DNA of 64,000 nt, taken from Rhizobium sp. Q54. Its GTDB lineage: Bacteria > Pseudomonadota > Alphaproteobacteria > Rhizobiales > Xanthobacteraceae. Made by a program: the position numbers and the translations under genes. The notes below the pieces were generated by a model. It searched no databases. It was given only the letters and a program-made list of their open reading frames with translations, and was not told the origin of the DNA. The DNA is taken from the NCBI GenBank assembly GCA_945861265.1, contig CAMAUC010000004.1, forward strand, positions 1-64,000, read 5' to 3'. Shown here piece by piece: positions 1 to 64,000 of this stretch; positions within the stretch are counted from its first letter, which is position 1; each line of letters begins with the position of its first letter.

Positions 1-77
1 TGGCGGGAGCGACGGGACTCGAACCCGCGACCTCTGCCGTGACAGGGCAGCGCTCTAACCAACTGAGCTACGCCCCC
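1..77 (-). tRNA. tRNA-Asp (anticodon GTC)
   Basis: Reverse complement folds as a cloverleaf: acceptor GGGGGCG/CGCTCCC, anticodon arm CTGCC-CTGTCAC-GGCAG, GGTTCGAGTCC T-loop, encoded CCA. Confidence 0.95.
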
Positions 78-265
78 GCGGGCGTCGGATCGAGATAGAG
101 GGGGCCATACCCCAAGTCAAGGCGAACCCGAGGGATTCGGCCACAATTGCAGAAATGCCTTATTTACCGATAAGAATCGATGGTCAGACCGCACCCGAAT
201 CGTCTATGCGGGCATAACAGTTTGGCGCTTCGCCAAACCTGCGGATCAAGAGGAGGGTCCCCCTG

Positions 266-574
266 ATGGCTACGGCACCTGCAAAAGCCCCGGCACCGGC
301 AACGGTCACGTTGAAGCATCTCGCCGCAGCACTCGCGGAATCGCACGAGATGTCGAAAAAGCAAGCTGAGGCGGTACTCGGCGATTTCGTCGGCAATATC
401 GTCAAGCATCTGAAGAAGGGCGAGCGTATCCGCATCGGCGGCCTCGGTATCCTTCAGGTGCGCAAGCGCGCTGCACGTATCGGCCGCAATCCTGCGACCG
501 GCGAACAGATCCAGATCAAGGCCAGCAAGAAAGTCGCCTTCCGCGCTTCCAAGGAACTCAAGGAAGCGGTCTGA
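266..574 (+). CDS. hupB: HU family DNA-binding protein
   Basis: KKGERIRIGGLGILQVRKRAARIGRNPATGEQIQIKASKKVAFRASKELKEAV is an HU core; Ala/Pro-rich N-terminus. Confidence 0.93.
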   Translation: MATAPAKAPAPATVTLKHLAAALAESHEMSKKQAEAVLGDFVGNIVKHLKKGERIRIGGLGILQVRKRAARIGRNPATGEQIQIKASKKVAFRASKELKEAV

Positions 575-682
575 CCTGACTAGATTTACTGGGCTGGACT
601 CTCCGGCACATTCAACGGCAGGCTTGGAGCATCATGCTTCGGCCTGCCGTTTTAGTTTCATGCACAGCGCGGCGGTCAATCG

Positions 683-1936
683 ATGCCTCAGTCCCCTGTC
701 TTCGACTACACCGTCACCGAACGCTTCCTGCGCTACGTGACCATCGACACGCAGTCGGACCCCGCTTCGCCGACCTGCCCGTCGACTGAGAAGCAGAAAG
801 ACCTCGGCCGCCTGCTGGTGAGCGAATTGCGAGACATCGGTCTCAGCGACGCCGACATCGACGCTAACGGCTATGTCTATGCGACGCTTGCCGCGAACAC
901 CGCCAAAACCGTGCCGGCAATCTGCTTCTGCTCGCACATGGATACGTCGCCGGACTGCTCAGGCGCCGGCGTCAAGCCGCAACTCTGGCGCAATTACCAG
1001 GGTGGCGACATCGCACTACCCGGCGATCCCACCCAGATCATCCGCGCCGCCGCGCATCCGGCCCTTGCCGCGCAGATCGGCAACGACATCGTCACCTCCG
1101 ACGGCACGACGTTGCTGGGCGCCGACAATAAAGCGGGCCTCGCCGAGATCGTCGACGCCATGCGCTTCCTCGTTCAGCACCCGGAGATCAGGCACGGCGC
1201 CATCAAGGTGCTGTTCACGCCGGACGAGGAAATCGGTCGCGGTGTCGACAAGGCCGACCTCAAGCGGCTCGCCGCCGACTTCGCCTATACGATCGATGGC
1301 GAGAGCGCCGGCCATATCGAGGACGAGACCTTCTCGGCCGACAGCGCCACCGTCACCATCGACGGCGTGTCCGCCCATCCCGGCTTTGCCAAAGGCGCGA
1401 TGGAAAACGCCATCAAGATCGCCGCCCGCATTATCGACGCACTGCCGAAGGATAGTTGCTCGCCGGAGACAACAGCCGGCCGCGATGGCTTCCTGCATCC
1501 GCACGGCCTGAGCGCGCAGCTCGGCCAGGCGACGCTGCACTTTATCGTCCGCGATTTCAGCGAAGCCGGCTTGCGCAACAAGGCGGCGCTGCTGGAGCGG
1601 ACGGTTCAGGCCGTCATGCGCGATTACCCGCGCTCTACCTACAAGCTCGAGATCAAGCCGCAATACCGCAACATGAAAGAGGTGCTCGACCGCCACCCGC
1701 AAGTGGTCGACAACGCCATGGAGGCGGTGCGCCGCGCCGGCCTGACGCCGGTCAAAAGCAGCATTCGCGGCGGCACCGACGGCTCGCGCCTGTCGTTCAT
1801 GGGCCTGCCCTGCCCGAACATCTTCGCCGGCGAGCATGCGTTCCACTCGCGGCTGGAATGGGTCAGCGTCCAGGACATGCAGGCCGCGGTCCGCACCATC
1901 GTGCATCTGGCGGCGCTATGGGAAGAACGGGCGTAG
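683..1936 (+). CDS. pepT: Peptidase T (M20 tripeptidase)
   Basis: FLRYVTIDTQSD, SHMDTSPD, GADNKAG, FTPDEEIGRG, RGGTDGSRLSFMGLPCPN motifs. Confidence 0.95.
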   Translation: MPQSPVFDYTVTERFLRYVTIDTQSDPASPTCPSTEKQKDLGRLLVSELRDIGLSDADIDANGYVYATLAANTAKTVPAICFCSHMDTSPDCSGAGVKPQLWRNYQGGDIALPGDPTQIIRAAAHPALAAQIGNDIVTSDGTTLLGADNKAGLAEIVDAMRFLVQHPEIRHGAIKVLFTPDEEIGRGVDKADLKRLAADFAYTIDGESAGHIEDETFSADSATVTIDGVSAHPGFAKGAMENAIKIAARIIDALPKDSCSPETTAGRDGFLHPHGLSAQLGQATLHFIVRDFSEAGLRNKAALLERTVQAVMRDYPRSTYKLEIKPQYRNMKEVLDRHPQVVDNAMEAVRRAGLTPVKSSIRGGTDGSRLSFMGLPCPNIFAGEHAFHSRLEWVSVQDMQAAVRTIVHLAALWEERA

Positions 1937-2037
1937 GACGAAGCGCATACGGCCCACAGCCGGATATTTCATAGCCGCATAAAGTCTTGACCGTCACGCG
2001 CCCGGATGCTGTTGTTGGTGCGGTGGGGAACGGCATC

Positions 2038-2382
2038 GTGCATAAAAAATCGGCCTATTTCAAAGTCGCGGGTGCCATTCTGGCCGCGGCGTGGCTGGCC
2101 GGTTGCGCTGGGCAGACCTCCGGCATCGTCGCCAGCGATGAAGCCTTCTGCGTCCAATCCGCGACCGCCGACGGCGGGCCTTCCTACGACAAATGCCGCA
2201 GCAAACTGCAAAGCCAGCGCACAAAGGTCAGCGCCAGCAACGCGACCCGCATCGAAGGCACCGCGCTGCTCAACACGCCGGCGCAGCCGACCAATTTTGC
2301 CGGTCCCTGCAAGGCGGCGGATGGCAAGCCCTGCGCACCCGGCGAAGTGACCGGCACGATCAAAGACGCGACCAAGCCTTAG
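2038..2382 (+). CDS. Putative small lipoprotein
   Basis: Signal peptide with lipobox LAGC; GTG start at 2038 gives MHKKSAYFKVAG...AWLAGCAG. Confidence 0.6.
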   Translation: MHKKSAYFKVAGAILAAAWLAGCAGQTSGIVASDEAFCVQSATADGGPSYDKCRSKLQSQRTKVSASNATRIEGTALLNTPAQPTNFAGPCKAADGKPCAPGEVTGTIKDATKP

Positions 2383-2901
2383 ACAGGCCAGCCCTAAGCT
2401 TGCCCCAGCCTTGATCGCCATTGTCCTGGCGAACCCCGTTGTCCTGGCAAACCTTTGTCACAGAAACACCGGGAATGGTGGGCGATGACGATGTAGGATA
2501 ATCGTTCGTTATTATGCACTTAAAAACAAGGTGAGGGCTAAAGTGCGTCTTTGAATGCTAAAAGGAAATTTCGGAGTAGCCCTTACCTTTTGGCTGTTTA
2601 GGCCGCGGTGCCATTAATCAAGATTCCCAAACTACAGTTGAGCGATGTCTGCTTTCCGCCGTTAGTGAACAAGGTGGCGCGCATCGCGAATGACGCTAAG
2701 TGCCAATAACAGAAATATTTTGTCGCGGCTGGTACGCCCGTTTCACGCCGAGAGTGGGCGCTGATAGGTAGTGCGATCAAGTCGGTTCCCACGCCGAGAC
2801 AAGCTCGAGTTCGCGGCGGATTTCACGGAGGATGAGGCAATCCGTGGTGCGATGATGGATACAGCGGCGATGGCGAGCAACCAGCAGTGATGCACAAACG
2901 A

Positions 2902-2928
2902 AAAGCCCCGGAACAGGTCCGGGGCTTT
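2902..2928. terminator. Rho-independent terminator-like hairpin
   Basis: AAAGCCCCGgaacaggtCCGGGGCTTT, just 3' of the beta-barrel gene. Confidence 0.7.
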
Positions 2929-2976
2929 CTTTGATCTCACGCTCGTACAAGTCTAGCCGCTTGGCGGCCGCGCCCG

Positions 2977-3741
2977 TCAGAACTTGTAAGCGAGGCCGAC
3001 CGATACCGTGTTGGTCCGTAACTTTGCATCTATTACCGCGGCGGCGAGACCAGTGAAGTACGTGCTGCGCCAAGTTCCAAAGTCCGCATAACGGTATTCG
3101 GCGCGGGCTAGCCAGTTGCCCCACACCATGGCCTCAATGCCGCCGCCTACGGTCCAGCCGGTTCTTGTCGTGGTGTTCTGTTGAGACATAGCAGTACCGC
3201 ACGTGGCCGCAGAGCAGTTCGTCGTGCCCTGCAAGTTCTGCCAAGCGACGCCGCCGGTGCCATAGAGCAGCCAGGTCGGAGTCATCAGAAAACCAGCGCG
3301 GCCACGCACGCTGCCGTCCCAGCGATCTCTGGTCTCTCTGCTATCAGCAGCGCTAAACGCGGCTCCGAGAAGGCCAGCAGTACTTTTGTGGCCATTACCC
3401 CAGGCGATATCGCCTTCGACGCCAACCACCCATAACGGTGCAATCTGTCAATTATAACCAAGATAGCCGCCCGCTCTAACCGTCGAGGTTCTATCCGTGC
3501 CTGACGCGGTTGCGGCGAGCGGGGCGGCGCCACCAATGCTGATAGCCGTCGAGTCGTTAGTCGCCCAGCGGCCGCCAAGCGAAATACCCAAATAGGCGCC
3601 AGTCCAATTATAGGCGGCTACATAGGGTACCGCTTTGGTCGGCATGTCGGCGGCTGAAGAGCTCTGGGCAATGCTCAAGCTCAGCACTGTGGCAGCAAGA
3701 CACGCGAGTACGACGCGACGCATGGTCAGTCCCCCTGTCAA
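2977..3741 (-). pseudogene. Outer-membrane beta-barrel (porin/Omp25-like) protein interrupted by in-frame TGA
   Basis: Signal peptide plus YNWTGAYLGISLGGRW then AGGYLGYN*QIAPLWVVGVEGDIAWG in the same frame, ending NTVSVGLAYKF. Confidence 0.8.
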
Positions 3742-3984
3742 TTAATTACTCAGCTTCTAGGCCTTTCTCAGCACCTCAGGAAGGCTATCCGCACGATCCT
3801 CCTGTTCTTTCGTACGCCAACTGAGCAATATTCCGAAGTGTTGCCGCAATATCACTATAATAGGTATCTTCATCCGGGTAAGAATAAGGGAACTTTCCTC
3901 GCGCTGGACCGCGACCGCAGTAAGCTCACGTCCGCGGCGCGTCCCGCCACGATACAGGAGGAATAGATGCGTCGCCCCTGGCGC

Positions 3985-4071
3985 GGGATTGTCCTCGCCC
4001 AAATAGTCATCTAACCGCTCGGGAAACAACGTGCTCTGGCTACGGTCATCGCCAACGACAAAGCGCGTCAT
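3985..4071 (-). mobile_element. N-terminal remnant of an IS1182-type transposase
   Basis: MTRFVVGDDRSQSTLFPERLDDYLGEDNP resembles the N-terminus of this transposase family; homology stops after about 29 codons. Confidence 0.65.
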
Positions 4072-4394
4072 CGAATCCTCCCGCCAAATCACGGAAGAAC
4101 GATATCATCAGGGGGTGTTTTCACACAGCCTGGGTCATTCGCGACCGAGCAGCTCAGCCTCCGCGCCTACCCTTGTCCGTTGATGCTCCAAGCAGCGACA
4201 AACTCGGACGCGGCCTGCTTATTCGCGAAGTGTCATTAACGCCATTCATTGCGATGCAGAAACAGCCCGTCAACATAGCTGCTTGTTTATAATATATTTA
4301 GTTGAAAAATATGTCGCACACACGCTTAATAAAGCTGTGCACAGGCCGTCATTCTCCGAAATAGAGGCGATCTGAATCCTCCACAAACTGCACA

Positions 4395-4424
4395 AACCCG
4401 CGTCCTAACCGGCGCGGTTTTTTT
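4395..4424 (+). terminator. Orphan terminator-like hairpin followed by T-run
   Basis: aacccgcgtcctaaccggcgcggttttttt; no + strand CDS upstream. Confidence 0.45.
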
Positions 4425-4550
4425 ATGCATCTCGCCATGCAAGTTCGCGGCCTGCGGCGAACGCAGCAGGTCTTTCTCCTTCACGTTGGGGGCTGGTAAG
4501 GGATTTAGCGCCAAAACCAAAGTAAATTCATAAACATAGTTTTATGGCGG

Positions 4551-4623
4551 TGGGCGATGACGGACTCGAACCGCCGACATCCTCCGTGTAAAGGAGGCGC
4601 TCTACCAACTGAGCTAATCGCCC
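4551..4623 (-). tRNA. tRNA-Val (anticodon TAC)
   Basis: Cloverleaf on reverse strand: GGGCGAT/ATCGCCC acceptor, CCTCC-TTTACAC-GGAGG anticodon arm; CCA not encoded. Confidence 0.93.
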
Positions 4624-4712
4624 TACCTCCAAGGCAATAACGCCTGGCGGCGCCGCGGGCAAGCATTCGCTCCGTCACGCTGCATGCAGCACAGGACGCG
4701 GTACCGGACACA

Positions 4713-4744
4713 AAAAAACGGCGCCCTTTCGGAGCGCCGTTTTG
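4713..4744 (-). terminator. Terminator downstream of lon
   Basis: aaaaaacGGCGCcctttcggaGCGCCgtttt. Confidence 0.75.
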
Positions 4745-4766
4745 CATTCTGTCGGAGACGGGTCGC

Positions 4767-7208
4767 CTAATGCGCGGTGATGCCGTCGTCGTCGATGACC
4801 GCGTCGCCGGCCTTCGCCGTCGCCGCCGCCAGCTTGGCGGAGGCCGCCGCCTCGTCCCATTCGATCGGCTCCGGCTTGCGCACCAGCGCCCGGGCGATGA
4901 CTTCGTCCATGCGGCTCACCGGCACGATCTCCAGATGCTTCTTGATGGTCTCGGAGATTTCCACCAGATCCTTGGCATTCTCCTCCGGGATCAGCACCGT
5001 CTTCATGCCGCCGCGCGCGGCCGCCAGCAGCTTTTCCTTCAAGCCGCCGATCGGCAACACCCGGCCACGCAGCGTGATCTCGCCGGTCATCGCGACGTCG
5101 CGGCGCACCGGAATGCCGGTCATCACCGAAACGATCGCCGTGACCATGGCGACACCCGCCGACGGTCCATCCTTGGGCGTTGCGCCTTCCGGCACGTGGA
5201 CGTGGATGTCGCGCTTGTCGAACAAAGGCGGCTCGATGCCGAAAGCGATCGAACGCGAGCGGACATAAGATGCCGCCGCCGAAATCGACTCCTTCATCAC
5301 GTCACGCAGATTGCCGGTGACGGTCATCTTGCCCTTGCCCGGCATCGACGTGCCTTCGATGGTCAGCAACTCGCCGCCCACATCGGTCCACGCCAGTCCG
5401 GTGACCATGCCGACCAGATCCTCGGCTTCGATTTCGCCGTAGCGATACTTCGCCACGCCGAGATAATCGCCCAGGTTCGCCGCGGTGACGGCGATGGTCT
5501 TCTTCTTCGAGGTCATCAACTCCTTCACCGCCTTGCGGATCAAGGTCGACAATTCGCGTTCGAGACTGCGCACGCCGGCTTCCCGCGTATAACGGCGGAT
5601 CATCAGCAGCAACGCTTCGTCGTCGATCGCCCATTCCTTCATCTCGAGGCCGTGCTTGGCGACCGCGTGCGGGATCAGATGCTTGCGCGCGATTTCGACC
5701 TTCTCGTCCTCGGTGTAGCCGGCGATGCGGATGATCTCCATACGATCCATCAACGGCCCAGGGATGTTGAGCGTGTTGGCGGTCGTGATGAACATCACGT
5801 TCGACAGATCGTAATCGACCTCGAGATAGTGATCGGCAAACGTCGAATTCTGCTCGGGGTCCAGAACCTCAAGCAAAGCCGATGACGGATCGCCGCGGAA
5901 ATCGGCGCCCATCTTGTCGATCTCGTCCAAAAGGAACAGCGGGTTCGAGGTCTTCGCCTTGCGCATCGACTGGATGACCTTGCCGGGCATCGAGCCGATA
6001 TAGGTGCGGCGGTGACCGCGGATTTCCGCTTCATCCCGCACGCCGCCAAGCGACACGCGCACGAACTCGCGGCCGGTCGCTTTCGCGATCGACTTGCCGA
6101 GCGAAGTCTTGCCGACGCCCGGAGGCCCGACCAGACACAGGATCGGACCGGTCAGCTTGTTGGCGCGCTGCTGCACGGCGAGATACTCGACGATGCGTTC
6201 CTTGACCTTCTCAAGGCCATAGTGATCGGCATCGAGGATGGTCTCGGCGGCGGCGAGATCCTTCTTGACCTTGCTCTTCTTGCCCCACGGGATCGACAGC
6301 AGCCAGTCGAGATAGTTGCGCACGACGGTGGCTTCGGCCGACATCGGCGACATCTGCCGCAGCTTGCGCAGCTCGTGCGTGGCCTTCTCACGGGCTTCCT
6401 TCGACAGCTTGGTCTTCTTGATCTTGTCTTCGAGTTCGGCGAGTTCGTCCTTGCCTTCCTCGTCGCCAAGCTCCTTCTGGATCGCCTTCATCTGTTCGTT
6501 GAGGTAGTACTCGCGCTGGGTCTTCTCCATCTGCCGCTTGACGCGGGTACGGATGCGCTTTTCCACCTGCAGCACCGAGATCTCGCTCTCCATCAGGCCG
6601 AGCACCTTCTCCAGGCGCGCGGTGACGGACGGCGTCTCCAGGATTTCCTGCTTGTCCGGAATCTTGACGGCAAGATGAGAAGCCACGGTATCGGCGAGCT
6701 TGGCGTAATCCTCGATCTGCTGGATCACGCCGACGACTTCCGGCGACACCTTCTTGTTCAGCTTCACATAGTTCTCGAACTCGGTAACCACCGAGCGCGC
6801 CATCGCCTCAGCCTCGACCTTCTCGCCCATGTCGTCGGCGAGCGCGGTCGCTTCGGGTTCATAATATTCATCGCGGTCGTTGTACTTGATGACCTTGGCG
6901 CGCGTCGCGCCCTCGACCAGCACCTTGACGGTGCCGTCGGGCAGCTTGAGCAATTGCAGGACGCTGGCCAGCGTGCCGACCTCGAAGATCGAGTCCACGG
7001 CCGGATCGTCGTCGGACGCATTCTTCTGCGTCGCCAGCAAAATGAAGGTGTCGGAGCGCATGACTTCTTCCAGCGCCTTGATCGACTTTTCGCGGCCGAC
7101 AAAGAGCGGAACGATCATGTGCGGAAAGACAACGATGTCGCGCAACGGCAGCACCGGATAAGTGCGGCTTTCGCCCGGCTGCAGCGTGGGGCGTGGCTTG
7201 TTGGTCAT
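4767..7208 (-). CDS. lon: ATP-dependent protease La (Lon)
   Basis: [51 protein letters not shown] catalytic motif. Confidence 0.98.
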
Positions 7209-7638
7209 GGCCTCATATCCTTTTTTGTTGCGCCCCTGTCCGTTGACCCGCTCAAGGCGGCATCGCCAGACAGTGCCAGTTTTTGTGGGAGAGTCCGCCG
7301 GTAACGATCGCCGTTCTTAGCGCCTTCAGGGACGGCCCAAAAGGTCTCAACCCAGTCGAAAACGAAACGATGATTTGTACGCCAGTCCGTCCTGGACACT
7401 ATACGTAGGATGACGCTTTACGCTCCGCAAGTATGGCCGAAAGATCAAGTTAAGACGGCACTTACCGGGGCTTACGACACCACACTCAGGTCGATTCGGC
7501 CAATGGCTGGCCCTACCGGGGTAGGTTATCCCGCGCCCGACGGCGCACCCGGATACCGGGTCGGTGAAACATTAGCGGTCAGGACCGAGAGCGGCCTTAA
7601 GGCCGCTCCCCGGCCTTAAAAGAGCTGTCGACCGTGCC

Positions 7639-8916
7639 TCAAGCGCTGGCGGAACCCTGTTCGGCGGTGCGATCCGAACGGTCGGCGTAGATGTAGAGCG
7701 GGCGCGCGGTGCCCTCGACGACTTCCCGCGAGATCACGACTTCCTCGACGCCTTCCAGGCTCGGCAGATCGAACATGGTGTCGAGCAGGATGCCCTCCAT
7801 GATCGAACGCAGGCCGCGCGCGCCGGTCTTGCGTTCGATCGCCTTGCGGGCAATCGCGCCGAGCGCTTCCTCGGCCAAGGTCAGATCGATCGATTCCATT
7901 TCGAACAGGCGCTGGTACTGCTTGACCAGGGCGTTCTTCGGCTCGACCAGAATCTTCTTCAGCGAAACCTCGTCGAGATCCTCGAGCGTCGCCACTACTG
8001 GCAGACGGCCGACGAATTCCGGGATCAGGCCGTATTTGAGCAGATCCTCGGGCTCGACTTCGCGGAAAATTTCACCCTGCTTGCGGTCTTCCGGCGCATG
8101 CACTTGCGCGCCGAAGCCGATCGAGGTGGCGCGGCCGCGCGACGAGATGATCTTGTCGAGGCCGGAAAAGGCGCCGCCGCACACGAACAGAATATTGGTG
8201 GTGTCGACCTGCAGGAACTCCTGCTGCGGATGCTTGCGCCCGCCCTGCGGCGGCACGGAGGCGACGGTGCCTTCCATGATCTTCAGCAGCGCTTGCTGCA
8301 CGCCCTCGCCCGAGACGTCGCGGGTGATCGAGGGATTGTCGGATTTGCGCGAAATCTTGTCGATTTCGTCGATATAGACGATGCCGCGCTGGGCGCGTTC
8401 GACGTTGTAGTCGGCCGCCTGCAACAGCTTGAGAATGATGTTCTCGACGTCCTCGCCGACGTACCCGGCTTCGGTCAAGGTCGTGGCGTCGGCCATCGTG
8501 AACGGCACGTCGAGGATGCGCGCGAGGGTCTGCGCCAGCAGCGTCTTGCCGGAGCCGGTCGGGCCGATCAAAAGGATGTTCGACTTCGCCAGCTCGACGT
8601 CATTGTGCTTGGCCTGGTGATTGAGGCGCTTGTAGTGATTGTGGACGGCGACCGAGAGCACGCGCTTGGCATGCATCTGACCGATCACGTAATCGTCGAG
8701 GACCTTGCAGATTTCCTTGGGCGTCGGAATACCGTCGCGCGACTTCACCAGCGAGGATTTATTTTCCTCCCGCATGATGTCCATGCACAGCTCGACGCAT
8801 TCATCGCAAATGAACACGGTCGGACCGGCGATAAGTTTGCGTACTTCATGCTGGCTCTTGCCGCAGAACGAGCAGTACAGGGTGTTCTTGGAATCGCTTC
8901 CGCCGACTTTGCTCAT
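7639..8916 (-). CDS. clpX: ATP-dependent Clp protease ATP-binding subunit ClpX
   Basis: Zinc finger [11 protein letters not shown]...[23 protein letters not shown]. Confidence 0.98.
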
Positions 8917-9252
8917 TCCATTCTCCGTATCACTCGACCGAGCATGACCCGTTCGAACTCTCCGCGGTCGGCGAACTTAAAGCGCAATCGCCACGTCCAA
9001 CGAAGCAAGTTTCGCGCCGGATTTCCGACACGGCGGCCAACCGATCCGGGAGGCCTGCGATCCCCGGTACACTCCCGCACTCTAAGCGAAGCATGCTAAC
9101 GGCATGACAATCAAGAATGTATTAACGATAGTGCGGCGCCAGATTGTTCAAAAAACGCACGCTTTATGAACCCTGACCGTTGCCGGCTCCCGCCTGGCAA
9201 AATACCATAGCGGGAACCCGGCCGCCGGCCTTCCGGCGGACCCGGCCGGCCA

Positions 9253-9885
9253 TCACGCCGGCTTGGGAAGCATTTCCTGCGGGCGCTTGTCGATGACCTT
9301 GTCGACAATGCCGAAATCCTTGGCCATGTCGGCGGTCAGGAAGTAGTCGCGCTCCAGCGCGTCCTCGATCTTCTTCAGCGACTGCCCGGTGTGGTGAACG
9401 TAGATCTCGTTCAGCCGCTTCTTGAGATTGAGGATTTCCTGCGCGTGCAGCATGATGTCGGTGGCCTGGCCCTGGAAGCCGCCGGAGGGCTGGTGCACCA
9501 TGATGCGGGCGTTGGGCAGCGCAAAGCGCATGCCCTTGGCGCCGGCGGCGAGCAGCAGCGAGCCCATCGAGGCGGCCTGGCCGACGCACAGGGTCGAAAC
9601 CTGAGGCCGCACGAACTGCATCGTGTCATAAATCGCCATGCCCGACGTCACCACGCCACCCGGCGAGTTGATGTACATCGAGATTTCTTTTTTCGGATTT
9701 TCAGCTTCGAGGAACAGAAGCTGCGCCACGACCAAGGTCGCCATCCCGTCCTCGATCGGACCGGTGATGAAGATGATCCGTTCCTTCAACAGCCGAGAAA
9801 AGATGTCGTAGGCCCGTTCGCCGCGATTGGTCTGCTCGACCACCATCGGCACGAGGTTCATGTAGGTATCGACCGGATCTCTCAT
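9253..9885 (-). CDS. clpP: ATP-dependent Clp protease proteolytic subunit ClpP
   Basis: [48 protein letters not shown]. Confidence 0.98.
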
Positions 9886-10085
9886 TTCGGCTCCAAAGGC
9901 AAAGCGCTCGGCTTAAAAAGGCGAAGCGGTGCGAATCATTCCGGCCAGATTAGCCGCAACCCGCATGGCGATGATCTATTTTCGCCACGGCCTTAACGCA
10001 AGCCCCAAAGCGGACGCCAGACAGACGAATGACGGAGACCGTTAAGGCTCCGTCACAAGTCGCTGTACAAAGATGGGTGGTTGGG

Positions 10086-11441
10086 TCAGGCGACTGATTC
10101 GTCGTCCGGCTTGAGCAGTTCCTCGCGCGACACCTTCTTGTCGGTGACGTCGGCCAGCTCGACGATGAAGTCGACCACCTTTTCCTCGAAGATCGGCGCC
10201 CGCACGCCGGCAACGGCCTGCGGATTCTTGCGGAAGTAGTCCCACACCTGCTGCTCCTGGCCGGCGAACTGACGCGCCCGCTCGGCGATGGCGCGGCTGA
10301 GTTCTTCGTCGGTCACGGTGATATTGTTCTTCTCGCCGATCTCGGCGAGCACCAGGCCGAGGCGCACGCGGCGGGCGGCGATGGCGCGGTATTCGTCGCG
10401 CGCCTTTTCCTCGGTGGTATTCTCGTCCGCGAAAGTCTTCTTCTCGCTGGCCAGTTCTTCGTTGACCGAACTCCAGACGCGGCTGAATTCGTCTTCCACC
10501 ATGGTCGGCGGCGGATCGAATTTGTGCGCCTTGTCGAGTTCGTCGAGCAGCGCCCGCTTGAGCTTTTGGCGCGATGCCGCCTGCTGGTCGCGGCCGATGC
10601 GATCCTTGACCGCCTCGCGCAGCTTGGCGAGCGAGTCGAGGCCGAGCGATTTGGCGAAGTCGTCATCGACAGTGACGCTGCCGGGCGCTTCGATCGATTT
10701 GGCGGTGACGGCGAATTCGGCTTCCTTGCCGGCCAGTTCGGCATTGGCGTAAGCCGCCGGGAACGTCGCCTTGACGGTGCGGTTCTCGCCGCCGCCGATG
10801 CCGATGAGCTGTTCCTCGAAGCCGGGGATGAAGGTGTTCGAGCCGATCTGCACGGCGATGTCGTCGCCGGTGCCGCCTTCGAACGGCGTGCCGCCGATGG
10901 TGCCGACAAAAGCGATGTTGACGCGGTCGCCGCTCGCCGCCTTCTCGCCCTCGGCCTTGGGCGCGTAGGGACGGTTCTGATCGACAATGCGGGCAATGCT
11001 CTCGTCGATCTCGGCGTCGCTGACGTCGCTGGTCAAGCGAGTGAGCTTGATGTCTTTGAAATTGGCGAGCTTGATCTCCGGCACGATCTCCACGGCCATG
11101 GTGTAGCTGAGATCGGTTGCGCCGGCGGCCAGCTTTTCAAACGCGGCTTCGTCGATCGGCGGCGTCACCTTCGGATCGGAAGCCAGCTTGAAACCATGCT
11201 CGGTGACGATCTGGTTGTTGGTGTCGCGAATGGTCGCTTCGATCACTTCCGCCATGGCGGAGCGGCCATAGACGCGCTTGAGATGCGCGACCGGCACCTT
11301 GCCCGGCCGAAAGCCGTTGATCTTCACGCGATCCTTGAGTTCGTCCAGGCGCGAACTGACCTTGGCTTCAAGTTCGGCAGCGGGAACGACCACAGCAAAT
11401 TCGCGCTTGAGGCCTTCGGACAGTGTTTCGGTAACCTGCAT
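10086..11441 (-). CDS. tig: Trigger factor
   Basis: [44 protein letters not shown]; start set at 11441 because the longer ORF runs through tRNA-Leu. Confidence 0.96.
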
Positions 11442-11572
11442 GATCTCACTTCGTTGCTTGTCACGCGCGCGGCGCCGGCGGTTGAAGGCGGCGGGGCGCG
11501 CCGGAGGTGTCGGGACGCGGGGCCCTACCCGCGTTGTCTTGAAAACGGTTTCGTCAGACTTGAAGACCTTGC

Positions 11573-11657
<85 letters not shown>

Positions 11658-11938
11658 AAAGGGCCGTCAAAAGACGTATTCCTAGAACTTCTTAGAACGT
11701 TCCTTGCGCCGGGGCATAACGCGCCGGGCCGCATCGGGCAAGGCACAAACAGCGCCTGCGGCGCTTCACCGGGGCCGGCCCGCCCCGGCGGAAGGTCCCG
11801 ACACGCGTCCGAACCGCTGGCATTGGCGCCCAAACAGGCGATGAAGCCGCAAGTAGACACGGATTGCGCTAGCTCAAGAGGCCGCCGCAGAATGGATGTA
11901 GCGTTAATGGGGCCGACATTATTTATAGGTGCAAGGCC

Positions 11939-13456
11939 ATGCCGGACATCGCCGATCGTCAGCCGTTTGAGGCCTTTGAAACTTTGCGGCCGCTATCGGG
12001 TCGCCTGAGCCGTCGGCATTGGCTCGCCGGTGCCGGCGCCAGTCTGACCGCCCTGGCGCTGCCGCCCTTTGCTGCCGCGCAGCCCACCGAAGGCCTGACC
12101 GCGGACGGCTTTCGCCTGCTGCGCGCGCGCCCGGGCGAGGCGCGGCTGCGCGGTCCCACCGCCCCGGCAACGCCAATCTGGGGCTACGAGGGGCTGGCGC
12201 CGGGTCCGACGCTACGCGCCCGTCAGGGTGAGGAACTCAAAATCCGTCTGGTCAACGAACTGCCGCAGGCGACCGTCATTCATTGGCATGGCCTGCGCAT
12301 CGCCAACGCCATGGACGGCGTGCCGCATCTGACCCAGATGGAAGTCGCTCCGGGCGCAAGTTTCGATTACCGCTTCACGCCGCCCGATGCCGGCACCTTC
12401 TGGTACCATTCGCACTTCCTGTCGTCCGAGCAGATGGCGCGCGGGCTGTTCGGCGCATTGATCGTCGAGGAGCGCGCCGCCGTCGACGTCGACCGCGATG
12501 TCGTGCTGGTACTCAACGACTGGCGGCTGACGAACGCGGGCGCCATCGAGCGCGGCTTCGGCAATTTCCACGACGCGGCGATGGCCGGACGCCTTGGCCA
12601 GTACATCACGCTCAACGGCGAGGACAGCCTGGAGCTTCCGGTCAAGACCAACGAGCGGCTGCGGCTGCGCATCGTCAACACCGCCAATGCCCGTATCTTC
12701 CGCTTGCGCATCGCCGAACATGTGACGCGGGTGATGGCGGTCGATGGCCAGCCCTGCCCGCCGGAGGTCGTGCCCGATGGCGTGCTTCGGCTCGCGCCCG
12801 GCACGCGGGTCGATCTCTTCCTCGATGCCGCGCTCAAGCCGGGATCGCGCGCACCCATACTGGTCGACGACCTGCGCGGCGGCGAACTTGAAATCGGCCA
12901 CCTCGTCTATGGCGACGGCGCGCCCCTGCGCGCGCAGCCGCTTGCTGCGCCTCACCCGCTGCCGGCCAACCCGTTGCCGGACAGGTTCGACATGGCCGGT
13001 TCGCTGACAATCGACGTTCCGCTCGACGGCGGCGGCATGGCCATGATGATGCGCGGCGGCGGCATGGGAGGCGGAATGGGAGGCGGAATGGGCGCGGCGG
13101 GTTTCCGCGGCCATGGCCTGCCGCCGCAGGATCGCATCTGGGCTTTGGCCAGTGTCGCCTCGAGCGGCCACGACGGCCCGCCGATGTTCTCGGTCCCGCG
13201 CGGCCGCACCGTGGTCATGAATTTCACCAACCGCAGCGCCTTCCCGCACGCCATGCACGTGCACGGCCATCACTTCCGCGCGTTTGCCGGCAACGGCCCC
13301 GCCTTGCGGCCCTACTGGCTGGACACCGTCATCGTCGATCCCGAGCACAGCGAACGCGTTGTTTTCGTCGCCGACAATCCGGGAAAGTGGATGCTCCACT
13401 GCCACATGATCGAACACATGGCGACCGGCATGGCGGCGTGGTTCCAGGTGACCTGA
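11939..13456 (+). CDS. Tat-exported multicopper oxidase with Met/Gly-rich segment
   Basis: SRRHWLAGAGASLTALAL Tat-like signal; HWHGLRI, WYHSHF, HPHxHGHHF-type and HCHMIEHMATGM copper-site motifs. Confidence 0.93.
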   Translation: MPDIADRQPFEAFETLRPLSGRLSRRHWLAGAGASLTALALPPFAAAQPTEGLTADGFRLLRARPGEARLRGPTAPATPIWGYEGLAPGPTLRARQGEELKIRLVNELPQATVIHWHGLRIANAMDGVPHLTQMEVAPGASFDYRFTPPDAGTFWYHSHFLSSEQMARGLFGALIVEERAAVDVDRDVVLVLNDWRLTNAGAIERGFGNFHDAAMAGRLGQYITLNGEDSLELPVKTNERLRLRIVNTANARIFRLRIAEHVTRVMAVDGQPCPPEVVPDGVLRLAPGTRVDLFLDAALKPGSRAPILVDDLRGGELEIGHLVYGDGAPLRAQPLAAPHPLPANPLPDRFDMAGSLTIDVPLDGGGMAMMMRGGGMGGGMGGGMGAAGFRGHGLPPQDRIWALASVASSGHDGPPMFSVPRGRTVVMNFTNRSAFPHAMHVHGHHFRAFAGNGPALRPYWLDTVIVDPEHSERVVFVADNPGKWMLHCHMIEHMATGMAAWFQVT

Positions 13457-13474
13457 ACTTGCGTCGCTGACGGA

Positions 13475-15001
13475 TCAGTCGCGCCGCGCGCCAGTACCAT
13501 CCACGGTCCAGCCACGGTCGGTGAACAGTCGGCGGTAGACGCGCGGCAACTCCTCCGGCAGATCCTCGGCGATCAGGCCGACGCCGAAACTTGCCGCCGC
13601 CTCGCCATGCAGCCAGACGGCGGCGCTCGCCGCGTCGAACGGCCCCATCCCTTGCGCGAGAAGCCCGGCGATGATCCCGGCCAGCACGTCGCCGGCCCCG
13701 GCGGTTGCCAGGTAAGACGGTGCATTGTCGGCGATCGTTGCCCGCCCGTCCGGCGCGGCGACCACCGTATCGGCGCCCTTGAGCAGAACGACGGCGCCGC
13801 TGGCGCGAGCGGCTGCGCGGGCTTTCTCAAGCTTTGAATGAACTTCCGGACTATCCTTTATTGATTTGAATAATCTATCGAATTCACCATCGTGCGGCGT
13901 CAGAACGACGCTGCTTTCACGCCGCTTTTTGATCGCCGTAAACAGCACGTCCGGGGCCTGCGCGAAGCTGCTGAGCGCATCGGCATCCAGCACCACAGCC
14001 GCCTCGCTGGCGAGCGCCGCTACGACCTGCTCCCGCATCGCCCCACCGACCCCGCCGCCGGGCCCCAGCACCATGGCGTTGTGGCGCTTGTCGGCCAGGA
14101 AGGCGGCCAGTTCGCCGGCCCCATCGACCGGCCGCACCATCACTGCGAGATTCGCTGCGGCGTTCACGGCCAGGGCCTCGCGCGGGCTGGCGATCGTCAC
14201 CAGCCCCGCTCCCGCCCGCAGCGCGCCACGCGCCGCCAGCCGCGCCGCCCCGGTCGTCGACAGGCCGCCTGAGACCGCCACGGCATGGCCCCGGGCATAT
14301 TTGTGGCTCTCGGGCCTCGGTATTGGAAACCGCTCGCCCCACAGCTCAGGTCCGTTGGCGAAGGTCGTTGGCTTGATCGCCTCGAGCACTTTGGCTGGAA
14401 TGCCGATGTCCGAGACCGTGAGCGCTCCGCAATGCAGCCGGCCCGGCAGCAGCAGATGGCCGGGCTTCCGGCGGAAGAAGGTCACAGTGTGGCCGGCCTT
14501 GACCGCGACGCCCAACACCGCGCCGGTCGTGCCGTTGATGCCGCTCGGCAGATCGACCGCGATCACCGGGACGCCCGCGGCGTTCATCGCCTCGATCATC
14601 GCCCGCCCTTGCCCGGTCACCTCGCGGTCGAGGCCGGCGCCGAACAGCGCGTCGATGATAAGACCGCAGCCGGCGAGTTGGTCGGGCGAGCCTAAGTCGA
14701 CCGGGCCGGTCCAGCGCTCCGCGGCGATCGCGGCATCGCCGCGCAGTTTGTCTTTGTCGCCGACGAAACTGACTCGTACCTCATGGCTGTGGGCGCTGAG
14801 ATGCCGCGCAGCTACAAATCCGTCACCGCCATTATTGCCGGGTCCCGCGACGACAACGATGCGCCCGCCGCGAACCAGGCCGTGAGCGCGATCCGCCACC
14901 GCGATGCCAGCCTTCTCCATCAGCTCGATGCCGGGGATGCCGCCGGCGATGGTCAGCCGGTCGGCTTGCGCCATCTCGTCGGTGGTCAGAAGCTCGTTCA
15001 T
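13475..15001 (-). CDS. nnrD: Bifunctional ADP-dependent NAD(P)H-hydrate dehydratase / NAD(P)H-hydrate epimerase
   Basis: N-terminal epimerase GPGNNGGDGFVAARHL plus C-terminal kinase-like NAPSYLATAGAGDVLAGIIAG. Confidence 0.94.
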   Translation of the reverse strand: MNELLTTDEMAQADRLTIAGGIPGIELMEKAGIAVADRAHGLVRGGRIVVVAGPGNNGGDGFVAARHLSAHSHEVRVSFVGDKDKLRGDAAIAAERWTGPVDLGSPDQLAGCGLIIDALFGAGLDREVTGQGRAMIEAMNAAGVPVIAVDLPSGINGTTGAVLGVAVKAGHTVTFFRRKPGHLLLPGRLHCGALTVSDIGIPAKVLEAIKPTTFANGPELWGERFPIPRPESHKYARGHAVAVSGGLSTTGAARLAARGALRAGAGLVTIASPREALAVNAAANLAVMVRPVDGAGELAAFLADKRHNAMVLGPGGGVGGAMREQVVAALASEAAVVLDADALSSFAQAPDVLFTAIKKRRESSVVLTPHDGEFDRLFKSIKDSPEVHSKLEKARAAARASGAVVLLKGADTVVAAPDGRATIADNAPSYLATAGAGDVLAGIIAGLLAQGMGPFDAASAAVWLHGEAAASFGVGLIAEDLPEELPRVYRRLFTDRGWTVDGTGARRD

Positions 15002-15198
15002 GCCTGCGACCCTAACGGTCCGTTCCGGAGCCGACAATTCGCAGCAACCCGCTGCGCCGCAACATGATCTTGGCTATTGTCCATTAATTATGCAGTATGC
15101 TCAATCGTCGGGCATCGACATTTAGGCAGTTGCGGTACTGGGTGCCGGCCCATCAGGCAAAGCATTGCCGTGAAATGGCTTTTACGGCGGCGCCGGGT

Positions 15199-15214
15199 TG
15201 GCACAAGACCTGCT
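15199..15214 (+). promoter_or_regulatory. sigma54 (RpoN) -24/-12 promoter upstream of glnB
   Basis: TGGCACAAGACCTGCT vs consensus TGGCACRNNNNTTGCW (one mismatch). Confidence 0.75.
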
Positions 15215-15221
15215 AACTTAG

Positions 15222-15635
<414 letters not shown>

Positions 15636-15690
15636 CGGCTGGCCAAATGTCCCCCCTGAAACTTCCAGCCAGTAAGGGGAAACGCTACCC

Positions 15691-17100
15691 ATGACGACAG
15701 CCAAGAATGTCATGAAGTTGATCAAGGATAACGACGTAAAATACGTCGATTTCCGCTTCACCGATCCGCGCGGCAAGTGGCAGCACGTCACTTTCGACGT
15801 CGGTATGATCGAAGAAGACACGTTCTCGGAAGGCCAGATGTTCGACGGCTCGTCGATCGCCGGCTGGAAAGCGATCAACGAGTCCGACATGTGCCTGATG
15901 CCGGACCCTGCCTCGGCCTGTATCGATCCGTTTTTCGCAGAAACCACCCTCGTCCTGGTCTGCGACGTGCTCGAGCCGACCACCGGCGAATCCTACAACC
16001 GCGACCCGCGCGGCATGTGCAAAAAGGCCGAAGCGCTGGTGAAGTCGCTGGGCCTTGGCGACACCATCTATTTCGGACCGGAAGCCGAGTTCTTCGTGTT
16101 CGACGACGTCAAATATAAAGCCGACATGTACAACACCGGCTTCAAGGTCGACTCGATCGAACTGCCGACCAATTCCGACACCGATTACGAAGGCGGCAAT
16201 CTCGGCCACCGCGTCGGCGTCAAGAAGGGCTACTTCCCCGTGCCGCCGCAGGACTCGGCGCAGGACATGCGCTCGGAAATGTTAGGGGCCATGGCGCGCA
16301 TGGGCGCCAAGGTCGAGAAGCATCACCACGAAGTGGCGTCAGCCCAGCACGAACTCGGCCTCAAGTTCTCGCCGATGACGCAGATGGCCGACATGATGCA
16401 GGTCTACAAGTACTGCATCCACCAGGTGGCGCAGATCTACGGCAAGACCGCGACCTTCATGCCGAAGCCGATCTACGGCGACAACGGCTCGGGCATGCAC
16501 TGCCACCAGTCGATCTGGAAGGACGGCAAGCCGATGTTCGCCGGCGACAAGTACGCCGGTCTCTCCGACATGTGCCTGTCCTACATCGCCGGCGTCATCA
16601 AGCACGCCAAGGCGATCAACGCCTTCACCAACCCGACCACCAACTCCTACAAGCGTCTGGTGCCGGGCTTCGAGGCGCCGGTGCTGCTCGCCTACTCGGC
16701 GCGCAACCGTTCGGCGTCCTGCCGCATCCCCTACACCGAGAGCCCGAAGGCCAAGCGCGTCGAGGTCCGTTTCCCCGATCCGCTCGCCAATCCGTATCTC
16801 GGTTTCGCCGCGCTGCTGATGGCCGGTATTGACGGCATCAAGAACAAGCTGCACCCGGGCGAGCCGATGGACAAGGATCTCTACGATCTGCCCAAGGCCG
16901 AGTTGAAGCAGATCCCGACCGTGTGCGGCTCGTTGCGCGAAGCGCTCGACAGCCTCGACAAGGATCGCGAGTTTCTGAAAGCCGGCGGCGTGTTCGATGA
17001 CGATTTCATCGACAGCTACATCGAGCTGAAGATGACCGAAGTCATCCGCTTCGAGCACACGCCACATCCGGTCGAATACGAGATGTACTATTCGGCTTAA
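15691..17100 (+). CDS. glnA: Glutamine synthetase type I
   Basis: [33 protein letters not shown], adenylylation region NLYDLP-like DLYDLPKAE. Confidence 0.98.
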
Positions 17101-17124
17101 ACGCCGCGCCGTCTCGACGACGAT

Positions 17125-17163
17125 GCAAAAAATCAGGGCGCTCCCAAAAGGAGCGCCTTTTTT
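17125..17163. terminator. Terminator between glnA and convergent gene
   Basis: aaaaatcaGGGCGCTCCcaaaaGGAGCGCCtttttt. Confidence 0.8.
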
Positions 17164-17176
17164 CTTTACCGCCCCG

Positions 17177-18106
17177 TCAGGGCTTCACGTCGATGCTTCT
17201 GAATTTTCGGTTCTCGATCGGATCGTTCTCGTCGTCGCATGTAGCGCCGTTGACCTTGCCATCGTCGCTCAGCAACTGAACCAGATTGTTCTGGCCGGGC
17301 ACGGCCATGGCGCCTTCCGGCGTCAAGCCTGAAAGAGTCGGCTGCGGATCGGACAGCACGGGTTCGTGGCCGGGACCCGCCCACCGGTAGATTGCAAATC
17401 CTTCGCCGTCCTCAACCGGACCGGCGACAATGATATAGCCTGCGCCGCCTTCAAGCCGGTCCATGCTGCGCAGTCCGCGTCCGCCGAGGCCAAGCGTAAA
17501 GGCCGTGCCGAATTCAGGCGGGCTTCCCCGATCGACAATGTCGGCCGGGTTCTTCAGCAGAACGGCAATGGCTTTCTTCTCGCCATTGACCACGCGCAAC
17601 GGCGCGCGCAACCCGATAATCAGACCGCCCTCAGGCGTCGCGGCCAATGCTTCGATATTCAATGCGCCCGGTTCGACATCGAGCGCCTTGACCAGGGGAT
17701 CGCGGAGCGTCTTGAAAGCTCTGCCGGCGGGCTTCAGCGTGGGTGATCCGCCGGTCCGGTCTATCGTCGTGGCAAAGAAGACCTTGCGTTTGGCTTTATC
17801 CTCGCCGGAGCGGTTGAATGAATGCGAACTGATCCAGTAAACGCGGTCGCCAATAACGGCCGCCCCTTCGAGATCGGATTTGTCGAAGGTCGTGAAGCCG
17901 GTCAGGTCGATGCCGTTTCCGATCCGCGTTGGTTTGCCGCGCTCGTAAAGTTGCAGGACGTTGGTTTCATCGCTGGCAACAACGAAGTGCTTGTCGTCCA
18001 GAAAGGCTCCCGCCGAGGCCTCGCAGAGGCCTCTATATTCGGTAGCATGCGGAGCGGATACGAGGAAAGCGAGGACGATCGCAGTCGTCAGCGGCACGCG
18101 GATCAT
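17177..18106 (-). CDS. DUF3616-like secreted protein
   Basis: Signal peptide; LEGAAVIGDRVYWISSHSFNRSGEDKAKRKVFFATTI, NIEALAATPEGGLIIGLRAP. Confidence 0.75.
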   Translation of the reverse strand: MIRVPLTTAIVLAFLVSAPHATEYRGLCEASAGAFLDDKHFVVASDETNVLQLYERGKPTRIGNGIDLTGFTTFDKSDLEGAAVIGDRVYWISSHSFNRSGEDKAKRKVFFATTIDRTGGSPTLKPAGRAFKTLRDPLVKALDVEPGALNIEALAATPEGGLIIGLRAPLRVVNGEKKAIAVLLKNPADIVDRGSPPEFGTAFTLGLGGRGLRSMDRLEGGAGYIIVAGPVEDGEGFAIYRWAGPGHEPVLSDPQPTLSGLTPEGAMAVPGQNNLVQLLSDDGKVNGATCDDENDPIENRKFRSIDVKP

Positions 18107-18295
18107 GATATCGCTCCCTTTAGATCGTCTGACAGGAAGGTCACGGGCAATGTAACCTTCGGTTGTGATTCAGAGTCAAGCAACAACAGCGCACGCCGCC
18201 GCTTCATTGCCGATCATCAGGAAAGACAGGCGGCCTCGTTTGGTGTCCAACGGGCCTTCGCGCCGATTGGCCGATTTTTTGCGTCTTAGAAAGAA

Positions 18296-19237
18296 ATGAG
18301 CGCCACCTTGCCCGACCTCGAAAGCACCGTCTCCGAAATCGCCGATGAAATGCGCGCGCGCAGCGATCGCGGCGCGGTCGCGCATTACATTCCCGAACTC
18401 GCCCGCGTCGATGCTAAGCACTTCGGCATCGCCGTGATCGCCGCGGACGGCACCGTCGCGTGCGGCGGCGACAGCGACATGCCGTTCTCGATCCAGAGCG
18501 TGTCGAAAGTCTTCACGCTGACCTTGGCGCTCGGCCGTTACGGCGACAGGCTGTGGCGGCGCGTCGGCCGCGAGCCGTCCGGCTCGCCGTTCAACTCCAT
18601 CGTCCAGCTCGAGCGTGAACAAGGCATCCCGCGCAATCCCTTCATCAATGCCGGCGCCATTGCCGTCACCGACATGATCCTGTCCGGCCACCAGCCGCGC
18701 GAGGCGCTCGGCGAAATCCTGAGCTTCATGCGCTTTCTCGCCGACGACACCGACGTCATCATCGACGAGGCGGTCGCGGCGTCCGAACAGCGCACCGGCT
18801 TTCGCAACGCTGCGCTCGCCAATTACATGAAATCCTTCGGCGTGCTCGATAATCCGGTCGAACTGACGTTAGGGGTCTATTTCCACCAATGCGCCATTGC
18901 CATGTCGTGCAAGCAGCTCGCCATGGCCGGACGTTTCCTGGCGCAATCCGGCTGTCATCCGAAAACGGGTTTGCAGGTGATTCAGCCCGAACGCGCGCGG
19001 CGCATCAACGCCGTGATGCTGACCTGCGGTCATTACGACGGCTCCGGCGAGTTCGCTTACCGCGTCGGTCTGCCGGGCAAGAGCGGCGTCGGCGGCGGCA
19101 TATTGGCCATCGCGCCGGGCAAGGCGTCGATCGCCGTGTGGTCGCCGGGGCTGGACGCCGCCGGCAATTCGCATCTCGGGCGCGTCGCGCTCGAGGCGCT
19201 CAGCAAGCGGATGAACTGGTCGATCTTCGGCGCTTAG
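18296..19237 (+). CDS. glsA: Glutaminase
   Basis: [63 protein letters not shown]. Confidence 0.97.
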
Positions 19238-19354
19238 ACGCACATCCAAAATAAAAAATGGCGCCTTCCGGCGCCACTAGCTTTCGTGCGCATGTCGAAG
19301 CGCACAGTCGTGACATCGCATCGCTGGCGGCTGCGTTCTCGCAGCCGCGAGGCG

Positions 19355-19543
19355 CTAGTTCGTGCGCGTCGGCTTTTCGTCGCGGATGGCTTCTTCGTGA
19401 TACCAGCTGCCGCCGGTCACGTTGTCGCCGTAGCCCGGCACGACCGAAGGCGCATTCAGATTGCGCGGGCTCCTGAGCCCGGCCCGGCCACCGACCGGAA
19501 ACTGAAAAATCTGCGCCGACTCTCTCTGCTGGTTCATGGGCAT
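19355..19543 (-). CDS. DUF2735-type small protein
   Basis: MPMNQQRESAQIFQFPVGGRA N-terminal motif; divergent from glnII. Confidence 0.65.
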   Translation of the reverse strand: MPMNQQRESAQIFQFPVGGRAGLRSPRNLNAPSVVPGYGDNVTGGSWYHEEAIRDEKPTRTN

Positions 19544-19904
19544 TTTCGTCTCTCCTCTGATGCCGCGCTTTCGCGCGTCACAGACATCCAATTGTTAGCG
19601 AGGTAACGTTGCGGAACACATAATGTTCGATACCAGATTCTGAAGAGCGAAAGTGCAGAAACCGCTAATTAAATCAGCAGTTTGCCTACGGTTTGGGCAG
19701 TTTTTGCTGTGCATCCGGGATCGGCATCGCCCTGATCGCCAAACGTTTTCGAGCGCGGCATGCAGGAACGGCGTAGCGCGCCCGCCTGCGATGCAGAACC
19801 GACAACGGATTTGCTTGTAAAATCCGCACTGCACAACGCGCGGGCGCTGCCGCTCGCCGGCCGGTTGCGCTAGGGAACCTGGGTCTCGCTGCCCCGATCG
19901 CCTT

Positions 19905-19920
19905 TGGCATATTGATTGCT
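19905..19920 (+). promoter_or_regulatory. sigma54 (RpoN) -24/-12 promoter upstream of glnII
   Basis: TGGCATATTGATTGCT vs TGGCACRNNNNTTGCW (one mismatch). Confidence 0.75.
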
Positions 19921-20018
19921 TAGGAGGAGGTAGTCGTTGACGGCCGGGAGTGCCTTTGGCGGCTGACAAGGCACAGGGTTCTCCTCAAACGTCGCTTCAT
20001 CAGCATGAGAGATTCTCA

Positions 20019-21059
20019 ATGACAAAGTACAAGCTCGAGTACATTTGGCTCGACGGCTACAAGCCGGTTCCAAATTTGCGTGGCAAGACTCAGATCAAGG
20101 AATTCGACGCCTTCCCGACCCTCGAACAGCTTCCGCTGTGGGGCTTCGACGGCTCCTCGACGATGCAGGCCGAAGGCCACTCGTCCGATTGCGTGCTCAA
20201 GCCCGTCGCCTGCTATCCGGACGGCGCCCGCACCAATGGCGTTCTGGTGATGTGCGAAGTCATGATGCCGGATGGCGTCACACCGCACGCGACCAACAAG
20301 CGCGCCACCATCCTCGACGACCCCGGCGCCTGGTTCGGTTTCGAGCAGGAATACTTCATGTACAAGGAAGGCCGTCCGCTCGGCTTCCCGACCTCGGGTT
20401 ATCCGGCGCCGCAGGGCCCGTATTACACCGGCGTTGGCTACTCGAATGTCGGTTCGGTCGCGCGCGAGATCGTCGAGAAGCATCTCGACCTCTGCCTCGC
20501 CGCCGGCATCAACCACGAAGGCATCAACGCCGAAGTGGCCAAGGGCCAGTGGGAATTCCAGATCTTCGGCAAAGGCTCCAAGAAGGCCGCTGACGAAATG
20601 TGGATGGCCCGCTACCTGCTGCAGCGGCTGACCGAGTCCTACGGCATCGACATCGAATATCACTGCAAGCCGCTCGGCGACACCGACTGGAACGGCTCGG
20701 GCATGCACGCCAACTTCTCGACCGAGTATATGCGTACGGTCGGCGGCAAGGCCTATTTCGAAGCGATGATGAAGGCCTTCGGCGAAAACTGGAAAGAGCA
20801 CATCGACGTGTACGGTCCGGACAACGACAAGCGCCTGACCGGCAAGCACGAGACCGCGCCGTGGAACAAGTTCTCCTACGGTGTGGCCGATCGTGGCGCC
20901 TCGATCCGCGTGCCGCACTCCTTCGTCAAGGGCGACGCCTACAAGGGCTATCTGGAAGATCGCCGCCCGAACTCGCAAGGCGACCCCTACGCCATCGCCT
21001 CGCAGATCCTCAAGACCATCGCCTCGGTGCCGACATCGGCCAAATCGGCGGCGGCGTGA
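20019..21059 (+). CDS. glnII: Glutamine synthetase type II (eukaryote-like)
   Basis: MTKYKLEYIWLDGYKPVPNLRGKTQI, WGFDGSSTMQAEG, GFEQEYFMYKEGRPLG; ATG at 20019. Confidence 0.97.
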   Translation: MTKYKLEYIWLDGYKPVPNLRGKTQIKEFDAFPTLEQLPLWGFDGSSTMQAEGHSSDCVLKPVACYPDGARTNGVLVMCEVMMPDGVTPHATNKRATILDDPGAWFGFEQEYFMYKEGRPLGFPTSGYPAPQGPYYTGVGYSNVGSVAREIVEKHLDLCLAAGINHEGINAEVAKGQWEFQIFGKGSKKAADEMWMARYLLQRLTESYGIDIEYHCKPLGDTDWNGSGMHANFSTEYMRTVGGKAYFEAMMKAFGENWKEHIDVYGPDNDKRLTGKHETAPWNKFSYGVADRGASIRVPHSFVKGDAYKGYLEDRRPNSQGDPYAIASQILKTIASVPTSAKSAAA

Positions 21060-21090
21060 GGCTGCACTAAGCGTTTCCTCCCGAAGACTT

Positions 21091-21123
21091 CAAATGGGCG
21101 TCCCGCAAGGGGCGCCCTTTTTC
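21091..21123 (+). terminator. Terminator downstream of glnII
   Basis: aatGGGCGtcccgcaaggGGCGCCCtttttc. Confidence 0.75.
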
Positions 21124-21218
21124 TTGTCGCCGTCATTTAGGCTCTCCAGGCACCTTTCAACCGCGCGAGCCCGCCGCTAGATAGGCGGCTGGAGAGCCAT
21201 CGCCATGAACCGCCCCCA

Positions 21219-22073
21219 ATGAACCGCCCGAACAAAGCCGCCAAAGACCCCGCCGCCCGGGATATGGAGACCTGGCGCGCGCTGTGGCCAAGCAAGACGC
21301 CGGAGCAATCCGTGCCGCTCTTGAAGGCGCTGCATATCCTGACCCGCGAGGGCACGCTCAACGCCGATTCCCGCCGCAAGCTGACCCAAGTGCTGCACCT
21401 GACCCAGATGCTGCGGCCGGCGCTCGCCGATCTGATGAAGGACGACGCCTCTCCTGTGCTTGCCGACGTCGGCGCCGGCAAATCCTATCTCGGCTTTATT
21501 CTCTACGACCTGATCTTCGGACCGGCCGGGCGCGGCTCGGTCTTTGGCATCGAGACGCGCGAGCAACTGGTCGCCTCGTCGCGCGAGCTGGCCGCGGCCT
21601 CTGGCTTCGACCGCATGTCGTTCATCGCCGCTCCCATCGCCGAGGCGACGCTCCCCGGCGGCAAGGCCGACATGGTCACCGCGCTGCATGCCTGCGACAC
21701 CGCGACCGATGACGCCATCCGCTTCGCGCTGCGCCACGACGCCAAGGTGATCGCGCTGGTGCCGTGCTGTCAGGCCGAAGTGGCGCGGCTGCTCGAAGGC
21801 CAATCGGGTCCGTTGCGCCAGTTGTGGCGGCATCCGATCCAGCGCCGCGAATTCGGCGCCCATGTCACCAATGTCATTCGCGGCCTGGTGCTGGAGGCGC
21901 ATGGCTACAAGGTGCGGGTCACTGAGTTCACCGGCCTCGAACACACGATGAAGAACGAGCTGATCCTGGCAGAGCGCCACCAGCGCGGCAACGCGCAGGC
22001 GCGCGGCGAGTTGAACCGGCTGATCGACCAGCTCGGCGTCAAGCCGGCGCTGCTCGATGTGATGCCGGCTTGA
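21219..22073 (+). CDS. SAM-dependent methyltransferase
   Basis: LADVGAGKSYLGFILYDL motif I, GIETREQLVASS, TALHACDTATDDAI. Confidence 0.8.
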   Translation: MNRPNKAAKDPAARDMETWRALWPSKTPEQSVPLLKALHILTREGTLNADSRRKLTQVLHLTQMLRPALADLMKDDASPVLADVGAGKSYLGFILYDLIFGPAGRGSVFGIETREQLVASSRELAAASGFDRMSFIAAPIAEATLPGGKADMVTALHACDTATDDAIRFALRHDAKVIALVPCCQAEVARLLEGQSGPLRQLWRHPIQRREFGAHVTNVIRGLVLEAHGYKVRVTEFTGLEHTMKNELILAERHQRGNAQARGELNRLIDQLGVKPALLDVMPA

Positions 22074-22074
22074 G

Positions 22075-22980
22075 ATGCATGCGATGATCGCCCTTTACGG
22101 CACGCCGCCGGCCGATGTCATCGATGTGCCCGCGGACGCTGTCCAGTTCTCTCCGCTCAAGCCCGGCGCGTCGGTGCTCGAGCAACAGGCGCACGAAAGC
22201 CTCGACGAACTCGTCATGCTCGCGCCGCCCGGCACTTTGGAGCGGCGCTATTCAATCGCCCTCGCGCTACGCGCGTTGAAACCGGGCGCGCCCTTCACCA
22301 TTCTCGCGCCGAAGGATCGCGGCGGCACGCGGCTGCGCAAGGAATTGCAGGCATTCGGCTGCGTCTTCGAGGAAACCGCACGCGCGCATCATCGCATTTG
22401 CGCAGGCTTGCGGCCGCATAATCTGACCGGCCTCGACGAGGCGCTGGCCGAAGGCGGCCCGCGGCTGATCGATGAACTCGGCCTGTGGTCGCAGCCCGGC
22501 GTGTTCAGCTATGACCGCCTCGATCCCGGCACCGCGATGCTGATCGAGCATCTGCCGGCCTTGCGCGGCCGCGGCGCGGATTTCGGCTGCGGCATCGGCA
22601 TACTGGCGCATGCGGTACTGACTTCGCCGCAGGTCACCGAAATCACCCTCGTCGATATCGACCGCCGCGCCATCGAATGCGCGCAGCACAATGTCGCCGA
22701 TCCGCGCGCGCGCTTCCTGTGGGCTGACATTCGCAGCGCCGAATTGGCCGATCTCGACTTCGTCGTCATGAACGCGCCGTTTCATGATGCCGGCACTGAG
22801 GACAAGAAACTGGCGCTAACCTTTGTGCAGCGCGCGGCGCGGGCGCTCGGCAAAGGCCGCGTCTGTTTCATGGTCGCCAACCGGCATCTACCCTACGAGG
22901 CGATCCTGACGCCAACCTTCAAGCGCGCCGAATTGATCATCGAGACCGGAGGTTACAAGATCTACGAGGCGCACACATGA
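22075..22980 (+). CDS. Class I methyltransferase, RsmC-like
   Basis: GRGADFGCGIGILAHAVL, VDIDRRAIECAQHN, VVMNAPFHDAG (NPPF-like). Confidence 0.82.
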   Translation: MHAMIALYGTPPADVIDVPADAVQFSPLKPGASVLEQQAHESLDELVMLAPPGTLERRYSIALALRALKPGAPFTILAPKDRGGTRLRKELQAFGCVFEETARAHHRICAGLRPHNLTGLDEALAEGGPRLIDELGLWSQPGVFSYDRLDPGTAMLIEHLPALRGRGADFGCGIGILAHAVLTSPQVTEITLVDIDRRAIECAQHNVADPRARFLWADIRSAELADLDFVVMNAPFHDAGTEDKKLALTFVQRAARALGKGRVCFMVANRHLPYEAILTPTFKRAELIIETGGYKIYEAHT

Positions 22981-22990
22981 GCAAGACCAA

Positions 22991-23737
22991 GTGAGCAAGA
23001 ACGCGCCCAGTCTGCGGCTCGACCGCCTGTTGTCCAATCTCGGCTATGGCTCGCGCCGCGAGGTGCAGCAGGTGATCTGGGCCGGTCTGGTCACGCTCGA
23101 TGGCGAGCCGATCGACGACAGCGACGCCAAAATCGCCGTCACGCCCGACCTTTCCGCCCGCATGATCGTCGATGGCGAGCCGCTCGATCCGCCGCCGGGC
23201 TTCGCCTTGATGCTGAACAAGCCGCTCGGCGTCACCTGCTCGCACAAGGAACTCGGCCCCCTCGTCTATGCGCTGTTGCCGGAACGCTGGCGCCGGCGCG
23301 AACCGGCGATCTCCACCGTCGGCCGGCTCGACAAGGACACCTCCGGCCTGCTGCTGATGACCGACGACGGCGCGCTCCTGCACAAGATCATCTCGCCGCG
23401 CAGCAACGTCTCCAAACGCTACGATGTCACGCTCGACCGGCCCTTGCGCGGCGACGAAGCCGCGCTGTTCGTATCGGGGACAATGATGCTGGAAGGCGAG
23501 GACAAGCCGCTGCTGCCGGCGCAAATGGAAGTCGTCGGCGACAAGCGCGCTTATGTGACGATCAGCGAAGGCCGCTATCACCAGGTGCGCCGCATGTTCG
23601 CGGCCGTCGGCAATCACGTCAACACGCTGCACCGCGACCGCGTCGGCGCTTTGCAATTGCCGGACGATCTGGCGGCCGGCCAATTTCGCCTTCTGACGGA
23701 TGCGGATTTGAGGTTGGTGCTGGAAGCGCGGACTTAG
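22991..23737 (+). CDS. rRNA pseudouridine synthase, RsuA/RluB family
   Basis: S4-like RLDRLLSNLGYGSRREVQQVI, VGRLDKDTSGLLLMTDDG, GRYHQVRRMF. Confidence 0.93.
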   Translation: MSKNAPSLRLDRLLSNLGYGSRREVQQVIWAGLVTLDGEPIDDSDAKIAVTPDLSARMIVDGEPLDPPPGFALMLNKPLGVTCSHKELGPLVYALLPERWRRREPAISTVGRLDKDTSGLLLMTDDGALLHKIISPRSNVSKRYDVTLDRPLRGDEAALFVSGTMMLEGEDKPLLPAQMEVVGDKRAYVTISEGRYHQVRRMFAAVGNHVNTLHRDRVGALQLPDDLAAGQFRLLTDADLRLVLEART

Positions 23738-23985
23738 GCGATCGCGCCGATCACCAGCAGGATGACACCGAGCCCGGCGCCGATGCCGGCAAGCGTCACC
23801 AGCATCTGCTTGCGCTGGCGGCGCGGACCGTAGACGCCGGCGGCGCGGCGTTCGGCGATCAAGGCGGCGTCGTATTCAGCCGAGGTCGAAAACGAACAGG
23901 CCCAGGCGGCACCCGCGCTTTGCGCATAAAGCGCGAGCGAAGCGGCGTCGGTGGACGAACGGCTGCGGCTGGATCGGTTCAACAT
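23734..23985 (-). CDS. Small membrane protein of unknown function
   Basis: Single C-terminal TM segment LVTLAGIGAGLGVILLVIGAIA. Confidence 0.5.
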   Translation of the reverse strand: MLNRSSRSRSSTDAASLALYAQSAGAAWACSFSTSAEYDAALIAERRAAGVYGPRRQRKQMLVTLAGIGAGLGVILLVIGAIA

Positions 23986-24028
23986 TCCACAATGCTAGCG
24001 CGCGGATGGTAAACGGGACGTTTATTTT

Positions 24029-25309
24029 TTACCTCGCCACGACTGCCGCGGCCGCCGCTTTCGGCCGCCGCGCCACCCAGCGCCGCACCATGCCCTCGGC
24101 CGGCTTCTTGCCCGCCGCCATGCGGGCGCGTGCCTCGTCGCTGCCCGGCTCCTCGGCCGCGCAACGAAAGCGATTGCGGCCGTCGCGCTTGGCCAGATAC
24201 AAAGCCTCGTCGGCGCGCAGCAGCAGCGCGTCGATGTCGGCGACCGCCTTGTACGACGTCGCCATGCCGATGCTCACCGTGGAGCCGACCGCGATATCGT
24301 CGACCATGAGCCCGGCGGTTTCGTAAGCCGCGCGCAAACGTTCGGCGACATGGCACGCGCCCTCCATCGTCTCCGGCACCATGGCGACGAATTCCTCGCC
24401 GCCAAGGCGCGCGACGATATCGGTGGCGCGGACGCTGCCCAGCGCGGTGCGCGCGAACACCTTCAGCACGCTGTCGCCGGTGGCGTGGCCGAAACGGTCA
24501 TTGACCGACTTGAAATGATCGAGATCGAACATCAGCAAGGTCACCGGCCCGCCGCACGCGCCCTGCACCGCCTGCATCTTGGTGGCCGTGTCGATGAAGG
24601 CGCGGCGGTTGAGCAGTCCGGTCAGCGCGTCGGTGGTCGCCTCCTTGCGATAGAACTGGACGTGGCTGTCCTTGACCATCACCAGCACGATATAGGCCGT
24701 GCCCAGCGCATAGACGATGCTGGCCAGCGCGAAGACGGTTACCCAATGCGCGGCAAAGACATCCGGCGTGAACGTGCGCATGCCGATCGGCACCATGAAC
24801 ATCGCCGCGTACAGGCTCGGCACCAGAATCGCCGCGGTACGCGAATAAAACGCTTTGCGCCGCTCGCGCAGCAATTCGAGCGCGATGAACACGCCGTAAA
24901 TGCCGATCACCAGCGCGCCGAGCCCGATGCGCGCCTGCGTGCCGGTTTCAAGGCCCGGCAATTGGCACAGCAACAGCCAAGAGGCGGCACCGGCAAGCGC
25001 CGCCAGCGGCCATAGCGGCCGGCCGTGAAACAGCCGCACGCCGCTCCAGATCATGCCGCAGGCGATGAAGATCATCGCTTCGGCGATATCGGGCGGCAAC
25101 CGGAACCAGGGATCGGGCGCGCCCCATAGCGCGATCGCCGCCGCGCCGATCAGATAAGCCGAGCCCCACCAGGCGAGCGCGCGCACGTCGCGCTGCTGCA
25201 GCCAGGTCGTGATCAGCAGCAGGCCGAGGAAGCCGACAATGCAGACCGCCACGAATACCAAAGTCGGGACGTCGAGCAGTCCTTGCTGATAGGCGGCGGC
25301 GTCAAGCAT
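24029..25309 (-). CDS. Membrane-anchored GGDEF diguanylate cyclase
   Basis: Multi-TM N-terminus; DALTGLLNRRAF, FDLDHFKSVNDRFGHATGD, RLGGEEFVAM. Confidence 0.93.
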   Translation of the reverse strand: MLDAAAYQQGLLDVPTLVFVAVCIVGFLGLLLITTWLQQRDVRALAWWGSAYLIGAAAIALWGAPDPWFRLPPDIAEAMIFIACGMIWSGVRLFHGRPLWPLAALAGAASWLLLCQLPGLETGTQARIGLGALVIGIYGVFIALELLRERRKAFYSRTAAILVPSLYAAMFMVPIGMRTFTPDVFAAHWVTVFALASIVYALGTAYIVLVMVKDSHVQFYRKEATTDALTGLLNRRAFIDTATKMQAVQGACGGPVTLLMFDLDHFKSVNDRFGHATGDSVLKVFARTALGSVRATDIVARLGGEEFVAMVPETMEGACHVAERLRAAYETAGLMVDDIAVGSTVSIGMATSYKAVADIDALLLRADEALYLAKRDGRNRFRCAAEEPGSDEARARMAAGKKPAEGMVRRWVARRPKAAAAAVVAR

Positions 25310-25487
25310 TCAGTCTCCAAAATCGCCGGGTCCGGCGTCCTGCGCGTTGTCCAGGCGATGCACGTAGAATAGCCACGCAGGCGTGCGAAAAGCTTTGCCG
25401 ACATCGGCGGCTTTCGACGCAACACTTGTGTAAATTGATGACAAATTGAAACGACCGGGAACTTCAGGAAAGACCCGCGCACAAACA

Positions 25488-25519
25488 AAAAGGGCGCAAC
25501 CGGAGTTGCGCCCTTTCGC
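25488..25519 (-). terminator. Terminator downstream of rpsI
   Basis: aaaaaGGGCGCAACcggaGTTGCGCCCttt. Confidence 0.8.
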
Positions 25520-25540
25520 AGAAATCGTTGAAGCGAAACG

Positions 25541-26017
25541 TTAGCGCTTCGAGAACTGGAACGAACGGCGGGCCTTGGCCTTGCCGTACTTCTTGCGTTC
25601 GACGACGCGCGAGTCGCGGGTCAGGAAGCCGCCCTTCTTGAGCGCGCCACGCAGATCCGGCTCGAAGTAGGTCAGCGCCTTGGAGATGCCGTGACGCACG
25701 GCGCCAGCCTGGCCCGACAGACCGCCGCCGGACACGGTGCAGATCACGTCATACTGTGTGACGCGGTTGGCGCAGACCAGCGGCTGCTGGATCAGCATGC
25801 GCAACACCGGACGGGCGAAGAAGGCTTCGACGGTACGGGTGTTGACGACGATCTTGCCGGAGCCCGGCTTGATCCAGACGCGGGCAACGGCGTTCTTGCG
25901 TTTTCCCGTCGCGTAGGCGCGGCCCTGCTTGTCGAGCTTCTGGACGTAAGTGGGAGCTTCCGGAGCGGCCGGCTTGAGGGCGGCGAGGCCTTCCATGGAT
26001 TGTACGGTCTCAGCCAC
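25541..26017 (-). CDS. rpsI: 30S ribosomal protein S9
   Basis: [22 protein letters not shown]...[24 protein letters not shown]. Confidence 0.98.
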
Positions 26018-26019
26018 GA

Positions 26020-26487
26020 TTAAGCACTCCTCACGTTCTTGCGATTCATCGCAGCGATATCCAGCGGCTCCGGCTTCTGCGCTTCATGCGGATGCTCGGC
26101 GCCCGGATAGACGCGCAGGTTGCCGAACTGCACCCGGCCGAGCGGGCCGCGCGGCAGCATGCGCTCGACGGCCTTCTCGACGATCCGTTCGGGGAACTTG
26201 CCCTCGAAGATCGAGCGCGCGGTGCGCTCCTTGATGCCGCCGATGAAACCGGTGTGGTGATAATAGACCTTGTTGTCGCGCTTGCGGCCGGTGAACACCA
26301 CCTTGGCGGCATTGATGACGATGACGTTGTCGCCATCGTCGGCGTGCGGGGTATAGGTCGCCTTGTGCTTGCCGCGCAGGCGCATCGCGACGATCGTGGC
26401 GAGACGGCCGACGACGAGCCCGGAGGCATCGACGATCAGCCATTTCTTCTCGATGTCGGCGGCCTTTGCCGATTTAGTCGTCTTCAT
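26020..26487 (-). CDS. rplM: 50S ribosomal protein L13
   Basis: [46 protein letters not shown]. Confidence 0.98.
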
Positions 26488-26641
26488 GAGAAATCCTTGG
26501 AGAGGGCGAAGCGGAATAAGTCCGCGTGCCGAACTGGCCGGGTTCTAGCCGAGAGCCTCGCGCCGGTCAACGCTTACCGTCAGATATTATATCTTCAATA
26601 TCAATGACTTATAAGAAAGGTATAATAGAACCATCGGCTAA

Positions 26642-27109
26642 TTACTTCTGTGCGGGGATCGAATAGGTCGAGGTGACATGCGCCACCGGCTCGTCCTCGC
26701 CGTCCGAATAGATCGTCACCTCGCCGACCGCCAGCCTTTTGCCGACCTTCATCAGCCTTGCATCGGCGATCAGGTCGGCCTGGGCGGGCTTGCGCAGAAA
26801 ATTGATGTTCAGGTTCGTGGTCACCGCCAGCGTCTGCGGCCCGACCGCCGAGAACACCGCGACATACATGGCGAAATCGGCCAGTTCCATCATGGTCGGC
26901 CCGGAAATCGTGCCGCCCGGCCGCAAATGATCCTCGTGGAAAGCCTTGCGGACGCGAATGTCGCCGTACTCGACCCGCTCCAGCGACAGCCCGCTGCCGT
27001 CAAAAAAGGCCTGGGGAAACTCGACCTTGAGCAGCGCCTCGATGGCGTCCGCGGTCATGGCGGGTGATTTGGCTGGCGATTTGACCGATGCGGCCATGGC
27101 GTCCCCCAT
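26642..27109 (-). CDS. PaaI-family hotdog thioesterase
   Basis: RPGGTISGPTMMELADFAMYVAVFS, TTNLNINFLRKP. Confidence 0.85.
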   Translation of the reverse strand: MGDAMAASVKSPAKSPAMTADAIEALLKVEFPQAFFDGSGLSLERVEYGDIRVRKAFHEDHLRPGGTISGPTMMELADFAMYVAVFSAVGPQTLAVTTNLNINFLRKPAQADLIADARLMKVGKRLAVGEVTIYSDGEDEPVAHVTSTYSIPAQK

Positions 27110-27267
27110 CCGACATCGGGCCTGCCCGATGTCGGCAAATTAGGTGCTCAAGTCGGCTATAGCCGACTTGAGATGCCGGCAAGTCCGGCCACTTCGTCAT
27201 AGACAGACGCATCGCGCGGCTCAACCCTCTCCTTGCGCCTTGCCTTCAACGGAATAAGGTTCGCACC

Positions 27268-28080
27268 ATGAACATTCACACACCGGCCGACAGCAAAGTC
27301 CTCCTGCTCGAGCGCGACGGCCCGATCGCCATCCTGACGCTCAACCGCCCGCCGGCGCGCAACAGCCTGTCGGAGGCGCTGCTCATCGCGCTGTCGGAAG
27401 CTTTTCGAGACATCGCCGCCGACACCTCGGTGCGCGCGGTGGTGCTGACCGCCAATGGCCCGGCCTTCTGCGCCGGTCACGACATGAAGGAACTGACCGC
27501 GCGCCGCGCCGACGCCGATGGCGGCCGCGCCTATTTCCGCACCATCATGACGACATGCAGCGCCATGATGCAGCAAATCGTCAATCTGCCGCAGCCGGTG
27601 ATCGCCGCAGTGCAAGGTGTGGCCACCGCCGCCGGTTGTCAGTTGGTTGCCAGTTGCGATCTCGCCGTCGCCTCCTCCGCTGCCAAATTCGCCACGCCCG
27701 GCGTCGATATCGGCCTGTTCTGCTCGACGCCGATGGTCGCCTTGTCGCGCAACGTGTCGCGCAAGCACGCAATGGAAATGCTGCTGACCGGCGACATGGT
27801 CGACGCCAATCGCGCCGCCGACATCGGCCTCGTCAATCGCGTCGTGCCGGCCGGCGAAGAACTCCAGGCGGCCATCACGCTCGCCAAACAGATCGCGTCG
27901 AAATCGTCCTACACGTTGAAAATCGGCAAGCAGGCTTTCTATCAACAGGCCGAAATGGGTTTGGCCGCAGCTTATGCCTACGCTTCCGAGGTGATGACCG
28001 AGAACATGATGGCGCGCGACGCCGAGGAAGGCATCTGCGCTTTCATCGACAAGCGCAAGCCGACTTGGGAAGATCGCTAG
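27268..28080 (+). CDS. Enoyl-CoA hydratase/isomerase
   Basis: ILTLNRPPARNSLS, AFCAGHDMKEL, GVATAAGCQLVASCDLAVAS. Confidence 0.93.
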   Translation: MNIHTPADSKVLLLERDGPIAILTLNRPPARNSLSEALLIALSEAFRDIAADTSVRAVVLTANGPAFCAGHDMKELTARRADADGGRAYFRTIMTTCSAMMQQIVNLPQPVIAAVQGVATAAGCQLVASCDLAVASSAAKFATPGVDIGLFCSTPMVALSRNVSRKHAMEMLLTGDMVDANRAADIGLVNRVVPAGEELQAAITLAKQIASKSSYTLKIGKQAFYQQAEMGLAAAYAYASEVMTENMMARDAEEGICAFIDKRKPTWEDR

Positions 28081-28108
28081 ACGATTTGGAAAAAAAAGCC
28101 ATCGGGAG

Positions 28109-28336
28109 ATGACGATGCGTACTGCGCTGCTTGTTACCGCGATTGCTCTTGCCACACTCACTTCAGCCGCCGCGCAGGATTTTACCGCGGCGCAACGCGA
28201 GGCCTGCAAGGGCGACTATGACAAGTTCTGCAAAGGCACCATCCCGGGTGGTGGGCGTGTTATCGCCTGCCTGAACAAGCAGCGCGACCAGCTTTCCAGC
28301 GCATGCAAGCAGATCATCGACGCCCAGAAGAAATAG
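28109..28336 (+). CDS. Small secreted Cys-containing protein
   Basis: Signal peptide; REACKGDYDKFCKGTIPGGGRVIACLNKQRDQLSSACKQII. Confidence 0.7.
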   Translation: MTMRTALLVTAIALATLTSAAAQDFTAAQREACKGDYDKFCKGTIPGGGRVIACLNKQRDQLSSACKQIIDAQKK

Positions 28337-28426
28337 CGATCACGTCACGTTGATCCGGTACGCCCTTTCGTGCCTCGCGGCGGATGCTTAGCTTCAACGC
28401 CCGCCCACTCTGCGTCAGGCCGCCTT

Positions 28427-29041
28427 ATGAACAACGCCTCCCTCGTCTTCACCCCCGCGGCGCAACAGGCGCAGGCCGAACGCGGCTCGGCGAAAGCTTA
28501 CGCGCAGCGCATCGAGGAAGGCTTTCCCGACGCAGTGACCCCGGAGCTGGCCGCCTTCATTGCCGAAATGGACACTGTCTTTCTCGGCACGGCCAATGCG
28601 CAGGGCGCGCCTTACATCCAGCATCGCGGCGGGCCGAAGGGCTTCATCAAGGTCATCGACGCGCACACGCTCGGCTTTGCCGATTATCGCGGCAACCGGC
28701 AGTACATCACGCTGGCGAACCTCTCCGAGAACGACCGCGCTTATTTGTTTCTGCTCGATCCGGCGCGCAAGCAACGCATCAAAATGTGGGGCCGCGCCCG
28801 CGTCGTCGAGAACGACCCGGCATTGGTAGAGAGATTGTTCGACAAAGGCTACAAGGCCAGACCCGAACGCGCCATCTTGTTTACGATCGAAGCCTGGGAC
28901 GTGAACTGCTCGCAGCATATCGTCACCCGCTTCACCGAGACCGAGATCGAAGGCGCGTTTGACAGGATACAAATGAAGATCGCCGAGCTGGAAGCCGAGA
29001 ACGCGGCGTTACGCGCGCAGCTTGCGCAAGGCGCGACATGA
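28427..29041 (+). CDS. Pyridoxamine 5'-phosphate oxidase family flavin-binding protein
   Basis: TVFLGTANAQGAPYIQHRGGPKGFIKVID, FADYRGNRQYITLANL. Confidence 0.87.
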   Translation: MNNASLVFTPAAQQAQAERGSAKAYAQRIEEGFPDAVTPELAAFIAEMDTVFLGTANAQGAPYIQHRGGPKGFIKVIDAHTLGFADYRGNRQYITLANLSENDRAYLFLLDPARKQRIKMWGRARVVENDPALVERLFDKGYKARPERAILFTIEAWDVNCSQHIVTRFTETEIEGAFDRIQMKIAELEAENAALRAQLAQGAT

Positions 29042-29580
29042 ATCACGACTCCTATCCCGACTCCTATATTCGCGGCATTCTCAACACCGTGAAGACCATC
29101 GCCATGGTCGGCTTTTCGCCGAATACCAGCCGGCCGAGCTATTTCGTGTTCAAGTATTTCCTCGAGCGCGGCACCCGCGTCATTCCGGTCAATCCCGGCC
29201 ATGCCGGCAAGGAAATTCTGGGCCAGAAGGTTTACAGCAGGCTCGCCGATATCCCCGAGCCGATCGACATGGTCGATATTTTCCGCGCCTCGGAATTCGT
29301 CCCCGGCGTTGTGCAGGAGGCGCTGGCGCTCAAGCCTTTGCCGCAGGTGATCTGGATGCAGCTTGAAATCCGCAACGACGAGGCCGCCGCGATGGCCGAA
29401 GCGGCCGGCATCAAGGTTGTCATGAACCGCTGCCCGAAAATCGAATATGGTCGGCTGTCCTCGGAGATTTCATGGATGGGGATCAATTCGCGCACGTTGT
29501 CGTCGAAGCGCGGACAAATCCTTCCCGGCGGCGTGCAACGCATGGGACTGGGCAACGCCGGCGACAAGAAAAGCGACTGA
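29038..29580 (+). CDS. CoA-binding domain protein
   Basis: IAMVGFSPNTSRPSYFVFKYFLERGTRVIPVNPG...GIKVVMNRCPKIEY. Confidence 0.88.
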   Translation: MNHDSYPDSYIRGILNTVKTIAMVGFSPNTSRPSYFVFKYFLERGTRVIPVNPGHAGKEILGQKVYSRLADIPEPIDMVDIFRASEFVPGVVQEALALKPLPQVIWMQLEIRNDEAAAMAEAAGIKVVMNRCPKIEYGRLSSEISWMGINSRTLSSKRGQILPGGVQRMGLGNAGDKKSD

Positions 29581-29657
29581 TTTATGCCAAGCCTTGACGC
29601 GCGGCCCATCGGGCCCGTCTAATCCCGCCCAACATAGCCCCACAAGGAATCGCCACC

Positions 29658-30941
29658 ATGGCCGACGCCGAACGCACACCCGGATTCAACACCTTGGCCG
29701 TCCATGCCGGTGCCAAGCCCGACCCGACCACCGGCGCGCGCGCCACGCCGATCTACCAGACGACGTCCTTCGTGTTCGACGATGTCGAGCACGCTGCCTC
29801 TTTGTTCGGCCTGCAGGCCTTTGGCAATATCTATACGCGCATCGGCAACCCGACCTGCGCCGTGCTGGAAGAGCGCGTCGCGGCGTTGGAAGGCGGCACC
29901 GCCGGCCTCGCCGTCGCGTCTGGCCACGCCGCGCAGCTCATCGTCATGCAAACCTTGCTGATGCCGGGCGATGAGTTCATCGCCTCGAAGAAGCTCTATG
30001 GCGGCTCGATCAACCAGTTCAACAATGCGTTCAAGAGTTTCGGCTGGAACGTGGTCTGGGCCGACCCGGACGACATCGGCTCGTTCGAGCGCGCCGTGTC
30101 GCCGAAGACCAAAGCGGTCTTTATCGAATCCATCGCCAATCCCGGCGGCGTCATCACCGACATCGAGGCCGTCGCCGCTATCGCGCGCAAGGCCGGCGTG
30201 CCGCTGATCGTCGACAACACGCTGGCCACGCCCTACCTGTGCAAGCCGATCGATTTCGGCGCCGACATCGTCGTCCACTCGCTCACGAAATTCCTCGGCG
30301 GCCACGGCAATTCGATCGGCGGCATGATCGTCGATGCCGGCAGCTTCAACTGGTCGCGCGACAAGAAATATCCGATGCTGTGCGAGCCGCGCACCGAGTA
30401 TTCCGGCATCGTGCTGCACGAGACCTTCGGCAATTTCTCTTTCGCCATCGCCTGCCGCGTGCTCGGCTTGCGCGACCTTGGTCCCGCGCTGTCGCCGTTC
30501 AATGCGTTTTTGATCGCCACCGGCATCGAGACCTTGCCGCTGCGCATGCAGCGCCATTCCGACAATGCGCTCGCCGTCGCGCAATGGCTTGCCGGTCATC
30601 CGCAGGTTGCCTGGGTCAGCTATCCGGGTCTGCCGGGCGACAAATATCACGCGCTGGCGCAGAAATATGTGCCGAAGGGCTGCGGCGCGGTGATGACCGT
30701 CGGCTTGAAAGGTGGCTACGACGCCGGCGTCAAACTGGTGTCGAACGTGAAACTGTTCTCGCATCTCGCCAATATCGGCGACACCAAATCGCTGATCATT
30801 CACCCGGCCTCGACCACGCACAAGCAATTGACCGACGCGCAGAAGACGCAGGCGGGCGCGGGGCCCGACGTCGTGCGCCTGTCGATCGGCATCGAGGACA
30901 AGGACGACATCATCGCCGATCTGGAACTGGGATTGAAGTAA
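29658..30941 (+). CDS. metY: O-acetylhomoserine aminocarboxypropyltransferase
   Basis: FNTLAVHAGAKPDPTTGARATPIYQTTSFVFDD, SLTKFLGGHGNSIGG PLP lysine site. Confidence 0.95.
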   Translation: MADAERTPGFNTLAVHAGAKPDPTTGARATPIYQTTSFVFDDVEHAASLFGLQAFGNIYTRIGNPTCAVLEERVAALEGGTAGLAVASGHAAQLIVMQTLLMPGDEFIASKKLYGGSINQFNNAFKSFGWNVVWADPDDIGSFERAVSPKTKAVFIESIANPGGVITDIEAVAAIARKAGVPLIVDNTLATPYLCKPIDFGADIVVHSLTKFLGGHGNSIGGMIVDAGSFNWSRDKKYPMLCEPRTEYSGIVLHETFGNFSFAIACRVLGLRDLGPALSPFNAFLIATGIETLPLRMQRHSDNALAVAQWLAGHPQVAWVSYPGLPGDKYHALAQKYVPKGCGAVMTVGLKGGYDAGVKLVSNVKLFSHLANIGDTKSLIIHPASTTHKQLTDAQKTQAGAGPDVVRLSIGIEDKDDIIADLELGLK

Positions 30942-30949
30942 GCCGGGCC

Positions 30950-31675
30950 GTGGCGAGGGCCTTCATTGCTTTGATCATGATCGCCTTCGCCGGCACCGCA
31001 CAGGCGGCATCGCCGCTGGTCTATCTACGCGACATCGACCCGAGCATCCGCCAGGACATGCGCTATGCCGGCAGTGACAATTTCACCGGCAAACCGCTGC
31101 CCGGTTATGCCGCGGGCGAATGCATGCTGCGCCGTCCCGTCGCGCTGGCGCTGAAAGCTGTGCAGGGCGAACTCGCCGCCCGCGCTCTGTCGCTCAAGGT
31201 CTATGACTGCTATCGCCCGACCCGCGCAGTCGCCGCGATGGCCCGCTGGTCGCGCGGCGCGGGCGGCCCCGATACGTCGCGTTTTTTTCCGGCAGCGGAG
31301 CGCAGTCAGTTGTTCGCGCTCGGCTACATCTCCGGCTATTCGGCGCATTCGCGCGGCGTCGCCGTCGATCTGACATTGGTGCCGCGCGACGCCAAGCCCG
31401 CCGCGCAAGCGGCGCGTTCAGGCCCCTGCACCGCGCCGCAGGCGCAACGCGCGCCGGACGACAGTCTCGACATGGGCACCGGCTTCGATTGCTTCGACAC
31501 GAAAAGCTACACGCGCAATGCGTCGATCGCGCCGGCGCAGGCCGCCAACCGCCGCCTGCTGCTGGAGGCGATGCGCAAGCATGGCTTCACCAACTACAAG
31601 CGCGAGTGGTGGCATTTCTCGTTCAACAGCGCCGACGACGGCGAGGCCTACGATCTGCCTATCAAGCCGCGCTGA
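30950..31675 (+). CDS. M15 D-alanyl-D-alanine dipeptidase
   Basis: DPSIRQDMRYAGSDNFTGKPLPGY, SAHSRGVAVDLTL, EWWHFSF; GTG start at 30950 in the 30239..31675 frame. Confidence 0.88.
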   Translation: MARAFIALIMIAFAGTAQAASPLVYLRDIDPSIRQDMRYAGSDNFTGKPLPGYAAGECMLRRPVALALKAVQGELAARALSLKVYDCYRPTRAVAAMARWSRGAGGPDTSRFFPAAERSQLFALGYISGYSAHSRGVAVDLTLVPRDAKPAAQAARSGPCTAPQAQRAPDDSLDMGTGFDCFDTKSYTRNASIAPAQAANRRLLLEAMRKHGFTNYKREWWHFSFNSADDGEAYDLPIKPR

Positions 31676-31684
31676 ACGCGCCAC

Positions 31685-32440
31685 TCATGCCTTGGTCAGC
31701 GTCTTCGCCACATAAGCGGCGACACGCGAAAGCGTCGCTTCCTGCGTCCAGATCGCCGTCACCGCTTTCTCCGTCGCTGCGCCCGAGACCGCGATGCGCT
31801 CGCGCACGGCTTGCCGGATTTGCGATTTGGTCTGCGCGAAAGCCTGCGGCGACAGCGCGGCGTAGAACCGCGCCGCTTCGATCGCCCGCGACATCAACGC
31901 ATCCGGCGCGACGACCTCGTCGATCCAGCCTTTATGAAGCGCCGCGTCGGTCGGATAGGTCGCACCGGTCAGCGTGAATTCGGCGAGATAGCGCGGCGGC
32001 ACGGCGAAGCGCACCACCTCGAAGGCCAAAGCCGGAAACGGCACGCCGACCAGCATTTCGGTGACGCCGATGCGGCCGGCGTCTCGCGCCATGATGCGGC
32101 GGTCGCCGCAGGCGGCCAGCACAGCGCCGCCGGCCATGGCGTGGCCGTTGATCGCCATCACCACGGGCTTCGGGTGAAAGAAAACCGCGTCATAGAGTTT
32201 GTGCAGGCTCGGCAAAAACGCGTGCACATAATCGGCACCGCCGGCGCTCAATCGCTTGAGATCGACGCCGGCGGAAAATATCTTGCCTTGCGCGGTCAGC
32301 ACGATGGCTTTGGCCTCGGCGTTGCGCAGATCGACAAAGCGCTGCGCCAGCGCTTCGCAGAATTCGCTGTCGAGCGCATTGGCCTTGCCATGTTGCATCG
32401 TCAGGATGGCGATATCGCCGTCCGTTCGCAGTTCGATCAT
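31685..32440 (-). CDS. Enoyl-CoA hydratase/isomerase family protein
   Basis: IAILTMQHGKANALDSEF, GKIFSAGVDLKRL, NGHAMAGGAVLAACGDRRIM. Confidence 0.92.
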   Translation of the reverse strand: MIELRTDGDIAILTMQHGKANALDSEFCEALAQRFVDLRNAEAKAIVLTAQGKIFSAGVDLKRLSAGGADYVHAFLPSLHKLYDAVFFHPKPVVMAINGHAMAGGAVLAACGDRRIMARDAGRIGVTEMLVGVPFPALAFEVVRFAVPPRYLAEFTLTGATYPTDAALHKGWIDEVVAPDALMSRAIEAARFYAALSPQAFAQTKSQIRQAVRERIAVSGAATEKAVTAIWTQEATLSRVAAYVAKTLTKA

Positions 32441-33531
32441 GCGCCCTGCTCCACCAAATGCGCCGCGCCCGCCTGCGTGGGTTTCGTCAACGCTTGCGCA
32501 TGAACAATGCCAATCGTCAGCACCACGATGGCCAGCAACTGATGCGCCATCGCCAGGGCCAGAGGCGCCGCGTAAAGCAGCGTGATTATGCCGAGCGCCG
32601 CCTGCGCCGTCACTGCGCCGGCCAACAGCAAAGCGCCGCGCGCCGCCATGCAGCGCCGCGCGTCATAGGCATGCCACAGCGCCAGCAGAAAAATCGTATA
32701 GGCGAGCATGCGATGGTCGAACTGCACGGTCAAAGTGTTCTCGAAGATATTGCGCCAGGCCGGCTGCACGAACCACAAGCGCGCGGCGTCCGGCACCAAG
32801 GCGCCGTCGATCAGCGGCCATGTATTATAGATGAGCCCGGCATCGAGCCCGGCGACCAAAGCGCCGAGATAGATCTGCAGCAGCACCAGCCCCGCGATCG
32901 CCAGCGCCGTGAATCGCTGTCGCGCCGGCGCAGCGACACGCGGCACTGTCTGCGCCTCGTCCCGCTGCAATCCTTGCGCTGTCCACAGCACCGCGGCGTA
33001 GATCGCGCAGGCCAGGGTCAGATGAAAGCCGAGCCTATATTGCGACACCTTGACGAGATTGCTGCCAACGCCCGAGGCCACCATCCACCAGCCGACCGCG
33101 CCGAGCGCAGCACCCCCGGCAAAAATCGTCCACAGCCGCGCCCGCAAGGCTTTCGGCACATCGCCGCGCCAGAGAAAAAACAAGAACGGCGCGAGAAACA
33201 CAAAGCCGGTCGAGCGCGCCAGCAGCCGGTGCGACCATTCCCAGAAATAGATCACCTTGAAATCGGAAAGGCTCATGCCCTGGTTGCGCTCGCGATATTG
33301 CGCGATCCCCTGATACTTGGCGAATTCGTCCTGCCACTGCGCCGTGCTCAGAGGCGGCAGCACGCCGGTCACCGGCTTCCATTCGGTGATCGACAATCCC
33401 GATTCGGTCAGCCGCGTCGCGCCGCCGACGGCGAGCGTCAGGAAGATCATCGCCGCGACCGCGTAAAGCCACAGCCGCACCGCGCGCAGGCGCCGCGCAC
33501 TGACATCAACGTCGGGAGTTTGGTCTGGCAT
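32437..33531 (-). CDS. ctaA: Heme A synthase, COX15/CtaA family
   Basis: GGATRLTESGLSITEWKPVTGVLPPL, EWSHRLLARSTG; ATG at 33531. Confidence 0.94.
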   Translation of the reverse strand: MPDQTPDVDVSARRLRAVRLWLYAVAAMIFLTLAVGGATRLTESGLSITEWKPVTGVLPPLSTAQWQDEFAKYQGIAQYRERNQGMSLSDFKVIYFWEWSHRLLARSTGFVFLAPFLFFLWRGDVPKALRARLWTIFAGGAALGAVGWWMVASGVGSNLVKVSQYRLGFHLTLACAIYAAVLWTAQGLQRDEAQTVPRVAAPARQRFTALAIAGLVLLQIYLGALVAGLDAGLIYNTWPLIDGALVPDAARLWFVQPAWRNIFENTLTVQFDHRMLAYTIFLLALWHAYDARRCMAARGALLLAGAVTAQAALGIITLLYAAPLALAMAHQLLAIVVLTIGIVHAQALTKPTQAGAAHLVEQGA

Positions 33532-33639
33532 GATCGTCAAGCGCGCCTTTAAAGGCCTTGCGGGAGGGTGCGCGGACCATATAGTCAGGGGCGTCGTCAA
33601 GGCAACCAGCCTTTCCCGTCGCCAACACTATGAGCCGCC

Positions 33640-33855
33640 ATGCCGCCCCGCCTGCGCCGATTCATCGGAACCATCGCCCTGCTCACGCTTGTCATCGTCT
33701 GGGCGCTGCTCGCCATGGCGCTGGCGCAGTCGGTGCTGACCGACATCAACGGCCTGGTCGCGGCGATCTATTATGTCGTCGCGGGCTTAGGCTGGGTGCT
33801 GCCGGCCATGCCGATCATTTCGTGGATGGCGGGCGCGGATAGACAGAAGGCGTGA
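33640..33855 (+). CDS. DUF2842-type two-TM protein
   Basis: Length and TM pattern; YYVVAGLGWVLPAMPIISWM. Confidence 0.65.
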   Translation: MPPRLRRFIGTIALLTLVIVWALLAMALAQSVLTDINGLVAAIYYVVAGLGWVLPAMPIISWMAGADRQKA

Positions 33856-33899
33856 GCGCCATTCTTGCCCGCAGGTCTCGCCAATCTTATCTGAAAATC

Positions 33900-34172
33900 A
33901 TGACCGAAAAAGTCCGCGACAATCCCGCCCGCAACCGCTTCGAACTGGCGACGCCGGCCGGCACGGCCTTCGCCAGCTACCGGCGTGACGACATGACGAT
34001 CACGATCATGCACACCGAGGTGCCGCGCGCGCTCGAAGGCCGCGGCGTCGGTTCGCAGCTCGTTGGCGGCATGCTCGATCTTATTCGCAACGAGGGCCGC
34101 AAGGTGGTGCCGATGTGCTCCTTCGTGCGGCACTACATCAACACCCATCCGGCCTACGCCGATCTGGTCTAG
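33900..34172 (+). CDS. GNAT-fold N-acetyltransferase (YjdJ-like)
   Basis: MTEKVRDNPARNRFEL...HTEVPRALEGRGVGSQLVGGMLDLIRNEGRKVVPMCSFVRHYINTHP. Confidence 0.85.
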   Translation: MTEKVRDNPARNRFELATPAGTAFASYRRDDMTITIMHTEVPRALEGRGVGSQLVGGMLDLIRNEGRKVVPMCSFVRHYINTHPAYADLV

Positions 34173-34178
34173 CGCGGC

Positions 34179-34379
34179 TTACCGCCGTCCGAGAAACCAG
34201 CCGGCCGCCAGCGACACGACGCCGGCAACGGCGGCGACGATGCCGTGCTTGACGCGCAGCCGCGCCAGGCCCGCCTCATGGCCGGGAAAGAACGACGGCA
34301 GCGCGTCGGCCGGCATCAGAAAATAGACGGCGGCGACAACGAGCAGCGCCACGCCGAGCACGGTGAGCAGCATTTTCAT
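34179..34379 (-). CDS. Small membrane protein
   Basis: Two TM segments: MKMLLTVLGVALLVVAAVYFLMPADALPSFFPG...GIVAAVAGVVSLAAGWFLGRR. Confidence 0.65.
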   Translation of the reverse strand: MKMLLTVLGVALLVVAAVYFLMPADALPSFFPGHEAGLARLRVKHGIVAAVAGVVSLAAGWFLGRR

Positions 34380-34570
34380 CGGCTGAGTTTCCCTGGAAAA
34401 GGCGAATCCGGTTGATGGTGCGACCATACCAAGATTGGCCAAGATCGGCGATGTCCGGCCATAACGAGATTTCTTGCTTTTCACTTGCGGTCACTTGCTC
34501 TCGTCCGGCCGCTTCGCGGAACAACCTGCCTGCCCGCGCGTTTGCCTAAACTCGAGGGAAACCGAAAGGC

Positions 34571-34846
34571 TTGGCCATGACTCAGGACACCGCGGTTCGC
34601 GCGCAGATTTCCGCACTTATTTTCACGATGACCAACGCCGTTCTGTTCGGCGCCGGCCTCATCACCGTGCTGATGCTCAACATGAGCGCCCAGGCGACCG
34701 GCATCGGCATCGCCGCTGTCACCGCTTTCAGTTTCCTTGTCGCCGCGCCGGCGGCCTGGTTGATCGCGCCGCGCCTGCGCGCGCGCTATTGGCGCAATCG
34801 GCAGACGACGCCGCTTTTAGGGTCGGCTCAGCCGCGCGTTTTCTAG
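34571..34846 (+). CDS. Small two-TM membrane protein
   Basis: Two hydrophobic segments, basic C-terminus. Confidence 0.6.
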   Translation: MAMTQDTAVRAQISALIFTMTNAVLFGAGLITVLMLNMSAQATGIGIAAVTAFSFLVAAPAAWLIAPRLRARYWRNRQTTPLLGSAQPRVF

Positions 34847-34867
34847 TCCGCCCCGATAAGCCCTGTC

Positions 34868-34890
34868 ATGCCCGGCCTTGTGCCGGGCAT
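34868..34890. repeat. Short palindromic repeat
   Basis: atgCCCGGccttgtgCCGGGcat; related half-palindrome CTCAGGATGAGGCGG follows at about 34920. Confidence 0.6.
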
Positions 34891-34996
34891 CCACGTCTTT
34901 GCTGTCTCTCACGAACCTTCTCAGGATGAGGCGGAGAGAGACGCGGCCACGACGTCCCAGGCTAACGCCCTGTTCAAATATATATTCCTATTCTCT

Positions 34997-35026
34997 CTTG
35001 ACATCTATCCTATGATCTAATACCTA
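34997..35026 (+). promoter_or_regulatory. Promoter-like sequence upstream of structured element copy A
   Basis: CTTGACATCTATCCTATGATCTAATACCTA in an AT-rich island; partial match to the copy B upstream sequence. Confidence 0.45.
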
Positions 35027-35040
35027 TGCCGATGCCCGCC

Positions 35041-35411
35041 CCACATGAGGGGACGCGAACCGGTTGCGCCGGCTCGTGGGGAGCGGGCCGGCGTCCGCGG
35101 GCGTGTCCGAGCAGGGACACGCGCTCGGGCGGTGCCGGGGCTCCACCCGGGGACACTAAGATCCCCCGCCGGGAGCCGGCTGACGGTGCGAAGCCGTTGG
35201 CCTTGCCGGGGCAAAAGGCGTTCTCGGTGCCCAAAAGGGCCGAGAGCCCGGCCGCCCTGGGAGGCCAATAGCCGCCGGAAGCGTGGCCCGGCTGCCGCGA
35301 AAGCGCCGGACGGCGCGCCGAGAGGCGCCACGCGATCCGAAAGGATTGCGTGAAGCAAAAGGACTGCCGCGCCTTTCGGTGCGCCGTCCCCCTCTTCTTT
35401 CTCGAAGAGGG
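35041..35411 (+). ncRNA. Candidate structured RNA element, copy A
   Basis: Aligns to the inverse of 59644..60036; stems preserved with compensatory changes, 21-bp helix 35308-35328/35369-35389, GAAA-capped hairpin, terminal 8-bp hairpin 35390-35411. Confidence 0.65.
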
Positions 35412-35490
35412 AAACTCCTCAAGCCTCGGGGCCATGCGGCCCGCGAGAAGGCGCCCGCGCGCCCGCTCTCCCAAAAACAAAGGACCCTCC

Positions 35491-35811
35491 ATGAACAAAG
35501 CCGAATACAAGCAATTCCAAGACCGCATCGCCCGCATCGGTCACAAGGCCGTCGATGCCTGCGAAAAGATCATCGACACCGTCAATGGTCTGAACGCATC
35601 CGCGCATACACGCCGCACGCCGGCTCACGTCGCGCGCCGCCAGATCGCCAACACGCTGCGCGTCTCGCAGTTCTGCGCCATGCGCGCCTGCCGGCGTTCG
35701 CATTGCTGCCGCGGCGAGCCGGCACATTGTTTGCAATCGGTCCTGCCGCTGCTGCCGGCGCAAACCTTTATCGGCGTTCGCCGGGGCAAACGCCGCGTCG
35801 CGAAAATATGA
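35491..35811 (+). CDS. Hypothetical Cys-rich small protein
   Basis: ATG at 35491 after AAAGGA-like RBS; MNKAEYKQFQDRIARIGHKAVDACEKIIDTVNG...CAMRACRRSHCCRGEPAHCLQ. Confidence 0.7.
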   Translation: MNKAEYKQFQDRIARIGHKAVDACEKIIDTVNGLNASAHTRRTPAHVARRQIANTLRVSQFCAMRACRRSHCCRGEPAHCLQSVLPLLPAQTFIGVRRGKRRVAKI

Positions 35812-35823
35812 TAGCGTAAGGTC

Positions 35824-36345
35824 ATGATCGATCGCCGCGCCCTCCTCCTCTCGCTCGCCGCGATTTTTGCCGGCCACCCGGCCGCCGCGGCCGAGAGCCC
35901 CGAGGCGCTCATTGCCGCGATCTACAAACGCATCGTCGCCAGCTACGACCCCGCGACAAGCAACACAGAGAACGGCGCCTTCACCTGGCGCAAAACCAAA
36001 GACCGGCACCGTTACTATTCGGCAAGTCTGGCCAAAGCCTGGGACCGGGCCGACGCCATCACCGCCAAAGGCGACCAGAACCCGCCCGCCGCCTGTCCGA
36101 TCACCAATTCGCAGGATCCGTTGGTGCGCGCTTTCTCCATCGCCATCGCGCGGCGCGATGCGGCGTCGGCGACCATCGTCGCCCGCATTGCGCAAAATCC
36201 CGGCCCTATCGCGCCAGACGACGGCAGCACGATTCATTACGACATGGTGTTCGAGCGCGGCCGCTGGCGCATCGACGACATTCGCCCAGGAGGAGGCAAA
36301 GCCGAATGGTCGCTGCGCCGCGAAATCGTCAATCATAAAGGCTAA
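35824..36345 (+). CDS. Secreted DUF3828-like protein
   Basis: Tat/Sec-like leader MIDRRALLLSLAAIFAG; DPLVRAFSIAIARRDAASATIVARI. Confidence 0.6.
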   Translation: MIDRRALLLSLAAIFAGHPAAAAESPEALIAAIYKRIVASYDPATSNTENGAFTWRKTKDRHRYYSASLAKAWDRADAITAKGDQNPPAACPITNSQDPLVRAFSIAIARRDAASATIVARIAQNPGPIAPDDGSTIHYDMVFERGRWRIDDIRPGGGKAEWSLRREIVNHKG

Positions 36346-37172
36346 GTGCAAACCATGACTGACATCGCCGATCTGTCGCATCCGCAGGCCATTGCTACCG
36401 AAGTCCTCGCCGCCTACGCGGCGCACAGGTCGCTGACACCTTTCACGTCGCGGCCAGGCGGGCTTTCACCGGAGGCCGCCGCCCGCGTCACGCCATTTCT
36501 GCGCGCCGCTTTCGAAGCGCGCGGCGAAAAAATCCTCGGCCGCAAGATCGGCTTCACCAACCGCTCGATCTGGGCGCAATACGGCGTCGATGCGCCGATC
36601 TGGGGCTACGTCACCAGTGCGACGACGCATGACCTCGCCGCTATGCCCGCGTTGCCCGCGCGGGAATTCTGCGAGCCGCGCATCGAGCCGGAAATCATGT
36701 TCTGCCTCAAGATGTCACCGTCGCCGGCGATGGACGAGGACGCGCTCATCGCCTGCATCGATTGGCTGGCGCTCGGCTATGAAGTCGTGCAATCCCCTTT
36801 CCCGGACTGGAAATTCAAACCGGCCGACACCGTCGCCGCCAATGCGCTGCACGGCGCGCTCTTGATCGGCGAACGTCACGCCTTCGCGCCGACGCCTGGC
36901 GGCGCGAACTTGCGACCTTCACCGCGCAACTTTATTGCAATGACCGGCTCATCGACAGCGGCGGCGGCGCCGCCGTGCTCGACAGCCCGCTTCACGCGCT
37001 GCGTCACCTCGTCGATATGCTCGCCCACGACCCGCACAATCCGCCTTTGGCCGCGGGCGAGATCGTCTCGACCGGCACGTTGACCAAGGCCTTCCCTGTC
37101 CATGCCGGCGAAACATGGCATACCGCCGTCGCCGGCATTCCACTCGGGCCCGTGGCCTTGCGATTCGCGTAA
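36346..37172 (+). pseudogene. 2-keto-4-pentenoate hydratase family protein, frameshifted near 36896
   Basis: GRKIGFTNRSIW, EPRIEPEIMFCLK in frame 0 to HAFAPTP; then WRRELATFTAQLYCNDRLIDSGGGAAVLDSPLHALRHLVDMLA...VSTGTLTKAFPVHAGETW in another frame to 37172. Confidence 0.85.
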
Positions 37173-37403
37173 AAGCGTCATCGCCATGCAAACCGATCTG
37201 TGGGACACAATGACGAGGCAAGGGATTTGCTTACCTTTGTACCTCTGTCTGCCCAACGCGCGGCAATTTTTGTCATGCGACGATCGAATCTTGGTATTTG
37301 AATGCCTCTGCGGCAAAATTTAATGTTTGACGACCAATTTTGTTTGCGCGAGCCCTGCATATTTGCAACCGTCAACTCATGTTAAATTGGAGACACTGAA
37401 TAG

Positions 37404-38486
37404 ATGCTGCTTTTGTTTCCGGGCGACAACGCCGCCCGCGATACGTTGCGGTTCGCCGAGGAAATTGCCGGTTACGGTCTTTGGCAAGTCGACTTTGTCA
37501 CCGGCAAGATGAACTGCTCGCCCAACACCTATCGGCTGCTCGGTCTGGCGCCCGTGACCTCGGCGATGGGTGACGCCGGAGAGCCGTTGAGTTTCACCAC
37601 TTTCGAAAAAGTCGCACATCCGGACGACATTCCGGTGATCGCTGAAATCCAGCACATCCTCGGCCAGGGCCTGCCGATCAACCGCCAATTCCGCGTCGTT
37701 CATCCCAATGGCCGCGTGCGCGCCATGGCGATCCATGGCGAAGCTCTGGTCGGCCGCGACGGCAAAGCCGACCGCATCGTTGGCGTCCTGATGGATATCA
37801 CCCGTCACGTTGAATCGGTGGTGACGTCGCAGATCAATTCGGAGCGCGTGCGCGAATTGATGGCCGCGATCAGCGGGTCGATCTGGGTCGCACGCACTGA
37901 CGGTTACTACACGGATTTTCTGTTGCGCGACCCAAAAGGTCACGTCCCGGCGGCATTCCAGGGCAACAATTGGCATAATGCCGTCCATCCCGACGATCTC
38001 AACAAGGTGCTGCGCAACTGGAATAACGCCGCTGCCACCAAGTCCATTTTCACCAGCGAGCATCGCATCCGCGGCACCACCGGCGAGTATCACTGGCGGC
38101 GTGCTTATGCCACTCCGATTCTGGCGGATGACGGTTCGGTGCGCGAATGGGTCGGCCTGTCGCTGGCGATCCACGAACAAGCCACGGCGGCCAATAGCGG
38201 CGACCGGCATCTGACCGCCGCGCAAATTCGCGCCGCGCGCGGCATATTGAATTGGTCGGTGCGCGACCTAGCCGGCCGCACCGGCCTGTCGGTCGGCGTC
38301 GTGCGCCGGCTTGAGGAGACGGAAGATGCCGGCAAGAATGCCGCCGACGCCCTGAACTTGATAAAGGACTCCCTTTCAGCCGGAGGCGTGGACTTTTTTG
38401 TCCTGCCAAGCGGCGAAGCCGGCGTATATCCGACAAAAAGAGAGAATCGGCTCAAGATTGTCGCTAAAACTGCGGTCCAACATTAA
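37404..38486 (+). CDS. PAS-domain sensor with C-terminal HTH (XRE-like)
   Basis: Two PAS-like segments (HPDDIPVIAEI.., HPDDLNKVLRNW..) then LTAAQIRAARGILNWSVRDLAGRTGLSVGVVRRLEE. Confidence 0.82.
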   Translation: MLLLFPGDNAARDTLRFAEEIAGYGLWQVDFVTGKMNCSPNTYRLLGLAPVTSAMGDAGEPLSFTTFEKVAHPDDIPVIAEIQHILGQGLPINRQFRVVHPNGRVRAMAIHGEALVGRDGKADRIVGVLMDITRHVESVVTSQINSERVRELMAAISGSIWVARTDGYYTDFLLRDPKGHVPAAFQGNNWHNAVHPDDLNKVLRNWNNAAATKSIFTSEHRIRGTTGEYHWRRAYATPILADDGSVREWVGLSLAIHEQATAANSGDRHLTAAQIRAARGILNWSVRDLAGRTGLSVGVVRRLEETEDAGKNAADALNLIKDSLSAGGVDFFVLPSGEAGVYPTKRENRLKIVAKTAVQH

Positions 38487-38735
38487 ATTCGGCGCAGCGC
38501 CGGCTGGCCGCGAAGAAAATGGTACCGACCGCGCGGTATTTGGATCATGGACGCTTCGTTTTGCGGTTTTCCGCTTCGGACCCGACGAAAATTGTCGCTC
38601 ACATCCTATTTTTGATTCAGCTCAATGGCGCAGCGGCATTTTCTGCAGGCTGCGTGCAATTCCGTGGTCTTTCGCGCAATCCGAATTCACATCATGGTGA
38701 CGGCAAGTCGAAATGCCAACCCGCAAGGAACCATC

Positions 38736-39017
38736 ATGAAGTCCGCGATCATCAAACGCTCGGTCGTCGTTGCCGGCAAGAAGACCAGCGTCAGCCTGGA
38801 AGACACGTTCTGGCTTGCGTTCAAGGAAATCGCCGCGCAGACGCGCACGCCGCTCGGCCAATTGCTGGATCAAATTTCCGGCGGCCGCGACAACGCCAAC
38901 CTGTCCTCCGCCGTTCGCCAATATGTGATGCAGCACTTCTACAGCAAGGCGACCCAGCCGGCCGCCCGCTCCAATGTTCGTCCCGACTTCTTCCTGCAAA
39001 GCGTCGCGGGGGCGTAG
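38736..39017 (+). CDS. Ribbon-helix-helix domain protein
   Basis: IIKRSVVVAGKKTSVSLEDTFWLAFKEIAAQTRTPLGQLLDQI. Confidence 0.82.
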   Translation: MKSAIIKRSVVVAGKKTSVSLEDTFWLAFKEIAAQTRTPLGQLLDQISGGRDNANLSSAVRQYVMQHFYSKATQPAARSNVRPDFFLQSVAGA

Positions 39018-39090
39018 TGGCAAGACCGGGCGCGAAATCCCCCCTCGCGCCCGGCTTGTTCTCCGCCAAGGTCTGCGTTTATATCCGCGC

Positions 39091-39366
39091 ATGGCCAATG
39101 ATGTCCGTGACAACCCCGCCCGCCACCGCTTCGAGCTCGATGCCGAAGGTCACATTGCCTTTTCGCAGTACAAGCGGGCCGGCGGCGTGATCGACATCAT
39201 GCACACCGAAGTTCCGCCGGCGCTCAATGGCAAGGGGATCGGCTCCCGCCTGGTCCGCGGTCTGCTCGATCTGGTCCGCGCCGAGGGAGCCAAGGTCCGC
39301 CCGCTCTGCCCGTTCGTGCGGTCCTATATCGACAAGCACCCGGAATACGCGGACCTTGTCGCCTAA
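39091..39366 (+). CDS. GNAT-fold N-acetyltransferase (YjdJ-like), paralogue of 33900..34172
   Basis: MANDVRDNPARHRFELDAEG...HTEVPPALNGKGIGSRLVRGLLDLVRAEGAKVRPLCPFVRSYIDKHP. Confidence 0.87.
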   Translation: MANDVRDNPARHRFELDAEGHIAFSQYKRAGGVIDIMHTEVPPALNGKGIGSRLVRGLLDLVRAEGAKVRPLCPFVRSYIDKHPEYADLVA

Positions 39367-39427
39367 CGCAATTTTTACCCTTCGGTAAGACATTAAACTC
39401 GGGCGCCCCACCCCCCGGGAGTTTGTC

Positions 39428-40444
39428 TTGGATTTCGCCGCCGGCTTTTCATTCTTTGTCGGCCAGATCGGCAAATTGCTGTTCTCGCTCGGCTCGCATT
39501 TCTCGCTCACCTCGCTCGGCGCGGCGTTGCTGTTTGCGTCGGGCTATTTCGCCTGGCAGCGGCTCAAGCGCGGCCGACGCTTGCGCTGGCGCACGATCTG
39601 GCGCGCACTGTTTCCCAAGCGCATCGTCGAGGCCAAATCAAACCAGGCCGATATCGGCTATCTGTTCTTCAACGTGTTCGTGTTCGGCGTGGTGTTCGGC
39701 TGGGCGGTGTTGTCCTATCAGTCGATCACCAATGGCGTGATCGCCGGATTGACTACGATGCTCGGTCCGGTCGCTGCGACAACATTGCCAGCCTATGTAT
39801 CGCGCAGCGTCATCACCGCGATGCTGTTTCTTTCTTATGAGCTCGGCTACTGGTTCAACCATTGGCTCAGTCACAAGGTGCCGGTGCTGTGGGAATTTCA
39901 CAAAGTCCACCACAGCGCGCAGGTTCTCACGCCGCTGACAAATTTCCGGGTGCATCCGGTCTATACCTGGGTCTTCGCTAATATCCTCGCCTTCACGGCG
40001 GCGCTGGCGAATGGCCTCGGCAATTACATGTTCGGCGAGACGGCCTATCAATATGCGCTGTCCGACACCAACATTATTCTGGTGCTGTTCATCCACACGT
40101 ATGTGCACTTTCAACATTCGCATATGTGGATTGCGTTCCGCGGCGTTATGGGACGCATCTTCGTGTCCCCGGCGCATCATCAGGTCCATCATTCCGACAA
40201 TCCGAAGCATTTCGACAAGAACTTCGGCAGTTGTCTGGCGCTGTGGGACTGGATGTTCGGCACGCTCTATGTGCCGCAAAAAGAGCGTGAGCCGATTACG
40301 TTCGGCTTCGCCGATCGCGCCGACGCGCACACGGTTAAAGGCGAACTGGTTAACCCGCTTATCGACGCAGCGGCGCACTTCAAACCATTATGGCAGCGCC
40401 CAACCGACGGGCTGACGTCACTTCCGAGCGTTAAAGGCAAATAG
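39428..40444 (+). CDS. Sterol desaturase / fatty acid hydroxylase family protein
   Basis: His boxes HWLSHK, HKVHHS, HQVHHSDNPKHFDKNFG. Confidence 0.92.
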   Translation: MDFAAGFSFFVGQIGKLLFSLGSHFSLTSLGAALLFASGYFAWQRLKRGRRLRWRTIWRALFPKRIVEAKSNQADIGYLFFNVFVFGVVFGWAVLSYQSITNGVIAGLTTMLGPVAATTLPAYVSRSVITAMLFLSYELGYWFNHWLSHKVPVLWEFHKVHHSAQVLTPLTNFRVHPVYTWVFANILAFTAALANGLGNYMFGETAYQYALSDTNIILVLFIHTYVHFQHSHMWIAFRGVMGRIFVSPAHHQVHHSDNPKHFDKNFGSCLALWDWMFGTLYVPQKEREPITFGFADRADAHTVKGELVNPLIDAAAHFKPLWQRPTDGLTSLPSVKGK

Positions 40445-40446
40445 CT

Positions 40447-41025
40447 CTAAAGTGCATTGTGGCCGAGCGCCTCGACTTCGCGCAGCCACTGCTTCCGCGT
40501 GTCGTCGCTCACCGCTTCGATCATGCCATAGACCGTCGCGCGCACCGGCGCGATACCGATGAATTGCAGAATATTGCGTTTCAGCAATTTGAGCGCATGC
40601 GCGCCGAAATACCAGCGATAGAACCAGCCCGGCATGCCCATGGTCATGACGATCCGCGCCGACTTGCCTTTGAACACCTTCCAACTGGCTTTCCCGCCAC
40701 TTTTCTGAATCGCCAGCAGATCGCCTTGCAGGATGCGCTCGAAGAAACCTTTCAGGATCGCCGGCATGTCGCCACACCACAGTGGAAAGATGATGACAAC
40801 GTGATCGCAAGCGCCAAAGGCTGCACGCGCCGTGGCCAGATCGGGCTCCAGCGGCTGCTCGCGCCTATAGCCTTCGCGCAGGATGGCGTCGAAATTCATC
40901 CGGCCGAGCAAGAAGACCTCCGCCTGATGCCCGCCGCTTTCGGCGCCGCGCCGGTAGGCGTCGCCAAGCGCTTCGCTGAAACTGTCGCGCATGGGGTTGC
41001 CGACGATGATTGCAATTCTGGCCAT
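40447..41025 (-). CDS. Flavodoxin-fold NAD(P)H-dependent oxidoreductase
   Basis: MARIAIIVGNPMRDSFSEALGDAY, VVIIFPLWCGDMPAILKGFFERI. Confidence 0.87.
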   Translation of the reverse strand: MARIAIIVGNPMRDSFSEALGDAYRRGAESGGHQAEVFLLGRMNFDAILREGYRREQPLEPDLATARAAFGACDHVVIIFPLWCGDMPAILKGFFERILQGDLLAIQKSGGKASWKVFKGKSARIVMTMGMPGWFYRWYFGAHALKLLKRNILQFIGIAPVRATVYGMIEAVSDDTRKQWLREVEALGHNAL

Positions 41026-41104
41026 GCCTGATCTCGCTTTGCGGGTGTTGATAGTTAGCCGCAAGCCTCCGGTTCCGCTTTGACTTGTCGCAAAATGCCC
41101 GGCA

Positions 41105-41626
41105 ATGCTGACAGCGATGAAAAAGCGCACCGTCACCGTCAACGACAAGATGCAAAAGGGCTACCGGTATGAATTGACTGCCGGCGTCGGCCGCTCCTTC
41201 GACCTTGAATTCAAGCCGCAATTGACGCCGGCGGAAATGCTCCAGCTCGGCGTCTTCGGCGGCAAATACATGACCGACTGCGTGCGCGAATTTCCGGCAA
41301 GCTGGTTTGCCCGGGCAAAGCTCGCCTCCGGCAAGCGTGACAAGTCTCTCAACTTCTTCAATGTCGATGCCAGCCAGCCTTTGTCGGAATGGCGGCGCAA
41401 GGGCTGGATTCACCCCGACGACCCACGCGGCTGGTTCCAGTGGTATTGCCGCTACTACATGGGCCGCCGGATGCCGGACGAAGACCAGCGCCAGATCGGC
41501 CGATGGAAAGCGATCCGCCGCCATATCCGACAGATTGAGATCAATTGCGAAACCGGCAATTTATTGTGCCGGCCGCGCCAGCGCCAGGCGCTGCTGCACT
41601 GGGCCTATGACAGCCGCAAATTCTAG
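41105..41626 (+). CDS. Conserved hypothetical protein
   Basis: LTPAEMLQLGVFGGKYMTDCVREFPASWF, GWFQWYCRYYMGRRMPDEDQRQIGRW. Confidence 0.75.
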   Translation: MLTAMKKRTVTVNDKMQKGYRYELTAGVGRSFDLEFKPQLTPAEMLQLGVFGGKYMTDCVREFPASWFARAKLASGKRDKSLNFFNVDASQPLSEWRRKGWIHPDDPRGWFQWYCRYYMGRRMPDEDQRQIGRWKAIRRHIRQIEINCETGNLLCRPRQRQALLHWAYDSRKF

Positions 41627-42330
41627 CGCGCAATAGCGCCGAGCAGATCGGCCAGCACGTCCGGGCAGGTCAGATGCGGATTGTGGCTGGAGTCAATCTC
41701 ATGCGCGCCGGCCCAGCCTTCGCTTCTGGCGCGCTCGTAGAACCCCCGGAAACGATCGTCGGCGGATTTGCGGAGGCAGTAGATGTAATGCCGCGACAGT
41801 GTCAGCGGACCGTTCCGGAATGTCAGTTTCTGCTCGAAGGTCTTGACCGGCTGCGGCACGCGCAACGGCTCGCACCAGGCGCGGTCTTTAGGCGAGGTAT
41901 CCGGCGGCATCGGACCGGGCGGAATGCGCCAGCCATCGGCGCTGCTGCTGGCGCCGGCCTGACGCTGGGCACGGACGGATTCCGGCAATACATCGAAGGC
42001 GCTTTCGCCGTCGCGCGGCACGAAAGCGTCGATATAAATCAATTGCGTGATGCGCGCGCGGGCGCGATCGGCAACGCCGGTCGCCACCATGCCGCTATAG
42101 GAATGTCCGATCAGGTTGACGTTATTGAGGTCCTCATAGGTCAGCACGCCAAGGATGTCGGCAATGTGGGTTTCCAGATCGATGTCCGGCCGTGCCAGAT
42201 GCGCTCGTTCGCCTAGCCCGGTCAGTGTCGGCGTGATCAGGCGATGGCCGCGCGCACTCATCAATGGGTGCATCTTCGCCCATGCCCAACCCGCGCTCCA
42301 GGCGCCATGACAAACGACAAAAGTGGCCAT
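41623..42330 (-). CDS. Alpha/beta hydrolase
   Basis: MATFVVCHGAWSAGWAWAKM, NLIGHSYSGMVATGVA. Confidence 0.9.
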   Translation of the reverse strand: MATFVVCHGAWSAGWAWAKMHPLMSARGHRLITPTLTGLGERAHLARPDIDLETHIADILGVLTYEDLNNVNLIGHSYSGMVATGVADRARARITQLIYIDAFVPRDGESAFDVLPESVRAQRQAGASSSADGWRIPPGPMPPDTSPKDRAWCEPLRVPQPVKTFEQKLTFRNGPLTLSRHYIYCLRKSADDRFRGFYERARSEGWAGAHEIDSSHNPHLTCPDVLADLLGAIAR

Positions 42331-42338
42331 CGTGTCTG

Positions 42339-43217
42339 CTACTCCGCTGCGACGGTCCGGCTGCGCCGCTCTCGACTGGTCCATCGGCTACGGACGAAAT
42401 CGAGAATGACAGCCGCTAAACCGGCCGCCAGCACCTGCCATCCCGGCCTGATGCCGGCATCGAAATCGAAAACGGAATCAAGCACTCGCAGCGGCGACAC
42501 GCCAAATGTAATGCCGATGCCGATCGCCTCGCTGGCGAATGTCAACAGCGACACCGTCACAGCAAGTCCGAGCAACTGAGTCGTCGATAGTTCATTTTTA
42601 TCGCGCCACCACCCCACGAGCCGGTAGGCCAACAGCCATGTCAGCAGTCCAGCCGCGAAGGTTGGCACGGTGACATCGGCCTTGGTCTGCTGGAAATAAT
42701 GGATGAGCGCGAGCAGCGCGATGACATAAATCGTTTGATGTAGTCTGCGCCAGCGCAAGCCGCCAATGCGCCGCACCATGCCGTCGGTCGAGGTCGCGGC
42801 CAGCACGGCAAGACCAAGCCAGGCGAGGCCGCCGATGACGAGATAAAGCCGATGCGTGAGTTCGGAAGCAACCTTCGCAAAGTCGTATTTCTGGTCGGCG
42901 ACATACAGCACAAGATGCGCGGCAATATAGCAGAATGAACCGACACCGATCATGCGCCGCACGTCAATCAGGTTGCCGTAGCGGGCAATGCGCCGGAACG
43001 GTGTGATGGCCAGCGACACTCCGAGAAATATCAGCGCCCAGAATCCGGCCCGGTGAATGAGATCGTTGATCGGCCGCGCGCCATGCGCGATGGCGTCATA
43101 ATCAATCAGTGCCTTGGCCAGAGGAAACAGCAGCAGCGCCAGCGCGACGATCCGCAATGCCGACAACCGGCCGCGGCGGTCGCGCCAGAGTTGCCAGGCA
43201 GACATCGCTTGATCCAT
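42339..43217 (-). CDS. MsrQ/YedZ-like heme-binding membrane protein
   Basis: Ferric-reductase-like TM core: GFWALIFLGVSLAITPFRRI, YIAAHLVLYVADQKYDFAKV, LRWRRLHQTIYVIALLALIHYF. Confidence 0.85.
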   Translation of the reverse strand: MDQAMSAWQLWRDRRGRLSALRIVALALLLFPLAKALIDYDAIAHGARPINDLIHRAGFWALIFLGVSLAITPFRRIARYGNLIDVRRMIGVGSFCYIAAHLVLYVADQKYDFAKVASELTHRLYLVIGGLAWLGLAVLAATSTDGMVRRIGGLRWRRLHQTIYVIALLALIHYFQQTKADVTVPTFAAGLLTWLLAYRLVGWWRDKNELSTTQLLGLAVTVSLLTFASEAIGIGITFGVSPLRVLDSVFDFDAGIRPGWQVLAAGLAAVILDFVRSRWTSRERRSRTVAAE

Positions 43218-43503
43218 TTCGCTTTGCCCATAAAGACGAGGTTTTGGCGCCCGACGCATTCCGCCTAGCATGATCGCGAGGTTCCCCCTACAGCCCGAAC
43301 AATTGGCATGGCACTTATGAGCATTTCGAGCCTGCGCACATCAACCGTTTGATTTAATGCACTTTTCCTAACCTTTTCGCGCGAGCAGGCTATACCGCGC
43401 CGCACAATTTTCCTCGCTGAATACATTACGAGTGATACGATAATTGGATCATTCGATTCGTCGCGGCTTCAGCAATGCCGGATGAAATTCGACTGGCGAG
43501 GCT

Positions 43504-43824
43504 TCAATCGCGGTCGACCGGCGATTTAGTAACAAATAGCGCTGCCGCGTTTATGCCGGCGGTGCCGGCAAGTATTGCCGTCGCGCCGACAACATCGCCT
43601 TCACCAAAGTAGACCAGAGACGCCATGAACATGGCGCTGACGGAAAGCGACAAAACGAATAGCGCCAACCAGTCAATTTGGCCGATGGCATCAGAATTGT
43701 CGGTAGCATGCTGACGACGTTTGTCATCTATGCGGCCTTGCGTCTCGATGCGCTCGTCGAGAGCGCTGCGCCGGTGGCCATCCAAAGCTTTCGCGCGCGG
43801 CCTTTCAGGTAAATGAGTAGGCAA
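43504..43824 (-). CDS. Small membrane protein
   Basis: Two TM segments in C-terminal half. Confidence 0.5.
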   Translation of the reverse strand: MPTHLPERPRAKALDGHRRSALDERIETQGRIDDKRRQHATDNSDAIGQIDWLALFVLSLSVSAMFMASLVYFGEGDVVGATAILAGTAGINAAALFVTKSPVDRD

Positions 43825-43948
43825 GGCAGGCTCCAGATTCTGTTGCTTGTATGTCGGAGAACATCAAGCAATTTCCATGCCCCACCATTGACGCAACGCA
43901 ATCCGCGCGCATCCGTTCCCTTAACACTTCGACGAATGAGAAGCCGAT

Positions 43949-44410
43949 CTAGACCCGCGGTAGCGGACGACCGCCCTGCTCTTTCGACGGCACCTTCACC
44001 CAGGCTTCACCGTCGAGCACAACATCGTCGCCGACCGAACAGGTGCAGGCCAGGCGCGCGCGGAATTTCTCCGGCATAAGTTCGGCAACTGACACGGTGA
44101 CGTCAACAGTGTCGCCGATCTTGACCGGCGCGCGGAAATTCAATGTCTGCGAAATATAGATCGCACCCGGGCCGGGCAATCTGGTGCCGAGCACCGCCGA
44201 AATCAAGCTTGCGGTGTAAAGGCCGTGCGCGATACGCGTGCCGAATGGCGTGCGCGCCGCGAAATGTTCGGACAGGTGAATCGGATTGCGATCGCCGGTC
44301 ACTTCGGCAAAGCCGACCACGTCGGACGAGGATACGGTCTTGGCCAGCCGCTCGGTCATGCCGACCGACAGGTCCTCGAAATACAGCGTGCGCAGCGTCA
44401 AAATCGTCAT
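43949..44410 (-). CDS. MaoC family dehydratase
   Basis: YFEDLSVGMTERLAKTVSSSDVVGFAEVTGDRNPIHLSEHFAA, RIAHGLYTASLISAVLG. Confidence 0.9.
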   Translation of the reverse strand: MTILTLRTLYFEDLSVGMTERLAKTVSSSDVVGFAEVTGDRNPIHLSEHFAARTPFGTRIAHGLYTASLISAVLGTRLPGPGAIYISQTLNFRAPVKIGDTVDVTVSVAELMPEKFRARLACTCSVGDDVVLDGEAWVKVPSKEQGGRPLPRV

Positions 44411-45624
44411 AGGTTCGGCTCACGTTTGGGTCGGCACAACAGCCACAGCACGCCGATAATTACAAGATTGATCAATGCCAGCACGGTCAATACGCCGATG
44501 GTCGCATGCGGTCCATGGCTCTCGATCAGCCATGCGCCGGCCGATGGGGCCAGAGCCTGCACGATCAAGCTGGGAAAAGCGATCTTTCCCATCAAACGCG
44601 GAAATCGCAGCGGCCCGAACAGCGCCAGCGGCAAGGTGCCACGGCCGATCCAGAAAATGCCGTAGCCGCCGCAATAGACCAGAATGATCAACACCAGCAC
44701 CGGAAAATGCGAAAACAGCATCAGAAGGCCAACAGCCATCGCCGTACAGGATGCGATCATGGTCCATATCGGATGATAGCGATTGCCGAACAGGCTCTCG
44801 ATCAAACGCGCGCCGACCTGCGCCGGGCCGAACAATGTGCCGAGCGCGATCGCTGTCGTGTAATCGACGCCGGTCGATTGCAGGAACACCATGAAATTGA
44901 CCAGCACGATCGCGCCGACACCTGCCGTCAGCGAAAGGACGAGCGCAACCAAGATGAAGATCAAGCCTTCCCTTTCGACCGGCGCGAGGCCCGGCGAACG
45001 CAGCTCGTCCGCTTGCGCAAGCGTCGATGCCGTCCGCGCTGAAGCGCGCCGGATGACCGCCATTTGCAGCGGCAGCACCAGGCACACATGCAATGCGGCA
45101 TAAACCAGGCAAGCGGCGCGCCAGCCAATATGATCGATCATGAACGCGCTCAGCGGCCAACAGACCGTGCTGGCAAAGCCGCCAAACAAAGTGAGATTTG
45201 TGATCGGACCGCGCGCCTTGCTGCCGTAAAGGCGGCCGAGCGTGGCAAAGACGGCGTCATAGAGGCCGGTGCCCATGCCGATGCCGATCGCCACCCATGC
45301 CAGCAAATAGAGCGGTAAGTTAGGCGCCAGCGCCACGCCGGTCAGGCCCAGAGCATAAAACAACGAACTGGCCAGCAGCACCGGCCTTCCGCCATGCCGC
45401 TCGATGATCGCTCCGACTTGCGGCGATATCAGTCCGCCAACCAGCAGGCCTATCGATGTGCCGCTAACGACAAGGCCGAGCGACCAGCCGGTTTCGGCAA
45501 CGATAACCGCGGCAAAGACCGCCGGAAAATAAAACGACGTGCCCCACGCCAGGATCTGACCAATGCCTAGGGCCGAGACAACGAGGCGGCGGTCGATCGG
45601 CGATGGCGGATGCTCCGGGTCCAT
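44407..45624 (-). CDS. MFS transporter
   Basis: About 12 hydrophobic segments; GLVVSGTSIGLLVGGLISPQVGAIIERHGGRPVL. Confidence 0.9.
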   Translation of the reverse strand: MDPEHPPSPIDRRLVVSALGIGQILAWGTSFYFPAVFAAVIVAETGWSLGLVVSGTSIGLLVGGLISPQVGAIIERHGGRPVLLASSLFYALGLTGVALAPNLPLYLLAWVAIGIGMGTGLYDAVFATLGRLYGSKARGPITNLTLFGGFASTVCWPLSAFMIDHIGWRAACLVYAALHVCLVLPLQMAVIRRASARTASTLAQADELRSPGLAPVEREGLIFILVALVLSLTAGVGAIVLVNFMVFLQSTGVDYTTAIALGTLFGPAQVGARLIESLFGNRYHPIWTMIASCTAMAVGLLMLFSHFPVLVLIILVYCGGYGIFWIGRGTLPLALFGPLRFPRLMGKIAFPSLIVQALAPSAGAWLIESHGPHATIGVLTVLALINLVIIGVLWLLCRPKREPNL

Positions 45625-45649
45625 GCCGCGGCAAATACCGCTGTACGGA

Positions 45650-46414
45650 TTAAGTCACCGGCTCCATGCCTTTCGACTTGAGCAGCTTGGCCGCTTCCGG
45701 ACTGGAGAACGCTTTGATCAAAGCCTGGGCCGCATCCTGGCTCCTGGTTGTGGTGCTTAAACCGGCCGAATAGGTCGTGATGTTTTGAATCTCCTTTGGT
45801 AGCGGCCCGACGAGTACGGCGCCCTTAACCGGCACGATTTCGCTGATCTGGTGCAGGCCGATCTCGGCCTCGCCGCTGACCACGAGGTCGGCGACATAGC
45901 CGCCCATCTTGAGCTTGGCCTTGGCGCGCACGGCGTCGCCAATGCCAAGGCGCTCCATCAGTTTCTCGATGTAAATGCCGGTCGTGCCGCCGCTTTTCGG
46001 ATCGATATAGGCGATCGACTTTGCCGCCAGCATGGCCTGCTTGAAGGCTTCGACGCTGCCGATGTCCGGCTTCGGTGTACCTTCTTTCACCACCACGCCG
46101 ACACCGACGGTCGCAAGATCATGGCGGCTGCCGCGCACGATGCGGCCTTTGTCGATCAGCGCGTCGACCACGACAGGTGAAATCACCGCGACGTCGAACG
46201 CTTCGCCGCCGTCGATACGCTTCTGCAATTCGCCAGCCGTGCCGTTGTCGACCGAGACCTTGTGACCGGTCTGCTGCTCGAAAGCCGGCACCAGAGCCAG
46301 CACGACCTGTTTATAGGCACCGGCGGTCAGCACTTTGATCTCGGCGGCACTGGCGGGCGTCTGTGTCAGGACGGCGGCCGCGAGAATAGTGAGAACGGAC
46401 ATATGCAATTTCAT
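45650..46414 (-). CDS. ModA-like periplasmic substrate-binding protein
   Basis: Signal peptide; IKVLTAGAYKQVVLALVPAFEQQTGHKVSVDNGTAGELQKRIDGGEAFDVAVI. Confidence 0.87.
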   Translation of the reverse strand: MKLHMSVLTILAAAVLTQTPASAAEIKVLTAGAYKQVVLALVPAFEQQTGHKVSVDNGTAGELQKRIDGGEAFDVAVISPVVVDALIDKGRIVRGSRHDLATVGVGVVVKEGTPKPDIGSVEAFKQAMLAAKSIAYIDPKSGGTTGIYIEKLMERLGIGDAVRAKAKLKMGGYVADLVVSGEAEIGLHQISEIVPVKGAVLVGPLPKEIQNITTYSAGLSTTTRSQDAAQALIKAFSSPEAAKLLKSKGMEPVT

Positions 46415-46705
46415 GGGGCGGCTTCCTTTGCTGGCGCAGACAATCTACACGAAATGCCCGAAATCCAGCGCCGAAGTCTGTCATTTTGCACCGCCGCAAA
46501 ATAGTCTAAATTTGAACGGCAAAAATCCGCCAATCTTCTACTTTTCTATTAATTATCAGAAGCTTAAGGTATGCGTTTTTCACCTAGCTGCAGCGCAGCA
46601 TTTTTTCTGTTCAAGCGGCTGAATATGACTATTTTGGCGGTAACGAGATTCACCGGTGCCGGGGTCAAACGGCACATACCGGTTCTGGAAAGAAAGAGGC
46701 CTCCG

Positions 46706-46861
46706 ATGTTTGCCACCCTTATCCGCTTCATCCACCAGTGGAAGCAGTACAACCGCAGCCTGAACGAGCTGTCCCGTCTGGGCGACCGCGAACTTGCCGA
46801 TATCGGCATCGGCCGTTCCGATATTCAGGCTGTGGCCTGGAAGTCGGCCCACCATGCCTAA
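46706..46861 (+). CDS. DUF1127 domain small protein
   Basis: WKQYNRSLNELSRLGDRELADIGIGRSDI. Confidence 0.88.
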   Translation: MFATLIRFIHQWKQYNRSLNELSRLGDRELADIGIGRSDIQAVAWKSAHHA

Positions 46862-46892
46862 GACGGGATTTTCGGCAGATTGACTGATTTCA

Positions 46893-46919
46893 GACGCCCG
46901 CGCATCGCGGGCGTTTTGA
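46893..46919 (+). terminator. Terminator downstream of DUF1127 gene
   Basis: aCGCCCGCGcatCGCGGGCGttttg. Confidence 0.75.
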
Positions 46920-46930
46920 TTCCAGCACGA

Positions 46931-47569
46931 CTAATTGAGTGTCATCCACAGCGCCAGCGGCATGATCTCGGGCGCCTGGCCATAGGCCCGCGTCCACGAG
47001 TCCACGGACCATTTCGTCCCGTTCGCGTTTTCGACCAGTACGGCCGTGGCATGCGGTCCGCGGCCATCGAGCAGGAAGCCACGCGCTTCAGGTTCGGCGA
47101 CGGTGTGGTGACGCAACAGTTTTAGCTGCGCAAGCACCAGCAGCAGGCTGGTGGTATTGCGGCTTGAGTCGATGCAATCCATCTGCCGCTTATCGAACAT
47201 GTATTCACTATTGGCGCGGGCGACATGGCCTACCGTGCCGGCAATCGGACCTATGCGGCGGTCGAACCACGCGCCGGCGGCGCCAATGGCGCGGCGCTCC
47301 GCGGCGGCAGATGCCGCGCCGCCCCCAAGCAACCTCGCAAGCGTCGCCCGGTCCGCGCCGGTGAGCGCCAATTCCTCGCGAAATTTGCAGCCAAAGCCAT
47401 GGCAAATACTGATTGCGCCAATCGATGGCGGCGAAATCGATAATTCGTTGTAAGTGGCGGCAATAACCGAATCCGTATCGGCGGATGCCGCGGGCACCCG
47501 GATTGCCGTTATAAAAACAGCCGAGATAACTGCAAAGACAAAGGCCCGACGCATACAAATCACCGCCAT
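46931..47569 (-). CDS. Secreted conserved hypothetical protein
   Basis: Signal peptide; QMDCIDSSRNTTSLLLVLAQLKLLRHHTV, GPHATAVLVENANGTKWSVDSW. Confidence 0.75.
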   Translation of the reverse strand: MAVICMRRAFVFAVISAVFITAIRVPAASADTDSVIAATYNELSISPPSIGAISICHGFGCKFREELALTGADRATLARLLGGGAASAAAERRAIGAAGAWFDRRIGPIAGTVGHVARANSEYMFDKRQMDCIDSSRNTTSLLLVLAQLKLLRHHTVAEPEARGFLLDGRGPHATAVLVENANGTKWSVDSWTRAYGQAPEIMPLALWMTLN

Positions 47570-47604
47570 TGCCGCATACTACGTGACAGCTTAATGATTT
47601 GCCC

Positions 47605-49029
47605 ATGATCAAAGCAAGTAACGAACCCGTGCATATTATCGGCGGCGGCCTGGCCGGTTCCGAAGCGGCCTGGCAGCTCGCCCAGGCTGGCATTGCCGTG
47701 ACATTGCACGAAATGCGGCCGCTCCGCGTGACCGCTGCGCACAAGACCGACGGCTACGCGGAACTCGTGTGCTCCAACTCGTTTCGATCCGATGACAAGG
47801 ATCACAACGCCGTCGGCCTGCTGCATGAGGAAATGCGAAGGCTCGGCTCCCTGGTCATGCGGTCGGCCGACGCCAATCAGGTGCCCGCCGGCGGTGCGCT
47901 CGCGGTTGACCGCGACGCGTTTTCGGCGGCCGTGACCGCAGCCCTGAAATCGCAGCCGCTGATCACGCTGGAGCGTGGCGAAATCGCGGTTCCGCCGGCC
48001 GATTGGGAAAATGTCATCATCGCCACCGGGCCGCTCACCTCGCCCGATCTGGCGGCGTCAATCGCGCAGCGCACCGGCGAACAGGCGCTGGCTTTTTTCG
48101 ACGCCATCGCGCCGATCGTGCACCGCGACAGCATCGATATGGAGCAAGCCTGGTTCCAGTCGCGCTACGACAAAGTCGGTCCCGGCGGCACCGGCGCCGA
48201 CTATATCAATTGCCCGATGTCGCGCGATCAGTATGACGCCTTCGTCGATAGCCTGATCGCCGGCGAGAAAACCGACTTCAAGGACTGGGAAGCCTCGACT
48301 CCCTATTTCGACGGCTGCCTGCCGATCGAGGTGATGGCCGAGCGCGGCTGCGAAACGCTGCGGCACGGGCCGATGAAACCTTTCGGCCTGACCAATCCAC
48401 GCTCGCCTGACGTCAAGCCCTACGCGGTCGTGCAACTGCGCCAGGACAACAAGCTCGGCACTCTGTTCAACATGGTCGGCTTCCAGACCAAATTGAAATA
48501 CGGCGCGCAGGCTGACATCTTCCGTGCGATACCCGGCCTGCAGAACGCTGATTTCGCGCGCCTCGGCGGCCTGCACCGCAATACGTTTTTGAATTCGCCG
48601 AAGCTCCTCGATCCGGTCTTGCGGCTGAAGGCCAATCCAAAATGGCGCTTTGCTGGACAGATCACCGGCTGCGAGGGCTATGTCGAGAGCGCCGCCATCG
48701 GCCTTTTGGCGGCGCGGTTTGCCGCCGCCGAACGCCGTGGCGAGGCCCTCACCCCGCCGCCGCCGACAACCGCCCATGGCGCGTTGCTGGCGCATATCAC
48801 CGGCGGACATATCGACGCCATCGATCCCGGCCCGTCGTCGTTCCAGCCGATGAACATCAATTTCGGGCTGTTTCCGCCGCTCGCCGAGCCGGCCGCCTTC
48901 GACAAAGACGGACGCAAATTCGGCCGCGGCTCGGCGAAGAATCTCGCCAAGAAAACCGCGATGAGCCAACGGGCGCTGGCCGACCTCGCTGCGTGGAGCG
49001 GCGTGCCGCAGGCGGATGCTGCCGAATAA
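47605..49029 (+). CDS. trmFO: Methylenetetrahydrofolate-tRNA-(uracil-5-)-methyltransferase
   Basis: [49 protein letters not shown]. Confidence 0.97.
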
Positions 49030-49032
49030 GAC

Positions 49033-49884
49033 TTAAGCTCCGAATATTCGGTCGGGGTCACGCGCCGCGCGCCAGAGCAGCCACTGGCGGCGCAGATGCG
49101 CAAGCGGCGGCACGTCGAACGGCTCATAGCCGCGCCGGTCCATCGGCCGCAACGTCGGCGCGACAAGCGCGACCGGCAACAAAGCCGGCAACAACGCGAT
49201 AGGAGCATCGGCCATATCCGCCCGCCCCGCCGCCAGCTGCCGGCGTGCGTGCCGCCGTAATTCGGCAAGCGCCGCCTTCAATGGCTCGCTGTCCCGCCGC
49301 GCGAGGACCTGTTCGCGCGTCACGCCATGCCGGTCGAGCACTTCCTGGGGAATGTACACTTGTCCGCGCGCGGCATGACGCGACAAGCCGCTCAGGACTC
49401 CGGCAACCGTATAAGCGATGCCGGCGCTGCGGATCAGCATCATCGAATTCGAGCGTTCCGCGCCCAGCATTTCGCCCGCAATATCGATCAGCGCCGACTG
49501 GGTCATCACCGCGTAGTTATCGAGGTCGTCTAAAGTCACCAGCGGCTCGTCATAGAGGTCGAAAATATGCGCATCGACGATGGACGAAAGCCGGTCAGGC
49601 GCGATGTTGTATTGGCGTAGACTCTCCATCAGCGCAGCCGCCACCGGGTGCGCCGCGCCCTCGCCTGCGCGTTCGCCGTTCAGGACTTCGCGCCACAATT
49701 GCAGGCGGATCTCGCCCGGCATCGGTTCGCGCGCGACATCGCGGACGCGGACGATCTCGACGTTAAATGCATAAAGCGCCAGCAGCGCGTCGCGTCGTTC
49801 GGCCGGCGCAAACAAGGCCGAGAGATAGCGGTCATGGTCGGCCTCGCGAACCAGGGCAGCGCAATGTTCGAAATGATTTGGCAT
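49033..49884 (-). CDS. Squalene/phytoene synthase family protein
   Basis: CAALVREADHDRYLSALFAPAERRDALLALYAFNVEIVRVRDVAREPMPGEIRLQLWREVL. Confidence 0.88.
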   Translation of the reverse strand: MPNHFEHCAALVREADHDRYLSALFAPAERRDALLALYAFNVEIVRVRDVAREPMPGEIRLQLWREVLNGERAGEGAAHPVAAALMESLRQYNIAPDRLSSIVDAHIFDLYDEPLVTLDDLDNYAVMTQSALIDIAGEMLGAERSNSMMLIRSAGIAYTVAGVLSGLSRHAARGQVYIPQEVLDRHGVTREQVLARRDSEPLKAALAELRRHARRQLAAGRADMADAPIALLPALLPVALVAPTLRPMDRRGYEPFDVPPLAHLRRQWLLWRAARDPDRIFGA

Positions 49885-49906
49885 TCGGCTTAAACCTTAA
49901 CCGGGC

Positions 49907-50296
49907 TCAATCGACCGCGATCAAGCCGACACCGGCGCGGCGTTGTTCCGCCAACAGGATATTATAGGTTCGCACCGCGGCCCCGGTTGTCATCACATCG
50001 ACCGAAATTGCGCGCTCCCGAAACATCGCCCGCAAATGCGCCGGCAGGACCCAGGGGTCGCGTCCCGCGCCGATCAGGAACACGTCGATGGCCCCGGCAT
50101 GGGCAAAAACCGACGACAGCGACGCCTCGCTCAACTCCGCGACAGAGGCCACGGACCAGGCCCACATCCCGTCGGGAAAGCATAACAGCGAGCCGCGATG
50201 CGACATGCCGCCGAAGCGAAAGCCGCCATTGCCATAGGCATCGATCGGCGCTGGCGTCGGCAAATGCGGCGTATCAAGGCCCGATCCGGGCGCCAT
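49907..50296 (-). CDS. Mth938-like (DUF498) domain protein
   Basis: YGNGGFRFGGMSHRGSLLCFPDGMWAWSV, DVFLIGAGRDPWVLPAHLRAMFRERAISVDVMTTGAAVRTYNILLAEQR. Confidence 0.87.
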   Translation of the reverse strand: MAPGSGLDTPHLPTPAPIDAYGNGGFRFGGMSHRGSLLCFPDGMWAWSVASVAELSEASLSSVFAHAGAIDVFLIGAGRDPWVLPAHLRAMFRERAISVDVMTTGAAVRTYNILLAEQRRAGVGLIAVD

Positions 50297-50302
50297 TGTC
50301 AG

Positions 50303-51241
50303 CTACTTGCTCTTGCCGCTTTCCGGGCCCGTCAAAGCATCGGTGCCGCGCCCAACGCCGAGATAAATCAGGATCGGCGCCGCGATAAAGATCGAGGTGT
50401 AGGTGCCGACCAGCACCACGCCGAAGGTCATGGTCGCGGCGAAGGAATGGATCGCCTGGCCGCCGAACAACAGCAGCGCCAGCAAGGCCAACGTCACGGT
50501 AACGTGGGTAATCACCGAGCGCGACAAGGTCTGGTTCACCGAGGCGTTGAGCAATTCCGCCATCGGCATCTTCTTGTAACGCCGCAGCATTTCGCGGATA
50601 CGGTCGTAAATGACAACGGTATCGTTGAGCGAATAACCAAGAATGGTCAAAAGCGCCGCGATGCTGGTGAGATCGAAGTCGATCTGCGTGATCGACATGA
50701 AGCCGATGGTCAGCACGATGTCGTGCACGTTGGCGATCATGGCGCCGAGCGCGAATTGCCACTCGAAGCGGAACCACAAATAGATCAGGATGCCGAGGAT
50801 CGCCAGACCAAGGCCGACGACGCCGTAGGACAGCAATTCGCTCGACACGCGCGGGCCGACCACTTCGACGCGACGGTATTCGACCGAATCGCCGAGCGCA
50901 CCGCGCACTTTTTGCACCGCCGCCTGCTGGGCGGCGTCGCCGCCGGGCTGCTCGGCAATGCGGACAAGCACATTGCTCGGACCGCCGAACTGCTGAAGCT
51001 GGACTTCACCGAGACCGAGCCCGGACAATGTCGTGCGCATCGTGGAAAGATCGGCCGTCGGCGTCTTGCTCTGCACTTCCATGAGCAGACCGCCCTTAAA
51101 GTCGATGCCGAAATTCAGTCCGTGGAAGAAATACAGACCGATCGCCAGGATCGACAGCACGGCTGAGATCGGAAAGCTGATCCGCCGGAACTGCATGAAA
51201 TCGAATTTTGTATCGTCGGGGACGATGCGAAGAAGACGCAT
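50303..51241 (-). CDS. secF: Protein translocase subunit SecF
   Basis: FGIDFKGGLLMEVQ, GYSLNDTVVIYDRIREMLRR. Confidence 0.96.
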   Translation of the reverse strand: MRLLRIVPDDTKFDFMQFRRISFPISAVLSILAIGLYFFHGLNFGIDFKGGLLMEVQSKTPTADLSTMRTTLSGLGLGEVQLQQFGGPSNVLVRIAEQPGGDAAQQAAVQKVRGALGDSVEYRRVEVVGPRVSSELLSYGVVGLGLAILGILIYLWFRFEWQFALGAMIANVHDIVLTIGFMSITQIDFDLTSIAALLTILGYSLNDTVVIYDRIREMLRRYKKMPMAELLNASVNQTLSRSVITHVTVTLALLALLLFGGQAIHSFAATMTFGVVLVGTYTSIFIAAPILIYLGVGRGTDALTGPESGKSK

Positions 51242-51256
51242 AAGCTTTCCCCTTTT

Positions 51257-52858
51257 CTATATCGGTACATGCTGGGGACGCCGCCAGCGTACCCAGGTGG
51301 CGACGATCAGCCGCGTCACGGTGAAGGCGGTGAACACCGTCGTGATAATGCCGATGCCAAGCGTGACGGCAAAGCCGCGCACCGGCCCGGTGCCGATATA
51401 GAACAGCACGGCGGCGGCGATGAAGGTGGTAATGTTGGAGTCGAGAATGGTCGCCAACGCGCGGCTGAACCCGGCGTCGATGGCATTGATCGGCGAACGG
51501 CCGGCGCGCACTTCTTCGCGGATACGCTCATAGATCAGCACGTTCGAGTCGACCGCGATACCGACGGTCAGCACGACACCGGCGATGCCGGGCAAGGTCA
51601 GCGTCGCATTCAGCAGTGACAACACGCCGAAGATCATGGCGACGTTGATGGCAACCGCGATGTTGGCGAACAGACCGAAGATGCCATAGGTCGCCAGCAT
51701 GAAGACGATAACGAGGCCGGCGCCGACGTAAGACGACATCTTGCCCTTAGCGATGGAGTCGGCGCCAAGGCCGGGACCGACGGTACGCTCCTCGATGATA
51801 GTCAGCGGCGCCGGAAGCGCGCCGGCACGCAGCAGGATCGACAGATCATTGGCGCTTTGCACGGTGAAGCTGCCGGAAATCTGACCCGAACCGCCGAGTA
51901 TCGGTTCGCGGATCACGGGGGCGGAAATCACCTCGTTGTCGAGCACGATGGCGAAGGGCTTGCCGACGTTCTCTTGCGTCGCTTGGGCGAATTTGCGCGA
52001 TCCGGCGGTGTTGAAGCGGAACGAGACGATGGGCTCCGACGTGCGCTGGTCGAAGCCAGGCTGGGCGTCGGTCAATTCGGCGCCCGAGACCAGAACCCGC
52101 TTCTCGATCAGATAGGGGGTCTTGGGGGCGGTGGAGCTATACAAAAGATCGTCTTCCGGCGGTGCGCGGCCCTGAAGCGCCTGTTCGACCGGCGTGCCGA
52201 TATCGACCATGCGGAAATCGAGCTTGGCGGTCTTGCCGAGCAATTCCTTGAGCCGTGTCGGGTCCTGAAGGCCCGGCACCTGGACCAGAATGCGGTCGGT
52301 GCCCTGGCGCTGGATCAGCGGCTCAACGGTGCCGAGTTCGTTGACGCGGCGTTCGATGATCTGGATCGACTGTTCGACCGACTGGCGGACGCGATCGAGG
52401 ATAGCGGCATCGCCAACGGTCAGGCGGATCAGATTGCCCGCTTCCGTCGTGACGTTCAGGCTCATCTGGCCGCTGCCGCCGAGAATGCCGCCGAGCGGCA
52501 CCGCCAGTTCACGCAACTTGGTCAGCGCGGTCGCGCTTGCGGCTTCGTCACGCAGGCGAACCTCGACGCTGTTGCCGCGCACGACCAGCCCGGTATAGCC
52601 GACACGGGCGTCGCGCAGCACGCGGCGAACGTCGTCGCGGGTGGTCTCCAGCTTGTCCTTGCGCACCGCATTGGTGTCGACCTCAAGCAGGATGTGCGAG
52701 CCACCCTGCAGATCGAGGCCCAGAACGAGATGGCGCTGCGCCCATTTCGGCCAGCTATTGACCGTCGCTTCGGGAAAGAAGTTCGGGACAGCAAACAGGC
52801 AGACGACCAGTGCCGTAAGCACAATGCCCGCCGCCTTCCACCGCGTGAAATAGAGCAT
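51257..52858 (-). CDS. secD: Protein translocase subunit SecD
   Basis: LGLDLQGGSHILLEVDT, GIAVDSNVLIYERIREEVRAG. Confidence 0.97.
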   Translation of the reverse strand: MLYFTRWKAAGIVLTALVVCLFAVPNFFPEATVNSWPKWAQRHLVLGLDLQGGSHILLEVDTNAVRKDKLETTRDDVRRVLRDARVGYTGLVVRGNSVEVRLRDEAASATALTKLRELAVPLGGILGGSGQMSLNVTTEAGNLIRLTVGDAAILDRVRQSVEQSIQIIERRVNELGTVEPLIQRQGTDRILVQVPGLQDPTRLKELLGKTAKLDFRMVDIGTPVEQALQGRAPPEDDLLYSSTAPKTPYLIEKRVLVSGAELTDAQPGFDQRTSEPIVSFRFNTAGSRKFAQATQENVGKPFAIVLDNEVISAPVIREPILGGSGQISGSFTVQSANDLSILLRAGALPAPLTIIEERTVGPGLGADSIAKGKMSSYVGAGLVIVFMLATYGIFGLFANIAVAINVAMIFGVLSLLNATLTLPGIAGVVLTVGIAVDSNVLIYERIREEVRAGRSPINAIDAGFSRALATILDSNITTFIAAAVLFYIGTGPVRGFAVTLGIGIITTVFTAFTVTRLIVATWVRWRRPQHVPI

Positions 52859-52927
52859 GAGATCCCGACTTGAATTGCCAAAAGGCTAGGATAATGGACT
52901 GAAACGCCAAACGAACCGAACCCGTGA

Positions 52928-53278
52928 TCAGCTGGCCGCTTCATCCTTGACCGGCTCACCCTTGGCGCGCACGTCGGTGATCATCGGCCGGAGCTGGCGG
53001 ATCTTCACGTCCGGCGCGATTTCGATTTCGATCTGGTCGTCATCGACCACTTTGGTGACCTTGCCGATCATGCCGCCATTGGTGACGACGGTATCGCCGC
53101 GGCGCACGTTCTTGACCATTTCCGCATGCGCCTTCACGCGCTTTTGCTGCGGACGCAGGATCAGGAAATACATGATGACGAAGATCAGGACGAAGGGCAG
53201 AAGCGACATGATCATGCCGCCGTCGCCGCCTGCCCCGCCGAAAAGTGACCCTTGCGCGAACGCCGGCGTGATGAACAT
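52928..53278 (-). CDS. yajC: Preprotein translocase subunit YajC
   Basis: FVLIFVIMYFLILRPQQKRVKAHAEMVKNVRRGDTVVTNGGMIGKV. Confidence 0.95.
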   Translation of the reverse strand: MFITPAFAQGSLFGGAGGDGGMIMSLLPFVLIFVIMYFLILRPQQKRVKAHAEMVKNVRRGDTVVTNGGMIGKVTKVVDDDQIEIEIAPDVKIRQLRPMITDVRAKGEPVKDEAAS

Positions 53279-53524
53279 CGAAGCTTCCCTTGCATGGTTT
53301 GTCGGCGCGCCGGGCATGGGACCCAATCTTGGGCCCGGCTCAAATCGCCTTGAATTTCGCCGGGACTATAACCGCCGCCCGCCCAATTGCAACGCTGCCA
53401 ATTCCGTCCCCAAGTCCCGGATCGGCCGCTCAATAGCGGCCATTTTCGGCCATTTCGGCCCTGCCCGGCTTGCAGCGCCAAGCCTCGCCCGCTAAGAGCA
53501 GCCAAGTTTTGAGAAAGCACCCCG

Positions 53525-54481
53525 ATGGCCCGACCGAAGTCCAAATCCGCCGCCAGACCGGCCGGTAAAACCACTGCAAAGGCGTCCCGCAAGGCGGCCG
53601 CGGCCAGCCTTGCCGCCGGCAATGCCGACGTCCTCGCGCGCATTGCCGACGCGCTGGAACGCCTCGCGCCGCGGCCGCGGGCCGCGCCGGACCTAACGAT
53701 TGCCGACGCCTATGTCTGGCATCCGGACGGTCATCTAGCGCCGGTGCCGCATGTCAACCGCGTCGGAATGTCGCTGCTCCAGGGCATCGATCGCGTGCGC
53801 GACATGCTGGTCGAAAACACCGAACGGTTCGCCAAGGGCCTGCCGGCCAACAATGCGCTGTTGTGGGGCGCTCGCGGCATGGGTAAGTCGTCACTGGTCA
53901 AGGCCTCGCACGCCGCGATCAACGCGACCTTCGCCCGCGCCAACAAGAGCGCACCGCTCAAGCTGGTCGAAATCCACCGCGAGGATATCGAGAGCTTGCC
54001 CGAGCTGATGGCGATCGCGCGCACCTCTTCGTTCCGATTTATTGTCTTCTGCGACGACCTGTCGTTCGACAATGACGACACCAGCTACAAGTCGCTCAAG
54101 GCCATGCTCGACGGCGGCGTCGAAGGCCGGCCGGAAAACGTGATCTTCTACGCCACCTCGAACCGCCGCCATCTGATGTCGCGCGACATGATCGAGAACG
54201 AGCGTTCGACCGGTATCAATCCCGGCGAAGCGGTCGAGGAGAAGGTGTCGCTGTCGGACCGCTTCGGCCTATGGCTCGGCTTTCACCGCTGCAGCCAGGA
54301 CGAGTTTCTGGCCATGGTCGAAGGCTACGTCGCCTATCACAAGATCAAGGTGTCGCCCGACGAGTTGCGGCGCGAGGCGCTGGAGTGGTCGACGACACGC
54401 GGCTCGCGCTCCGGCCGCGTTGCCTGGCAGTTCATTCAGGAATTAGCTGGCCGTCTCGGCGTGATGCTGAAAGACGATTGA
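53525..54481 (+). CDS. DUF815-type AAA ATPase
   Basis: LLQGIDRVRDMLVENTERFAKGLPANNALLWGARGMGKSSLVKA, FIVFCDDLSFD. Confidence 0.9.
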   Translation: MARPKSKSAARPAGKTTAKASRKAAAASLAAGNADVLARIADALERLAPRPRAAPDLTIADAYVWHPDGHLAPVPHVNRVGMSLLQGIDRVRDMLVENTERFAKGLPANNALLWGARGMGKSSLVKASHAAINATFARANKSAPLKLVEIHREDIESLPELMAIARTSSFRFIVFCDDLSFDNDDTSYKSLKAMLDGGVEGRPENVIFYATSNRRHLMSRDMIENERSTGINPGEAVEEKVSLSDRFGLWLGFHRCSQDEFLAMVEGYVAYHKIKVSPDELRREALEWSTTRGSRSGRVAWQFIQELAGRLGVMLKDD

Positions 54482-54506
54482 TCCCGCTTCGCCCAGCGCC
54501 GGGCGA

Positions 54507-55907
54507 TCAGCCGGCCGAGCCGCTGAGATACTTGGTCGGATCGACTGGGGTCGAGCCCTTGCGGATTTCAAAGTGCAATTGCGGCGACGTGACGTTGCCG
54601 GTCTGACCGGCATTGGCGATCACCTGCCCGCGCTTGATATTGTCGCCGCGCTTGACCAGCAGCTCCTTGGCATTTGCATAGGCCGACACAAAGCCATTGG
54701 CGTGGCGGATCAGCACCAGATTGCCGTAGCCCTTGAGTTCGTTGCCGGCATAGGCAACGACGCCGTCCTCGGCGGCCTTGATCGGCGTGCCTTCCGGCAC
54801 CGCGAGATTGATGCCGTCGTTCTGCCCGCCATTCGATTTCGGTCCGAAGCCGGCGATGACGCGGCCATGCACCGGCCAGCGGAAGGACGGCATGGCGCCG
54901 GCGGGTTCCGTGTTCGATGCGGCGGTCTCGGTGGCCGGAGCTTCCTGCGTTGCGACGCGCGCGGTCTGGGTCGGCGCAGTTGCCACGCGTTCGACCGGCA
55001 CGGTGCGCGGCTGCGCCAGTTGCGGCATCGGCTGGGCGGCGGGAGTCGATACGACCGGCGCGGCCATTGTCGGCGGCGTACGTGCCGCCGTCTGACGGCC
55101 GGCGGCCGGGATCGCGATACGGTCGCCGATATTCAGCTTGGCGTACGGCTCCAGATTGTTGGCGCGGGCAAGCGAGGTGAGCGTGATGTTGTGCTTGCGG
55201 GCAATGCGCAACAGGCTTTCGCCGGGACCGACAATGTGAACGTTGCCGCCGGCTGGCGCAGAAACCGGCGCAGGCGCAGCAACAGGCGTAGCGACGCGCG
55301 GCGCGACGGGCTGCGGCGCCGAAGTCGACGATACATAGCGCGGGATGACCAGGCGCTGGCCCGGCCTGATCGACGCGACGTTGGTAATGCCGTTGGTCTC
55401 AAGGATCGCCTGTGCCGGCACGCCATGCCGGCGCGCAATCATCTCGACGGTTTCGCCGTTGCCGACCGTCACCGGCGCGCCGCCGTCCCAGGTCCATGAA
55501 CCCGACTGCCGCGGCTGGGCCGGCTGGCTGACGACCGAACCGGTTACGTCCGAATTCTGCGGCGTTGTCTGAACGCTCGACTGCTGTCCCGGGCGATAGG
55601 CGCCGAGACCTTGCGCGCCGGTGGCATAACCGCCTGACCCCGAAGGAACAGTCGCGGGCGCGCTCGGCGTCGGCAAAGGCTGCGCGACAATGGTGCTGCG
55701 TTGAGCCGGACGCTGCGCGACCGAGCCGGTATATTCCGGACGCTGCTGCGGCTGCGCGCTCTGGCGATTGTTGGAAGCGTAGGGCGTGTCGAAGCGGCTG
55801 GAGTTGGAGCAACCGGCCAGCGCCAGGCCGATCAGCGCGAGAACGGCGACGCGCGGCCGAGCAAGCGAATGAATCGACACGGTGGGGCGTGACATTGGGT
55901 TACTCAC
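54507..55907 (-). CDS. LysM + M23 peptidoglycan DD-metallopeptidase family lipoprotein
   Basis: Lipobox LAGC; two LysM repeats; M23 GRVIAGFGPKSNGGQNDGINLAVPEGTPIKAAEDGVVAYAG, PQLHFEIRKGSTPVDP. Confidence 0.92.
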   Translation of the reverse strand: MSNPMSRPTVSIHSLARPRVAVLALIGLALAGCSNSSRFDTPYASNNRQSAQPQQRPEYTGSVAQRPAQRSTIVAQPLPTPSAPATVPSGSGGYATGAQGLGAYRPGQQSSVQTTPQNSDVTGSVVSQPAQPRQSGSWTWDGGAPVTVGNGETVEMIARRHGVPAQAILETNGITNVASIRPGQRLVIPRYVSSTSAPQPVAPRVATPVAAPAPVSAPAGGNVHIVGPGESLLRIARKHNITLTSLARANNLEPYAKLNIGDRIAIPAAGRQTAARTPPTMAAPVVSTPAAQPMPQLAQPRTVPVERVATAPTQTARVATQEAPATETAASNTEPAGAMPSFRWPVHGRVIAGFGPKSNGGQNDGINLAVPEGTPIKAAEDGVVAYAGNELKGYGNLVLIRHANGFVSAYANAKELLVKRGDNIKRGQVIANAGQTGNVTSPQLHFEIRKGSTPVDPTKYLSGSAG

Positions 55908-56084
55908 TCACACACACAAATATGTAGAATTGGAAATAGACCATTCACGAGTAAATAAGGTTTTAAGAATTGGCGCAGGACCGGCAACGTTTGCCGAGTC
56001 CGCCCAAAATGCCACACCCGGCGCGGCGCGGCGGCAACAGTGTCGGTATCCGGACGACGCAATCAGCAGAATTTAATTGGCCGG

Positions 56085-56843
56085 CTACAATTCCTGGGCC
56101 TGCCCCGGTAACAGTGGGACGAAACGAACAGAAATCAGCTCCTCGCGCTTCACCTCGACGCCGGCCGCCGTTATCGATTTGGTAAGCCTAATAATTCGTT
56201 GCGGTCCATTATGCGGACCGACCGGCAACAGCATGATGCCGTCATCGGCCAATTGATCGAGCAAAGCGTTTGGCACCTCCTCGGCCGCCGCCGTGACAAT
56301 GATGCGGTCGAACGGCGCCTTGCCCGGGCAGCCGGCAAAGCCGTCGCCGACCACAACCTCGACATTAATGTAGCCGAGCGCTGCCAGCCTTTCGCGCGCC
56401 TGCGCGGCCAGAGTGCGGTAGCGCTCGATACTGACCACCTCGCGCGCCAGGCGCGACAGCACGGCCGCCTGATAGCCCGACCCGGTGCCGATCTCGAGCA
56501 CGCGATGATGCGGCCGCAGCGCCAGCTGCTCGGTCATATAGGCGACCACGTAAGGCTGGCTGATGGTCTGGCCACAGGGTATCGGCAGCGCCTGATCCGC
56601 ATAGGCGGTTTCGATAAACCCCGGTTCGACGAAATCGGCGCGCGGCACCTCCTCCATCGCCCGCAGCACCGCCTGGTCGCCGATGCCGCGCCGGCGCAGC
56701 GTCAGCAGGAACTCCATACGGCCGATGTCGCGTCCGCCCTGCTCGCTCACGGTCAAACTCTCCTCGCCTCGAACTCTAGCACTTTTGACCCCCATTCGGA
56801 TAAGGTTGTCGGCGAAAACGGAACCCGATGGAACTTCTCGCAC
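56085..56843 (-). CDS. pcm: Protein-L-isoaspartate O-methyltransferase
   Basis: [55 protein letters not shown]. Confidence 0.95.
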
Positions 56844-56875
56844 GATACCGCGTTACGGTGCAGGGGACGATATTC

Positions 56876-57247
56876 ATGACCAAACCAACGCTAGCGCCGG
56901 CCCGCATTCTTGTGGTTGAGGACGAGTACCTCATTCGCATGCTGCTGGAGGACATGCTGGCCGATCTCGGCCACGTGGTCGCCGCCGCCGTCAGCACCAT
57001 TGCCGAGGCCAAAGAGCTGGCCGCGACCGCCGAATTCGACTGCGCCGTCCTCGACGTCAATCTCGATGGCGAGCAGATTTTTCCCGTGGCCGATATCCTG
57101 ATCAAGCGCGGCAAACCATTCGTATTCGTCACCGGCTATGGCGAAGGCAGTTTGCCGGAAGCCTATCGCGGCCGCCCGGCCCTGCAGAAGCCGTTCCAGG
57201 TTGAACGGCTGGAGCAGATGCTGGCCGGACTGCTGGCGACGGTTTGA
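56876..57247 (+). CDS. Single-domain response regulator
   Basis: ARILVVEDEYLIRMLLEDML, DCAVLDVNLDGE, PFVFVTGYGEGSLPEAYRGRPALQKPF. Confidence 0.9.
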   Translation: MTKPTLAPARILVVEDEYLIRMLLEDMLADLGHVVAAAVSTIAEAKELAATAEFDCAVLDVNLDGEQIFPVADILIKRGKPFVFVTGYGEGSLPEAYRGRPALQKPFQVERLEQMLAGLLATV

Positions 57248-57355
57248 TTTTGCTTGCCCCGGCCGAAGAGCCGGGGCCGTTCCAAACTCCATTTCCGGTA
57301 ACGGTCCCGGTTCAGCAGCGCACCACTTCGCGGCGCGCTGCGCCCGGGACAAGCG

Positions 57356-58119
57356 TCACCCCAACAACGCCGCCAGCTTTGTCATGAACGGCTCGTCGGT
57401 CAGATCGAGCCGCAGCGGCGTCACCGAAATCTTGTGCTCGTTGAGCGCGGCGAGATCGCTGCCCGGCCCCGCGCCCATATTGCCGCCGCCGCGCGAGAAA
57501 GCGATCCAGTAATAGGGATTGCCGCGGCCGTCGGCGCGCGGCTCAATGCGCAGCAATTCCTGATCGCGTTTGCCTTGCGTCGACACCGCGACGCCCTTGA
57601 CGTCGGCCGGCAGGCAATCGGGAAAATTGATGTTGACCAGCACGTCGCGCGGCATGCCTTCGGCAAGAATTTTCTCGATCAGGGCCGGCGCATGCGCGAT
57701 CGCGGTGTCCCAATGCGGCAGATGCTTCGTCGTGAACGCATAAGCCTGCGACAATGCGAAGGACGGCACGCCGAGCACCGTGCCTTCGAGCGCGGCGGCC
57801 ACCGTGCCGGAATAGATCACGTCCTCGGCGGCGTTGCGGCCGCGATTGACGCCGGAGATGACGAGATCCGGCGCATCCTTCATGATGTGGCGAATGCCCA
57901 TGATGACGCAGTCGGTCGGCGTGCCCTTGACGGCGAAGCGGCGCTCGTCGACTTCGCGCAGGCGCAACGGATCGTTCAACGACAATGAATGCGACACGCC
58001 GGACTGATCGGTCTCGGGTGCTACGATCCACACGTCGTCCGATATCGCGCGGGCAATCTGCTCGCAGGCACTCAGGCCCGGCGCGTGGATGCCGTCGTCA
58101 TTGGTGATGAGGATGCGCA

Positions 58120-58120
<1 letters not shown>
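57356..58120 (-). CDS. surE: 5'/3'-nucleotidase SurE
   Basis: MRILITNDDGIHAPGL, PETDQSGVSHSLSL, SGVNRGRNAAEDVIYSGTVAAALEG. Confidence 0.96.
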
Positions 58121-59562
<1,442 letters not shown>

Positions 59563-59643
59563 CTAGTCGGATTTTCGGGCTTAGCCAACGCTTCGCCGCC
59601 CGTATTATTGAAAGGCCCCGGGCAGGCCGCCTTCCTTATCCTA

Positions 59644-60036
59644 CCCTCGGCAAATACCGAGGGGATGGAGCGCCGAAAGGCGCAACATCTTGGTCCACGC
59701 CTTGCGTCCCGCCTATGCCCTTGCGGGCTTCGGCGGACAAGGCATGAGCACCCGTGGCGACGGGTGCGCGCCTCCCGGCGCTCCATCGCGGCGTCTTCCG
59801 GCAGCCGGGCCGCGCTTCTGGCGGCTATTGGCCTCACCGAGAACGGCCGAGGCGCGGTCCTTTTGGGCCCCACACCTCTTTAGTCCCGGCAAAGCCAAGG
59901 GCTTCGCACCATCAGCCAGCTCCTGGCGGGAGGTCCTAGTGCCTCCGAGCGGAGCCCCGGCACCGCCCGAGCGCAGTGAGTGCGTTACTCACCGCCCGCG
60001 GGCGCCGCATCCTGCTCCACCATCCTGACGCCTCAT
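59644..60036 (-). ncRNA. Candidate structured RNA element, copy B
   Basis: Inverted second copy of 35041..35411; 20-bp helix 59787-59768/59683-59664; terminal hairpin CCCTCGG-tatttg-CCGAGGG 59663-59644; conserved linkers CACTAGGA, CCCAAAAGG, GAGGCCAATAGCCGCC. Confidence 0.65.
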
Positions 60037-60069
60037 GACAGCGCCCCTCGATTGAGCAGGACGAGGGAA

Positions 60070-60099
60070 TTTAAGCATAGGATTAATAGCTGGTCAAGC
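60070..60099 (-). promoter_or_regulatory. Promoter-like sequence upstream of copy B
   Basis: On - strand: CTTGAC-N17-CTTAAA (CTTGACCAGCTATTAATCCTATGCTTAAA). Confidence 0.5.
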
Positions 60100-60112
60100 G
60101 GGTTTTTCCCCG

Positions 60113-60205
60113 CCTCATCCTGAGGAGCGCCGAAGGCCCGTCTCGAAGGATGGGGCGGCCTCTTCCTTCGAGACGCCGCGCTGCTCGCGGCTCCTCAGGA
60201 TGAGG
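60113..60205. repeat. Long imperfect palindromic intergenic repeat
   Basis: CCTCATCCTGAGGAGC...CGTCTCGAAGGA...TCCTTCGAGACG...GCTCCTCAGGATGAGG. Confidence 0.85.
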
Positions 60206-60217
60206 CCGAGAGAGCGC

Positions 60218-61051
60218 CTACTCCGCCGGCTTGGCCGGTTCGCCGACATCCGCCGCCGCTTTCGCGTCGGCCTCGGCCTTGGCGTCGGCATCCTTCTTCG
60301 CGCGCTTCTCGACGACGCCGACCGAAAGGATCGAGCCCTCGTAGAGAATGAGCAGCGGGATCGCCAGCGACATCTGGCTGATGACGTCGGGCGGCGTCAG
60401 CACCGCCGCGACGACGAAGGCGGCGACGATGAAGTAGCGGCGCTTTTCCTTCAGTTGCTGCGCGGTAATGACGCCGATGCGGCCGAGCAGCGTGAGAATG
60501 ACCGGCAACTGGAAAGCGACGCCGAAAGCGAGCACGAGCGTCATCATCAGCGACAGATATTCGCCGACCTTGGGCAGAAGCGCGATCGAGGCTTCGCCCT
60601 CGACGCCGGTCTGCTGCATGCCGAGCGAAAAGCGGATCAGCATCGGCAGCACCATGAAATAGACCACCGTGCCGCCGAGCGCGAAGAAGAACGGCGTCGC
60701 CACCAGATAAGGCAGGAAGGCCTTGCGCTCGTGCCGGTAAAGACCCGGCGCGACGAACATGTAAATCTGCGCGGCGATCACCGGGAACGCCAGAAATGCC
60801 GCGCCGAACATGGCGAGCTTCAACTGCGTCATGAAATATTCGAGCAGCGCGGTGTAGATGAATTTCGAATTCTCCGCGCCGGCGACCCAGACGAAGGGCC
60901 AGACGAGGATGTTGTAGATCTGCTTGGCGAAGGCAAAGCAGATCGCGAACATCACGCCGAAGGCGATCAAAGCCTTGATGAGCCGCGAGCGCAGCTCGAT
61001 CAGATGCTCCATCAGCGGCGCCTTGCTGGCCTCGATGTCGTCGTGGCTCAC
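60218..61051 (-). CDS. tatC: Sec-independent translocase subunit TatC
   Basis: [22 protein letters not shown], six TM segments. Confidence 0.96.
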
Positions 61052-61590
61052 GCTTTTACCCCTTGGCCGCCGGCCGGTTTGTCGGCCGCACTATCAGCCG
61101 GTTTGTCCGGCGCCGGCGTAGCGACGGCGAAATCTTTTTCAGTCAAAGCCGACGGCATCTCGGGCAGCGGGATATCGATCGGCGGCAGGACACTGCCGGG
61201 CAATTTGGCCCCGTCGGTCGCCCCGCCTGTGGGCGCCGGCAGCGGCGCCGGATCGTCGGGGTTGAAATCGGCCGCCGTGCTGGTCGGCTGGCCGGCATCC
61301 GCCATCGGGTCCGGCAGCGTGAAAGTCTTCTCGATGTCGTTCTTGGTCTCGGTCAGCGGATCGTACTTGGTGACGTCGCTGACCATGTCCTCGGCCTGCT
61401 TCTTCAGGTCGGCGATGTCGGCTTCGCGCAACGCTTCCTGGAACTGGCCCTGGAATTCGTTGGCCATGCGCCGCACCTTGGCCAGCGCCTGGCCGACCGT
61501 GCGCAGCACGCCGGGCAATTCCTTCGGGCCGATGGCGATCAGCGCGACGATGCCGATGAGGAGAATCTCGCCCCAACCTAAATTGAACAT
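61048..61590 (-). CDS. tatB: Sec-independent translocase subunit TatB
   Basis: [50 protein letters not shown]. Confidence 0.95.
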
Positions 61591-61725
61591 GGGTCAATCA
61601 ACTCCAGGCGCATGATCCCGAAAAGCGGCGGCCGGTTTTCGGGCGGAAGCGCGATCAAAAACCGACGCCGCGCGCGCAATGCCGGAGCCGGGTATCCGCG
61701 ACGCCGGCTGCGAAACGGCGCGGCG

Positions 61726-61965
61726 TCAGGAATGCGCGCGCTCGGTCTCGGCCTTCGCCGCGGTGCTGGCCGGCGGATTTTCGATGGTCTTGACCGGCTC
61801 GGGCTTGGCTTCGGCGGTCTTGTCGTCTTCCGACATGCCCTTCTTGAAGGCCTTGATGCCCTGCGCGAAGTCACCCATCAGGCCGGAAATCTTGCCGCGG
61901 CCGCCGAACAGCAGCATCACCACGACGATAACGATCAGCCAGTGCCAGATACTAAAGGAACCCAT
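61726..61965 (-). CDS. tatA: Sec-independent translocase subunit TatA
   Basis: [44 protein letters not shown]. Confidence 0.95.
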
Positions 61966-62107
61966 AACCTGTCCTCCGCGGCGACGGGCATATGCCCCAG
62001 ACCCGTCCCGCTCGATGATTTGGCCTAGAAACTAGGCCGAGGACGCGGCAAAAACAAGGACTTAACCGGCGGGCGTACGGGGCGTGATGACGCGGTTAAT
62101 CTCTCCC

Positions 62108-62211
62108 GTCACCCTGAGGTGCGAGGCCTTTAGGCCGAGCCTCGAAGGGCGACGAGCCACAGGGGCCGGCCATCCTTCGAGGCCCGGCTTCGCCGGGCAC
62201 CTCAGGATGAC
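62108..62211. repeat. Long imperfect palindromic intergenic repeat (same family as 60113..60205)
   Basis: GTCACCCTGAGGTGC...GCCTCGAAGGG...CCTTCGAGGC...GCACCTCAGGATGAC. Confidence 0.85.
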
Positions 62212-62217
62212 GGATAA

Positions 62218-63042
62218 CTACTTCTCGCCCTCGCCCTCGGTCTTTTCGGCCGCGGCCTGCGGCGGCTCGAGATCGAGCTCTGGCGCCGGCGCAAGACCGA
62301 GGTCGAGATCGCCCGGCTCGAGCGGATCCTCGTCGTCGCGCAACGCGGCATCATCCGACGGCATCGGCACATGGAAACCGGATGGCATGTTGCCTTCGAG
62401 AAGCCCGGCGCCTTTGAGTTCGTCGAGGCCCGGCAGATCGGCGACTTCCTCAAGTCCAAAATGCGACAGGAACGCTTCGTTGGTGCCGTAGGTGATCGGC
62501 CGGCCCGGTGACTTGCGCCGCCCGCGCGGCCTGATCCAGCCGGTCTTGAGCAGCACGTCGAGCGTGCCGGCGGCGGTGGCGACGCCGCGGATTTCCTCGA
62601 TCTCGGCGCGCGTCACCGGCTGGTGATAGGCGACGATGGCGAGCGTCTCGATCGCCGCGCGCGACAGCTTGCGCGTCTCGGTGACTTCCTTGGTCAACAG
62701 CCAGGACAGATCGTCGGCGGTGCGGAAGGTCCACTTGCGGCCGACCTTCACCAGATTGACGCCGCGCGTCGCATATTCGGCCTTCAGCCGCGCCAGCGCG
62801 TCCTTGATGTCGATGCCGTCCGGCAGCGCGCGCAGCATGGCGGCCTCGTCGAGCGGCTCGCCGGCGGCAAACAGCAAGGCCTCGAGCAGACGCAGTTCGT
62901 CGGCGCGCGGCGCGGGTTCGTGCGCGCTTTCCTCGGACACCTCGACGAACTCGACGGTCTCGATCACTTCGATGGTCTGTTCGGGCGATGCCGGCGCGTC
63001 GTCATTGTGCACGATCACGAGCTTCTTGGCCGCGGCTGACAT
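62218..63042 (-). CDS. scpB: Segregation and condensation protein B
   Basis: RLLEALLFAAGEPLDEAAMLRALPDG, ETRKLSRAAIETLAIVAYHQPVTRAEIEEIRGV; ATG at 63042. Confidence 0.95.
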   Translation of the reverse strand: MSAAAKKLVIVHNDDAPASPEQTIEVIETVEFVEVSEESAHEPAPRADELRLLEALLFAAGEPLDEAAMLRALPDGIDIKDALARLKAEYATRGVNLVKVGRKWTFRTADDLSWLLTKEVTETRKLSRAAIETLAIVAYHQPVTRAEIEEIRGVATAAGTLDVLLKTGWIRPRGRRKSPGRPITYGTNEAFLSHFGLEEVADLPGLDELKGAGLLEGNMPSGFHVPMPSDDAALRDDEDPLEPGDLDLGLAPAPELDLEPPQAAAEKTEGEGEK

Positions 63043-63055
63043 TGACTCGGTCTCC

Positions 63056-63892
63056 TTATGCGTTTTCTTGCGCGTCATGCGACGTGTGACCGCCGGCCCC
63101 GCCGACACGCTTGCGCATGTAGATCGGCGAGAACGACTCCTTCTGATGAATTTCGGCGTGACCCTCGCGCACCAGCTCCAGCGCGGAGGCAAACGACGAA
63201 GCGAATACGGTCGCCGTCATCGACGGCTCGACCACGTAAGTGATGAGGAATGAGTCGATGCGCGACCAGTCGGTCGACTGGCCGATCAGGCGCTCCAGCG
63301 TGGCGCGCGCCTCGGCCAGGGACCAGACGGTGCGCTTCTTGAAGCGCACGCGGGAGAGCACGGTGCGCTGGCGCTGCGAGGCATAGGCCGACAAGAGGTC
63401 GTACAGTGTCGCTGTCCATTCCGGCTTCTTGATCTCGGCGATCGGCTCCGGCAGTCCGCGCTCGAACACGTCGCGGCCGAGCTGCGGCCGGTCCATCATC
63501 TTGGTGGCGAATTCGCGGATCGCCTCGAGACGGCGCAGGCGACTGGCCAGAGCCAGCGCCATGTCCTCGGCGGACGGCCCCTCGCCGGGCGCCGCTTCCG
63601 GCAACATCAGGCGCGACTTGAGATAAGCGAGCCAGGCCGCCATCACCAGATAGTCGGCGGCCAGTTCAAGGCGCACCTTGCGCGCCGCTTCGATGAAGAC
63701 GAGATACTGGTCGGCCAAGGCCAAAATCGAAATCTTGTGCAGGTCGACCTTCTGCTGGCGCGCGAGCGTCAGCAAGAGATCGAGCGGGCCCTCGAAGCCT
63801 TCGACATCGACGATCATCGCCGGCTCGCTGTCGGCGCGATCGGCCTCGAGCGGGATGGTTGTCTGCGCGGTACTGAATTCTTCAGGCGTCAT
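63056..63892 (-). CDS. scpA: Segregation and condensation protein A
   Basis: VEGFEGPLDLLLTLARQQKVDLHKISILALADQYL, LAADYLVMAAWLAYLKSRLMLP. Confidence 0.95.
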   Translation of the reverse strand: MTPEEFSTAQTTIPLEADRADSEPAMIVDVEGFEGPLDLLLTLARQQKVDLHKISILALADQYLVFIEAARKVRLELAADYLVMAAWLAYLKSRLMLPEAAPGEGPSAEDMALALASRLRRLEAIREFATKMMDRPQLGRDVFERGLPEPIAEIKKPEWTATLYDLLSAYASQRQRTVLSRVRFKKRTVWSLAEARATLERLIGQSTDWSRIDSFLITYVVEPSMTATVFASSFASALELVREGHAEIHQKESFSPIYMRKRVGGAGGHTSHDAQENA

Positions 63893-63897
63893 GACGT

Positions 63898-64000
63898 TCA
63901 GGCCACCATCTCGTTGAAAATCCGGCGCGCCGCCGCGACATCGAACTCCGCGCGGGCGTGACGCGCTGCCAATGCGGCCTCGGCGCGTTGTGCCGCCGCA
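63898..64000 (-). CDS. C-terminal end of an upstream CDS (possibly nagZ by gene order only)
   Basis: Open frame ...AAAQRAEAALAARHARAEFDVAAARRIFNEMVA* running off the window; identity inferred from synteny. Confidence 0.5.
   Translation of the reverse strand, partial: AAAQRAEAALAARHARAEFDVAAARRIFNEMVA

Follow-up and report, generated by a model that had tools for sequence, protein, structure and literature searches.

The window, a 64,000-nucleotide stretch of the Rhizobium sp. Q54 genome (contig CAMAUC010000004.1), contains two intergenic members of a family of free-standing structured RNAs of approximately 370-420 nt (family 1), which occurs in Pseudolabrys and related Hyphomicrobiales. The model search detected exactly these two members, copies A and B (Table 1), and no copy of a sister family (family 2) in the window. 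The fold and the family are well supported. Judged from the sequence, copies A and B are probably sigma70-transcribed genes for free-standing, ornate non-coding RNAs that act in trans, a reading to which we assign a probability of about 0.55; what speaks for a function in trans is position and conservation. To our knowledge, so many copies of so elaborate a non-coding RNA are rare in bacteria. The preliminary description of this DNA had recognized a structured RNA family consisting of two divergent copies. The family was borne out, but not the number, as DNA and model searches located 13 family-1 copies in this genome, in addition to the sister family. The interval originally described lies within the element, which extends beyond it to include the promoter-like stretch, the start of P1 and the 3' hairpin P11.

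Copies A (35041-35411, +) and B (60036-59644, -) can be aligned over their whole length, as had been described, with a mean column identity of ~75%. Scripted pairing reproduced all of the short stems named earlier (6/6, 6/6, 5/5, 5/5, 8/8 and 7/7 pairs), the long helices with 21/21 and 20/20 pairs (two G-U pairs each), and the 10-bp GAAA-capped stem inside the long helix of copy A, which includes one G-U pair. The short stems and the long helix were thus correctly identified, but P2, the outer helix, and P4, which pairs over a long range, had been overlooked. The fold energies of copies A and B are -243 kcal/mol (z = -8.6) and -260 kcal/mol (z = -9.2), respectively, and for neither copy was any of 100 dinucleotide shuffles as good.

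Table 1. Features of copies A and B and of their surroundings (window positions).
Feature	Position	Strand	Remarks
Copy A, promoter-like stretch	34998..35023	+	read from sequence; conserved across copies
Copy A, -35/-10-like elements	34998-35003; 35018-35023	+	TTGACA; AT-rich TAATAC; 14-nt spacing, below ideal
Copy A, 5' domain P1	35034..35091 (start ~35034)	+	GCCCGCCCCAC..GTGGGGAGCGGGC; covariation over 83 copies
Copy A, core P2-P6	35084..35310	+	match to model R1, 114 bits; covariation
Copy A, long helix P9	35308..35389	+	35308-35328 pairs with 35369-35389, 21 bp
Copy A, inner 10-bp stem of P9, GAAA loop	35329-35338/35343-35352	+	scripted pairing and folding
Copy A, hairpin P10	35390..35411	+	CCCTCTTC/GAAGAGGG; sequence, pairing, fold
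Copy A, hairpin P11	about 35425..35447	+	CTCGGGGCC..GGCCCGCGAG; tail conserved in alignment
Cys-rich small ORF, 106 aa, downstream of copy A	35491..35811	+	motif ..MRACRRSHCCRGEPAHCLQ..; no Pfam match
tatC, upstream of copy B	60218..61051	-	Pfam PF00902
Copy B, promoter	60069..60097	-	TTGACC 60097-60092, 17-nt spacer, TTAAAT 60074-60069
Copy B, P1 and core P2-P6	59787..60062	-	P1 60062 to about 60009; R1 match 60012-59787, 142 bits
Copy B, long helix P9	59664..59787	-	59787-59768 pairs with 59683-59664, 20 bp; variable apical domain
Copy B, hairpin P10	59644..59663	-	CCCTCGG/CCGAGGG; sequence and scripted pairing
Copy B, tail hairpin P11	about 59597..59622	-	CCCGGGGCC..AATAATACGGGCG; conserved in type B of family 1 and also in family 2
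serS (seryl-tRNA synthetase), downstream of copy B	58120..59553	-	Pfam PF00587, PF02403; marks conserved site

Within the element, P1 is followed by P2, which is positioned around the variable P3 and the long-range helix P4; P4 in turn surrounds the hairpins P5 and P6, and P9, P10 and P11 complete the 3' part. P3 is closed by CCCG/CGGG. The unpaired core is nearly invariant and consists of the CACUANGA loop of P5, the GAG triloop of P6, CUGA and AAGCG. Among 47 diverse copies, 96.1% of the P2-P6 pairs are standard pairs compared to 80.6% in shuffled versions, and the core contains 259 double-change cells versus 78 in shuffles. Double changes affect 25 of the 38 core pairs, more than in any of 500 shuffles or in any slid version; these slid-register controls reach at most 49% standard pairs. 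The compensatory changes described from two copies were also found in the larger alignment, where an all-against-all test returned eight column pairs with E<0.05, seven of them within the predicted fold and all eight mainly standard pairs; these E-values are approximate and refer to 40 alignments simulated on the tree with gaps and phylogeny kept. Across 83 copies, P1 shows 85% standard pairs and double changes at 14 of its 18 pairs. Double changes are many in P1 and P9, and few in P10 and P11. A 5' pseudoknot GGGGCGC/GCGCCC (GGACGC/GCGTCC in copy A) appeals to the eye, but no pairing register between the strands was backed by covariation, and it is at most a candidate. A protein-coding reading was rejected: in agreement with the earlier view that selection does not act on protein, each frame is open in just 5-18 of the 83 copies.

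The RNAs were also compared with known classes. None of the 4227 models of Rfam 15 matched copies A and B or eleven other copies at threshold or with a plausible score, consistent with the initial impression that they belong to no named class. For copies of both families the best chance scores were far below threshold, and no Rfam family exceeded its threshold in family-2 copies. HEARO RNAs, the omega RNAs of IscB, are GC-rich multi-helix RNAs of which stand-alone copies occur. Family 1 shares these features, and its large scaffold and many stand-alone copies would fit an RNA that acts in trans as guide or scaffold for an RNA-guided nuclease of this type. This is very improbable, however, as the HEARO model (RF02033) matched neither copies A and B (E<=1) nor the eleven others (E<=5), and the gap between promoter and P1 leaves no space for a 5' guide region. 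The RRXRR (IscB) domain was found in 0 of 61 genomes, although control genomes likewise gave 0. Group II introns, the other class proposed for comparison, did not match either. Covariance models of OLE, GOLLD and ROOL gave no match on copies A and B and eleven further copies. For these ornate large bacterial RNAs, RNA-only assemblies have been described (PMC12286853). Family 1 resembles them in being large, elaborately folded, non-coding and of unsettled function, but differs in its chromosomal copy number of up to 22 per genome, its boxA tail, the missing match to an Rfam model, its absence from the phage, plasmid and viral sets and its occurrence only in Hyphomicrobiales in these scans. No description of the family was found in the open-access literature. 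Because neither core matches a curated RNA family and the combination is otherwise not known, we judge the two families to be a new kind of RNA, as far as the open-access literature shows. We know of no bacterial RNA with such a copy number, common ends and boxA. Two matches to other classes were recorded: an mmgR/suhB sRNA (RF00519) barely above threshold at 21057-21132 (+) of the window, and, in a Bradyrhizobiaceae MAG (L125, 6740-6787, -), a Guanidine-II riboswitch that just reaches its threshold.

The upstream -35/-10 pair is conserved, with a TATCC variant instead of TTGAC in some lineages. TTGAC is located upstream of 61 of the 83 copies (2.4% in shuffles), and 56 of 83 copies possess a sigma70-like promoter with at most three mismatches from TTGACA/TATAAT, compared to 4% of shuffles. 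The nearest downstream gene is on the same strand in 64 cases and on the opposite strand in 54, and the corresponding ratio for the nearest upstream gene is 62:60. Thus, no constant 5' position before a same-strand gene was found, and the flanking genes, which lie either way round, indicate that family 1 is free-standing and not cis-regulatory. The neighbors are ordinary genes; besides serS and tatC they include mutL, an RF-1 domain gene and genes for a polysaccharide deacetylase and a histone-deacetylase-like protein. The 106-aa Cys-rich ORF stays adjacent to the orthologs of copy A in the genus.

The 3' ends of some copies carry a boxA motif. TTTGAAAATTGAATC was detected with up to two mismatches at 26 of 161 distinct family-1 3' ends, mostly within 60 nt, and therefore cannot be required by every copy. 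In nine genomes, an 18-base boxA pattern (up to one mismatch) had 27 matches and its reversed control none; 26 of these matches are located at element 3' ends and the 27th in a 16S leader. These 26 ends were assigned by model or profile matches or by coordinates beside model matches, and at L282 and L414 by the conserved tail alone. At L280, the rRNA-type boxA GGCTGTTTGACAACTGAATCGG, ~200 nt upstream of 16S, is the same motif as in the element tails. Most copies of a genome from another genus of the same family (G401) harbor boxA, whereas it occurs in none of those of G176 (family f32). GAAAATCCGA after copy B was considered as a decayed boxA, but belongs to the native serS leader, as empty sites show. 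An intrinsic terminator at P10 was rejected, since it is not followed by a U run. A promoter followed by a structured RNA and boxA could also represent a cis-acting leader that makes downstream transcription resistant to termination. The presence of boxA 3' of a subset of copies is in line with this, as is the lack of a U run after P10 and P11, neither of which is therefore a classical terminator. Nevertheless, such a leader is improbable because the downstream gene is in opposite orientation in 54 of 118 cases, most copies lack boxA, and nothing is conserved 3' of it among the family-1 ends.

Family 1 is abundant within the genus and patchy beyond it. Matches were obtained in 26 of the 36 other genomes of the same genus, a few of them weakly, with a maximum of 22 copies per genome. 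The isolate Pseudolabrys sp. Root1462 harbors copies on its contigs, and a degenerate motif detected more than 112 loci in named genomes, nearly all labeled Pseudolabrys, Pseudorhodoplanes or other Hyphomicrobiales, which makes Pseudolabrys the most probable genus for the genome of the window and its congeners. The P11 tail pattern, common to type B copies of family 1 and to family 2, has 18 exact matches in the genome of the window, and its reversed control has none. Among 397 other genomes of the order 13 matched, several with 3-7 copies and including other families (f32, f42), whereas none of 387 further genomes of the class did, where sensitivity was limited to seven scored candidates per genome. 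The viral contigs, phages and plasmids of the searched collections contained no match.

Many of these loci are shared between genomes, as 58 cross-genome pairs of copies have both flanks in common. Several Pseudolabrys genomes carry a copy at the tatC-serS site of copy B, and so do two genomes of family f32, G176 and G411. Between f32 and Pseudolabrys, the copies at this site show a cross-family likeness of.51-.63, compared to a paralog likeness of.81-.88. Among congeners, the site is filled in G000, G002, G014, G817, G008 and G032 and empty in G004, G015, G028 and G034, and the intergenic sequences of filled and empty sites are too diverged to place junctions. Gaps of 500-660 nt between tatC and serS in two other families were dismissed as element sites because their sequence is unrelated. 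Likeness of promoter, P1, P9 and tail is higher at the same site (.67,.81,.77 and.73) than among paralogs (.54,.61,.66 and.56), while the core is similar in both comparisons (.83 at the same site,.815 among paralogs). As the periphery tracks the site and the core tracks the genome, we read this as old sites with a core homogenized within genomes by concerted evolution. Occupancy between tatC and serS could alternatively result from recurrent insertion at a hot spot, and some congeners have the site empty. As in rRNA and other stable-RNA gene families, dispersed paralogs are homogeneous within each genome and boxA corresponds to that of the 16S leader; family 1 differs from rRNA genes in its unrelated sequence and fold and in having boxA 3' of the RNA instead of before it, in some copies only.

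The same observations bear on whether family 1 is a mobile or selfish element, with a conserved fold through which a trans-acting enzyme would copy or insert it and with copies that have no function for the host. Many copies in both orientations, homology of paralogs that is confined to the element in several genomes, a site that is present or absent within the genus, and the patchy distribution over the order would all be expected of such an element. In a 2024 survey of 50 genomes such signs define the mobile/repeat class (PMC11109978), and family 1 shares high copy number and inconstant orientation with its candidates. It differs from them in its many helices, its own promoter, its long-lived sites and its neighborhood: no transposase, integrase, reverse transcriptase or nuclease was found beside the copies examined (by Pfam for the neighbors in this genome, by eye for the recurrent neighbor families over all loci). 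Moreover, the element is missing from the phage, plasmid and viral collections, sites are common to different families, and a single stem would be far simpler than this fold. Transposition would also move the whole unit, whereas only the core is homogenized. A mobile element is thus possible but rather unlikely, and we favor a trans-acting ornate RNA.

The boxA motif search also led to family 2, which shares the promoter, a 5' hairpin, P9, P10, P11 and boxA with family 1 but has a different core. Its prototype lies outside the window (L286, G000:C33:16783-17443, +). The core is characterized by the motifs GCGGTCCAAGCCGC, GGTGGATAGG..CCTGAAA..TCCACC and GCGGAGCAAACCTATAAACACCG. Among 33 copies, 94% of the pairs are standard pairs and 43 pairs show double changes, with the fold fitted to that alignment. 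Ten copies are present in this genome and ten in a genome of family f35, and further families contain members. An elaborate fold in up to 22 copies and a second fold on the same ends suggest an overlooked RNA-based function in a common lineage.

If the RNAs act in trans, the many copies would provide a high dose of near-identical RNA, and the near-invariant unpaired core might bind a common protein or RNA partner. Such a partner would require every copy to retain the same core, as in genes for rRNA or tRNA. Judging by the boxA tail, either this partner or transcription of the RNA may be tied to Nus/S10 antitermination and ribosome biogenesis, boxA being the one feature from which this link is drawn; as a guess, the RNA might hold or hand over NusB-S10-SuhB. 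More speculatively, both families could form a superfamily with common ends (promoter, P1, P9-P11 and boxA), interchangeable cores and tens of long-lived, core-homogenized copies, and thus a new RNA machine of the Nus system or ribosome biogenesis in Hyphomicrobiales, which we consider doubtful. As trans-acting RNAs they would add to the small number of large RNAs in bacteria whose role is not known, and as mobile elements they would be unusually ornate; either outcome would be new.

Several family-1 copies deviate in architecture. The variable domain 3' of GCUGAYGG is exchanged between subtypes, as L010 (type A) and L015 (type B) have one common alternative module. In a subfamily comprising L315 and the G401 loci L228 and L229, the domain between P6 and P4 is enlarged and includes a GGTGAAGGC.GGCGAAAGCC unit. 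At locus L020 of G025, a partial copy (1160-1320, approximately the first 118 nt) is located directly upstream of a full copy (1454-1940), an arrangement that suggests tandem duplication or recombination.
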